Shown piece by piece: positions 1 to 34,456 of a stretch of DNA of 34,456 nucleotides (the first letter of the stretch is position 1; each line of letters starts with the position of its first letter). The position numbers and the translations under genes are program-made. Source of the DNA: a virus; IMG/VR virus record IMGVR_UViG_3300034104_001701, positions 1 through 34,456 of that record. One strand, given 5' to 3'. The notes under the pieces were generated by a model, which made no database searches, was not told where the DNA came from, and saw nothing but the letters and a program-made list of their open reading frames with translations.

Positions 1-189
1 TAACCTCTTGCGCCATTCGTTCGATTAAGTCCTCGCGCGCGCGCGTGTAATTTTCCGCAAGAATAGCATCATCATCAACCCACCGTGAAAAAGTGCTCTG
101 CGGAACACCAGCCGCCTGGCACGCTTTAAACGCACTTAAACCGCTGCGCATTCCGTCCAGCACAGCCTGGCTGATAATTGCGCGGTCTT
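1..189. repeat. Direct terminal repeat, left copy
   Basis: These 189 bases recur at 34268-34456 with one difference (A at 62, G at 34329). This is the signature of a circular or circularly permuted molecule opened at an arbitrary point. It is probably not a physical end, because it lies inside the small terminase gene. The mismatch is silent (ATT versus ATC, both Ile), which fits natural variation better than assembly noise. Confidence 0.95.
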
Positions 190-220
190 CACTGCCTGGT
201 TTCGTGCGTTTGTTTGCCAT
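1..220 (-). CDS. terS: Small terminase subunit, N-terminal part (continues at 34456)
   Basis: This is the 5' part of the small terminase gene, whose remainder is at 34011-34456. Read on the circle, the gene starts at an ATG at 218-220, and 19 residues (MANKRTKPGSEDRAIISQA) precede the GTG at 34430 that would be chosen if the window were read as linear. The full product is about 158 aa. The start overlaps the TGA of the upstream small secreted-protein gene by one base (TGATG), suggesting translational coupling. The N-terminal half holds a helix-turn-helix (FKACQAAGVPQSTFSRWV) typical of DNA-recognising small terminases. TerS selects phage DNA and activates the large subunit for packaging. Confidence 0.9.
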   Translation of the reverse strand, partial: MANKRTKPGSEDRAIISQAVLDGMRSGLSAFKACQAAGVPQSTFSRWVDDDAILAENYTRAREDLIERMAQEV

Positions 221-351
221 CAGAAACCAGCCCCGCCTCGGGTAGTCACACAAGTAATGCTGCCATCTGAGTTTTTGTAGCAACGGGTAGTGCTTTGGGC
301 CTGGACTGTGAGAGAGATCAGCAAGGCTGCGATTGTGAATAGGGTTTTCAC
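220..351 (-). CDS. Small secreted or periplasmic protein with signal peptide
   Basis: This 43-aa protein starts with GTG at 349-351, preceded by a strong AAGGAG. Residues 1-19 form a classical signal peptide: MKT, a hydrophobic core (LFTIAALLISLTV), then QAQ with a likely signal peptidase I site. The mature part is only about 24 residues with two cysteines (TRCY, ITCV) that could form one disulfide, followed by a Gly-rich tail. It lies between the terminator at 363-385 and terS and overlaps the terS ATG by one base. Similar short exported proteins upstream of terminase genes occur in betaproteobacterial phages. The function is unknown. A role in envelope modification or superinfection is possible but not shown. 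Confidence 0.75.
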   Translation of the reverse strand: MKTLFTIAALLISLTVQAQSTTRCYKNSDGSITCVTTRGGAGF

Positions 352-362
352 GGGTACTCCTT

Positions 363-385
363 AAAAAAACGGGGCCGAAGCCCCG
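363..385 (-). terminator. Rho-independent terminator with UUCG tetraloop
   Basis: On the minus strand the stem GGGGC/GCCCC is closed by a C-G pair and capped by TTCG, and is followed directly by seven Ts. It ends leftward transcripts coming from the early operon and tRNA-like array, just before the secreted-protein/terminase block. If late genes use the same transcript, readthrough or antitermination is required here. Confidence 0.85.
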
Positions 386-482
386 AATGTAGGCAACTGC
401 TTACCAACACGGCTGAAGACTGCTGCCAGTTAAATCGGCTAAGAAGACGCTGCTGCCCTCGCAATCCTCATGCGTGTAGGTT

Positions 483-622
483 GTTGGTGGCTGGATTCGA
501 ACCAGCGCTGCGATTCATTTTAACTTCACCAGCATTAGCCGTGCACGCCCGCTGAGATTCGTTGCAACTTCACCAGCATCGGCCGATTAGGCCCATGACT
601 CTACCAACTGAGTTACACCAAC
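483..622 (-). tRNA. tRNA-like element 1: normal acceptor, D and T arms, expanded middle
   Basis: The acceptor stem GTTGGTG/CACCAAC (616-622 with 483-489) is perfect. The D-arm ACTC-AGTTGGTA-GAGT lies at 598-613, and the T-arm at 490-506 abuts the acceptor as in a real tRNA. The region that should be about 23-40 nt (anticodon and variable arms) is 91 nt (507-597). It contains an imperfect tandem duplication with a 44-nt period (512-541 against 556-585, sharing AACTTCACCAGCAT). No 5-7-5 anticodon arm is visible, so no isotype is assigned. CCA is not encoded. It may be a degenerate tRNA, a tRNA carrying an insertion, or a tRNA-like processing signal. Confidence 0.5.
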
Positions 623-685
623 ACGGCTGGGATCCAGCTTCCCGACCTTTTGGGCCAGTAGTGCCGAAACCCATGCGTGTGGGTT

Positions 686-807
686 GTTGGTGGCCGGAGC
701 TGATCCCGGCTTGGCTTGGCTCGATCCTTACACCTAACGCCCGATTCGAACGGGCTACTCCAAGCTCTAGTGTGCTACAAAGCGCATCAGCCTGCGCATT
801 CACCAAC
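686..807 (-). tRNA. tRNA-like element 2: two T-arm-like hairpins, no anticodon arm
   Basis: The same acceptor pair GTTGGTG/CACCAAC (801-807 with 686-692) closes a 122-nt body. A D-arm-like hairpin GCGC-AGGCTGAT-GCGC follows the 5' acceptor. A canonical T-arm (GCCCG, loop TTCGAAT, CGGGC) lies at 739-755, but it is separated from the 3' acceptor strand by 46 nt that include a second T-like hairpin at 693-710 with an 8-nt loop. The 26 nt between the D and T arms cannot fold into a 5-7-5 anticodon arm in any register I tried. It is unlikely to be a functional elongator tRNA. Confidence 0.45.
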
Positions 808-813
808 ACGGCT

Positions 814-933
814 GGGGACTGGTTGGACGATTCGAACGTCCGCACCGTAGTCATGGGCCGGTGCTTGGTTTTGTAGGGCTATCTTCCACCCATCCACCCG
901 GCTAAACCAGAGCCGGGACACATCCCAGTCCCC
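814..933 (-). ncRNA. tRNA-like element 3: nine-base-pair closing stem and T-arm
   Basis: A 9-bp stem GGGGACTGG/CCAGTCCCC (925-933 with 814-822) closes the element. Inside, read on the minus strand, is a 7-bp hairpin with the 7-nt loop CTGGTTT (897-917), which looks like an anticodon loop with GGT (Thr) at its centre. Then come a 6-bp hairpin with an 11-nt loop (842-864) and a canonical T-arm (825-841). There is no D-arm, and two unpaired As separate the T-arm from the closing stem. It resembles a rearranged tRNA more than a standard one. Confidence 0.4.
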
Positions 934-1012
934 ATGCGTGTTGGTGTTGGTACTCGCTGCACTGAGGCTCAATGCCCATGTACCGGAGTAGCAGCATCCG
1001 CTTTCCCAACGC

Positions 1013-1336
1013 TTATATTGTCGCATTTGGTATAGGTATGTCAACAGGCCATCGACCACTTTCCACCAGTTTTTTAACCGTGGCAACGTGTGCCGCAAAC
1101 CACGCTGTCTGTCTAGCTTCACGGGAAAACTTCGCCCCTTGGTCGATTTCATAATGGCAAGCCTGGCACAGCGCGGCCACTAGGTTGTCGTCGGCTTTAA
1201 TGCCCCTTCCTTTGCCACCGCCCCAGTTTGTATGTGCTGCTTGCACCATGTCGCCGCTCCCGCAATGCTGACAGTCTAGGCTTGCCACCAGCTTGAGCAG
1301 TTTTTTACTTCTGACATAGGGATGTTTTGGGATCAT
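1013..1336 (-). CDS. YbcO-like (DUF1364 family) putative nuclease
   Basis: This 107-aa protein resembles the YbcO/DUF1364 family, small HNH-like zinc-binding proteins of lambdoid phages and prophages. It has paired metal-ligand motifs: C22xxC25 in LDCQHCGSG, H35 in QAAHTNWGGGKGRG, and C57xxC60-H61 in CQACHYEIDQG. The conserved Gly-rich GGGKGRG with K-x-DD is typical of the family. The family is thought to act as a nuclease in recombination or DNA processing, but the substrate is not known. Its start overlaps the previous gene's stop by 4 bp (ATGA). It is the last protein gene of the early leftward operon before the tRNA-like array. Confidence 0.8.
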   Translation of the reverse strand: MIPKHPYVRSKKLLKLVASLDCQHCGSGDMVQAAHTNWGGGKGRGIKADDNLVAALCQACHYEIDQGAKFSREARQTAWFAAHVATVKKLVESGRWPVDIPIPNATI

Positions 1337-1665
1337 CGCATGGCCTTATCAGTCCTGTTGCCAGCATAAATGTTGGCTTTCTCGGCTTCGATTCTGGCCT
1401 GGGCTGCGACCATCAGCCATCTAGTGCGTTCTCTTTGTTCTACAGCCGCCTGTAACGCCAACAGGTGCTGAACATATTTTGGGTCGGCGTAGGCTTCACG
1501 TTCCTGAGCTGCGGTGGTTTTGTGTCCTTGCAGTTCAAAGTCTTTCATTAACTGAGCTTTAACGGTTTTTCTAAGTTCCGTCATGTACACAAGTTGGGCC
1601 TCGGCTACTGCATAATCGCCAGCGTGGTCGCGCAAATAGTCAACGGCTTTATCAAGGCTGCTCAT
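1333..1665 (-). CDS. Hypothetical alpha-helical phage protein
   Basis: This 110-aa protein has no domain I can name with certainty. It is predicted to be largely helical and charged, with a central Gln/Glu-rich segment (AAVEQRERTRWLMVAAQARIEAEKA split over residues 73-97) that could form a coiled coil. It overlaps both neighbours by one to four bases: the start meets the end of the nuclease gene at 1665, and the stop overlaps the YbcO-like start. This places it firmly in the leftward replication/recombination operon. It has no signal peptide or membrane segment. A role in DNA metabolism is inferred from position only. Confidence 0.7.
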   Translation of the reverse strand: MSSLDKAVDYLRDHAGDYAVAEAQLVYMTELRKTVKAQLMKDFELQGHKTTAAQEREAYADPKYVQHLLALQAAVEQRERTRWLMVAAQARIEAEKANIYAGNRTDKAMR

Positions 1666-1928
1666 TAGATCACTCCGATCATTCGTAAAGCCGCTTCAGG
1701 GCTGTCAACCCTGCAAAGCGTACCTCCGGGCCATTTTAAAAAAAAGTCGGCTTGTAGGCCCGTTAAACGCTTTCTGGAATCACTTTTTATCTCCATCAGA
1801 AAGCTCCGGTTTTGGTGCCCAACTAAAAGATCAACTGGCAAGCCAATGATCCAGACATAAGCCCCCGCATCCCGCAGGGCTTTGACTATCGCGGCCTGGT
1901 TCTCATCCACCCGTGCTGCGTATCTCAT
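1665..1928 (-). CDS. VRR-NUC-like / PD-(D/E)XK nuclease
   Basis: This 87-aa compact nuclease matches the minimal VRR-NUC or Holliday-junction-resolvase-like fold of phages. Visible motifs are E9-N10-Q11 in the first helix, GLPVDLLVG with D33 (the active-site Asp), MEIKSD with E46-x-K48, and T56GLQ59 (the downstream Gln helix). These correspond to the E-D-ExK-Q pattern of the family. Established knowledge for VRR-NUC proteins is structure-selective cleavage of branched DNA or flaps. It sits in an operon with a replication-protein-like gene and a YbcO-like nuclease, consistent with processing of replication or recombination intermediates. The start codon overlaps the preceding reading frame by 4 bp (ATGA) if the 1925-2191 frame is used. 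Confidence 0.8.
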   Translation of the reverse strand: MRYAARVDENQAAIVKALRDAGAYVWIIGLPVDLLVGHQNRSFLMEIKSDSRKRLTGLQADFFLKWPGGTLCRVDSPEAALRMIGVI

Positions 1929-2187
1929 TGCGCTGCCTGTTCATTTCTGTGGTCAAGATATTTGCTCCAGCCTTGCCACGCAGCTTCCTGATGTCGGCCC
2001 TTACTTCCTCCCACCAGTTCCTCGCGGCTGCTTGTCCTGTCGTCGTTCTGATGGCTTCGTACCGCTTCAGCCACTTTGTCGCCTCCATCTGGCGCAAGGT
2101 CTCCTGAAGCTCTAAGCGCTCGGTTGATGTCAGTGAGGCTAAATTCTTGGCCTTCCCTTCGCTTGTCCAAAAGAGATTTGTGGTCAC
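1903..2187 (-). CDS. Hypothetical helical protein; overlaps an alternative frame (1925-2191)
   Basis: This 94-aa protein begins with GTG, 8 nt after a strong AGGAGG, and overlaps the upstream stop (GTGA). Its second half (WLKRYEAIRTTTG, AARNWWEEVRADIRKLRG) looks like a real helical domain. A competing frame starts at an ATG at 2189-2191 with the same Shine-Dalgarno and runs to 1925, ending in an ATGA overlap with the nuclease gene, as operon genes here usually do. Its N-terminus (SLLDKRREGQEFSLTDINRAL) also looks protein-like, but its second half looks like a shadow. Either one frame is coding, both are, or a frameshift joins them. No function is assigned. Confidence 0.5.
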   Translation of the reverse strand: MTTNLFWTSEGKAKNLASLTSTERLELQETLRQMEATKWLKRYEAIRTTTGQAAARNWWEEVRADIRKLRGKAGANILTTEMNRQRNEIRSTGG

Positions 2188-2540
2188 TCATCGCCCCTCC
2201 TGAGTTGTGCCAGGCGCTCACGGATGTGGTCAGGCATCGGAACAGTCCCCGCAATGCGCTCTTGGTACTGCTCTGCCATAGTGGCAGGTTTTTTGACCTC
2301 GGGGATTTCGGCCCCATCCCACCTCTGTTGGTTCAGGTAAACAAGCGGCGCAGGAATAAAAGCGCCGTTGTCTTTGCGCCACTGATCGGTCGTTTTTTGC
2401 CATTCCACATGTTTGATAATCTGATCGGCACAGTGTTCGTAAAAACCTTTTTTCCACCGTGCTAAACAAGCTGCCTTTGCGCCCTTCCTGGGGCTTTTTG
2501 GCCAAGATGCCCAGAATCGGTCAAAGCCTGACTCAAACAT
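2184..2540 (-). CDS. Replication-protein C-terminal-domain-like protein
   Basis: This 118-aa protein starts at the ATG at 2538-2540 (MFESGFDRFW), chosen over an upstream in-frame start because CAGGAGATGTT precedes it closely. The segment FDRFWASWPKSPRKGAKAACLARWKK, followed by a Trp-rich helix and PAPLVYLNQQRWDGAEI, matches the C-terminal module found in many lambda O-like and DnaT-like phage replication proteins. In those proteins it usually follows an N-terminal winged helix that binds the origin, and no such domain is present here. It heads the leftward operon after the tRNA. A role in loading the host replisome is plausible from the family. Stand-alone function is inference. Confidence 0.7.
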   Translation of the reverse strand: MFESGFDRFWASWPKSPRKGAKAACLARWKKGFYEHCADQIIKHVEWQKTTDQWRKDNGAFIPAPLVYLNQQRWDGAEIPEVKKPATMAEQYQERIAGTVPMPDHIRERLAQLRRGDE

Positions 2541-2646
2541 AACATCTCCTGCTCCTCCTGAAAAGAAACAGCGGCAGGCGGGAGGTGCGCTTTTCAGCCC
2601 GGGGATCAATCCAGACCTAGCCGTGTTTCACAAATAAACCTACTGA

Positions 2647-2727
2647 CTGTGCTGGCGGGATTTGAACCCGCGACCTCCCATTCTCAGTGCACTCGATGGG
2701 CGCTCTACCAGCCTAAACTACAGCACA
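2647..2727 (-). tRNA. tRNA of undetermined isotype with a 14-nt anticodon loop
   Basis: The acceptor TGTGCTG/CAGCACA (2721-2727 with 2648-2654) is perfect. U8-A9, a weak D-stem GTTT/GAGC with loop AGGCTGGTA, a 5-nt variable loop, and a canonical T-arm (GCGGG, TTCAAAT, CCCGC at 2655-2671) are all in place. The 5-bp anticodon stem CCCAT/ATGGG is also perfect, but its loop (2682-2695) is 14 nt instead of 7, and no choice gives U33 at the right place. CCA is not encoded. It lies directly 3' of the structured RNA segment and upstream of the replication operon. It could be an insertion-bearing tRNA, a pseudo-tRNA or a tRNA-like element. Confidence 0.75.
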
Positions 2728-3308
2728 GCGTTCGGTATCTTGTCTATTATTCTACACCAAGTTTTGTTGTGTTCATGTCTTTACATGAATTTACAACTCT
2801 TTTTTTGGTGAACCTACTTGCTGACTTCTCGGAGGTCATCCTGCATCGTCTAGAACAATGACTCGTCAGCTTTCGGTTCTTATTCTCTACTTATCGCAAA
2901 TCAAATAATTCCACCCAAAGACCCCCCTACCCCACACAGTGAAGTAGAGAGGGAAGGTTCCACCCCCGCGAACGGGATCATCATGCTACGGATTCTCACC
3001 GTATGCCCCAGGCTTGATGATGCGACCAGCCCACCGGATTGTTCGGGAACTGCCCCCTAGCCTTACGGCATACCGGCTACCCTTTTCTTCCGCGCCCTCA
3101 GGTTCAAGTCTTGCTATCGTGCGGAGTACGGTCTAGGCCAGAAAGCAAAAAACCCCTCAATTCGTTCTGGTGGATCTTGGCTCTTGGCGTGAGCAGCAAC
3201 AAGGCGATTGAAAGTAGGCAAAAGCCTCGCTTGATGCTTGTCAAGACCCACCACAGCGAACTGAGGGGTTCTTTACCTACTTTCATCGCCTAGATGCCAC
3301 TCTAGACA
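2728..3308 (-). ncRNA. Candidate large structured noncoding RNA (about 580 nt)
   Basis: No convincing gene fills this stretch. It begins at the expected start site of a strong leftward promoter (3315-3344) and ends at the tRNA. Strong pairing elements, given in plus coordinates, are: 3151-3173 with 3248-3270 (20 of 23 complementary); 3203-3218 with 3276-3290 (15 bp), interleaved with the first pair as a pseudoknot; a tiered hairpin with 2969-2973/3041-3045, 2977-2983/3015-3021 and 2987-2991/2999-3003; 2820-2825/2865-2870 enclosing 2832-2839/2858-2864; and 2766-2770/2793-2797 enclosing a perfect 7-bp hairpin. Size, phage context and tRNA adjacency recall the GOLLD and ROOL classes. I cannot confirm membership without a covariance-model search. 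Confidence 0.55.
2766..2806 (+). terminator. Plus-strand hairpin followed by a T-run
   Basis: The stem GTTGT/ACAAC encloses TTCATGT-CTTT-ACATGAA and is followed by TCTTTTTTT, which is intrinsic-terminator architecture on the plus strand. No plus-strand gene precedes it, so it may block antisense transcription, or it may simply be part of the minus-strand structured RNA. Confidence 0.45.
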
Positions 3309-3314
3309 AGTCAG

Positions 3315-3344
3315 ATCATACACGATCTAAAAATCCCGTGTCAA
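3315..3344 (-). promoter_or_regulatory. Strong sigma70-like leftward promoter
   Basis: On the minus strand, TTGACA (3339-3344), an 18-nt spacer and TATGAT (3315-3320) give a perfect -35 and a one-mismatch -10. The -35 box overlaps the stop codon of the Cro-like gene. It should start RNA near 3308, feeding the structured RNA, the tRNA and the replication operon. Confidence 0.75.
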
Positions 3345-3499
3345 CTTTTTTCGAACCACTCCGGCTTGATGACCATCAGTTGATACAAGCGCCCCTCTGG
3401 CAGCTTCTTCCACTGCCACACAGCGCCCCTGCTCACGCCCAGCAGCCTGGCTAGCTTGGACTGTGAGCCTGCTCGTTCGATTGCCTCTTGTTTTGTCAT
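3341..3499 (-). CDS. Cro/YdaS-like helix-turn-helix repressor
   Basis: This 52-aa DNA-binding protein starts at the ATG at 3497-3499 (MTKQEAIERAGSQSKLARLL) and ends within the downstream promoter. It is almost entirely one helix-turn-helix: helix 2 SQSKLARLLG, turn VS, recognition helix RGAVWQWKK, then LPEGRLYQLMVIKPEWF. The pattern AIERAGSQSKLARLLGVSRGAVWQW-K-LPEGR is characteristic of Cro/CI-type YdaS antitoxin/repressor proteins. It is divergent to the rightward early genes and probably binds the operators between them. No partner CI or integrase was found. Its ATG lies 6 nt after a -10-like TAGAAT with no Shine-Dalgarno, so the mRNA may be leaderless. Confidence 0.85.
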   Translation of the reverse strand: MTKQEAIERAGSQSKLARLLGVSRGAVWQWKKLPEGRLYQLMVIKPEWFEKS

Positions 3500-3505
3500 C
3501 CGTGC

Positions 3506-3533
3506 ATTCTACTACACAAAAAAAAGGTGCCGA
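3506..3533 (-). promoter_or_regulatory. Leftward promoter of the Cro-like gene
   Basis: The minus strand has TAGAAT (3506-3511) followed by GCACGG and the ATG. The upstream GTGTAGTAGAATGCAC resembles the GTGTAGa...ACAATGCA stretches of the two rightward promoters. The -35 is weak: TCGGCA at 3528-3533 matches 4 of 6. Confidence 0.5.
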
Positions 3534-3559
3534 TTATTAGGGAAAGTACCTAGTCTGAA

Positions 3560-3578
3560 CATCAAAAAAGACTTGATG
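3560..3578. repeat. Inverted repeat CATCAA-N7-TTGATG, candidate operator
   Basis: A perfect 6-bp inverted repeat (3560-3565 with 3573-3578) lies between the divergent promoters. Its right arm is the -35 box of the rightward promoter, so a bound repressor would block that promoter. Confidence 0.4.
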
Positions 3579-3600
3579 AGCGTGTAGAAGCCTATACAAT
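3573..3600 (+). promoter_or_regulatory. Rightward early promoter 1
   Basis: TTGATG (3573-3578), a 16-nt spacer and TACAAT (3595-3600). The spacer holds TGTA-N8-TACA, an imperfect palindrome also found at the second rightward promoter near 7436. GCAACC and an ATG (3607) follow, so the transcript probably begins at or just before that ATG. Confidence 0.65.
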
Positions 3601-3606
3601 GCAACC

Positions 3607-3641
3607 ATGCCCCAGCGATTTGCAAGGGGTCTTTTTAGGAG
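3607..3641 (+). promoter_or_regulatory. Leader with hairpin and U-run before the Shine-Dalgarno
   Basis: An ATG 6 nt after the -10 opens a frame beginning MPQRFARGLF that runs in frame into the next gene. The DNA folds as CCCC (3610-3613) with GGGG (3626-3629), then TCTTTTT, then AGGAG (3637-3641). The same order occurs at 3846-3866 and 7464-7492. It looks like an attenuator fused to a ribosome binding site. Confidence 0.4.
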
Positions 3642-3648
3642 AAACAAG

Positions 3649-3819
3649 ATGATGAACGCAAACTGGATGGTGACACTGGCAAATTCTCACCGCAAGGCTT
3701 TGGCCGGCTTTGGTTACACAGCACAACAGATCAACGCAATGGATTTAAAAGAGGCCGCGCAAGAGTTGAAAAAGCTGGAATACAACTTCAAAGCTAACTC
3801 TCCATTCAAAAACAAATAA
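3649..3819 (+). CDS. Hypothetical small phage protein
   Basis: This 56-aa protein is the first gene of the rightward early operon. The start at 3649 (MMNANWMVTLANSHRKALA) is chosen because AGGAG stands 7 nt upstream. An in-frame ATG at 3607 would add the leader-peptide sequence instead. The protein is probably helical, with a basic C-terminus (KKLEYNFKANSPFKNK). Its position directly after the Cro-regulated promoter suggests an immediate-early function such as host takeover or regulation. I do not recognise the family. A GGGGC-UUCG-GCCCC hairpin follows directly downstream. Confidence 0.65.
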   Translation: MMNANWMVTLANSHRKALAGFGYTAQQINAMDLKEAAQELKKLEYNFKANSPFKNK

Positions 3820-3825
3820 ACCACC

Positions 3826-3866
3826 GGGGCTTCGGCCCCATCAATCCCGCAAGGGTCTTTTTAGGA
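3826..3866 (+). promoter_or_regulatory. UUCG hairpin plus second hairpin/U-run leader
   Basis: A GGGGC-TTCG-GCCCC hairpin (3826-3839) has the same stem and loop as the terminator at 363-385 but no T-run. Next is CCC-GCAA-GGG (3846-3855, a GNRA-type loop), then TCTTTTT and AGGAG, the same leader architecture as at 3610-3641. It may partly terminate or attenuate transcription before the membrane-protein gene at 3873. Confidence 0.4.
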
Positions 3867-3872
3867 GTAAGC

Positions 3873-3998
3873 ATGAAACAGTACCGTCAACACTACAAAA
3901 CAGAACGCCTGTCAAGACGCGCAGAAGCCGCTTTGGGATTCATTCTGGCCTTAGTCATAGGTGTAGGCATTGCATTGCTGCTTGTGACTGCTTGCTAA
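3873..3998 (+). CDS. Small single-pass membrane protein
   Basis: This 41-aa protein has a basic N-terminal half (MKQYRQHYKT, ERLSRRAEAA) and one strong transmembrane segment from about residue 21 (LGFILALVIGVGIALLLV) to the C-terminal Cys. It is preceded by AGGAG at good spacing. The positive-inside rule places the N-terminus in the cytoplasm. Tiny membrane proteins of this sort are common early phage products that act on host envelope or division functions. No specific function can be read from it. Confidence 0.65.
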   Translation: MKQYRQHYKTERLSRRAEAALGFILALVIGVGIALLLVTAC

Positions 3999-4016
3999 AC
4001 ACATCGAAAGGAAATC

Positions 4017-4232
4017 ATGCAAACCGCATTTAGCAGAACCATCACCGGCTTTCACTTCACCGGCCTGGCTGAAGTTGAGGCAGGCGAGCCGTCTACCGAC
4101 ACCAGCCCAGCCTGGCCCACCATTGTCACGGTCTATGAGCTGTACATAGACGGCTCAGACAAAAATTGCATTGACATCATCAACCCATCCATTGTTCAGC
4201 GCATCGAACACATGATCGCGGAGGAAGCATGA
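4017..4232 (+). CDS. Hypothetical phage protein
   Basis: This 71-aa protein is preceded by AAAGGA at suitable spacing. Its middle looks like a beta-rich segment (TIVTVYELYIDGSD), followed by an amphipathic helix (SIVQRIEHMIAEEA). It overlaps the next gene by 4 bp (ATGA), so it belongs to the same operon as the ERF-like annealing protein. Small beta-strand proteins at this position often accompany recombination genes in betaproteobacterial phages. No domain is recognised. Confidence 0.65.
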   Translation: MQTAFSRTITGFHFTGLAEVEAGEPSTDTSPAWPTIVTVYELYIDGSDKNCIDIINPSIVQRIEHMIAEEA

Positions 4233-4507
4233 AGATCACAATCACCGTCCATATCCATCATCGCAAATACGCTTGGGAAAACAAGGGCTATTTTTTTGCC
4301 CTCCCAAGCAAGTTTGATGATGACGATTCCCGTACCTACGTCGGCCCCCAAGAAGTGGAAATAGAAGTCCCGGACGACTTTGACCCACGCCCTGCGCAGA
4401 TCGCTGCGCTTGATGCCCAGAAGCAGAAGATCATGGCCGACTTTAATAAGTCCGTAGCCGAAATTAACGAGCGTATCAGCCGCCTACAAGCACTGGAGTA
4501 CAAATGA
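4229..4507 (+). CDS. Hypothetical protein with C-terminal coiled coil
   Basis: This 92-aa protein has a beta-rich N-terminal part (KITITVHIHH, VEIEVPDDFDP) and a C-terminal helix of about 35 residues from PAQIAALDAQKQ to ISRLQALEYK that has coiled-coil character. The coding ends overlap both neighbours by 4 bp. It lies immediately before the ERF-type annealing gene. A partner role in that system is conceivable, since some phage annealing proteins have small accessory proteins, but this is inference. No signal peptide or membrane segment is visible. Confidence 0.65.
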   Translation: MKITITVHIHHRKYAWENKGYFFALPSKFDDDDSRTYVGPQEVEIEVPDDFDPRPAQIAALDAQKQKIMADFNKSVAEINERISRLQALEYK

Positions 4508-5067
4508 AGAACATAGCCACTGCACTGGTCAAAGCTCAAAAAGAGTTTGGGCCAGCACTTAAAACAGCAACCAATCCTCGCTTTTGCAGCCGCTATGCCG
4601 ACCTCTCGGCTTGTGTTGAGGCGGTTATTGAGGGGCTAAACGGGGCTGGCATTGCCCTTGTCCAGCGCACAAGCGAAGACACCACCGGGGTGACAGTGGA
4701 GACTGTGTTTATTCACGAGTCAGGTGAGATGCTGGAATGCGGCAAGCTGCACGTTCCCGCTTCCAAGCAAGACCCGCAAGGCTACGGATCTGCCTTGACT
4801 TACGCGAGGCGCTACAGCCTGATGGCAGCTTGTGGAATCGCACCTGAAGATGACGACGGCAACGCAGCAAGTAAGCGCCCGTCTGCGCCGGCACCAGATA
4901 TCACCGACCGCCTATCAGCGATTGAAGCCAGCGCAAACAGCGAAGAGCTAGCCAAGGTCTACAAAGAAGCTTATGAGGCTTGCCAAGGAAATCAAGCACT
5001 TCAGGCTAAGGTGATAGCCGCAAAAAAAGCACGGATTGAACGCGCAAAACAGGAGAAAGCAGCATGA
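4504..5067 (+). CDS. erf: ERF-family single-strand annealing protein
   Basis: This 187-aa protein belongs to the ERF superfamily (P22 Erf-like). N-terminal features include the helix ATALVKAQKEFGPALKTATNP and RYADLSACVEAV. The central signature GSALTYARRYSL (residues about 95-106) and the following AACGIAPEDDDGN are the conserved ERF core. The C-terminal third is a Lys/Ala-rich helical tail. ERF proteins form rings that anneal complementary single strands, supporting recombination, circularisation of incoming DNA and late replication. The likely partner nuclease is the YqaJ-like protein at 6319-6942, with the SSB-like protein at 6946-7206. The start overlaps the upstream gene by 4 bp. Confidence 0.88.
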   Translation: MKNIATALVKAQKEFGPALKTATNPRFCSRYADLSACVEAVIEGLNGAGIALVQRTSEDTTGVTVETVFIHESGEMLECGKLHVPASKQDPQGYGSALTYARRYSLMAACGIAPEDDDGNAASKRPSAPAPDITDRLSAIEASANSEELAKVYKEAYEACQGNQALQAKVIAAKKARIERAKQEKAA

Positions 5068-5387
5068 AACACCTAGGACATGAATATGAGATTCACTTTT
5101 GCAGCCCAAAAGAATATACGGGAGAGGGAAAAGGACTTTTTCGCATTGATGTGGCAATGTCCACAGGCGCATATTACAAAACATATGCAGAAGCAGAAGA
5201 AATGGCAAAAAGCATCATAGATAAGTTTGAAAAAGAAATTCCGCAAACAAAAAAAGAGTGGTTAGAAGCGATGGAAAAATGCATGGTGTGGTCAGGTTAT
5301 GAAGAATGCAACCTTGATGAAAACATGGTGTGGAGTTTGTTGCAAAAAGCAGCTAAACATTTAAAAGTAGAAGGCGGTGCAGCATGA
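5064..5387 (+). CDS. Hypothetical phage protein, AT-rich
   Basis: This 107-aa protein lies in a tight operon (ATGA overlaps on both sides). The N-terminal half has a YEIHFCSPKEYTG...GLFRIDVAMSTG pattern suggesting a small alpha-beta fold. The C-terminal half is helical and rich in Lys and Glu. Codon use is visibly more A-rich than in its neighbours (many AAA and GAA, long A-runs), suggesting recent acquisition. No known domain was recognised. The gene separates the annealing protein from the exonuclease group and may be a moron-type insertion. Confidence 0.65.
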   Translation: MKHLGHEYEIHFCSPKEYTGEGKGLFRIDVAMSTGAYYKTYAEAEEMAKSIIDKFEKEIPQTKKEWLEAMEKCMVWSGYEECNLDENMVWSLLQKAAKHLKVEGGAA

Positions 5388-5596
5388 GTAAAGAAACAAT
5401 GAAGCTAGCGCTTGAGGCGGCATACCTTGCCGGGTTTAATGCAAGCAACGAAGATTACAACAGTGAGTTTTTCTTTGACGCTGACCCTGCCCACCCAGAA
5501 CAAAACCCTTTTTGGGTGAAAGACCGTGACAACTACGTCAGCAAAGCATTGGCAGAGCAGACAGCACCCCAAGAAACTGAGGAGAAAACAGCATGA
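5384..5596 (+). CDS. Hypothetical acidic phage protein
   Basis: This 70-aa acidic protein begins MSKETMKLALEAAYLAGFNAS and ends in a Glu/Thr-rich tail. The opening (a helix with LALEAAYLAG) followed by NSEFFFDADPAHPEQNPFW resembles the short 'LAYEAGF..S.E..N' proteins found in accessory regions of betaproteobacterial phages. It overlaps the genes on both sides by 4 bp. No enzymatic motif is visible, and a regulatory or host-interaction role is only a guess. Confidence 0.6.
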   Translation: MSKETMKLALEAAYLAGFNASNEDYNSEFFFDADPAHPEQNPFWVKDRDNYVSKALAEQTAPQETEEKTA

Positions 5597-5934
5597 CCGA
5601 CAAACAAATATTGGAGCTTGCTGCAAAGGCCGCTGGCATCAAGCTTGTTTTTGACCCGCACGGCTTGCCACGCAACTGCACTGACATGGAACCGGCTATG
5701 AACATTTTTGCTGCAAAGCTTTGGAACCCTCTTGAGGATGACGGCGATGCTCTGCGGCTGGCGGCAAAGCTCAGGCTTGATATCTGCCGCCCTTTTGCAG
5801 AGACGAAGTTTGTGTGCGTATGGGTAGATCACTTGAGTGACTGGATTGAAGAGCCGGAAGGCACGGATGCTTGTGCCGCCCACCGCCGCGTTATCACCCT
5901 CGCAGCCGCTGAAATTGGAAAGGCCATGCCATGA
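5593..5934 (+). CDS. Conserved phage protein of the 'WNPLxDDGDALRL' family
   Basis: This 113-aa protein carries the recognisable segment LWNPLEDDGDALRLAAKLRLDI (residues about 46-67), a hallmark of a small conserved protein family widespread in Burkholderiales and enterobacterial phages. In that family the segment follows an N-terminal helix, as here (ILELAAKAAGIKLVFD). The C-terminal part HRRVITLAAAEIGKAMP is a helix. The function of the family is unknown to me. It is preceded by a good Shine-Dalgarno inside the upstream gene and overlaps both neighbours by 4 bp. Confidence 0.65.
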   Translation: MTDKQILELAAKAAGIKLVFDPHGLPRNCTDMEPAMNIFAAKLWNPLEDDGDALRLAAKLRLDICRPFAETKFVCVWVDHLSDWIEEPEGTDACAAHRRVITLAAAEIGKAMP

Positions 5935-6113
5935 ACACAGAACAACCCAAAGTCCTGCTACTGGCTGCTGCCGAACTACGCCGCTTGAACCAAGTCAATG
6001 CTGAATTGCTGGAGGCGCTTCAGCTCGCGCAATCAATCATTGGCCACCCGGACGATCCGCACAGCCAGCACATTGCTGGAGTTATCGCCAAAGCAACAGG
6101 AGATAAAGCATGA
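5931..6113 (+). CDS. Short helical protein of the 'AAELRRLxxxNAELLEAL' family
   Basis: This 60-aa protein has one long helix (LLLAAAELRRLNQVNAELLEALQLA) with heptad-like leucines, then GHPDDPHSQHIAGVIAKA. The AAELRRLxxxNxxLLxAL motif recurs in the paralogues at 9478-9678 and 9675-9905, so at least three copies of the same module exist in this genome. It probably forms a short coiled coil. It overlaps its neighbours by 4 bp. Function is unknown. Confidence 0.6.
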   Translation: MNTEQPKVLLLAAAELRRLNQVNAELLEALQLAQSIIGHPDDPHSQHIAGVIAKATGDKA

Positions 6114-6322
6114 GCAACGCAAACACAGGTGGGCCAGCTTTTCCTGCCAATCATTTTGATCTTGGCGCTACAGAACACGGGATGACTTTGCGCGACTACT
6201 TTGCGGCAAAGGCTATGCAAGGATTGGTTGAAAACGCAAACTGGCGTGGTATGCCAGAAGATGCATTAGCAAAAGAAGCATACAAACTGGCCGACGCCAT
6301 GCTGAAAGCGAGGGAAGCATGA
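6110..6322 (+). CDS. Conserved small phage protein (GGPAFP...GMTLRDYFAAKAMQ)
   Basis: This 70-aa protein carries the paired signature GGPAFP near the N-terminus and GMTLRDYFAAKAMQG in the middle, a family very common in accessory regions of tailed phages of Proteobacteria. The C-terminal half is an Ala-rich helix ending at AYKLADAMLKAREA. The family has no established function that I know of. It directly precedes the exonuclease gene with a 4-bp overlap, so the two are co-translated. Confidence 0.7.
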   Translation: MSNANTGGPAFPANHFDLGATEHGMTLRDYFAAKAMQGLVENANWRGMPEDALAKEAYKLADAMLKAREA

Positions 6323-6942
6323 GCGACAAACAAGGCTCAGACGCATGGCAAAACGCCAGATGTGGAAAAGTCACTGCGAGCCGCCTGGCTGATGTGCTGG
6401 CCAAGACTAAGACGGGCTACAGCGCCAGCCGCACCAACTACATGACGCAGCTTGTCCTAGAGCGCATCACCAAGACCAAAGCAGAGTCTTACTCCAACGC
6501 AGCAATGCAGTGGGGCACAGAACAGGAGCCATTCGCCAGGGCCGCTTATGAGGCCCTCACGGGCCAAATGGTCGAGGAAGTGGGGTTCATACCTCACCCA
6601 TCAATTGAAGCGGCTGGTGCCTCTCCTGATGGGTTGGTGGGTGACGATGGCATGGTCGAAATCAAATGCCCTGACAGCAAGACCGCCCTGGAATGCTGGC
6701 TATCGAACACGCCGGTAGAAGGCAAATACTTCGCCCAGATGCAATGGCAGATGCGCTGCGCCGATAGGTCTTGGTGCGATTACGTTGTGTTTGATCCAAG
6801 AATGCCAGTCAAGGCCCAACTGTTTATCTACCGAGTCAAACGAGACGACGACTGGATCAAAGTTGCAGAAGAAGAAGTCATCAAGTTTTTGGCTGAAGTA
6901 GAAGCCAAAGTCACCGCCCTTAAAACCATCATTGGAGAATAA
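6319..6942 (+). CDS. YqaJ-like viral recombinase / lambda-exonuclease family nuclease
   Basis: This 207-aa protein has the PD-(D/E)XK fold of YqaJ/lambda exonuclease proteins. Catalytic elements visible are E68/E70 in WGTEQEP, D104 in GASPDGLVG, E114-x-K116 in MVEIKCP, and the YFAQMQWQM helix (Y137, Q140, Q142) that completes the site. The length matches the family. Such enzymes resect dsDNA 5' to 3', giving 3' overhangs for an annealing partner. Here the ERF-like protein at 4504-5067 and the SSB-like protein immediately downstream form a complete Red-like recombination set. The first few residues (MSDKQGSDAWQNARCGKVTAS) contain the typical W-x-x-R-x-GK-x-TAS motif. Confidence 0.9.
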   Translation: MSDKQGSDAWQNARCGKVTASRLADVLAKTKTGYSASRTNYMTQLVLERITKTKAESYSNAAMQWGTEQEPFARAAYEALTGQMVEEVGFIPHPSIEAAGASPDGLVGDDGMVEIKCPDSKTALECWLSNTPVEGKYFAQMQWQMRCADRSWCDYVVFDPRMPVKAQLFIYRVKRDDDWIKVAEEEVIKFLAEVEAKVTALKTIIGE

Positions 6943-6945
6943 ATC

Positions 6946-7206
6946 TTGTCAAAAATCATCAAAGAAATTAGTTGCGTTGTTGGAGAGTACACAGCGGCAA
7001 ATGGCCAGCAAAAAAAGCGCTATCAACGCATCGGCAGCATCATTGACACCCGAAATGGGGCAATGCTGAAGATCGACAGCATCCCACTGCGGGAAGGCGG
7101 CTGGGACGGCTGGGCCTACATCAATGATCCCAGGCCGCAAGAGAGCCGGGAGCAACCTATCCGTAAGTCGTCAGGTTTTGACGATATGTCAGACATCCCG
7201 TTTTAA
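6946..7206 (+). CDS. Single-stranded DNA-binding-like protein with SSB acidic tip
   Basis: This 86-aa protein uses a TTG start at 6946, supported by GGAGA 8 nt upstream and by the lack of a better start. The N-terminal two-thirds looks like a small OB-like beta fold (IIKEISCVVGEYTAANGQQ, YQRIGSIID, LKIDSIPL) ending in GGWDGWAYIND. The C-terminus is FDDMSDIPF, very close to the (D)DDIPF tip by which bacterial SSBs recruit repair and replication partners. It follows the exonuclease with a 3-bp gap. Family knowledge links this tip to RecO, RecQ, PriA, ExoI and similar partners, so the phage protein may recruit host enzymes or replace host SSB. Confidence 0.75.
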   Translation: MSKIIKEISCVVGEYTAANGQQKKRYQRIGSIIDTRNGAMLKIDSIPLREGGWDGWAYINDPRPQESREQPIRKSSGFDDMSDIPF

Positions 7207-7208
7207 TC

Positions 7209-7421
7209 ATGCACGCCGCTAGCATAGACAAATCAGACCGCCTCGCACGGGTCTATAAGCTGCTGTCTCAGGGGGGGGAGTTCTCCACCCTGGACATTGT
7301 GACAGGCGCTCAGGTGTGCGCTGTGAACAGCATCATTGCTGAACTCAGGCAGAACGGCTTTGACATTGACTGCCAGCGCCGGGGCGACAAGTGGTTCTAC
7401 CGCCTAAGTAAAGTGTTGTAA
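7209..7421 (+). CDS. Winged-helix DNA-binding protein
   Basis: This 70-aa protein has a single winged-helix domain: helix 1 RLARVYKLLSQG, helix 2 STLDIVTGAQ, recognition helix AVNSIIAELRQNG, and a wing FDIDCQRRGDKWFYRLS. The pattern resembles small phage regulators with an 'L..G..ST.DI......A..S.I.ELR..G..I.' signature. It begins 3 bp after the SSB-like gene and is the last gene before the second rightward promoter (7426-7454), so it may regulate that promoter. This last point is inference from position. Confidence 0.75.
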   Translation: MHAASIDKSDRLARVYKLLSQGGEFSTLDIVTGAQVCAVNSIIAELRQNGFDIDCQRRGDKWFYRLSKVL

Positions 7422-7425
7422 AGTC

Positions 7426-7454
7426 TTGCGCAGTCGTGTAGATAGCTATACAAT
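7426..7454 (+). promoter_or_regulatory. Rightward promoter 2
   Basis: TTGCGC (7426-7431), a 17-nt spacer and TACAAT (7449-7454). The stretch from CGTGTAGA to TATACAATGCA is nearly identical to promoter 1 (3580-3603), including the TGTA-N8-TACA palindrome. This suggests control by the same repressor. An ATG follows 6 nt after the -10 box. Confidence 0.65.
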
Positions 7455-7460
7455 GCACAT

Positions 7461-7490
7461 ATGCCCAGGCACTTCGCTAGGGTCTTTTAA
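7461..7490 (+). CDS. Candidate leader peptide MPRHFARVF
   Basis: This is a 9-codon frame starting 6 nt after the -10 box and ending with a TAA that lies just before the Shine-Dalgarno of the next gene. The first leader (3607) starts MPQRFARGLF, so the peptides share MPxxFAR. The DNA also folds (CCCAG with CTAGGG, then TCTTTT). Whether the peptide is made or the similarity reflects only operator or RNA structure cannot be decided here. Confidence 0.3.
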   Translation: MPRHFARVF

Positions 7491-7499
7491 GGAGATGAA

Positions 7500-7895
7500 A
7501 TGATTGAAGCAATGAAGCAGGCGCTTGAGGCGCTGACGCGCAAAAAATGGTTTAGGAGTGGTTTGGGGGAGCCAAACGACCCTAAAGTTGAGGCTGCCAT
7601 CGCCGCCCTTGACGCCGCCATCAAAGCCGCTGAGAAGCAGGAGCCGACTGGTTATTGGGACGGCGAGTTCAGCGACGACGGAGGCGCAACACTCTACGAA
7701 GTGCCGCAAGATAGCTTGTTTGGGCGCAAGTATCCAAACATTCCCCTCTACACCACCCCACCCGCAGCACAGCGCCAGCCGCTGCCAGCGCATGAGATCG
7801 TGACGATGTACGAGGAGAACCCAACCAGCGACAGCGACATGATCGCATTCGCCCGCGCCATTGAAGCCGCCCACGGCATTAAGGATAACACATGA
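7500..7895 (+). CDS. Paralogue family protein A (AAQRQPL...IEAAHGIK)
   Basis: This 131-aa protein opens the second rightward operon, with AAGGAG 5 nt before the ATG. The N-terminal helix (MIEAMKQALEALTRK) is followed by VEAAIAALDAAIKAAEKQEPTG, a linker with TTPPAAQRQPLPAHEI, and a C-terminal helix ending FARAIEAAHGIK. The middle linker and the AIEAAHGIK end recur in the next genes at protein and DNA level. The architecture is typical of a small repeated protein family in betaproteobacterial phages whose function is not established. No enzymatic motif is visible. Confidence 0.7.
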   Translation: MIEAMKQALEALTRKKWFRSGLGEPNDPKVEAAIAALDAAIKAAEKQEPTGYWDGEFSDDGGATLYEVPQDSLFGRKYPNIPLYTTPPAAQRQPLPAHEIVTMYEENPTSDSDMIAFARAIEAAHGIKDNT

Positions 7896-8191
7896 ACATC
7901 GAAACCGGAACAATGAAGCGATGGGCCGAAAGCGTCAGCAAAGCTCACGACCTGTTAGTGTGGGGGCATCACCTGCGTGTCAAGGAGATATTGCAGGAGG
8001 CGCGGGACAACATCCGGATCGCCGTCGAAGAGGCTGACGCCACCCCACCCGCAGCAGCACAGCGCAAGCCGCTCCCAAAAGGTGAGTGGCCTAAACACCC
8101 AAGCGTAGATGACCCGTACATCGGTTACGAAAAATCAGACTTGGACAATTATGCGATTCAAGTATTAGCCGCCCACGGTATTAAGGAGTAA
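7892..8191 (+). CDS. Paralogue family protein B
   Basis: This 99-aa member of the same family has an N-terminal helical part (MKRWAESVSKAHDLL, KEILQEARDNIRIAVEEA), the linker TPPAAAQRKPLPKGEW, and a C-terminus ending VLAAHGIKE. The DNA ACCCCACCCGCAGCA and GCCCACGG(C/T)ATTAAGGA are shared with its neighbours, so these genes arose by duplication. The N-terminal domain is unrelated to that of protein A, pointing to domain shuffling around a common linker and tail. It overlaps the upstream gene by 4 bp. Confidence 0.65.
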   Translation: MNIETGTMKRWAESVSKAHDLLVWGHHLRVKEILQEARDNIRIAVEEADATPPAAAQRKPLPKGEWPKHPSVDDPYIGYEKSDLDNYAIQVLAAHGIKE

Positions 8192-8194
8192 GAC

Positions 8195-8614
8195 ATGAGC
8201 AAAGAAGCATTGAAGCTGGCGCTTGATGCGCTGGACGGTTTGTATTTGCCGGGAGAGCTGGATCGCGTGAACAAAGCGATTCTTGCTATCAATCAAGCCC
8301 TTGCAGCACCTGTGCAGGAGCCTGACGCCTACGGCTATGCAAGACGCCTCGCTGTCGCAATATGGGAGCAGCACTACAAGGCCACCGCACCGCAGTGGAA
8401 GCCGCTTGACGACCTGATAGGCGTACTCACGCAGATCGACAACATGACGTCAGGGCTTACCACCGCAGCACAGCGCAAGCCGCTGACGGAGGAACAGATC
8501 GACGAAGTATATGGAGAAGCAAGCGTGCAGTGGCAGCATATACCGCATGAGGATGTGGTGCGGATCGTTAGAGCCACCGAAGCCGCCCACGGCATTAAGG
8601 AGAAGAACACATGA
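8195..8614 (+). CDS. Paralogue family protein C
   Basis: This 139-aa member begins with the MSKEALKLALDALDGL helix, followed by AINQALAAPVQEPDAYGYA, a stretch also present in protein E (LAAPVQEPVAE). The second half has TTAAQRKPLTEEQIDEVY and ends RATEAAHGIKEKNT. It contains all three shared modules of the family: the N-terminal EALKLxLxAL helix, the APVQEP segment and the AAQRKPL-HGIK end. A 3-bp gap from the upstream gene and a 4-bp overlap downstream show co-translation. Function is unknown. Confidence 0.65.
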   Translation: MSKEALKLALDALDGLYLPGELDRVNKAILAINQALAAPVQEPDAYGYARRLAVAIWEQHYKATAPQWKPLDDLIGVLTQIDNMTSGLTTAAQRKPLTEEQIDEVYGEASVQWQHIPHEDVVRIVRATEAAHGIKEKNT

Positions 8615-9072
8615 GCAAAAAGATTTTGATTAAAGAGGACGCGCTGAAAAGCGCGATTGACGCAATGTCTGCGGTGGGTGTCAACATGAGGCTGAATGCG
8701 CCACAACTTTCAGGAAAATCATGGGGTGATCTAGACATCGCTAAAGCCGCTCTGAGCGAAGCACTGGAACAGCCGGCCACCCCACCCGCAGCACAGCCAG
8801 CACCTGTGCAGCCACAAGAAATTCTTGGATGGCTAGTTTCCGACGAAGAAGGTGATGATGATTTTGTCAATAACCCAAGCGCGCTGGCAAGCCGCCACTA
8901 CAAAGGCGGCGACCCAGTACCTCTAGGCCGCATTACCACTACACCCACAGCAGCACAAAAGCAGTGGGTTGGGCTGACGGACGCAGACAAGCGCGAGTTC
9001 GCTGCGGCCCAACATGGTTGGGAAGATTTACTTGCTGCGGCAGAAGCCAAACTCAAGGAGAAGAACACATGA
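8611..9072 (+). CDS. Paralogue family protein D
   Basis: This 153-aa protein has an N-terminal helix (KILIKEDALKSAIDAMSAV), then LDIAKAALSEALEQPATPPAAQPAPVQPQEI, a central acidic segment (VSDEEGDDDFVNN), and a C-terminal module QKQWVGLTDADKREFAA ending in EAKLKEKNT. The QWVGLTD module is shared with protein E, while the TPPAAQ linker links it to proteins A-C. It is therefore an intermediate between the HGIK-tailed and EAKLKE-tailed members. It overlaps neighbours by 4 bp on both sides. Confidence 0.65.
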   Translation: MSKKILIKEDALKSAIDAMSAVGVNMRLNAPQLSGKSWGDLDIAKAALSEALEQPATPPAAQPAPVQPQEILGWLVSDEEGDDDFVNNPSALASRHYKGGDPVPLGRITTTPTAAQKQWVGLTDADKREFAAAQHGWEDLLAAAEAKLKEKNT

Positions 9073-9485
9073 CTGACGAAGCATTGAAGTTGATTGAACG
9101 GCTCGTAAACGAAGCTGATTTATGCCGCAACGATGGCGCAAATGATATTGCAGCCCTACTTGATGAGGCGGCAAAAACCCTTGCAGCACCTGTGCAGGAG
9201 CCTGTGGCGGAAATTTACAGGCGGCAACTTGAATTGATTGCGGTGGGCGATAGCAAAGCCGCTGCTGCTGACGCGGCTGCGTGTCTAATTGAGACCGGAT
9301 TCTGGAGTGAAACATCCATCTCTACCGCCCCACCCGCAGCACAGCGCCAGTGGGTTGGATTGACGGATGATCAGAAAGCCTACTTTGCGCAAGAAATTGT
9401 TGATCTTGGTACAGATTTTGTAGCGCCAATTTTTGCCATTGTTGAAGCCATCGAAGCCAAACTCAAGGAGCGCAATCGTGGCTGA
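9069..9485 (+). CDS. Paralogue family protein E
   Basis: This 138-aa protein starts at the ATG at 9069 (ATGA overlap with the upstream stop). An upstream in-frame extension exists but lies inside the previous gene in another frame. Modules are MTDEALKLIERLVNEADLC, then ALLDEAAKTLAAPVQEPVAEI (shared with protein C), APPAAQRQWVGLTDDQKAYFA (shared with D) and a tail IEAKLKERNRG. It is the last member of the large paralogue group and overlaps the next GTG start by 8 bp. Function is unknown. Confidence 0.65.
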   Translation: MTDEALKLIERLVNEADLCRNDGANDIAALLDEAAKTLAAPVQEPVAEIYRRQLELIAVGDSKAAAADAAACLIETGFWSETSISTAPPAAQRQWVGLTDDQKAYFAQEIVDLGTDFVAPIFAIVEAIEAKLKERNRG

Positions 9486-9678
9486 AAAGACAGAAGCCCA
9501 GCGGCTGGCTGCTGAGCTAGACGCATATCACACAGCACCTCATCATAAACAAGCCGCTGCCGAACTGCGTCGCCTAGAACACAACAACCAATTACTGAAG
9601 AACGCTTTGTGGAAAGCCTGCGGTGATGATGAGGAAATGGTAAAAGAAATTATTGAATCGCAAGGGGAATTGAAATGA
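9478..9678 (+). CDS. Small duplicated protein 1 (EAQRLAAELDAYHTAPHHK)
   Basis: This 66-aa protein starts at the GTG at 9478, which follows AAGGAGCGCAATC closely. The first 27 residues (KTEAQRLAAELDAYHTAPHH and AAAELRRLE) are nearly identical to those of the next gene, and the DNA at 9490-9573 matches 9688-9771. The second half differs: NNQLLKNALWKACGDDEEMVKEII. The AAELRRL motif also links it to the protein at 5931-6113. It probably forms a helical hairpin or coiled coil. Function is unknown. Confidence 0.65.
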   Translation: MAEKTEAQRLAAELDAYHTAPHHKQAAAELRRLEHNNQLLKNALWKACGDDEEMVKEIIESQGELK

Positions 9679-9905
9679 ATAAACAAACAGAAGCCCAGCG
9701 ACTGGCTGCTGAGTTAGATGCATATCACACAGCGCCGCATCACAAAGAGGCTGCCGCTGAACTGCGCCGACAAGAGGCGGTGAACGCGCAACTGCTGGAG
9801 GCGCTGGAGGACTTAGAACGAACGGCTGGACAGCCTGCAATGCTCAATGACCCTGTGCGCGTCAAAGCCCGCGCCGCAATCGCTGCGGCAAAGGGGGAAG
9901 CATGA
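9675..9905 (+). CDS. Small duplicated protein 2
   Basis: This 76-aa protein is a tandem paralogue of the preceding one, sharing TEAQRLAAELDAYHTAPHHK and AAAELRR almost exactly. It then diverges into NAQLLEALEDLERTAGQPA and a basic Ala-rich C-terminus (VKARAAIAAAKGEA). Silent differences between the two copies show that the duplication is not brand new and that the protein sequence is under selection. It overlaps neighbours by 4 bp on both sides. The NAQLLEAL segment matches the NAELLEAL of the protein at 5931-6113. Confidence 0.65.
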   Translation: MNKQTEAQRLAAELDAYHTAPHHKEAAAELRRQEAVNAQLLEALEDLERTAGQPAMLNDPVRVKARAAIAAAKGEA

Positions 9906-10009
9906 TGCTGTGCAATAAATGTGTCCACAAGACCTGCGCAATTGCCGTCTTAGCGCAGGGCAAAACTGTAATTTGGTGTAGCAAGTACAAGGAGCGTAAT
10001 TATGAGTGA
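9902..10009 (+). CDS. Tiny Cys-rich protein, possible zinc ribbon
   Basis: This 35-aa frame is confirmed by ATGA overlaps at both ends. Cysteines are spaced C4-x2-C7-x4-C12 in the first half and there is one more at C26 (IWCSKY), with H9 nearby. This could bind one zinc ion as a minimal knuckle. Tiny Cys-rich proteins of this size occur in many phage accessory regions and may modulate host transcription. No specific function can be given. Confidence 0.55.
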   Translation: MMLCNKCVHKTCAIAVLAQGKTVIWCSKYKERNYE

Positions 10010-10274
10010 AAAAAAAGCACCAGACTTTCCGTATTTTCCTGGCAAAGATCTTGCAATAGAAGTCAGAGATCGCGGACTTAAAGTTACTGGCTTGACTAGT
10101 GACATTAAGGAGCCAATGCTTATCGGCCTTATCCAAGTCGTAGAGGAACTGCGAAACGAGATTGCGGAACTGAAATACGAACTGCGACACGAGATTGCAG
10201 GACTTAAATACGAACTACGAGATGAGATTGCGGAACTGAAATACAAAATTAAAGCGTTAAAGGAGCAATCATGA
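10002..10274 (+). CDS. Coiled-coil protein with three 11-residue tandem repeats
   Basis: This 90-aa protein has an N-terminal globular-looking part (APDFPYFPGKDLAIEVRDRG, LKVTGLTSDIKEPM) followed by three near-identical 11-residue repeats of the form EIAELKYELRx between about residues 53 and 85. Eleven residues is a hendecad, giving a slightly right-handed coiled coil. The 33-bp DNA repeats (about 10147-10250) are almost identical, so the copy number may vary by recombination. The protein likely oligomerises. Function is unknown. The end overlaps the next gene by 4 bp. Confidence 0.65.
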   Translation: MSEKKAPDFPYFPGKDLAIEVRDRGLKVTGLTSDIKEPMLIGLIQVVEELRNEIAELKYELRHEIAGLKYELRDEIAELKYKIKALKEQS

Positions 10275-10402
10275 GCGCATATCAGTTTTTCCTTTTGTCC
10301 TCCATGATTTTTCTGGCACCGGCTCTACCACGTTGGGCATCAGTTTGCGTTGCTGCCGGGCAGCTTATTTTTGTAGCCCTAATAAAGTTAGAGGTTGTAT
10401 GA
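10271..10402 (+). CDS. Small membrane protein (two hydrophobic segments)
   Basis: This 43-aa protein has hydrophobic segments at residues 5-19 (QFFLLSSMIFLAPAL) and 24-39 (SVCVAAGQLIFVALIK) separated by PRWA, consistent with a short helical hairpin in the membrane. It starts at an ATG overlapping the upstream stop and ends in an ATGA overlap with the next gene. It could be a holin-like or host-envelope protein, but the main lysis genes are on the other strand, so an early function is more likely. Confidence 0.55.
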   Translation: MSAYQFFLLSSMIFLAPALPRWASVCVAAGQLIFVALIKLEVV

Positions 10403-10647
10403 GAGACGACATCATTGCAATGGCGTGGGAGGCTGGCGATAAAAAATTACTGGACTTGCTTGACGATTATTTATTAGCTGTCTCACTTGTCGTAGACGCT
10501 CATCGCTCCGCAATATGGCGTTTTCACTATAAGGATGACTCAGTGGCTTGGAGATATTTGTTTTTATGGCGCGAATTATCGGACATGCGAGATGAGGCAT
10601 GGGCACGTTTGGGCAGGGCAGTCTCACTTACGCGGGGGCAAGCATGA
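10399..10647 (+). CDS. Hypothetical helical phage protein
   Basis: This 82-aa protein starts at the ATG at 10399 (ATGA overlap). It is helical and Trp-rich: DIIAMAWEAGDKKLLDLLDDYLLAV, then IWRFHYKDDSVAWRYLFLWREL. A C-terminal Arg-rich stretch (EAWARLGRAVSLTRGQA) follows. No known domain. Its base composition is more AT-rich than the structural genes. A host-directed function is possible, but nothing in the sequence shows it. Confidence 0.55.
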   Translation: MRDDIIAMAWEAGDKKLLDLLDDYLLAVSLVVDAHRSAIWRFHYKDDSVAWRYLFLWRELSDMRDEAWARLGRAVSLTRGQA

Positions 10648-10814
10648 ACGAAGAAATGAAAAAAGCGTGGCTTCTAGTTGCTGAAACTATTGATGACCCA
10701 ACATACAAAGACTTTAACGTCTTCATGCTTACTTGGGCATTAGCAATAAATGCAGAACGCAAAGAATGCGCAAAGCGATCAGAAAAAGAGGCGCTGCATG
10801 AAAAAGACCAGTAA
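10644..10814 (+). CDS. Hypothetical small phage protein
   Basis: This 56-aa protein starts at the ATG at 10644 (MNEEMKKAWLLVAETIDD), overlapping the upstream stop by 4 bp. Its middle FNVFMLTWALAINAERKECAKRSEKEA reads as two helices, the second highly charged. It overlaps the next gene by 17 bp. The segment ALAINAERKECAK resembles the 'AA..ERE.CAK' helices that end many small phage proteins. No function is recognised. Confidence 0.6.
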   Translation: MNEEMKKAWLLVAETIDDPTYKDFNVFMLTWALAINAERKECAKRSEKEALHEKDQ

Positions 10815-11289
10815 GCGCAAGCTTGCCGAAAGGCCCAGACACTACAACATTATGGACGAGCTAATGGCTAGCCCAACAGAGCCGCTACCCGCAGCATATC
10901 GGACGCACCAGCTCACCAGGATGTATGAGGGGTTACACGCGTTAGAGACGGCAGACAACCCAACGACAGATGATTGGCGAGTGGTGTCGGATGCTGTCAA
11001 CATGCTGGAGACTCTAGTAGAGATGCAGGTCTGCGAAGATTCAAGTGGTTTGCTAATGGATGCGGTGCGCGGCCTGGCTATTGCTGGGCAACGCCACAAG
11101 CGCGAAGGCAAGCCGATCAGATTAGATGGCCTAGGAATCCAGGCTGTGCGCTCTGTGCTTGCCAGCTATGCTGATCTGCTCAACATGCTGCCAGCACGGG
11201 TCATGTACCGATGCCACCGACTGACTGAAAAGCGAATTCATGCGATATTGGCAGGGCGAAAACTGGCGCATGATGTTGAAGTGATGTAA
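10798..11289 (+). CDS. Conserved phage protein of unknown function
   Basis: This 163-aa protein starts at the ATG at 10798 (MKKTSKRKLAERPRHYNIM). A highly basic N-terminus is followed by a largely helical domain: HQLTRMYEGLHALETADNP, then DWRVVSDAVNMLETLVEM and GLLMDAVRGLAIAGQRH. The layout (basic N-terminus, YEGLxALExAxxPTxxDW, SDAVNMLETLVExG) is familiar from conserved proteins in Burkholderiales phages and prophages that lie at the end of the early region. I cannot name a function. The basic N-terminus suggests nucleic-acid binding, which is inference. Confidence 0.7.
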   Translation: MKKTSKRKLAERPRHYNIMDELMASPTEPLPAAYRTHQLTRMYEGLHALETADNPTTDDWRVVSDAVNMLETLVEMQVCEDSSGLLMDAVRGLAIAGQRHKREGKPIRLDGLGIQAVRSVLASYADLLNMLPARVMYRCHRLTEKRIHAILAGRKLAHDVEVM

Positions 11290-11329
11290 TGTAAGGTTTG
11301 ATATTAAAGTAATCAACGAGGAACAAACT

Positions 11330-11503
11330 ATGAACACAACTCGGAAGCACCCAAGAACAATGCAGGAGGCTTTCGGGCCTTACACGTCATCAAAAATTCA
11401 TGAGCCGCAAGAACCTATGGCAACAGGAGACAAATGGATTGTCGGATTAGGACTGGCAGTTATGCTGGTATTGCTGGCGGCAATTCTTGCGGGGGTAATA
11501 TGA
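11330..11503 (+). CDS. Small membrane protein of the 'MNTTRKHPRT' type
   Basis: This 57-aa protein has a soluble N-terminus (MNTTRKHPRTMQEAFGPYTS) and a C-terminal transmembrane helix (about residues 38-57, WIVGLGLAVMLVLLAAILAG). The NTTRKHPRTxxEAFGPYT opening is conserved in a small family frequent in Burkholderiales phages. ACGAGGAACAAACT precedes the ATG, giving a usable ribosome binding site after a 40-bp gap. It forms a pair with the next gene (ATGA overlap), as in other phages of this type. The role is unknown; membrane anchoring of the N-terminal peptide is likely. Confidence 0.7.
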   Translation: MNTTRKHPRTMQEAFGPYTSSKIHEPQEPMATGDKWIVGLGLAVMLVLLAAILAGVI

Positions 11504-11631
11504 CGTGCTGCAATCAAGACTGCAATCAGGGCAGAAATTGCCCGAAAGAAAACGATCCGTTTAGCGATCGTCTAGCATGGGCATTAACAGTGTTTATTAT
11601 TGCGCTTGTGATGTTTATCGCCGTGAATTAG
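11500..11631 (+). CDS. Cys-rich small membrane protein (MTCCNQ type)
   Basis: This 43-aa protein has four Cys in the first 14 residues (MTCCNQDCNQGRNC), followed by a TM helix from about residue 24 (LAWALTVFIIALVMFIAV). The motif MTCC-x2-x-C-NQGRxCP is shared with a family in betaproteobacterial phages. It ends the rightward gene set, 18 bp from the convergent lysozyme gene. The Cys cluster could bind metal or form disulfides depending on topology. Function is unknown. Confidence 0.7.
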   Translation: MTCCNQDCNQGRNCPKENDPFSDRLAWALTVFIIALVMFIAVN

Positions 11632-11649
11632 ATTTTGCGCGAGTAAAAG

Positions 11650-12120
11650 TCACAGTATGGGTAAAAAAACCGCTTCGGCAGCTCGACGCTTAACAAGGCC
11701 TGGCAATTTTTTACCCCCCCCAAACACCCAAAGCGCAAGCTGCTCTCTAGCGCCGGGCCAGTCCTGCGCATCAATCCGCTTGCGCAAAGTACTGGCTCGG
11801 TATCGAGCAACCCCAAGGTTGTAGGCAAAGTCTGTTAGCGCACCAAGGGCTTTAGGATGTGCCAAAAGGATCGGTGATGCCTTCACAACGCCTGCTAGGT
11901 AGTTGTGCGTCAACTCATGCACAAGCCACGCCTCCGCCGTTTCCTTGGTGATTGGTGGGTGTTCCATCGTCACCTTGCTACCGTCTGGCTTGTAGACTGT
12001 GCCGTAACCTATCGTTGGATAGCCAGCCGGGCAGATGTATGGCTTAAGCCGCAGTCCCTCAAATGGGCGACAGAGCGCGGCTGCTACTTCAACGGCTTCA
12101 GCGGTTGCGCTCGTAGACAC
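11650..12120 (-). CDS. Endolysin, GH24 (T4-type) lysozyme with E-C-T triad
   Basis: This peptidoglycan-cleaving muramidase is 156 aa from the GTG at 12120. A TTG at 12129 would add three residues, and neither start has a clear Shine-Dalgarno. The active-site signature is E21-x8-C30-x5-T36 in EGLRLKPYICPAGYPTIGYG. Most GH24 enzymes have Asp at the second position, but Cys occurs in known members such as P1 Lyz, where E42-C51-T57 is catalytic. Downstream LTDFAYNLGVARYRASTLRKRI is the typical helical C-domain. The N-terminus is hydrophobic (AVEVAAALC) but too short and charged to be sure of a SAR signal. It overlaps the holin gene by 23 bp. Confidence 0.88.
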   Translation of the reverse strand: MSTSATAEAVEVAAALCRPFEGLRLKPYICPAGYPTIGYGTVYKPDGSKVTMEHPPITKETAEAWLVHELTHNYLAGVVKASPILLAHPKALGALTDFAYNLGVARYRASTLRKRIDAQDWPGAREQLALWVFGGGKKLPGLVKRRAAEAVFLPIL

Positions 12121-12565
12121 GGCCAACAAACCAAAAGCTAATAATCATGTTGAAAACGGCCAGGTCGTCAGAACCCCACATCGTAACCACAACATCTTTC
12201 CAATCGCCGTTTTGATTGATGGCGATTAGAAAAGCAGCAACTTTTACCGCTGCGTAAAGACCAAGAAATGCGTACGTAACGGTGGGCCTGACCATTGCCG
12301 ACATGCCGGCAACCCAAGAGCCTGCGGCCTGTGCCGTGCTGCTCTGCTCTTTGAACGCCTCGCCGATTGCGTCAAGCTTGGCCATCGTCATCTGGGCTTC
12401 GGTCTGGCGCATTGAAATCTCGCCGCGCAGTCGAGCAAACTCCATCTCAGCGCCGAGCATTGCAAGCTCATGCTTGCGCTCGCTTGCCCTGTCGAAAAGT
12501 TTGAACGCTTCCGGGGCCAGTCGGAGCAAGCCGCCGAATACGCCACCGAGAAGTGTCTCGATCAT
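12098..12565 (-). CDS. Holin, three-transmembrane GTA-type
   Basis: This 155-aa protein resembles the 3TM holin family named from gene transfer agents. It has an amphipathic N-terminus (MIETLLGGVFGGLLRLAPEAF), a long charged helix, and two to three TM segments at roughly 84-100 (SWVAGMSAMVRPTVTYAF), 101-116 (LGLYAAVKVAAFLIAI) and 136-148 (VFNMIISFWFVGRVY). The MVRPTVTY and FWFVGR motifs are hallmarks of the family. Holins permeabilise the inner membrane so that the endolysin reaches the wall. It lies directly upstream of the lysozyme gene with an overlap. Confidence 0.8.
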   Translation of the reverse strand: MIETLLGGVFGGLLRLAPEAFKLFDRASERKHELAMLGAEMEFARLRGEISMRQTEAQMTMAKLDAIGEAFKEQSSTAQAAGSWVAGMSAMVRPTVTYAFLGLYAAVKVAAFLIAINQNGDWKDVVVTMWGSDDLAVFNMIISFWFVGRVYERNR

Positions 12566-12852
12566 TTAAGCTCCACTTTTTGCTTGATCCCAGATTGCAG
12601 CAATACGATCTGTAATTGCTGCTCAACTCGTTTCATCGTCTCCAGCATTTCGGCGCGAGTCACAGCGTTTTCAGATTTCACCTCAAGTGCCGAAAGGCGT
12701 CTGTCGTGAGTGCTGATTTCGTGGGATAGATCGTTGACTGTTGTCCAGACAGCTACCGCGCAAGCCCCAACGGATAGGGCCACAGAGATAAAAAGGGCCG
12801 GTAGGACTTTCTCGACAAACCAGTGCCAGCCCATATTAAGTTCCTCGCTCAC
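12562..12852 (-). CDS. One-TM lysis-associated protein with coiled coil
   Basis: This 96-aa protein has a short N-terminus, one TM helix (about residues 17-36, LPALFISVALSVGACAVAVW) and a long coiled-coil-like tail (NDLSHEISTHDRRLSALEVK, then VTRAEMLETMKRVEQQLQIV). The architecture of one TM and a periplasmic or cytoplasmic coiled coil next to a holin/endolysin pair suggests an auxiliary holin, or an inner-membrane spanin-like protein. No outer-membrane lipoprotein partner was found nearby, so the spanin reading is weak. It overlaps both neighbours. Confidence 0.65.
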   Translation of the reverse strand: MSEELNMGWHWFVEKVLPALFISVALSVGACAVAVWTTVNDLSHEISTHDRRLSALEVKSENAVTRAEMLETMKRVEQQLQIVLLQSGIKQKVELK

Positions 12853-13258
12853 TGTAGATCTCCGTCAATAGGTCTTCGGGCGTTACCCGACCTGTTGGTT
12901 TGAGACCGGATAACAAATAGTGGGCCAGTTCGTAGCAGTACCACCACTGGCCTACAGTTATTCTAAATGGCAGTACAAATGCAAGTAAACTAAACCAATC
13001 ATACGGACTGTGTTCAAACTCGCGGAATCGGTCAATTATTGTTTCCCGAGACACTTTTGTTGGAAAAAGATGCCAGCCTGTCGGGTCAAATGCGTCTGCA
13101 TGGACACCTTTTGCGAATGTTGATTGGTACAAAATACCTTCGCACACCACACCCGCGTGTGGATACCTCGTGAGTAGCCGCCAGCGGGTCAAATAGAAGA
13201 ACGCTTTTTGGGCGATGCCTTGTGGAGCTGTTTTACGCAGGGCTAGATAAACGGTCAT
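12836..13258 (-). CDS. Permuted NlpC/P60-like (YiiX/LRAT-type) cysteine hydrolase candidate
   Basis: This 140-aa protein starts at the ATG at 13258 (ATGA overlap with the upstream HTH gene). The order of likely catalytic residues is His first, then Cys: H34 in TRYPHAGVVCEG, followed by a beta-rich part (ILYQSTFAKGVHADAF, GWHLFPTKVS), then C108 in GQWWYCYELAHYLLSG. This order is that of circularly permuted papain-like folds such as YiiX and LRAT, as opposed to standard NlpC/P60 (Cys first). Such phage proteins lie near lysis or tail genes and may cleave peptide or acyl bonds in the envelope. The assignment rests on motif order only. YDWFSLLAFVLP between the two is typical of the family. Confidence 0.6.
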   Translation of the reverse strand: MTVYLALRKTAPQGIAQKAFFYLTRWRLLTRYPHAGVVCEGILYQSTFAKGVHADAFDPTGWHLFPTKVSRETIIDRFREFEHSPYDWFSLLAFVLPFRITVGQWWYCYELAHYLLSGLKPTGRVTPEDLLTEIYSERGT

Positions 13259-13443
13259 GACAACGCCCAATGAACGATAACAACAGGCCTGCTACGTCCG
13301 TTGTAGCTGACGGTTCGGATTTGACGCACAGGCAGATCAGACAGATGGGCGAGAACATCATCTTTTGACAAGCCAATAGCATCGGCCAGCTCTTTAACTG
13401 TCCTCGGGTTCTCTTGAACCATCTGCATGATCTGCTCGCGCAT
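13255..13443 (-). CDS. Small winged-helix protein
   Basis: This 62-aa protein carries a compact winged helix: MREQIMQMVQENPRTVKELADAIG (helices 1-2, with the familiar E-N-P-x-T-x-x-E-L-A pattern), LSKDDVLAHLSDL (recognition helix), and a wing VRQIRTVSYNGRSRPVVIVHWAL. The ATG overlaps the upstream stop by one base (TAATG) and its own stop overlaps the next ATG. It is embedded in the late lysis/structural block, so it may regulate late genes or act on the host. This is inference. Confidence 0.7.
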   Translation of the reverse strand: MREQIMQMVQENPRTVKELADAIGLSKDDVLAHLSDLPVRQIRTVSYNGRSRPVVIVHWALS

Positions 13444-13799
13444 TACAGGCCCTCGCCTGGCACGATATAGACAGTAGATGCGCCAGCAGGGGCCAGACCT
13501 GAAAAGAACGACTCACGATTAAATCGCAGCACTTCAACAGCACCAGGCACCAGCACGATGGCCGCTGTAGGTGTGCCAGCGACAGGAGCCACAGCATTAG
13601 CCTCTGCAATAGCCGCCGTTGGGCCAACGCCTAGAAACACCGTATTTTCGCTGATGTTGATAATGCGGTACTGGCCTGTGCTTTGGGCATCAAGCCGTGA
13701 GAATACCAGCGCCTGAACGCCAGTTGACGCAGAAGTAGTGGCAGGGATAACGACTGTATTGCCAATGGGTGCAAATGCGATTTGTGAATTAGTGGACAT
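13443..13799 (-). CDS. Small beta-rich virion-like protein
   Basis: This 118-aa protein is rich in Ala, Val, Thr and Gly with alternating beta patterns (TVVIPATTSASTGVQALVF, YRIINISENTVFLGVG, AAIVLVPGAVEVLRF) and lacks charge clusters, as is common in phage decoration or fibre-associated proteins. Family members of this type often sit beside tail-fibre and lysis genes. It is the first gene of the block after a consensus promoter (13827-13855), preceded by AAAAGGAAAAACC. No catalytic motif. The structural role is inferred from composition and position. Confidence 0.6.
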   Translation of the reverse strand: MSTNSQIAFAPIGNTVVIPATTSASTGVQALVFSRLDAQSTGQYRIINISENTVFLGVGPTAAIAEANAVAPVAGTPTAAIVLVPGAVEVLRFNRESFFSGLAPAGASTVYIVPGEGL

Positions 13800-13826
13800 G
13801 GTTTTTCCTTTTGATCTACAGTTCTA

Positions 13827-13855
13827 AAATTATGCGCTAAGAATGCACTTGTCAA
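13827..13855 (-). promoter_or_regulatory. Sigma70-like promoter before the lysis block
   Basis: The minus strand has TTGACA (13850-13855), a 17-nt spacer and TAATTT (13827-13832), a perfect -35 and a 4-of-6 -10. It lies between the tail-spike gene and the beta-rich protein, so the lysis block could be transcribed apart from the structural genes, possibly early or constitutively. Confidence 0.6.
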
Positions 13856-13865
13856 GAGAACATCT

Positions 13866-15356
13866 TCACTGCTTGACAATCGTTAAATAGGTCAAATTGG
13901 GGCCGTTGGCAACCGTTTGATTTGACCCGCTGTTTTGAAAAACTTCAAGAGCGCAAGTATCGTTTACAGCAACGTCCACCAAACAAGTAACAGTTACTGC
14001 AATATCAGTAGTGCCTGCCGCTTTGACAACATTTGGCCCTTGATATGTGAATCCAGGCGTAACAATTCTTGCGTGCACAAAATCAGCCGCACCTGCAAAA
14101 CTGGAAAAATAAACAGTGGCGCTTACCAGATAAATTCCCCGCTGTCTAAATGTTGCCAATTTTGTTGCGGTGTCATAATCAATAACAGCCCCATCAGCAG
14201 GAATGGGAATTGACCCACTCACTTCGATTGCCGTGTAAGCAGCAGATGGAATTGTTTGGGCAACAGTGTTGCGTCTGACCAATGCAGCGGGTTTAATTGT
14301 TGTGTAGCTGTTCAAGAATGGCAAAGTGTCTGCGGTTGTCCGCAAACCTTTGTCATATAAATAGTTGTTCCACGAGCAAGCAAGAAAATCAGTTCCGTCA
14401 ACGTCTGTAATTGTTGGGGGGTCAAGTGAAACCACGGAAGCTATATCCCATGTTCCATTAACGCCATCGTTATAAGTCAACGGGCCAGCACCATTTTCAA
14501 AATAGCAGCCACAAAACATGGTGCTACGGGCTTTTTCTATTTCTACAAATTTTACAATGTATGCGTTTACTTTTTCTGTCCATCCGTGGATGTTATCCGC
14601 ACCGGGGACGTATTCAATGACTTGTGTTGCTGCGTTGTAAACGGCCTCAAACGCCACGCCAGTAAAGCAATTTGCCAACGGTATAGCGTAAGTTCCAGTC
14701 ATGTACAAGACATACCGAGTGCCTTGAATGGAACCACCAAAAAACGCATTTGAATTGCAATCATTAAATATTGAAACACCGTCCTGAACATTGACAGTAC
14801 ATACGTTTCGGAATGCGCCGTAAAGCGTAGTTGATTGCCCAGAAAAAGGTGGTAGCGCTGGTTCGTTGGATATATAAAGACCTGTGCCACGGGCTGTGTT
14901 GAGACAACCAAATTCAACATCTTCAAGGCGAGGGTGCAAAATGCCAGAAATGTTGCAAACCGACCGAATGGCGGCGCTTCCATTGTCAAAGATCGACATG
15001 TTGTAAATGCCAAAATGACCTTTGACGTTGCTCTGAAACTTGATGCAATCGCCGCCAGCAGGTGCTGTTACAAGCAGCACAGTGCCAGTTTTTGTAAATG
15101 CTGGGTTGATGTAAAACGCATGGTGGGCAGTCCCCTCGCCAACAAGGTTGACGCCACGTTTTAAGATCAATTCAGATGAACAAACGTATGATCCGCTTGG
15201 GACAAAAACAATACCGCCATTGTTGGCTGCGGCAAAATCAATTGCGGTTTGAATTGCGGCCCTGCTATCCGTTATGCCGTCAGCTACCGCCCCAAAGTCC
15301 AATACATTGACTTCGGCCCCAGTTATCATCGAATACGAAACTTTGGTTAAAGACAT
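13866..15356 (-). CDS. Tail spike with pectate-lyase-like beta-helix and TNF/C1q-like C-domain
   Basis: This 496-aa protein begins MSLTKVSYSMITGAEVNVLDFGAVADGITDS split over the first 31 residues. This is the standard entry to phage parallel beta-helix (pectate-lyase-fold) spikes, followed by AAIQTAIDFAAANNGGIVFV and repeated coils to about residue 350. The C-terminal part from about 370 (ALVRRNTVAQTIPSAAYTAI) to the end has the features of a TNF/C1q-like jelly roll (GIYLVSATVYFSSFAGAADF and NDTCALEVFQNSGSN). Such spikes bind or cleave surface polysaccharide. There is no head-binding domain in this protein; that module is encoded separately at 15856-16338. Confidence 0.8.
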   Translation of the reverse strand: MSLTKVSYSMITGAEVNVLDFGAVADGITDSRAAIQTAIDFAAANNGGIVFVPSGSYVCSSELILKRGVNLVGEGTAHHAFYINPAFTKTGTVLLVTAPAGGDCIKFQSNVKGHFGIYNMSIFDNGSAAIRSVCNISGILHPRLEDVEFGCLNTARGTGLYISNEPALPPFSGQSTTLYGAFRNVCTVNVQDGVSIFNDCNSNAFFGGSIQGTRYVLYMTGTYAIPLANCFTGVAFEAVYNAATQVIEYVPGADNIHGWTEKVNAYIVKFVEIEKARSTMFCGCYFENGAGPLTYNDGVNGTWDIASVVSLDPPTITDVDGTDFLACSWNNYLYDKGLRTTADTLPFLNSYTTIKPAALVRRNTVAQTIPSAAYTAIEVSGSIPIPADGAVIDYDTATKLATFRQRGIYLVSATVYFSSFAGAADFVHARIVTPGFTYQGPNVVKAAGTTDIAVTVTCLVDVAVNDTCALEVFQNSGSNQTVANGPNLTYLTIVKQ

Positions 15357-15365
15357 TTGTTTTCC

Positions 15366-15845
15366 TTAAACCATGTACGTTGTTGAAAACGCCCAAAATG
15401 TGCCAGTAAATGTTGCAGATGTCATTGCCCCTATTGAAGTGGAGTTTGTGACAATGGCACCAAAAGCAGTAATGCCGGGCGATGATCCAACCATATCTTT
15501 CATGGCAACCGATGCGCCGTTTACATTACTGGACGTAAAAGGTAGCCCACCAATGGTTGAATTCCCTGCAACTGAAACGCCATCTTGGGCAACAAAATTT
15601 AAAGTAACTAACCGACCGACGCGGGTGTATCTTGCGTAAACATTTGTTGGGTTTATTGTCCAAAATGCATACGTAGGCGTCCAAGTCCCCTCCTCATACC
15701 AGTTCAGCAACTCGCTCGCCATCCCTGGCGCGTTGGCGTTAGCACTAAAATCAATTCCATCACCGGCAGTCCCAATAATGAGATCACCGTTATTGATAGT
15801 CTGATTGCCAGTGCGTACTGATTGGACTCCAACTGTCTTGAGCAT
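15366..15845 (-). CDS. Tail-fibre-like protein with EGTWTP domain
   Basis: This 159-aa protein starts at the ATG at 15845 (MLKTVGVQSVRTGNQTING-like opening), supported by GGAGACC upstream. An upstream in-frame start lacks that site. Residues 25-60 contain GIDFSANANAPGMASELLNW followed by YEEGTWTPTY, the hallmark of C-terminal domains of many phage tail fibres and spikes, and a beta-rich Thr/Ser region to the end (STIGGLPFTSSNVNG and SATFTGTFWAFST). It probably forms part of a trimeric receptor-binding structure with its neighbours. It is a stand-alone domain where other phages have it as part of one long fibre. Confidence 0.75.
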   Translation of the reverse strand: MLKTVGVQSVRTGNQTINNGDLIIGTAGDGIDFSANANAPGMASELLNWYEEGTWTPTYAFWTINPTNVYARYTRVGRLVTLNFVAQDGVSVAGNSTIGGLPFTSSNVNGASVAMKDMVGSSPGITAFGAIVTNSTSIGAMTSATFTGTFWAFSTTYMV

Positions 15846-15855
15846 TTCGGTCTCC

Positions 15856-16338
15856 TTAAACCAAGAATTCAATCACCGAAGTGACTGGTGGCGCTTCGGA
15901 GAACGTAACATTCCCACCTGCGATTGTGTAGGTGTTCTGGTTCTGATAGACGCCGTTGATGTAAATCGCAAAAGGTGTGGAGGTCACAGGGAAGATAGTC
16001 TGCGTTCCATTGCCAGTTGCGTTAGTGGCCACGGAGCCAGAGGCCACGTTGCCATTTAGCGATGTATAGACCAGACTACCTTTGCTGTCCAGAACCTGAA
16101 TGCTGTAGTCGCTGCCAGCATAAAACCGTGAAGGAGTGCCCTGATAAACAGGGTAGCCATTGAGCGTGCGGATAGGCTGGGCTGCTGCAATCGTCAAAGC
16201 CGCATCCCAGTAGACGCTGATGGGATTAACCTGTGGGTTCAAGTTGACCGTGCCCACCCAGATATAACCATTCTCTAACGGCAAGCCGTCAGCGCCAGCA
16301 AATGCTGGATATGGCGGTTGAATCGAGAGTGCGCTCAT
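15856..16338 (-). CDS. Head-binding domain protein of the P22 tail-spike type
   Basis: This 160-aa protein resembles the N-terminal head-binding domain of P22-like spikes. PAFAGADGLPLENGYIWVGT is followed by NPISVYWDAALTIAAAQPIR and TLNGYPVYQGTPSRFYAGSD with YSIQVLDSKG. The core pattern (Y-x-F-x-x-x-x-G-x-P-L-x-x-G-Y-I-x-V/I-G) is diagnostic of the family. In P22 it attaches the trimeric spike to the tail. Here it continues into a short Asn/Thr-rich beta segment instead of an enzymatic helix. It probably acts as an adapter that joins the separately encoded spike proteins to the virion. Confidence 0.85.
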   Translation of the reverse strand: MSALSIQPPYPAFAGADGLPLENGYIWVGTVNLNPQVNPISVYWDAALTIAAAQPIRTLNGYPVYQGTPSRFYAGSDYSIQVLDSKGSLVYTSLNGNVASGSVATNATGNGTQTIFPVTSTPFAIYINGVYQNQNTYTIAGGNVTFSEAPPVTSVIEFLV

Positions 16339-16365
16339 TGTTGGTTCTCCTGGTCAAATTGTCTA

Positions 16366-18318
16366 TTAAGGCTGCACTGGTGGCAATGCGTTAATGGTTT
16401 CGGACTGCGTTTCAATGGTCGAAAACAATCGCTTTGTAATTGCTGCTTCTTCAGACGATCCACGCTTGGTTGTTCCAAGCTTCATCATCAAATTACGCAC
16501 TGGCGCAGATTCGTAGACGCGCGCTGTTAGGCCAATGCCACCAGCCGCCGCCAAAGTGCCTCCAAAGCTGCCCAGAAAGCTCTGCAAGGCACTTCCTGCC
16601 ACAAATGGCACCGTTTCCTGGCCTGTAGCCGTTGCCACCCCTGCCTCGCCTGCTCTGCGGGTAAGGTTAAGTACACGAGATAAACCTTCAACCTGCTTCA
16701 AGTCATCGCCACGGAAAAAGACACCAATTTGCGGCTGAAGGCGCTTGATCTCTGCGTTAAATTTCTCAGGGCTGAACATCTTTGTTCCGTCCTGAGTTTC
16801 AAACTTGGCTTTTTCGGCAGCTTGAGACAAGATAGATGCGCGAGCAGTAGCGCGGCCTGCTGGTGTTAAGCCGCTGTAAAGCTGGCGAACTTCGCTTGGC
16901 TTTTGGCTGAATAAAAGTCGATTAACAACTTCAGATGTCGCCTCTCCAGACTTTAATACAGACTTTAGAGATGCCATCTTTAAATCATTTGCCGTCTCAC
17001 TCAAGCGCTTATTTGCGACCATGAATTTATCAACGTCACGCCGTTCGCCAGTTTTCTTGATGAAGTCCATCATATCGTCACGAACAGGGCCATAGATGGC
17101 GCGCAATGCTTTCTCGCCAGCATCACGAGCAGCAATGCTCATCGGGCGTGCTGGGTCATCCATAAAAATTTTGGACAACTCATCTTGCCGATAGGCTTCT
17201 ATTTGGAACAAATTACGGTTCTGTACATCTGTTTTTATTTGTTGGAGGCGCTGAATTGCTTCGTCTGAGCCTTCTGTACGCCTTCTGGTCAAGTCGGCAA
17301 TTTGCTCATCAATGGCTGTAATTGCGCGCGGCACAGGAACCACGCCCCTATCTGCCAAGCGGTTAATAACTTCCTTTTTAGACTGAGAATATTTTTGAAT
17401 GTCAGCCGATCTTTTAGTAGCCAAATCTTTCATGATGTCGTCGCTGAGATTGGCCGCATCATCTGCGCCGAAGTCTCGCAACACATTACGCACGGCCTCA
17501 ATTCTGGCTTGCTGTTGTTCTGCTCGGAGTGGTCCAGTTCCAGCAATTGGAATGCGCTCACCAATGCGCTGCCCTGCTTTGCCAATAAATGTTTCTGGTG
17601 GCACTACGTCAGAGGTCATGACAGGAACACCGCGACGACCTGCTTCTTCGACAATTGGCTGAACCTTTGGTGCCACGGCTGGCACTCTTGGTGCTGCGGT
17701 AAGACGCGCCCCAGCAGCACCGCCTGCAATGCCACCTAAAAGACTAGCCCCAATCTCTCCAGCTGGAATTCCACCTGCCTCACGGACCGCTTGGCCAGCC
17801 GCTCCAGCACCTGCTCCAGCAGCCATTTGTGCAACAGGCTGGGCTGCTAGCATTCTTCCGACTTCGCTTGTTACTGGTGCTGCCGACATTTGCGCTAAAC
17901 GACCAGCCGCAGCCATTGCACCCCCACTTGAAGCTCCTTGAACGGCTTGGTTAACCATTCGTTCAACGGCATTGCGTGGCTGCGGAAATCCTGCCGTATT
18001 CAAAACCTGAGCCGTTGCCTGCTGCATAGTCGGGATTTGTGCAGTAGCTGGCAATGCAACATTTGCAAGCCTTGTTACTGGGTCAATCACAATACCAGCC
18101 AAGCCGGTGACGCCTTCGATAACGCCACGACCTGTCAGACCAACTTGTCGTCCTATCTCCTGCAAAACACCTGGCTGCTGTTGTGCTGGAGCCGCTGACA
18201 CCTGGCGCTGTGCATAGGCGGCTTGTGCCGCCTGGCCTAATTGGGCATCTGTTGCATTTGCTGGGCCTTCCAACTCAATGATGCTGCCATCTGGTGCTTC
18301 GACTTTATAGATTGCCAT
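16366..18318 (-). CDS. P22 gp16-like internal virion (DNA ejection) protein
   Basis: This 650-aa protein is in the P22 gp16 position, last of three ejection proteins. It begins MAIYKVEAPDGSIIELEGPA (a short ubiquitin-like 'YxVxxPDGxxxxxEGP' domain seen at the head of many such proteins), then an Ala/Gln-rich linker and long Ala/Gly-rich hydrophobic stretches from 90 to 215 (QAVREAGGIPAGEIGASLLG), suggesting membrane-interacting helices. The remaining two-thirds is charged and helical. Ejection proteins are packaged with DNA, pass into the host envelope and form a conduit for the genome. No lytic-transglycosylase motif was found. Confidence 0.8.
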   Translation of the reverse strand: MAIYKVEAPDGSIIELEGPANATDAQLGQAAQAAYAQRQVSAAPAQQQPGVLQEIGRQVGLTGRGVIEGVTGLAGIVIDPVTRLANVALPATAQIPTMQQATAQVLNTAGFPQPRNAVERMVNQAVQGASSGGAMAAAGRLAQMSAAPVTSEVGRMLAAQPVAQMAAGAGAGAAGQAVREAGGIPAGEIGASLLGGIAGGAAGARLTAAPRVPAVAPKVQPIVEEAGRRGVPVMTSDVVPPETFIGKAGQRIGERIPIAGTGPLRAEQQQARIEAVRNVLRDFGADDAANLSDDIMKDLATKRSADIQKYSQSKKEVINRLADRGVVPVPRAITAIDEQIADLTRRRTEGSDEAIQRLQQIKTDVQNRNLFQIEAYRQDELSKIFMDDPARPMSIAARDAGEKALRAIYGPVRDDMMDFIKKTGERRDVDKFMVANKRLSETANDLKMASLKSVLKSGEATSEVVNRLLFSQKPSEVRQLYSGLTPAGRATARASILSQAAEKAKFETQDGTKMFSPEKFNAEIKRLQPQIGVFFRGDDLKQVEGLSRVLNLTRRAGEAGVATATGQETVPFVAGSALQSFLGSFGGTLAAAGGIGLTARVYESAPVRNLMMKLGTTKRGSSEEAAITKRLFSTIETQSETINALPPVQP

Positions 18319-19890
18319 TTATTGGCCTCTTTGAATTACTCGAAAGCCTGCTGGCATACCTGGGACAACAGGCGCTGCTTGGGGTGCTGCTGAAGCTGGT
18401 GTTCCTGCCACTTCTGGAGTGGTCAAAGGCTGCATGTTTTCTAAAAACATTTGAGCTGTTGGGCTTTGCTTGGCTGCTGACTCAAGCAATTTCCGACTTT
18501 GGTTATATTGCGCTTTGGCTGCGCGATCAGCAACACCAAAGATGGTTTTAAGCTCACCCTTAGTAAAGTCTATGTCACCGCTTCTAGCTTTAATCAATAG
18601 TTTCTGTTCGCCTTCCGTAATTTGACCTTGACCGGTCAGCATAGTGCGGGATTTCAGAGCCATTTCAGATAGGCCCTGAATTACCTCTCTGGTGGCGTTT
18701 ACCGACTTTTCGCCAGTAAAACCTAGAGCGCCAGCAATACGAGCAACCGAAAGCCTTTGCTCTGCAAATGGGCCTGTAATTGCACTATCCAATGCTGCTT
18801 GATAACGTGGCAAATCGCTGAGTTGTGTTGCTGCTGAATTGGCTTGGTTGTAAAGATCAGGAACCAGTTTCCCAAGCTCTGCTGCGGCAGTCTTATCTAC
18901 GTTTGACACATTTACATTTGTGACGGCAGCAGGTGGCTTTTTTAGTATTTGTAAAGACTGAAATGTTTTTTGCTGTTCTGGTGACAAGTTAGCAAAGTCG
19001 ATTGATTCACGAACAGACGGCGCAAGCATTTCTGCTTTACTTTTTGCAAGTTGAGCGACAGCCATCGGTCGCGCAAATTCTGCATCGACTGCCGCTTTTT
19101 CAGCCTCGCTTGCCCCTTGACTAATTCTTGATGCCTCGGTGGCCTGTGCCACTCGCGCATCTGCTGCTTCTTTTTCTGCTTTTGCCCGTTCAAACAATGC
19201 TTGCGCCTTTGCTTTGGCAATGTCATCTTCTGCCGTAAGCACAGCATTCGTTGCTTTTTGCACTGCTTCCTGAGCTTTTGCCTGTGCCTCAATCAATTTC
19301 GGCACTGATTCTGCAGCAGTCCTGCGCTCAGCACGAACAGCCGTAATTCCCTTGTACCAGTCTTCGCCAAACGTGCCAGCCCCAAGCGACTCCACAAGCC
19401 TTGCGGCTTGCTCTGGGTTTTGGTTGGCAATGGTCAAAATGTCCTGGAATGCACGTTTTTGGCCGGGGTCGGTTTCAGCGTTAATGCGCTCCTGAAGCAT
19501 TGTCTTTGCTGTTTCAGGATTTGCCTCAAATGCCAAGAGAACTTGTGATGTAAACTTTTTCGAGCTATTTAGCTTTTCTGCGCCCATTTGCTCGCCGACA
19601 AGTTTCAGCGCATCAAACTGCTGTTTGTTTGCACCAACCAACAGAGGTTGCAGTTCTTCAAACGTGCGCTCTGCTGGTGGCCTAGCAAAGAATGAATTGA
19701 GACTAGATTGGAATTGAGCCTGTTGCGCCTGTGCTGCTTGCAGTTGCTGTGCTTCCATAGCACGTTTTTGACGAGCCAAATTAAGTTCTTCTAGGCCAGC
19801 ACCAAGTTTTATGCCGCCGATTGCTGCCTCAAACGGGCTTTGCACCTCAACTGCGTAATTTATGGGCTGCTGTAGTGGATTGATAGCCAT
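18319..19890 (-). CDS. P22 gp20-like internal virion (DNA ejection) protein
   Basis: This 523-aa protein is in the gp20 position. It begins MAINPLQQPINYAVEVQSPF and continues with EAAIGGIKLGAGLEELNLAR and a long Gln/Ala-rich coiled-coil region (QKRAMEAQQLQAAQAQQAQF). Its middle (about 205-300) is an extended Lys/Ala/Glu helix (QAKAQEAVQKATNAVLTAED), and the C-terminus is Pro/Ala-rich. The opening IxxPxxxxFxAxxxGxxLGxxxxxxxxxR is typical of ejection proteins of P22-like and related podoviruses. It acts with its neighbours in transporting DNA across the host envelope. The 3' end touches the gp16-like gene with no gap. Confidence 0.8.
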   Translation of the reverse strand: MAINPLQQPINYAVEVQSPFEAAIGGIKLGAGLEELNLARQKRAMEAQQLQAAQAQQAQFQSSLNSFFARPPAERTFEELQPLLVGANKQQFDALKLVGEQMGAEKLNSSKKFTSQVLLAFEANPETAKTMLQERINAETDPGQKRAFQDILTIANQNPEQAARLVESLGAGTFGEDWYKGITAVRAERRTAAESVPKLIEAQAKAQEAVQKATNAVLTAEDDIAKAKAQALFERAKAEKEAADARVAQATEASRISQGASEAEKAAVDAEFARPMAVAQLAKSKAEMLAPSVRESIDFANLSPEQQKTFQSLQILKKPPAAVTNVNVSNVDKTAAAELGKLVPDLYNQANSAATQLSDLPRYQAALDSAITGPFAEQRLSVARIAGALGFTGEKSVNATREVIQGLSEMALKSRTMLTGQGQITEGEQKLLIKARSGDIDFTKGELKTIFGVADRAAKAQYNQSRKLLESAAKQSPTAQMFLENMQPLTTPEVAGTPASAAPQAAPVVPGMPAGFRVIQRGQ

Positions 19891-19898
19891 ATTCGTCC

Positions 19899-20699
19899 TT
19901 AGAAGTAAGTCCCAAGGTCTTGATTGCCATAAGCCAGGCCTGAACCAAAGCCAGAACTTCCAACCGGAGTTTGAGCAAATGCTGCCTGCATCCCACCAAA
20001 ACCGCCGCCGCCGCCAGCTCTCATTCCAGCAAATTGTGCGGGCAAATTAAGCAAGTTTCCATAAGCCCTAGCCTGGCCAAGTTCACCGCCTGCCATGGCT
20101 GCGCCTTGTTGACCTAGGAGGTTAGCCACATTGGAGCCTACAGCGCCTGCCTGTGAAGCTTGGTTGACTGCGGATGCTTGACCTCCTCGATACAGAGCCT
20201 CAGACACGCCCAAACCCGTGCCAGCAAAGCCGCCAAGCCTTCCATACTGTTTGTCTATTTCTTGCTGAAGCATCTGGGGCCGAAATTGCGCCAATGCTGC
20301 TTGGATGTTCCCGCCCCGCAGTCCTCCGGTGGCCGATGCCCGCTGAAGCAAAGCCTCTTCGCCCTGCCTTACGTTAGCTTGGAAACCTGGGCTTTGCTCA
20401 ATGCCTGCAATGGCTTCGCGTTGAGCATCTGGGCCAAGTAGACCCGCTAAGGCTTGTTGTCGTTGGAATGCTTGAGCGCCAGCCTCCTGAAATGGCTGGA
20501 ACTGACCAATCGCGCCAGTTCCTGCTTGCACATATGGCTGCAGCAGTTGTTGAATAACATCAAATTGCCGACGTTGTTCGTCGATACCGGAACGAGATGC
20601 GCCAGCTTGAATATTTGCCGCATCTTCGGCGGCATCGGCCTGCATAGAACTGCTTAATAGTGACCCGCCAACAACTAGGCCCGTTACTGGATCAGGCAT
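19899..20699 (-). CDS. P22 gp7-like DNA transfer (ejection) protein
   Basis: This 266-aa protein is in the gp7 position. It begins MPDPVTGLVVGGSLLSSSMQ, then ADAAEDAANIQAGASRSGID with a Gln-rich helix ('FDVIQQLLQPYVQAGTGAIG'), a pattern shared with phage DNA-transfer proteins ('AAxxQxxAxxxGIDxQRxxFD'). The C-terminal third is Gly/Ala-rich (MRAGGGGGFGGMQAAFAQTP), as in many ejection proteins. Compared with P22 gp7 (229 aa) the length is close. It is expected inside the capsid and delivered early in infection. The stop overlaps nothing, but its start overlaps the upstream gene by 8 bp. Confidence 0.8.
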   Translation of the reverse strand: MPDPVTGLVVGGSLLSSSMQADAAEDAANIQAGASRSGIDEQRRQFDVIQQLLQPYVQAGTGAIGQFQPFQEAGAQAFQRQQALAGLLGPDAQREAIAGIEQSPGFQANVRQGEEALLQRASATGGLRGGNIQAALAQFRPQMLQQEIDKQYGRLGGFAGTGLGVSEALYRGGQASAVNQASQAGAVGSNVANLLGQQGAAMAGGELGQARAYGNLLNLPAQFAGMRAGGGGGFGGMQAAFAQTPVGSSGFGSGLAYGNQDLGTYF

Positions 20700-21201
20700 G
20701 GCTAAACTCCTTCATATAGTCCTCAAATTTCTCGCCATATAAATCCATGACCTGCCGCGCTTTCTCGGTAGCTTGTTGTGTTCCATGACACAGAGCCACT
20801 GTCATTAAAACAAGGTCATAGTATCCTGCACGCCAGACGAATGATTTTGCATCGGCTTTGCCATTACGCTCTGCTTGGTCGGATGCCTGCCATTTCAGAA
20901 TCATGGTTGCGACAAGTGGCGCGAGATTATTGGAATTTGCGAGCCAAAATGTATTCTGGTTCATCCCTACAAGGGTGTTCCAGATCACAGCATTTAGGTC
21001 TTCTCGCTCGACAGGATCGCCGTCTGCGACATCATCAAAGACCTGGATAGCCCCATACAGCATAAGCAGCCATTCAACGGCTGGCGCTGGGAGCGCGAAA
21101 ACCCTTTGCAGGTTCACTCTCAACCAATCAGACATGCGCAGCTCCTGTTCAGGGTGAGCTGCTGGCGGCTCGATAGGCTCAGCGGCTGCATTTTCCCACA
21201 T
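20692..21201 (-). CDS. gp14-position helical protein
   Basis: This 169-aa protein is at the P22 gp14 position between the tail-needle candidate and the gp7-like protein, and P22 gp14 is of similar length. It is nearly all helical: MSDWLRVNLQRVFALPAPAV, then EWLLMLYGAIQVFDDVADGD and VWRAGYYDLVLMTVALCHGT. In P22, gp14 is needed for assembly or infectivity in an unclear way. The segment IQVFDDVADGD contains a DDxxD that by eye recalls the first Asp-rich motif of isoprenoid synthases, but the length is half of those enzymes and no second motif is present. It is best called a gp14-like virion assembly protein by synteny. Confidence 0.65.
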   Translation of the reverse strand: MWENAAAEPIEPPAAHPEQELRMSDWLRVNLQRVFALPAPAVEWLLMLYGAIQVFDDVADGDPVEREDLNAVIWNTLVGMNQNTFWLANSNNLAPLVATMILKWQASDQAERNGKADAKSFVWRAGYYDLVLMTVALCHGTQQATEKARQVMDLYGEKFEDYMKEFSHA

Positions 21202-21235
21202 TTTGGCATTTGGTCAATCCTCGTTTTGTTCTGCT

Positions 21236-21571
21236 TCAAGTGATTTCGCGGCCAGATGCGCGGATTGTCAGCGAGGTGGCTGCGCTGGCAATTGTGGAGA
21301 TAAACCCCCCAGACTCAAGCGCTTGGCCGATTAGCTCTGGAAAACGGTATGTCTCCTTTGGCGCAATTGAACGAGTATCAACAATTAAATTGGATGTAGC
21401 CGGGCTTCCACCACTAGTGACTAAATTTACGCTGATTGTCACGTTGCCTGCGGTTGTATTTGTGGCCGAAATACTATCAATAATGGCTTTGCAGTTCACG
21501 GCTGTGTACTGAGTAGTCTGGCTGTTTTCGGCCTGTTTGGCAGGGATCAGCACTTTGATGATGACGGTCAT
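21236..21571 (-). CDS. Small beta-rich virion-associated protein
   Basis: This 111-aa protein has alternating beta patterns (MTVIIKVLIPAKQAENSQTT, VTISVNLVTSGGSPATSNLI) and a C-terminal SLTIRASGREIT, without catalytic motifs. It lies between the needle candidate (4-bp overlap) and the gp14-position gene, where P22 has no extra gene. Similar small proteins in other podoviruses are decoration or plug-like components. The structural role is inferred from context only. Confidence 0.6.
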   Translation of the reverse strand: MTVIIKVLIPAKQAENSQTTQYTAVNCKAIIDSISATNTTAGNVTISVNLVTSGGSPATSNLIVDTRSIAPKETYRFPELIGQALESGGFISTIASAATSLTIRASGREIT

Positions 21572-22359
21572 TGGATACCCTCGATGTTGTTGACTGTGAG
21601 AATTATGGACGGAATACCTGGGTGCGGTGCAGATGCTGGAACAGCAGTTATCTCCACACTGAGATCAGTGACCGAGAACATTAGCTCAACATAATCATTG
21701 GCTTTGAGGTCAAAAAAATAATTCAGTGACGAGAAAATCTCAGCGTTATTGCCCTGAATCCTAATCTGGCTGGCGCTATCAGGCACATCCACGCCGTTAA
21801 GCCGAAACCAAAAATAAAACTCAGCCGTGCCGCCAGCAGTTTTATCAAGTTGGAAGGAAGTGTCAAAGTTGTAAATGCCCTCGCTGTCCACCACGATGCG
21901 TGAGGTGGGTGAGCCAATGAACACACCATTGCTCAAGTCAGTCGTGTTGAAAGTGATAGCTTTTGCAGTGTTGATAACAGTGGCTGTTTGCGTTGTGGTG
22001 TCGTAGAAGGAACCATAACGGCTGCGCTTAAATTCTCTTGGCGGTGGGGCCATCTGCAAGCCTTCTACGGCTTTGGTCAAGTTATCCACAAGCGCCAGTG
22101 CCTGATTTGCTTTGTTCTCGGCCAGGGCACAGTTGATAGCAGATTCTTGCGCCAGTGCTGCAAGCTGGGCCAGTGCGCTGTTGGCTGTGGCTGCTGCATT
22201 GTCGGCCTGGTATTCAAAGTCAGTGCCAACAATAACTTGGAGCTGATCAACGGCAGAGAACAGCAACTCAAACTGCCTGATCTGCTGTTGGTCAGTCAAA
22301 AATGTTGCGAGCTGATCTCGCGTTAAATTCAACTTGCGGGATTGTGGTGCGGTTGCCAT
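21568..22359 (-). CDS. Tail-needle candidate (gp26-like) with coiled coil and TNF-like knob
   Basis: This 263-aa protein is directly downstream of the gp10-like gene, the exact place of the gp26 tail needle in P22. Residues about 50-110 form an Ala/Gln/Leu heptad coiled coil (ADNAAATANSALAQLAALAQ and AENKANQALALVDNLTKAVE). The C-terminal half is a beta-rich domain of TNF/C1q type (ITFNTTDLSNGVFIG, YNFDTSFQLDK, AEFYFWFRLNGVDVP, VELMFSVTDL). Sf6 needles are known to end in a TNF-like knob. The needle plugs the portal channel and contacts the host surface. A side fibre is the alternative. Confidence 0.65.
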   Translation of the reverse strand: MATAPQSRKLNLTRDQLATFLTDQQQIRQFELLFSAVDQLQVIVGTDFEYQADNAAATANSALAQLAALAQESAINCALAENKANQALALVDNLTKAVEGLQMAPPPREFKRSRYGSFYDTTTQTATVINTAKAITFNTTDLSNGVFIGSPTSRIVVDSEGIYNFDTSFQLDKTAGGTAEFYFWFRLNGVDVPDSASQIRIQGNNAEIFSSLNYFFDLKANDYVELMFSVTDLSVEITAVPASAPHPGIPSIILTVNNIEGIQ

Positions 22360-23804
22360 CAGTATGCCAGCGCCTCAATCTGTGCCTCAAGCCGCGCAAA
22401 CGACACATGGGCATCACTGTCGCCACGGAATCGCTGGATACGCCAGTTGCGCATGTGGCCCTGCTGAAACCAAGCTAGGCGCTTGGACGTACTGCCAATC
22501 GTGCCCACAGCAATGCTGCGATCTTGACTCCAAGATAAGCCATTGACGCTGTAGCTTGTGCTGATTTGCGGGTTTTTTCCCAGCGCCACGCTGCCGGTCA
22601 GTGCAACCAGCTCAAGGCGATTGAAGATTGCGCCGTTGCCCTCGTTGTAAACGATGATCGTGCCAAACTCCCAGCGCACCTGCTGGCCCCAATGATGGCC
22701 GGTGTCTTGCACTAAGTAGCCGATGGAGCTGGACTGCGGATCACCAACCAACCACTGGTCATAGCACCAGACGAGATTGCGTGCACGGTACTGGCTGAAA
22801 CCGGCCACGGTACTAGTCAAAGTAAACCAGACGGGCTGTTGCAAAGCCTCAGATGCGGATGCGTCATAGACCACGGTGCGGTCTGGCAGGTGGACGTAAA
22901 GGTGCTGGTGGTTTTTGTCGTTGCGCGCCTCCAGCTTGACCTTAGATAGTTGGACTTCGGTATACGTCAACAGCAGGTTATCTATCTCCTGTGTGCTAAG
23001 TTTCTGAGTTGTTGCTGCTGCGCCAAGGTAGATGCCTGGCGCTTCATTCCTGCCACCGCCCAAGAAGGCAATGCGTTCCAAATAGATGCAGCAGGCATGA
23101 GTTCCAAGAACGCCCTTCTGCACTTGCGCACCATCGATACGCGCAAATGGGAACAGCTCGCCGCCCACGTTATCAAACACCTCTTGGGTGTTGCTATTAA
23201 GGGCATAGATCTCATTGCGCAACTTAATGAGGGCCACCACCGGGTCGGGGTCAACCTCAGAACTTCCGTATTTCAGGGGGTTGACTTGCATCGGGTTTGT
23301 CAGTTCGGTGGTGACTAGGTTTGCACCGTCAGTGGTCATAAAGTAACCATCCACCCAAACAACATCTAGCACCACACCAAGGTCAGGATCGGTGACTTGC
23401 CGCAAGATAGGCGCTGTGGGGTTCCATGAGACCGTGGCCGGTGTGTTGACTGGAATCCAGTAATACAACCTTCCACCGGATGCAATGGCCAGCACATCGA
23501 AGCTGTAGTCCATCGTCACCAGCTCAGTGACAGGCCCGCCAACATCGCCCAGCACGGTCACAGCGCCGGTGCTGGAAATGGACACGAGCTTCGTGCCCAT
23601 CACCCGGTAGCAAACGCCGTTCCAGTTGATGCCGCCACGGTCTACGCCTGGGCCTGTGCCGTTGGCCACAATGCCGTCTCCAGGCCGCAGGAATCCATTG
23701 CTGATGCCTGACGCCTTTGGCACCGGCACCATATTTACCGGATAGGCGGTGCGCAGCTCTGGCGTGCTGTCAGCGTAGATGCCGCTTAGGATTGGTATTT
23801 GCAT
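22359..23804 (-). CDS. P22 gp10-like packaged-DNA stabilisation / tail hub protein
   Basis: This 481-aa protein is close in length to P22 gp10 (472 aa) and lies after the gp4-like adaptor as expected. The N-terminus MQIPILSGIYADSTPELRTA with YPVNMVPVPKASGISNGFLR is the family opening (short beta strand, then 'NLyP'-type segment). The rest is a beta-propeller-like series of strands (LVTMDYSFDVLAIASGGRLY, VVWVDGYFMTTDGANLV, IAFLGGGRNEAPGIYLG). gp10 forms a hexameric ring under the gp4 ring, closes the DNA-filled head and holds spikes and needle. It shares the ATG of one base with the next gene's stop. Confidence 0.85.
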   Translation of the reverse strand: MQIPILSGIYADSTPELRTAYPVNMVPVPKASGISNGFLRPGDGIVANGTGPGVDRGGINWNGVCYRVMGTKLVSISSTGAVTVLGDVGGPVTELVTMDYSFDVLAIASGGRLYYWIPVNTPATVSWNPTAPILRQVTDPDLGVVLDVVWVDGYFMTTDGANLVTTELTNPMQVNPLKYGSSEVDPDPVVALIKLRNEIYALNSNTQEVFDNVGGELFPFARIDGAQVQKGVLGTHACCIYLERIAFLGGGRNEAPGIYLGAAATTQKLSTQEIDNLLLTYTEVQLSKVKLEARNDKNHQHLYVHLPDRTVVYDASASEALQQPVWFTLTSTVAGFSQYRARNLVWCYDQWLVGDPQSSSIGYLVQDTGHHWGQQVRWEFGTIIVYNEGNGAIFNRLELVALTGSVALGKNPQISTSYSVNGLSWSQDRSIAVGTIGSTSKRLAWFQQGHMRNWRIQRFRGDSDAHVSFARLEAQIEALAY

Positions 23805-23808
23805 GGCA

Positions 23809-24105
23809 TCACTTTTTTGCTTTATTGCGTGCCGAAATTGCTTTGGCCTTAGATCGTGCGTCCTCTTTGGAGCTTGCGCCCCAGGCCTTCAGACTGAGCA
23901 GCAGCCTAGTGGGTTCGCCGTTTTTCATCTCTGGGCCAGGCATGTTGCCCATACGAGCCAGAAACGATGCCCTGCGAGGATTGTCGCCAGACTTAACAGG
24001 AGGCTTGAGATTCATGCCCTCAGCCTTGGCAGCAAGTCTACCCTTGGCGTTCAATCCACCTTTTGGATTCTGGCCTTCTTTGCGTGCGTAGGCCGGTGTT
24101 TTCAT
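23809..24105 (-). CDS. Basic DUF6321-like phage protein
   Basis: This 98-aa, very basic protein (Lys/Arg/Gly-rich) has KTPAYARKEGQNPKGGLNAK followed by GRLAAKAEGMNLKPPVKSGD and ARMGNMPGPEMKNGEPTRLL, the conserved order of a small family I associate with DUF6321. Members are found in many environmental phages and phage-rich metagenomes, next to structural genes. The charge suggests interaction with DNA inside the capsid or at the portal. This is inference. It sits between the fibre-like protein (one-base overlap at 24105) and the gp10-like gene. Confidence 0.75.
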   Translation of the reverse strand: MKTPAYARKEGQNPKGGLNAKGRLAAKAEGMNLKPPVKSGDNPRRASFLARMGNMPGPEMKNGEPTRLLLSLKAWGASSKEDARSKAKAISARNKAKK

Positions 24106-25085
24106 TATGCAGCCACGCCTTTAATCACTGCAAAATTAAAAACCGGCTGCTCGGTTGTCGTGCCGCCCGTGGTGCGGAATGTGATGTTAAAACTCCCTGC
24201 ACCCACTGCTGTAACCATCAAGTCATAGAGGTCTGTGCCTGACTTCTGGTTTAGGATGATGACATCAGTTGCCGCAACGGTGCTGTTGGTCACGGTGAAT
24301 GTCGTTGCGACTGTTGTGCCCGCTGCGCTGAACAGGGTTATCGCCCCAGATGTCTTGTTAATCGTCACGCCTGTGGTGCGGCTTGACCCTTGGGTAACTG
24401 TGCCGCCTGCGCCTGTGGCATAGCCCACGCCAGCCGTGCCAGTTGATCCAACAAACCCAGTCGCCGTAAGACTTGTGCCGGTAGCTGCGCCGATGTTTGG
24501 TGTGATTAAAGTCGGGGTGTTGTTAAAGACCAGAACGCCTGTGCCGGTCTCGTCTGTCATTGCCGTACGCAAATTGGCGCTGGATGGCGTAGTCAACCAC
24601 GCAGCAATGCCTGCCGCGAAAACTGTCTCGGCGTTGATGTTGTACCAAGAATTAGTCGGTTGATAAAAGCGATAAACAGTCGCACACCCTGCGCCCAGGC
24701 TTGTGACTGCGCCAAAAATAGCAGAAGCGCCATTGAGCGCAATTGTCAGCGAGGTAATCTCCTGCGTGGTTGTAATCAGCACCGTAGTTCCATCAGGCAC
24801 GCCAGTATTGAGCGGCAGGGTAATCGTGCCAGTTGCCAGTGTTCCAGCGGGTTGCAAAAGCATCCACTGGTCATTGCTGACGGGTGTTGGCACGGTGATG
24901 TTAAAGCCTGTGCCTGGAACGTATAGATTCGTCGCTAATGTTGGAGATGCGAATGTCTGCTGGAAATATTGCAGAAGTTGCGTGACCGATACCCTGCGTG
25001 CGTCACCATTGTTGGGCACATAGATCGGGAGCTGATCGCCACCTGATACTTGAGAAAGGGGCGATAGTTGATTGATCGTGGGCAT
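24105..25085 (-). CDS. Fibre-like or decoration structural protein
   Basis: This 326-aa protein is rich in Thr, Gly, Ala and Val. It begins MPTINQLSPLSQVSGGDQLP, a pattern frequent in the heads of phage fibre or baseplate-associated proteins ('INxLxxxxxxxxxDxxPxyxxxxG'), with LPIYVPNNGDARRVSV next. Most of the remainder is beta-rich with repeated Thr/Gly segments (GTSLTATGFVGSTGTAG and GITLFSAAGTTVATTFTV-like stretches), typical of a fibre shaft or trimeric fold. P22 has no gene here between gp4 and gp10, so it is an added structural gene. Receptor binding or side-fibre function is inferred from composition. Confidence 0.7.
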   Translation of the reverse strand: MPTINQLSPLSQVSGGDQLPIYVPNNGDARRVSVTQLLQYFQQTFASPTLATNLYVPGTGFNITVPTPVSNDQWMLLQPAGTLATGTITLPLNTGVPDGTTVLITTTQEITSLTIALNGASAIFGAVTSLGAGCATVYRFYQPTNSWYNINAETVFAAGIAAWLTTPSSANLRTAMTDETGTGVLVFNNTPTLITPNIGAATGTSLTATGFVGSTGTAGVGYATGAGGTVTQGSSRTTGVTINKTSGAITLFSAAGTTVATTFTVTNSTVAATDVIILNQKSGTDLYDLMVTAVGAGSFNITFRTTGGTTTEQPVFNFAVIKGVAA

Positions 25086-25093
25086 GATGATCC

Positions 25094-25576
25094 TCAGTAG
25101 TATTCGATTGGGCCATCTTGACCGGCCAGGACGGGATCGACTGGTGGACGGACAAATGGGTTGTCGTAGACGCGCCAGGGCTTGTTGCCTGCGCCTGCTG
25201 GCATAGTGCTGGGCATTTGCTGCTCCATCGGCATTGCTGCGCGGGACAGCAGCGTGTTGTAGGACTCTTTAGCCGTTGCTTTGGTGTCAGGCATTACCTG
25301 TTTGCCGTAGCTCGGGGCTAGTTTGATGGCTAGATTGGTGTAAATAGCCTCGTTTGAGCTGTCGGGCACGTTGGTCTGCTCGTCCAGATCACTGTCCTGG
25401 GGATTGGATGGCAGCGGATAAGCCAGACGAATGCCCAAGGCATTCCAGGCGGCCAGCATCATGTCTAGCCTGCGCAAAGCAGACTGCATTTGCTCGGGGC
25501 CGATGTCGAAGGCATAGGAGGCTAGGCCAATCTCGTCGAAAGCCTGCTCGATGAATTGGCGCTTAGTCCATCCCAT
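25094..25576 (-). CDS. P22 gp4-like head-to-tail adaptor
   Basis: This 160-aa protein matches P22 gp4 (166 aa) in length and content. MGWTKRQFIEQAFDEIGLAS with YAFDIGPEQMQSALRRLDMM and LAAWNALGIRLAYPLPSNPQ is the typical helical core, then DEQTNVPDSSNEAIYTNLAI with LAPSYGKQVMPDTKATAKES. gp4 binds the portal ring after packaging and forms the platform for gp10; in P22 it also has reported muramidase activity, though I see no catalytic motif to claim this here. The C-terminus is Pro-rich (PVDPVLAGQDGPIEYY). It follows the small basic gene with a one-base gap. Confidence 0.88.
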   Translation of the reverse strand: MGWTKRQFIEQAFDEIGLASYAFDIGPEQMQSALRRLDMMLAAWNALGIRLAYPLPSNPQDSDLDEQTNVPDSSNEAIYTNLAIKLAPSYGKQVMPDTKATAKESYNTLLSRAAMPMEQQMPSTMPAGAGNKPWRVYDNPFVRPPVDPVLAGQDGPIEYY

Positions 25577-25577
25577 G

Positions 25578-25850
25578 TCATTCCCCTAGTTTGTCTTGAA
25601 TCAATTGTCCCAGCTTTTTATCGCCGGTGCGACCATCAAACCTGATGCCAAGCTCTGTCGCTTTGGCCTCTAGTTCTGCACGGGTTGGAGGTGCATCGTC
25701 ATGCACAATGGCGTTAATGGGTGATGGGAAATACTGCTTAATCGCTTTGCGCTCAAGCGCCGCAGTTTTTTTGGCTTTAATTTTTTGCAGCCGCAATTCT
25801 TTCCAGTGTGGGAGAGTTTTGTCTTTGATGATCGCGGCTGACCTAATCAT
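25578..25850 (-). CDS. Basic protein with HeH/LEM-like C-terminal helix pair
   Basis: This 90-aa protein has a very basic first half (IIKDKTLPHWKELRLQKIKA, then KKTAALERKAIKQYFPSPIN) and a C-terminal segment TRAELEAKATELGIRFDGRT with GDKKLGQLIQDKL. This last pattern (x-E-L-x-x-x-A-x-x-L-G-I-x-x-D-x-R-x-x-x-x-x-L) is the helix-extension-helix (HeH/LEM-like) motif common in phage structural-region proteins. The ATG overlaps the upstream stop (ATGA). It is one of three basic proteins between coat and gp4-like genes that may interact with packaged DNA. Confidence 0.65.
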   Translation of the reverse strand: MIRSAAIIKDKTLPHWKELRLQKIKAKKTAALERKAIKQYFPSPINAIVHDDAPPTRAELEAKATELGIRFDGRTGDKKLGQLIQDKLGE

Positions 25851-26014
25851 TTTTTGGCTTTCTTCGCTGTTTTGGCAGACGCCACAAAGTCGGCTTTAGT
25901 TGGTGCGCCTTTGGTGCCAGGCTTGCGCATACGTTCAGGGGTTTTGCCAGCAGCCTTTTGCGCCGCGATGCGGTCACGCTTGGCATTGATGTTGGCGTAA
26001 AGACCTTGTTTCAT
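25847..26014 (-). CDS. DUF5872-like basic protein
   Basis: This 55-aa protein begins MKQGLYANINAKRDRIAAQK, then AAGKTPERMRKPGTKGAPTK and ends ADFVASAKTAKKAKK. The G-L-Y-A-N-I-N-A-K-R-x-R-I-A order with ERMRKPG-x-KGAPT identifies the DUF5872-type family found in many marine and freshwater phages. It is Lys/Arg-rich over the whole length and might bind nucleic acid. It overlaps both neighbours by 3-4 bp and so is co-translated with the DUF6496-like gene upstream. The function of the family is unknown. Confidence 0.75.
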   Translation of the reverse strand: MKQGLYANINAKRDRIAAQKAAGKTPERMRKPGTKGAPTKADFVASAKTAKKAKK

Positions 26015-26172
26015 TTCATGGCCTTTTTCGGTGCTTTGCCAGCCTTCATTGCGGCCTTGCGTGCAGTGGACAGTGCCACGGCCACGGCTTGTTTCTGAGG
26101 CATACCAGACTTCATCTCCTTGGAGATGTTTTTGCTGATGGATTTCTGCGAATAACCTTTGGTTAATGGCAT
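26011..26172 (-). CDS. DUF6496-like basic protein
   Basis: This 53-aa protein begins MPLTKGYSQKSISKNISKEM and continues KSGMPQKQAVAVALSTARKA and AMKAGKAPKKAMK. The core S-x-x-x-x-x-N-I-x-x-E-M-x-x-G-x-P-Q-K-Q-A-V-A-x-A-L is the DUF6496-like signature seen in phages and phage-derived regions. It is highly basic. The start follows GGAGCTTGAT. It lies downstream of a terminator for the coat/decoration transcript (26187-26215), so its expression may be lower than that of the coat protein or depend on readthrough. Confidence 0.75.
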   Translation of the reverse strand: MPLTKGYSQKSISKNISKEMKSGMPQKQAVAVALSTARKAAMKAGKAPKKAMK

Positions 26173-26186
26173 ATCAAGCTCCATAG

Positions 26187-26215
26187 AAAACAGGCCAACA
26201 TCTCTGCTGGCCTGT
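26187..26215 (-). terminator. Intrinsic terminator after coat and decoration genes
   Basis: The minus strand has stem ACAGGCCA/TGGCCTGT with a 10-nt loop, followed by TTTTC. It lies 8 bp after the decoration gene's stop. Partial termination here would raise coat mRNA above that of the downstream tail genes. Confidence 0.7.
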
Positions 26216-26222
26216 CTTGGTT

Positions 26223-26837
26223 TTAGCCGCCGATGCGGTAGACGACGAAGGTATCTGCATCAGTCTTACGGCAACGGAATCTTGCAGAAGCACCAGACGT
26301 AGCCGCAGTTGCTGCAGAGCCAACGATGGTCACGTTTGTATTGACTGTCAGGGTCAAAGCAAAAGCAGCCAAGGTGATGACGCTAAAGTCAAACGAATCA
26401 CCGATTGCCCACTCAGTTGCTAGGTCAAGGTTTGCACCTGTTGGTAGCTGAATGCTACGCGCTTGGGTTGGCGTGGCCGTGATAATGCCGGTCAGCACGT
26501 TGGCAGCGGTTGCCACCATCGAACCACCGTCAGCAATATTGGCAGGCGCACCTTGGGGCTGCCAGTTGCCGTTGTTGCTGATCTCAGGAGCAACGCCCAC
26601 CGAGTAGTAAGCGCCCGATGCACCGGCCTGGATGGTCACGCTGGTGGCATTAGTGAATGCCGGTGACACATAGGTGGTGTTCTCAACTGTAGTCAGCAAA
26701 TTTTGCGAATCAGGAAAGTTGGGGAAACCAACCTCTTGGAACACAAGTGCTGGTGAGAAAGCCTGAACAGCGATTTTCTCGCCAGCGGGCACAGTGACAA
26801 CAGCCGTGCCTTGGGTGAAGATTACTTGATAGCTCAT
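26223..26837 (-). CDS. Capsid decoration or head-associated beta-rich protein
   Basis: This 204-aa protein has a beta-rich composition (MSYQVIFTQGTAVVTVPAGE, FPDSQNLLTTVENTTYVSPA, SVTIQAGASGAYYSVGV) and a C-terminal half (ATPTQARSIQLPTGANLDLA with FDFSVITLAAFALTLTVNTN) that reads as a second beta domain, finishing in DTFVVYRIGG. It is immediately downstream of the coat gene and before a terminator, so it is expressed with it. This is the typical position of head decoration proteins. No enzyme motif. The decoration role is inference from position and composition. Confidence 0.65.
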   Translation of the reverse strand: MSYQVIFTQGTAVVTVPAGEKIAVQAFSPALVFQEVGFPNFPDSQNLLTTVENTTYVSPAFTNATSVTIQAGASGAYYSVGVAPEISNNGNWQPQGAPANIADGGSMVATAANVLTGIITATPTQARSIQLPTGANLDLATEWAIGDSFDFSVITLAAFALTLTVNTNVTIVGSAATAATSGASARFRCRKTDADTFVVYRIGG

Positions 26838-26848
26838 GATGTGACTCC

Positions 26849-28117
26849 TTATGCTTGACCGAACAACAAGATGCCAGACATCTCGGGCTGTTTATTGACA
26901 ACACCAAACAGGGTGTCAAGGCGGAAGAACGTTTTCATTGTCTTGAGGTCGTATTGCTTCTGCATAACCAACTCAATGCCTTGGTCGGTAGATGCGCGCA
27001 TCACTGCAGCACCAGCGTCAGACGGGACAGCGTAACGGCCAGGCAGAATCTCCAGCGCATCTTTTTGCCAGAAACAGTTAATAGCTGCAGCCGCCACGTT
27101 CAAGCGCGTGATGGTGCGGCCAGAGGCTGGGGTAACGATGACGTTTTGGTATTGCGCCTCAGCATCAGTGCCGCCCTGATTAGAAATAATCGGGGGGGTA
27201 ATGACGCAAGTCGTAGCGTTAATCACCTGAACAACACGGAAAGTCTTGGCAAAGCCAGTGCCCTGTTTGGTGATGTGATGCACAGCCTCAACGCCTTGAA
27301 TCTGGATCGGCGTACCCGCTGGCAGGTCGGTGGTGCTAGAGACCTCGATGGTCTGAAAGCGGTTATCGACGTTCTGGGTCTCGCCGGTGGCGGCAGTCTG
27401 GGTTGCTTGCGGAACGTAGTAGTTGCCAGCGGCAGCCAGAGTACTCATCGTCGGGTCCGAACCAGTGCGAGCCGCAATGCGGTTTGCATAGTCAAGTTTG
27501 TAGGTCTCAAAACCCGCAACAGGCCCAACATACGAACGCTCATAAGCCTGATTTGACTTGGGATTGCCGAACGAGCGAGTCGAGGCGGCCAGATTGCCAG
27601 CCATGCCGTTGTAATCGCGGCTAGACAAAGCGAGGTAGCGGTCGAAGTTCTGCACCCCCTGCTCGTTCATGATCGAGTCGCACAGAGCCACATCGTCATA
27701 GTCACCCGCAGCGGTGTTCACGGTTACAACCAGCGAACCGAGATTAGCGGCGGTATTCATGATTGCGATGTTGATGTCCGATGCCAGCTTTTGTTTTGCT
27801 GCATCACCCAAGCGACCTTCTTGGAGTGCATCACGCAGTTCCAAAGCGTCCAGAATAAAAGGCACGGACTTTTGAAAGCCCAATGTCGCGGGGACGGAAA
27901 GTTGCGTGTAGGCACCGAAGTTGCCGGTTTGATCCATGCCGTCATAGCTTTGGGCGATGTATGGCTGGGGACGGTAGATAACGTTGTTGGTGCGCTCCAT
28001 CATCGATCCGTCTGTGTTATAGATCGACACGTTGCGGGACAACACAAGAGCATCGTTAAAGCCTTCGAGAATGTCCTCAAACGCTACGCGCTCTTCCTTG
28101 GAAAATGAATTGCTCAT
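26849..28117 (-). CDS. Major capsid (coat) protein, P22 gp5-like
   Basis: This 422-aa protein is close in length to P22 gp5 (430 aa), with the family start MSNSFSKEERVAFEDILEGF followed by NDALVLSRNVSIYNTDGSMM. It retains the N-arm/E-loop region, SVPFILDALELRDALQEGRL, and the C-terminal LVMQKQYDLKTMKTFFRLDT with LFGVVNKQPEMSGILLFGQA. A domain from about 255 to 320 (FQTIEVSSTTDLPAGTPIQI) corresponds to the inserted I-domain. The HK97-fold coat assembles on the scaffold upstream. CAATGGAGTTTTT gives a strong ribosome binding site. Confidence 0.92.
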   Translation of the reverse strand: MSNSFSKEERVAFEDILEGFNDALVLSRNVSIYNTDGSMMERTNNVIYRPQPYIAQSYDGMDQTGNFGAYTQLSVPATLGFQKSVPFILDALELRDALQEGRLGDAAKQKLASDINIAIMNTAANLGSLVVTVNTAAGDYDDVALCDSIMNEQGVQNFDRYLALSSRDYNGMAGNLAASTRSFGNPKSNQAYERSYVGPVAGFETYKLDYANRIAARTGSDPTMSTLAAAGNYYVPQATQTAATGETQNVDNRFQTIEVSSTTDLPAGTPIQIQGVEAVHHITKQGTGFAKTFRVVQVINATTCVITPPIISNQGGTDAEAQYQNVIVTPASGRTITRLNVAAAAINCFWQKDALEILPGRYAVPSDAGAAVMRASTDQGIELVMQKQYDLKTMKTFFRLDTLFGVVNKQPEMSGILLFGQA

Positions 28118-28235
28118 AAAAACTCCATTGGTTGAATAAAAAATTTCGGCATTACTGCCAGGTTTCTCTACTCACCAATGGGCTGGCGGGGGCCATTCAA
28201 CTGCTATTTAGGGCTAGCGATACCCGTTTTGCGCA

Positions 28236-29096
28236 TTATGCCTTTTTCTGGCGCTTGTATGCAACCACTTTGGACATATTGCCGGTTCTGGCTGCTTCTT
28301 CCCTCAGCCGCTCAAGAGTTGAGTCTACTGCTCCGGATGATCGCCCGGTGCCGGTAACAATGCGTTCTGGTGCAGGGGCAGTTTTGCGATTAGTAACTTT
28401 CAATTCTTTCTCCAGTTTGGCGACAGCAAAAGCAAACTTCACGGGGTCTTTAATGTCGGATAGCTCTTTAGCCTTCTTTGCGTTTTTACCAAGTGCATAG
28501 ACGACAAGCGCCGGGTTATCCGCTCCCTGCAAAATAACGCCTTGCTGGGTGACAGAGAAGACCTCTTGGGCCACAGCCTCGGCGTCTTCGTAGTCTTTTA
28601 CTCGCAGCTCGGCTTTCGCTTTACCGTAGCCATCTAGCTTGGCCTGCCAAGCCTTTTGCTGATTCATAACTTCAGCTTCTTGCCTAGCTTGGGCTTCGTC
28701 GGCTTTTCGCTTGCGCTCAAACCAGTCGGCTAGTGCTACCTCAAATTTTTCAGCGTCATAGTCGTGATCCTCAAGTTTTGGCTTTGCCCCCAGCACGACC
28801 GGCTCGGTCTCGGTCTGTGTGGTTTGCAGCTTATTCTGAAGCTCTCTGTTCTGACGTTGCAATTCGCGATTAGTTTTTCGCAGCTCGCGTACCCACTCAG
28901 GCGCTGGAGTCTGTTCTTCGGGAGGTGGCGCTTCCTCGCCAATAGAGACGATCACTTCGTCCGATTCGCCTTCATCTTCGGTATTCTGGCCATCGGCAAG
29001 CTCGCTAGTGGTTTCCTCAGTGCTTGGGCCTTCGTCCTTAATGATTACGGTCTCATCTTCTTGGTTTTCGTCTTCAATTACTGCCTTTTGATTCAT
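28236..29096 (-). CDS. Scaffolding protein, P22 gp8-like
   Basis: This 286-aa protein starts at the ATG at 29096 (MNQKAVIEDENQEDETVIIK) with GGAG 6 nt upstream; a GTG at 29117 would add seven residues. The first third is very acidic (EDE, SEDE), followed by a long Gln/Arg-rich coiled coil (LRKTNRELQRQNRELQNKLQ) and a basic C-terminus ending YKRQKKA, which in P22 binds the coat. Length is close to P22 gp8 (303 aa). The position between portal and coat is as in P22. Scaffold directs procapsid assembly and portal incorporation and then exits. A weak hairpin with a T-run lies in the 118-bp gap to the coat gene. Confidence 0.85.
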   Translation of the reverse strand: MNQKAVIEDENQEDETVIIKDEGPSTEETTSELADGQNTEDEGESDEVIVSIGEEAPPPEEQTPAPEWVRELRKTNRELQRQNRELQNKLQTTQTETEPVVLGAKPKLEDHDYDAEKFEVALADWFERKRKADEAQARQEAEVMNQQKAWQAKLDGYGKAKAELRVKDYEDAEAVAQEVFSVTQQGVILQGADNPALVVYALGKNAKKAKELSDIKDPVKFAFAVAKLEKELKVTNRKTAPAPERIVTGTGRSSGAVDSTLERLREEAARTGNMSKVVAYKRQKKA

Positions 29097-29193
29097 CTTT
29101 AACTCCACTAAACTCACCCATTTACACGGCTGGATGGATGCCGTTAATTCATTCCTGCCTGTTTTTTACTGATTCGCAACAGGCTAAATAATC

Positions 29194-30507
29194 TCACTCG
29201 TTCCCGCCAAGCCAAACGCCTGTTTGTTCGTAGATGGTATACGGGCCAATTCCCAAGTCCCGCATGATTATTGCACGCTGTTGAGCTTCGGAAACATTGG
29301 GCTGTTCTTGAGCTAGCAGATCAGGTGCAGCGACGCCCATTGTGGCAGCGGTTGCGGCTGTCTTTCGGAATGGATCAAAGGCTGCAAAGCGTGAACGAAC
29401 ATTGTCGGGATTGTTGGTAACCAAAATTCCTTTGGTTTTGTCATACACCGTATCTACTATTGGCAAATCTTCGCCAGCTATTCTGGCTCTACGCTTGTCT
29501 AAAACTGTTATGCCTTTTTTTTGCATCATTGGCATTACAAACTCACCAAAGTTTTGGGCTAATTGTGGATTTTCTGCGGTAAAAAATCCCGGCATATATT
29601 GAACAGATTCTCTGGCTTTTGTCGGGTCTATTTTTTCAATATCCAAAGTGTTTGTGCCGTGAAAAACGTCTTTTTCAAATCCCATAGCCGCCGCACGTTC
29701 GGCAGGTGTATTGCTAGCTGCCAAACCTAACCCGCCTTGTTCAACAGGCAGCGCCGCTCTCTGTTGCGCCAAGCGAAGGGCTTCATCTTGGGGGGCTTGG
29801 AAAGATTTAGTCGTTTGGTCTATTGGTTTTGGCTCCCTATACATTGTTTCGCTAGTAGAAAAATCCTTATTCTTTCCTTTGTTTTCAACAAATCCAAAGT
29901 CTTTATAAAATTCTTTTAACCTTTTGACATTTCCACCAAAATCACTTGACGGTGTTAGCGTTATTCTTTTCCCAATGTTATCTGCATATTCAGATAAATC
30001 AGTCATAACTTGAGTTCCAATTCCTTGGTTTCTCATCTCTTTTGGGACAACAATCCGACTTAAATTTAAATTGTCTTTAGTAACAAAAGCATCAATTTTC
30101 ACACCTGGATATTTTGCTGCTAATTCGTCGATGCTTTTAATACTCATCCCGACCGGCAACCCCTTGGTCATCCGTGCTGCTGGCCCAACCATTGGAGCCA
30201 CTGCCATAGCTGCTTCAATGGCTTCAGGGCGCACCCTAGTGGTTCCGCCAAGGCCACCTGCGCCTGTTATCAATGGTTCACCATATGAAAGCCTGTCCAA
30301 CGTCTGACTAATTGCGGGGGCTCCAAAAAACTTTGCTACGCCTTGCATTTGCTGCGTCCTCTGCGGCGAGTAGCTTGACGCTGCCAAGTCTGACAAATAA
30401 CCCAAAATTGGATTTCTTGGCGTGGCCCTTATAAAATCCTGAGTTGGGTTGCGTGCGGTCTGCGCCAGTGTGGCAAAGGCCAGCTCTTTGAAGATGGGAT
30501 CAGCCAT
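29194..30507 (-). CDS. Candidate virion effector with GNAT-like and ADP-ribosyltransferase-like segments
   Basis: This 437-aa protein lies between portal (8-bp overlap) and scaffold, where P22 has no gene. Residues 1-115 resemble the helical/Gly-rich start of internal virion proteins. Residues about 118-225 look like a GNAT acetyltransferase: VTKDNLNLSRIVVPKEMRNQ then GIGTQVMTDL (acetyl-CoA loop R159-N-Q-G-I-G164) and FYKDFGFVE at 200-208. Residues about 278-345 look like an ADP-ribosyltransferase fold: VFHGTNTLDIEKIDP (H283) and GFFTAENPQLAQNFGE (307 on). Near the end is NVRSRFAAFDPFRKTA, a mark of polyvalent and MuF-type phage proteins. The catalytic Glu is not certain. The GNAT-coding DNA is visibly more AT-rich than its surroundings. 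Confidence 0.7.
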   Translation of the reverse strand: MADPIFKELAFATLAQTARNPTQDFIRATPRNPILGYLSDLAASSYSPQRTQQMQGVAKFFGAPAISQTLDRLSYGEPLITGAGGLGGTTRVRPEAIEAAMAVAPMVGPAARMTKGLPVGMSIKSIDELAAKYPGVKIDAFVTKDNLNLSRIVVPKEMRNQGIGTQVMTDLSEYADNIGKRITLTPSSDFGGNVKRLKEFYKDFGFVENKGKNKDFSTSETMYREPKPIDQTTKSFQAPQDEALRLAQQRAALPVEQGGLGLAASNTPAERAAAMGFEKDVFHGTNTLDIEKIDPTKARESVQYMPGFFTAENPQLAQNFGEFVMPMMQKKGITVLDKRRARIAGEDLPIVDTVYDKTKGILVTNNPDNVRSRFAAFDPFRKTAATAATMGVAAPDLLAQEQPNVSEAQQRAIIMRDLGIGPYTIYEQTGVWLGGNE

Positions 30508-32539
30508 TACGCATCATCTCCTGAATGGTTTTTGCACTGTTGATTGCAAGAGTCTGGTCATCATTCTCCACCTTACTCAGCGTCTCCAGAGTCTTTGCTC
30601 GGCTGAGTTCCGCATCGGCCACGGTTTTGACGGTGCTTGCCCTTGCCTGGGCGGCTTTCGCAGTGGCTTCCTCTGCCGCTGCCTGTAGATACATTGCATT
30701 CGGGTCTTGCGGCTTGCCCTGCATCTCGGCCATGAGTTCTTGGGCCTCTTCCTCTGTGGGCTTGACCACGCCCATGCGCAACAACTTCTTGCGGAAATAG
30801 GCGTTCGTGTCGGATAACCCTTCGCCCTCCATGTTCATCATTGCCATTGCGGTTATTACCTGTGAAGTTTCTGGGTCTTGGGTTAGCTGGAGCATCCCTG
30901 TCAGTGCCCGTACAGTCGCCGCACGCTTGCTGCTAGACGATGGGCCAACCTCGGCAACGACATCAAACGCGGCGGCGCTGAGATCGTTCTCCATGACCAT
31001 CGCGCCAGTTTCCGTGTCAATCGCGGGTTTCATTAACTCGACCGTGCTGGATTCACCAGTCGGCGCAATCGTCTTCATCTTGCGCTTGTCTTCCACGTAA
31101 ATATCCCGCGCCATGCTCAGCCAGATTTCGCCGCAGCGTTTCATGCCCTTGGCGAAGTTGGACATGTAAATGAACGTCTGCATGTCTACACGGGTCTGGA
31201 TCATCTCCACGGCTTTGCCAGACATGCCCGACACCATCTTGTCAGCGCCTTGGGGATTGCCAAGGATATCCTGCATATCGGTTTCTGTAATTTGCAGGAG
31301 CGCTGCCATTGCCGGTGGGATTTGCGGGCTTTTCGTGTAAGCAATCGGGCCGCTGATGGTCTGCTCGCCGTTCGGCCCAGTGATCGGGTTTAGCAGGAGA
31401 TACGGGTAGTCTTTGATGGTGTCTTCGGCCCACATGACCTGGTGGCCTGCAACCTGCGCTGGAACCAGGATTGGTTTCTCGACGCTGGACAATGCGCTTA
31501 TCTCGCCCAGCTTGGAGAGCTGCATATTCTTCAAGCGTTGAACATCTTTGGCCAGACGCACAGCGCCCATACACCTCTCAATGTTGTCCACGAACCAGCG
31601 CTTGCCGTAGACGACGACAATCGGAATGCAGTTTCCAGCAATGTAGCCTGCATCCTCAAGCACTTTGCCGCCAGACATGATGTATTTACGCACCCGCTTG
31701 CGCTTGATCTTTTTCTGGCGAACCTCAAGGGTTCCGACTGCTGCCAAAGTTTCCTCTAATGTCTCGTCGGCCTCAAAATCAGCAGAACTGTAACGCTCCT
31801 CAGTGCCGTCAATGGCCTCGAAGATGCGGATGGTCTCGGACTTTTCTTCGACCTTGTAATACTCAGCGACAAACACGACATCTGGCGTGGCCCAATCAAA
31901 TTCATATTGATGAATAATTTTGGGCCAGTCAGTCGGGTCGTCGTTGTAGGCCTCTTTGTAGCTCTCACGGGTCATGCTAGTGACCACAAAGGCAAATTTA
32001 GCGTCTGATTTATCTTGGCGCTTGGAATTTAAGTCGAAGAACACCGAGCTGTCAGCATCGAATATCGGCTCCATCCGGATGCGTTGACGGTCGTCCTCGC
32101 CGTTTTCCTCATCCTCATACACGGTGCGCAGCCGCCAGGCACCAATGCCGCCGCCGACTGCTTCCTCGAATGCGTTATCGTAAGCCTCGTCTGCCACTGA
32201 TGCCTGCTCATCAGCGCGGTACAGGCCATCACAGACCTCGGCCAGCTTCTCGTTATCTGTGCCATCTTTGGACACATAATCAACTGTGATGCGGTTATTG
32301 CGGTATTCGTTGACGATGCGAATAACCGCCAACATGATTTTATTACCCTCGAATTTAGGCTTGTTTTCATACTGATCGTAAAGCGGGCCTTCCCATTGCG
32401 CACCGCACAACGAATAGAAACGCCTGTCTTGCAGGCATTGCAAGCGCTCATCCCTCAGCGCAGTCTGAATGTCGTTGAACTGGCGCAGCGCTTCAGCGTG
32501 AAGATTGGCGAGCCGTTGGTCGTTAGAGATTCTTGCCAT
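30500..32539 (-). CDS. Portal protein, P22 gp1-like
   Basis: This 679-aa protein matches the P22-type portal family (725 aa in P22). The N-terminus MARISNDQRLANLHAEALRQ is followed by FYSLCGAQWEGPLYDQYENK and KIMLAVIRIVNEYRNNRITV, the typical 'Q W ... R P ... N ... I ... v.e.r.nR' core. The middle holds PITGPNGEQTISGPIAYTKS with PPAMAALLQITETDMQDILG (portal wing/stem). The C-terminus is an Ala/Lys/Glu helix (AAAEEATAKAAQARASTVKT), a shorter equivalent of the P22 barrel. The dodecameric portal is the packaging channel and the site for gp4 binding. The gene follows TerL after 24 bp. Confidence 0.92.
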   Translation of the reverse strand: MARISNDQRLANLHAEALRQFNDIQTALRDERLQCLQDRRFYSLCGAQWEGPLYDQYENKPKFEGNKIMLAVIRIVNEYRNNRITVDYVSKDGTDNEKLAEVCDGLYRADEQASVADEAYDNAFEEAVGGGIGAWRLRTVYEDEENGEDDRQRIRMEPIFDADSSVFFDLNSKRQDKSDAKFAFVVTSMTRESYKEAYNDDPTDWPKIIHQYEFDWATPDVVFVAEYYKVEEKSETIRIFEAIDGTEERYSSADFEADETLEETLAAVGTLEVRQKKIKRKRVRKYIMSGGKVLEDAGYIAGNCIPIVVVYGKRWFVDNIERCMGAVRLAKDVQRLKNMQLSKLGEISALSSVEKPILVPAQVAGHQVMWAEDTIKDYPYLLLNPITGPNGEQTISGPIAYTKSPQIPPAMAALLQITETDMQDILGNPQGADKMVSGMSGKAVEMIQTRVDMQTFIYMSNFAKGMKRCGEIWLSMARDIYVEDKRKMKTIAPTGESSTVELMKPAIDTETGAMVMENDLSAAAFDVVAEVGPSSSSKRAATVRALTGMLQLTQDPETSQVITAMAMMNMEGEGLSDTNAYFRKKLLRMGVVKPTEEEAQELMAEMQGKPQDPNAMYLQAAAEEATAKAAQARASTVKTVADAELSRAKTLETLSKVENDDQTLAINSAKTIQEMMRNG

Positions 32540-32563
32540 AAAAGTCCTTAGTTGACCGATTTT

Positions 32564-34030
32564 CTACCATTTATTTATGGTCGGCAATGGCGTGAAAGTG
32601 ACAGGCTTTTGTGCTGGCAGACGCTGAACTAGTCCAATTGCATCAAACATCGGATCAAGTTGGTCGTCATGCGCACCAGCCGGGAATGCCGAAACCTCGG
32701 CTAGCATGTCTGAAAGCCACGGAACATCATGAGGGAAAAGCACGTTGCCGGACTCAATGAATGGTGCTGCATCGTAAGCGCGGCTGATCTTGTCCTTGTT
32801 TCGTTGTACGGCCACCACGGGTATGCCTTCGCGCCGCATCGTCTGAATTAGTCCAGTCCCTGACACCTTGTCCTCAATGTACAAACCTCGGATTGTTGAT
32901 GCCTGATAAGCTGGCCGATGGTCATTCAGGTGCTTTGACCAAAAAGCGCGGACTTGCATCAGTAGCTCTGGCGCTTCCCATTTCCCCCTGATTTGGTCAA
33001 TCAGAATTGCTTGACCAATGGTAGATCGTGCCCAGCACTGAATCACTGACCAGTCATTGTGATTTGCGGTCTTTTGCGCCGTGTCTGCTGTAAGAAATCG
33101 GAAATCCAGGGCAGGCATGGCCGACCAAAACTTAAACCAATCAGTGTTTATGATGCCGCCGCCTCGGGGTGCTGGCCGCTGCTGTAACTGCCCGGCTGTG
33201 CCGTAGGTGCCAAGGGTTTGCTCAAGCTCAATCACCTGGACCTCACTAAAGCGCTCTGGAAACATCAATTCACCCTCTTCGGTGCGAGGGTCTGTCCAGC
33301 CTATGCTGGTAGAGCACCGGAAGGCTGGATCAAAACGCATCGGAATGCACAGATGGACGTATGGCAAGCCCATTTCCTTAATTACGCCAGCGATGTCTTT
33401 CTCATTCAACCGCTGCATGATGACCACAATGGCCGACTTATCCGAGTTGACGCGGGTAGGTAACGTCTCGGTAAATGCAATGCGTGCGGCTTCCAATTTA
33501 GCTTGGCTGTTGGCGTTATCGGCGCTAATCGGATCGTCAAGAATCACCCTATCGCCACGCACGCCAGTCATACTAGTGAAAGCACGGGCTTGCCGAATGC
33601 CCTTCTTTGTGTTCCCAAACTCGCGCTTCCCGTCCAAATCGGCCAACAATTCAATGGGCCAAAGTTGCTGATACCACTCGGACTTGATAAGGTCTCGACA
33701 TCGGCGGCTATCTCGGATGGCCAATTGTTCTTCGTGGGCAGTGCCGACAAAGCGCATTTCTGGCAGGTTTTTTGGCCCCCATTCCCAGGCTGGCCAGATC
33801 ACGCCGGTTAGCAGAGACTTCATGGAGCCGGGGGGCACGTTCATGAGCAGGCGGTTGATGTCGCCCTTTGTCACAGCCTCAAGATGCAGACAAATGGCGT
33901 CGAGTGCCCAGCCCCACTTTAGTTCCGCAGCCGGTTCAAGCACTCTCCAAGCGCGTTTGGCAAACTCCGCCAGGCTTCTACTGCACAGCTCGCGCTCAAC
34001 GGCCAATAAGTCAGCTTGCGTTAGTTGCAT
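32564..34030 (-). CDS. terL: Terminase large subunit (ATPase/nuclease)
   Basis: This 488-aa protein powers packaging. ATPase motifs: Walker A PPGSMKS (66-72), Walker B VILDDP (162-167), and a motif III candidate VIMQRL (203-208). The C-terminal nuclease carries FLTADTAQKTANHNDWS (D316), LYIEDKVSGTGL (E386-D387) and AHDDQLDPMFDAIG (D455-D456), the three acidic clusters of the RNase-H-like fold. The length is standard for headful-packaging TerLs (P22 gp2 has 499 aa). The start overlaps the small terminase stop by 20 bp. Together with TerS it cuts and translocates the concatemer; headful packaging would give circularly permuted ends, consistent with the arbitrary window ends. Confidence 0.93.
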   Translation of the reverse strand: MQLTQADLLAVERELCSRSLAEFAKRAWRVLEPAAELKWGWALDAICLHLEAVTKGDINRLLMNVPPGSMKSLLTGVIWPAWEWGPKNLPEMRFVGTAHEEQLAIRDSRRCRDLIKSEWYQQLWPIELLADLDGKREFGNTKKGIRQARAFTSMTGVRGDRVILDDPISADNANSQAKLEAARIAFTETLPTRVNSDKSAIVVIMQRLNEKDIAGVIKEMGLPYVHLCIPMRFDPAFRCSTSIGWTDPRTEEGELMFPERFSEVQVIELEQTLGTYGTAGQLQQRPAPRGGGIINTDWFKFWSAMPALDFRFLTADTAQKTANHNDWSVIQCWARSTIGQAILIDQIRGKWEAPELLMQVRAFWSKHLNDHRPAYQASTIRGLYIEDKVSGTGLIQTMRREGIPVVAVQRNKDKISRAYDAAPFIESGNVLFPHDVPWLSDMLAEVSAFPAGAHDDQLDPMFDAIGLVQRLPAQKPVTFTPLPTINKW

Positions 34031-34456
34031 CTTTTGCGGCCATGATCTGCGCCAGCGTGTCTGTGGATAACTTTGTTGCGTCGATTGTCTGCACTTGCAA
34101 CGGATTTTCTTTGTCGCCAGCTAACTCCAGTCGATCGCCGTATTTCTTGGGGGCTAACTTAGACAAAAGCCATTTGCGGGTATCAACCTGGAGTTTATGC
34201 TTTTGAACTGCCGCCCAATCCTTTTTACCGTCGGGCAAAAACCCGACGTCAGAATCACTTAACTCTATAACCTCTTGCGCCATTCGTTCGATTAAGTCCT
34301 CGCGCGCGCGCGTGTAATTTTCCGCAAGGATAGCATCATCATCAACCCACCGTGAAAAAGTGCTCTGCGGAACACCAGCCGCCTGGCACGCTTTAAACGC
34401 ACTTAAACCGCTGCGCATTCCGTCCAGCACAGCCTGGCTGATAATTGCGCGGTCTT
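34011..34456 (-). CDS. terS: Small terminase subunit, main part (gene begins at 220 across the junction)
   Basis: This is the remaining 139 residues of the small terminase, continuous with 1-220. The GTG at 34428-34430 is an internal Val. The protein reads AFKACQAAGVPQSTFSRWVD, a helix-turn-helix for DNA recognition, then a long helical part (ENYTRAREDLIERMAQEVIE) and VGFLPDGKKDWAAVQKHKLQ with VDTRKWLLSKLAPKKYGDRL. The segment 'VDTRKWLLSKLAPKKYGD' is a known mark of this terminase family. A C-terminal tail (TIDATKLSTDTLAQIMAAKD) would contact TerL. The gene overlaps terL by 20 bp. Packaging specificity and the pac site are usually encoded within or near such a gene. Confidence 0.92.
   Translation of the reverse strand, partial: DRAIISQAVLDGMRSGLSAFKACQAAGVPQSTFSRWVDDDAILAENYTRAREDLIERMAQEVIELSDSDVGFLPDGKKDWAAVQKHKLQVDTRKWLLSKLAPKKYGDRLELAGDKENPLQVQTIDATKLSTDTLAQIMAAKDATNAS
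34268..34456. repeat. Direct terminal repeat, right copy
   Basis: This is the same 189 bases as at 1-189, with G at 34329 where the left copy has A. See the left copy. It marks the join of the circle inside terS. Confidence 0.95.

Follow-up and report, generated by a model that had tools for sequence, protein, structure and literature searches.

The window analysed here is the complete 34,456-base IMG/VR virus record IMGVR_UViG_3300034104_001701, whose protein set is that of a P22-like podovirus (portal, head closure and DNA transfer proteins, terminase, Erf and a RecE-type exonuclease). Its minus strand carries, in order, a Cro-like gene, a promoter, about 400 nt of structured RNA, a private spacer, a tRNA and a replication-initiation-like gene (Table 1). 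The Cro-like gene lies just upstream of the RNA, and its TGA stop overlaps the -35 box of the promoter. The tRNA, called as Asp, has the anticodon ATC, which is unusual for a bacterial tRNA-Asp, and is inserted between the RNA and the replication gene in the window phage and the near-identical contig L002/L166 only. Elsewhere in the window, positions 482-622 (minus strand) hold a 141 nt tRNA-like gene (Rfam tRNA, 40.9 bits) with a long insert that contains two imperfect copies of a ~30-nt unit (GCTGGTGAAGTT...AATC.CAGC); a shorter version of this repeat-bearing element lies at 4316-4427 of another locus, L008, directly before the promoter of the module that we call A below.

Table 1. Features of the RNA cassette and its surroundings in window coordinates.
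Feature	Coordinates	Strand	Basis
Cro-like repressor gene, 52 aa	3341-3499	minus	Translation; PHROG 409 transcriptional regulator, E 1.4e-13
Sigma-70-type promoter, TTGACA (3344-3339)-N18-TATGAT (3320-3315)	3315-3344	minus	11/12 matches
Module A, class A1	~3147-3309	minus	40-sequence alignment A4, pair counts
A1 5' hairpin	3305-3290	minus	Alignment A4
A1 helix H1	3289-3276/3218-3204	minus	Alignment A4
A1 terminator stem H2 (predicted)	3270-3242/3179-3151	minus	Alignment A4
A1 loop pairing	3298-3296/3188-3186	minus	Alignment A4
A1 T-run (T6)	3152-3147	minus	Sequence; directly after H2
Module B1, eleven helices	2907-3131	minus	56-sequence alignment A1, pair counts, mutual information
B1 pseudoknot-type pairings	3124-3122/3092-3090; 3102-3100/3082-3080; 3021-3015/2983-2977	minus	Alignment A1
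Spacer outside the conserved RNA, common only to the window and the near-identical contig L002/L166	2729-2906	minus	Locus comparison
tRNA, called Asp, anticodon ATC	2645-2728	minus	tRNA call; neighbour of the RNA only in the window phage and L002/L166
Replication-initiation-like gene, the operon's first long gene after the cassette	2184-2609	minus	PHROG 9474, E 3.5e-13

A preliminary description of this DNA had noted a minus-strand promoter that opens a stretch rich in long-range pairing and devoid of a convincing gene, and all three observations held up. The promoter is present with 11 of 12 consensus matches, and the region has 4 promoter-like sites where shuffles predict 0.9. The minus strand of 2729-3311 folds with -224 kcal/mol (z = -6.6), a value equalled by none of 100 shuffles, and the plus strand folds less strongly (z = -4.6). 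The 60-codon frame at 3104-3286 is not conserved at the protein level: it has an ATG in just 18 of 40 homologues, its distances to anchors occupy all three classes modulo 3, and it was rejected as a gene. A protein-coding origin, whether through this frame or through the longer chance frames in homologues, was rejected; stop codons interrupt every frame in almost all homologues of module B1 (below).

Homologous loci were obtained by way of the replication protein and the Erf protein and were then searched for the RNA, which about 50 of them carry wholly or partly. The part common to the homologues runs from the promoter to about 2900, and the ~160-180 nt beyond it and the tRNA are confined to the window and L002/L166. 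The conserved RNA is about 400 nt long and has its 3' end near 2907. The earlier statement that the RNA ends directly at a tRNA is therefore right about the neighbour, in the window phage and L002/L166 only, and wrong about the end, since the conserved RNA stops ~180 nt earlier; we rejected the tRNA at 2728-2645 as an integral part of the RNA because, among the loci checked, it is adjacent only in these two records. Sharing of the RNA is modular, in that some loci have only module A and others only module B1. The cro-rep interval of other loci has the same layout in different sequences, namely a promoter, a hairpin element with a T-run, and a block of 230-300 nt. Judged by covariation, positions 3309-2907 of the window (minus strand) are two structured RNA modules, A and B1, and the RNA is real.

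The evidence for module A is as follows: in 40 sequences, 91.6% of the A1 cells are paired (82.0% in shuffles), 143 cells are changed on both sides (46.8 in shuffles), and none of 500 shuffles does as well. The preliminary description had picked out a 23-nt arm pair (3151-3173/3248-3270) and a 15-bp pair interleaved with it (3203-3218/3276-3290), and both acquire compensatory changes in these 40 homologues; the arms of H1 are variable in class A1. A T-run behind the 23-nt arm pair, overlooked in that description, makes the arm pair terminator-like. H2 and the T6 form a GC-rich hairpin followed by a T-run at a conserved position, so that this end of A1 looks like an intrinsic terminator candidate; a simple terminator scan, which had a loop limit of 8 nt, did not list H2. 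In a second class, A2, 97 of 104 elements have a 5' hairpin whose loop is exactly complementary to 6-9 nt within the terminator hairpin. These pairings comprise about 35 different sequences, and only 2 of 957 mismatched pairings reach 7. At least two more terminator-like classes were found, giving at least four A classes.

Module B1 was analysed in an alignment of 56 non-redundant members without an insert. RNAalifold gave 35 pairs, 14 of them changed on both sides, and mutual information (77 sequences, effective number 43) ranked complementary pairs at the top, some of them crossing those of RNAalifold. From these results came a 45-pair structure with three pseudoknot pairings, picked on the same sequences used for its pair counts; in it 95.6% of cells are paired (79.0% in shuffles and 31-45% in slid controls) and 29 pairs change on both sides, values reached by no shuffle of the 56 homologues. 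Columns within the B1 search motif are invariant by selection, and helix 7 (columns 92-94/100-102) and part of helix 6 are uninformative alone. The three-tier hairpin formerly drawn at 2969-3045 survives in part: the hairpins P3 (3032-3028/3014-3010), P5 and P6 are supported in homologues, but 3021-3015/2983-2977 is a pseudoknot with the P3 loop. The check proposed at the outset, covariation of the listed pairs in homologous phage segments, has thus found compensatory changes in both modules, A and B1.

At least 119 viral contigs, of which many are 50-64-kb phages, contain the exact motif taken from the first alignment. Two further blocks, B2 (at least 120 contigs) and B3 (68 contigs), stand in for B1 behind the same A elements and also covary: B2 has 99.1% of cells paired and 14 two-sided pairs, and B3 has 97.2% and 18 (slid controls 32-44% for both). 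The B1 covariance model also hits several B2 loci where the B block should be (best E 8.7e-10, at L070, which is a B1-like 5' part fused to B2; the others 1e-6 to 1e-2), which indicates that B1 and B2 have a 5' domain in common. B2 was not found in the 20 virus records carrying B1. Wherever the 300 nt after A1 elements were examined, they resemble a structured B block, further classes included; putative B classes distinct from B1-B3 lie behind A1 in L483, L495, L501 and L508, in L472, L506 and L556, in L481 and L549, and in L539. By these sequence comparisons, modules are exchanged between related phages, with at least four A classes and at least three covarying B classes.

Some B1 copies are enlarged by tRNA-like inserts, which are present in at least 26 of the 117 copies read. 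In these copies the apical hairpin is longer by ~20 bp and bears a domain resembling a cloverleaf, in many cases with a stem like the acceptor stem and a hairpin like the T arm of a tRNA; 17 distinct inserts were folded. None of the inserts is called by ARAGORN, and a single one exceeds the Rfam tRNA threshold.

A single B1 is the rule in virus records: 19 of 20 hold just one, and the remaining record adds a partial hit to its one copy. The exact B1 pattern has no match in 84,980 species genomes; one of these genomes encodes a relative of the replication protein. The contig concerned belongs to a Comamonadaceae MAG, and its cro-rep interval holds an A2 element and a block of the B2 type. With the covariance model, diverged copies of B1 turned up in 4 of the 401 genomes searched from that MAG's family (one match partial), so the negative result of the exact search is at least partly a matter of sensitivity. 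The bacterial B1 loci hold phage integrase, portal or replication genes. Some of them (L571, L573) have B1 without an evident A, and in L572 the gene after B1 may be convergent. The element of L573 is a Burkholderiaceae prophage. L571 (G416:C287) is an integrase-bearing element in one of the bacterial genomes, possibly satellite-like, with B1 upstream of a 660-aa ORF whose similarity is to functionally uncharacterised phage families and to one named kinase. With blastn, the window region matched a phage collection only in its tRNA part among the matches listed, and the modules as queries found related blocks in two uncultured 'Manatee Spring' phage genomes, the B3 query giving none. In these genomes (MW202753.1 32462-32515 and MW202484.1 33595-33799; loci L284 and L285) the RNA region is annotated as hypothetical proteins.

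Is this RNA a member of a known family? A cmscan of 2600-3500 against Rfam 15 (E <= 10, lax filters) gave the tRNA as its only convincing row, with three other weak rows on the tRNA stretch, and the homologous loci gave only tRNA hits at gathering level. The covariance-model search for which the preliminary description had called thus returned neither family that it had named: we reject membership in GOLLD (no match in the window region or, at gathering level, in the homologous loci) and in ROOL (no match in the cmscan of 2600-3500). Its other suggestion, a new class of similar design, fits a phage RNA that is normally present once per record and has pseudoknots, exchangeable parts and, in some members, tRNA-like elements embedded in a hairpin, although the terminator that divides the transcript and the operon behind it had both been overlooked, as had the Cro-like gene upstream and the replication gene downstream. 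Given the lack of an Rfam 15 match, and of an earlier description in the literature searched, where most subscription papers are missing, we call the RNAs a new RNA family group.

The cassette combines two known kinds of element, a phage attenuator leader and a large ornate phage RNA. GOLLD and ROOL assemble into RNA-only nanocages, and to our knowledge the function of these large phage RNAs has gone without explanation for years. GOLLD is a phage and prophage RNA often near tRNAs, with a complex fold of which one half is more variable and tRNAs sometimes within its linker; many GOLLD RNAs exceed 800 nt (PMC12286853). ROOL, also from phages and prophages, has several pseudoknots and lies near tRNA islands (PMC12286853). 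The cassette is like GOLLD (RF01998) in being a phage RNA with a complex fold; as to tRNAs near or inside the RNA, it has a tRNA neighbour in the window and L002/L166 and tRNA-like inserts in some homologues. It is smaller (~165 plus 230-300 nt, ~400 nt in the conserved part), is divided by a terminator and has an operon behind it; it is like ROOL (RF03087) in its phage or prophage origin and pseudoknots and unlike it in size, layout and the lack of a model match. Among leaders, the put RNA of HK022 is ~70 nt with two stem-loops and renders RNA polymerase resistant to terminators behind it, putR lying ~270 nt downstream of the PR start (PMC9378689). In Gifsy-1 IsrK, a prophage promoter and terminator give a short RNA and a read-through mRNA from one start; the phage group is unrelated, and the available part of the source describes no large B-like RNA (PMC4825925). 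Like the cassette, put is a structured RNA within an early phage operon leader, but it is ~70 nt long and acts on terminators behind it. The lambda pR'-6S-tR' late leader has a promoter, a short terminated RNA and then an antitermination-dependent operon. Its Q mechanism is described in PMC6606751. Unlike the cassette, the lambda leader is not known to have a large RNA after its terminator tR', and Q/qut was not identified in the cassette.

The position of the cassette bears directly on its possible role. A promoter with at least 10 of 12 matches precedes 36% of 174 cassettes (2% in shuffles), and the distance from start to T-run at these enriched promoters is 94-156 nt. The end of A, ahead of B, has a T5 run in 174 of 181 cassettes (96/101 for B1, where the stretch searched was longer and chance T-runs add to the count, 61/63 for B2 and 17/17 for B3), but the 80 nt behind B contain one in only 16 of 184 (16/101, 0/64 and 0/19). 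In the window B1 starts ~16 nt past the T-run of A, so close that B has no room for a promoter of its own. The median distance from B to the next Shine-Dalgarno sequence with a start codon is 32 nt for B1 and 9 nt for B2 (109 and 139 in shuffles); the distance from the B2 end to the start codon is short and fixed in most loci, and that of B1 varies. By simple longest-ORF picks without curation, the first ORF after B shares its strand in 152 of 176 loci (75/98, 59/59 and 18/19 for B1, B2 and B3), and the longest ORF in the 1.5 kb before the cassette is divergent in 52/74, 34/44 and 12/14, in which cases the A promoter is the only obvious one. The longest ORF within 1.5 kb after B1 is on the opposite strand in 25 of 87 loci, though some of these ORFs may be spurious. 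The genes behind the cassette differ (rep, methyltransferases, helicase/primase, TerS, oxygenase), which led us to reject a link of the RNA to one downstream gene and fits a role at the level of the operon better than a gene-specific one.

We conclude that this RNA of freshwater bacteriophages probably controls transcription of the genes behind it. How it might do so is less firm, and the reading we prefer, to which we give slightly less than an even chance, is that the cassette is a two-part operon leader in which a terminator, A, is read through into a large leader RNA, B. Transcription would start at the promoter before A, which would fold into a 5' hairpin and a long terminator hairpin joined by a loop-terminator pseudoknot, and by default RNA polymerase would halt at the T-run and release an RNA of ~95-155 nt. 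If the terminator fails to act, because of antitermination or because transcription from further upstream, for instance from the cro promoter, reads through it strongly, polymerase would enter B, pass its 230-300 nt and continue into the operon, whose first ribosome site is often within tens of nucleotides. That A stops transcription conditionally is what we infer from these features; most speculatively, B may act in cis on the elongating polymerase, by analogy with HK022 put RNA, and thereby let it transcribe the whole operon. The promoter enrichment, the terminator-like end of A, the lack of room for a B promoter, the near absence of terminators after B, the covariation, the module exchange, the nearby ribosome site, the orientation of the next and upstream ORFs and the loop complements of A2 all argue for such a leader. 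Arguing against it are the B1 copies without evident A (L571, L573), the perhaps convergent gene of L572 and the opposite-strand ORFs after B1; known RNA antiterminators are also far smaller (put ~70 nt, PMC9378689), a put-like element would be expected before and not after the terminator it overcomes, and the embedded tRNA-like domains are left without explanation.

These same tRNA-like inserts, which recall the tRNAs in the GOLLD linker (PMC12286853), and the bacterial B1 copies that lack A favour a role of B's own, and with the usual single B1 per virus record and the inconstant downstream gene they suit the main rival, that A plus B, or a processed B, is a free, trans-acting and perhaps oligomeric structural RNA comparable to GOLLD and ROOL, independent of the genes that follow. 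We consider this possible but rather unlikely, as it does not account for the missing terminator after B, the ribosome site close behind, the fixed short distance of the B2 end from the start codon in most loci or the same-strand genes that come next. Phage P4 CI RNA is understood to give RNA-based immunity, and by analogy the terminated A RNA might serve immunity or copy control by acting in trans when a phage with the same leader enters the cell, with specificity set by the variable loop-terminator and H1 sequences. The numerous compensated loop-terminator pairings of A2, the variable H1 arms of A1, the place between cro and rep and the exchange of modules between related phages are consistent with this, but neutral helix covariation yields the same pattern, many phages have the same A class, and the large conserved B is left unexplained, so we regard it as quite improbable. 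Least probable in our estimation is a leader acting on translation, or a riboswitch, in which B responds to a signal or governs how ribosomes reach the first gene: in its favour, only ~9 nt separate the B2 end from the ribosome site and start codon, but the first genes are unrelated and the distance varies for B1.

The combination of an exchangeable promoter/pseudoknotted-terminator module with one of several unrelated or partly related large folds, one of which can host tRNA-like domains, in one functional slot of the genome may define an undescribed phage RNA superfamily with a mechanism that has no known counterpart; we rate the chances of this as about even. Annotation of phage genomes hides such RNAs, as the hypothetical proteins placed there in two public genomes illustrate. 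The group is widespread, with hundreds of occurrences, a set place at the head of operons, a built-in predicted terminator and many natural module swaps, and the swaps, the terminator and the operon place offer direct handles on function that GOLLD and ROOL lack.
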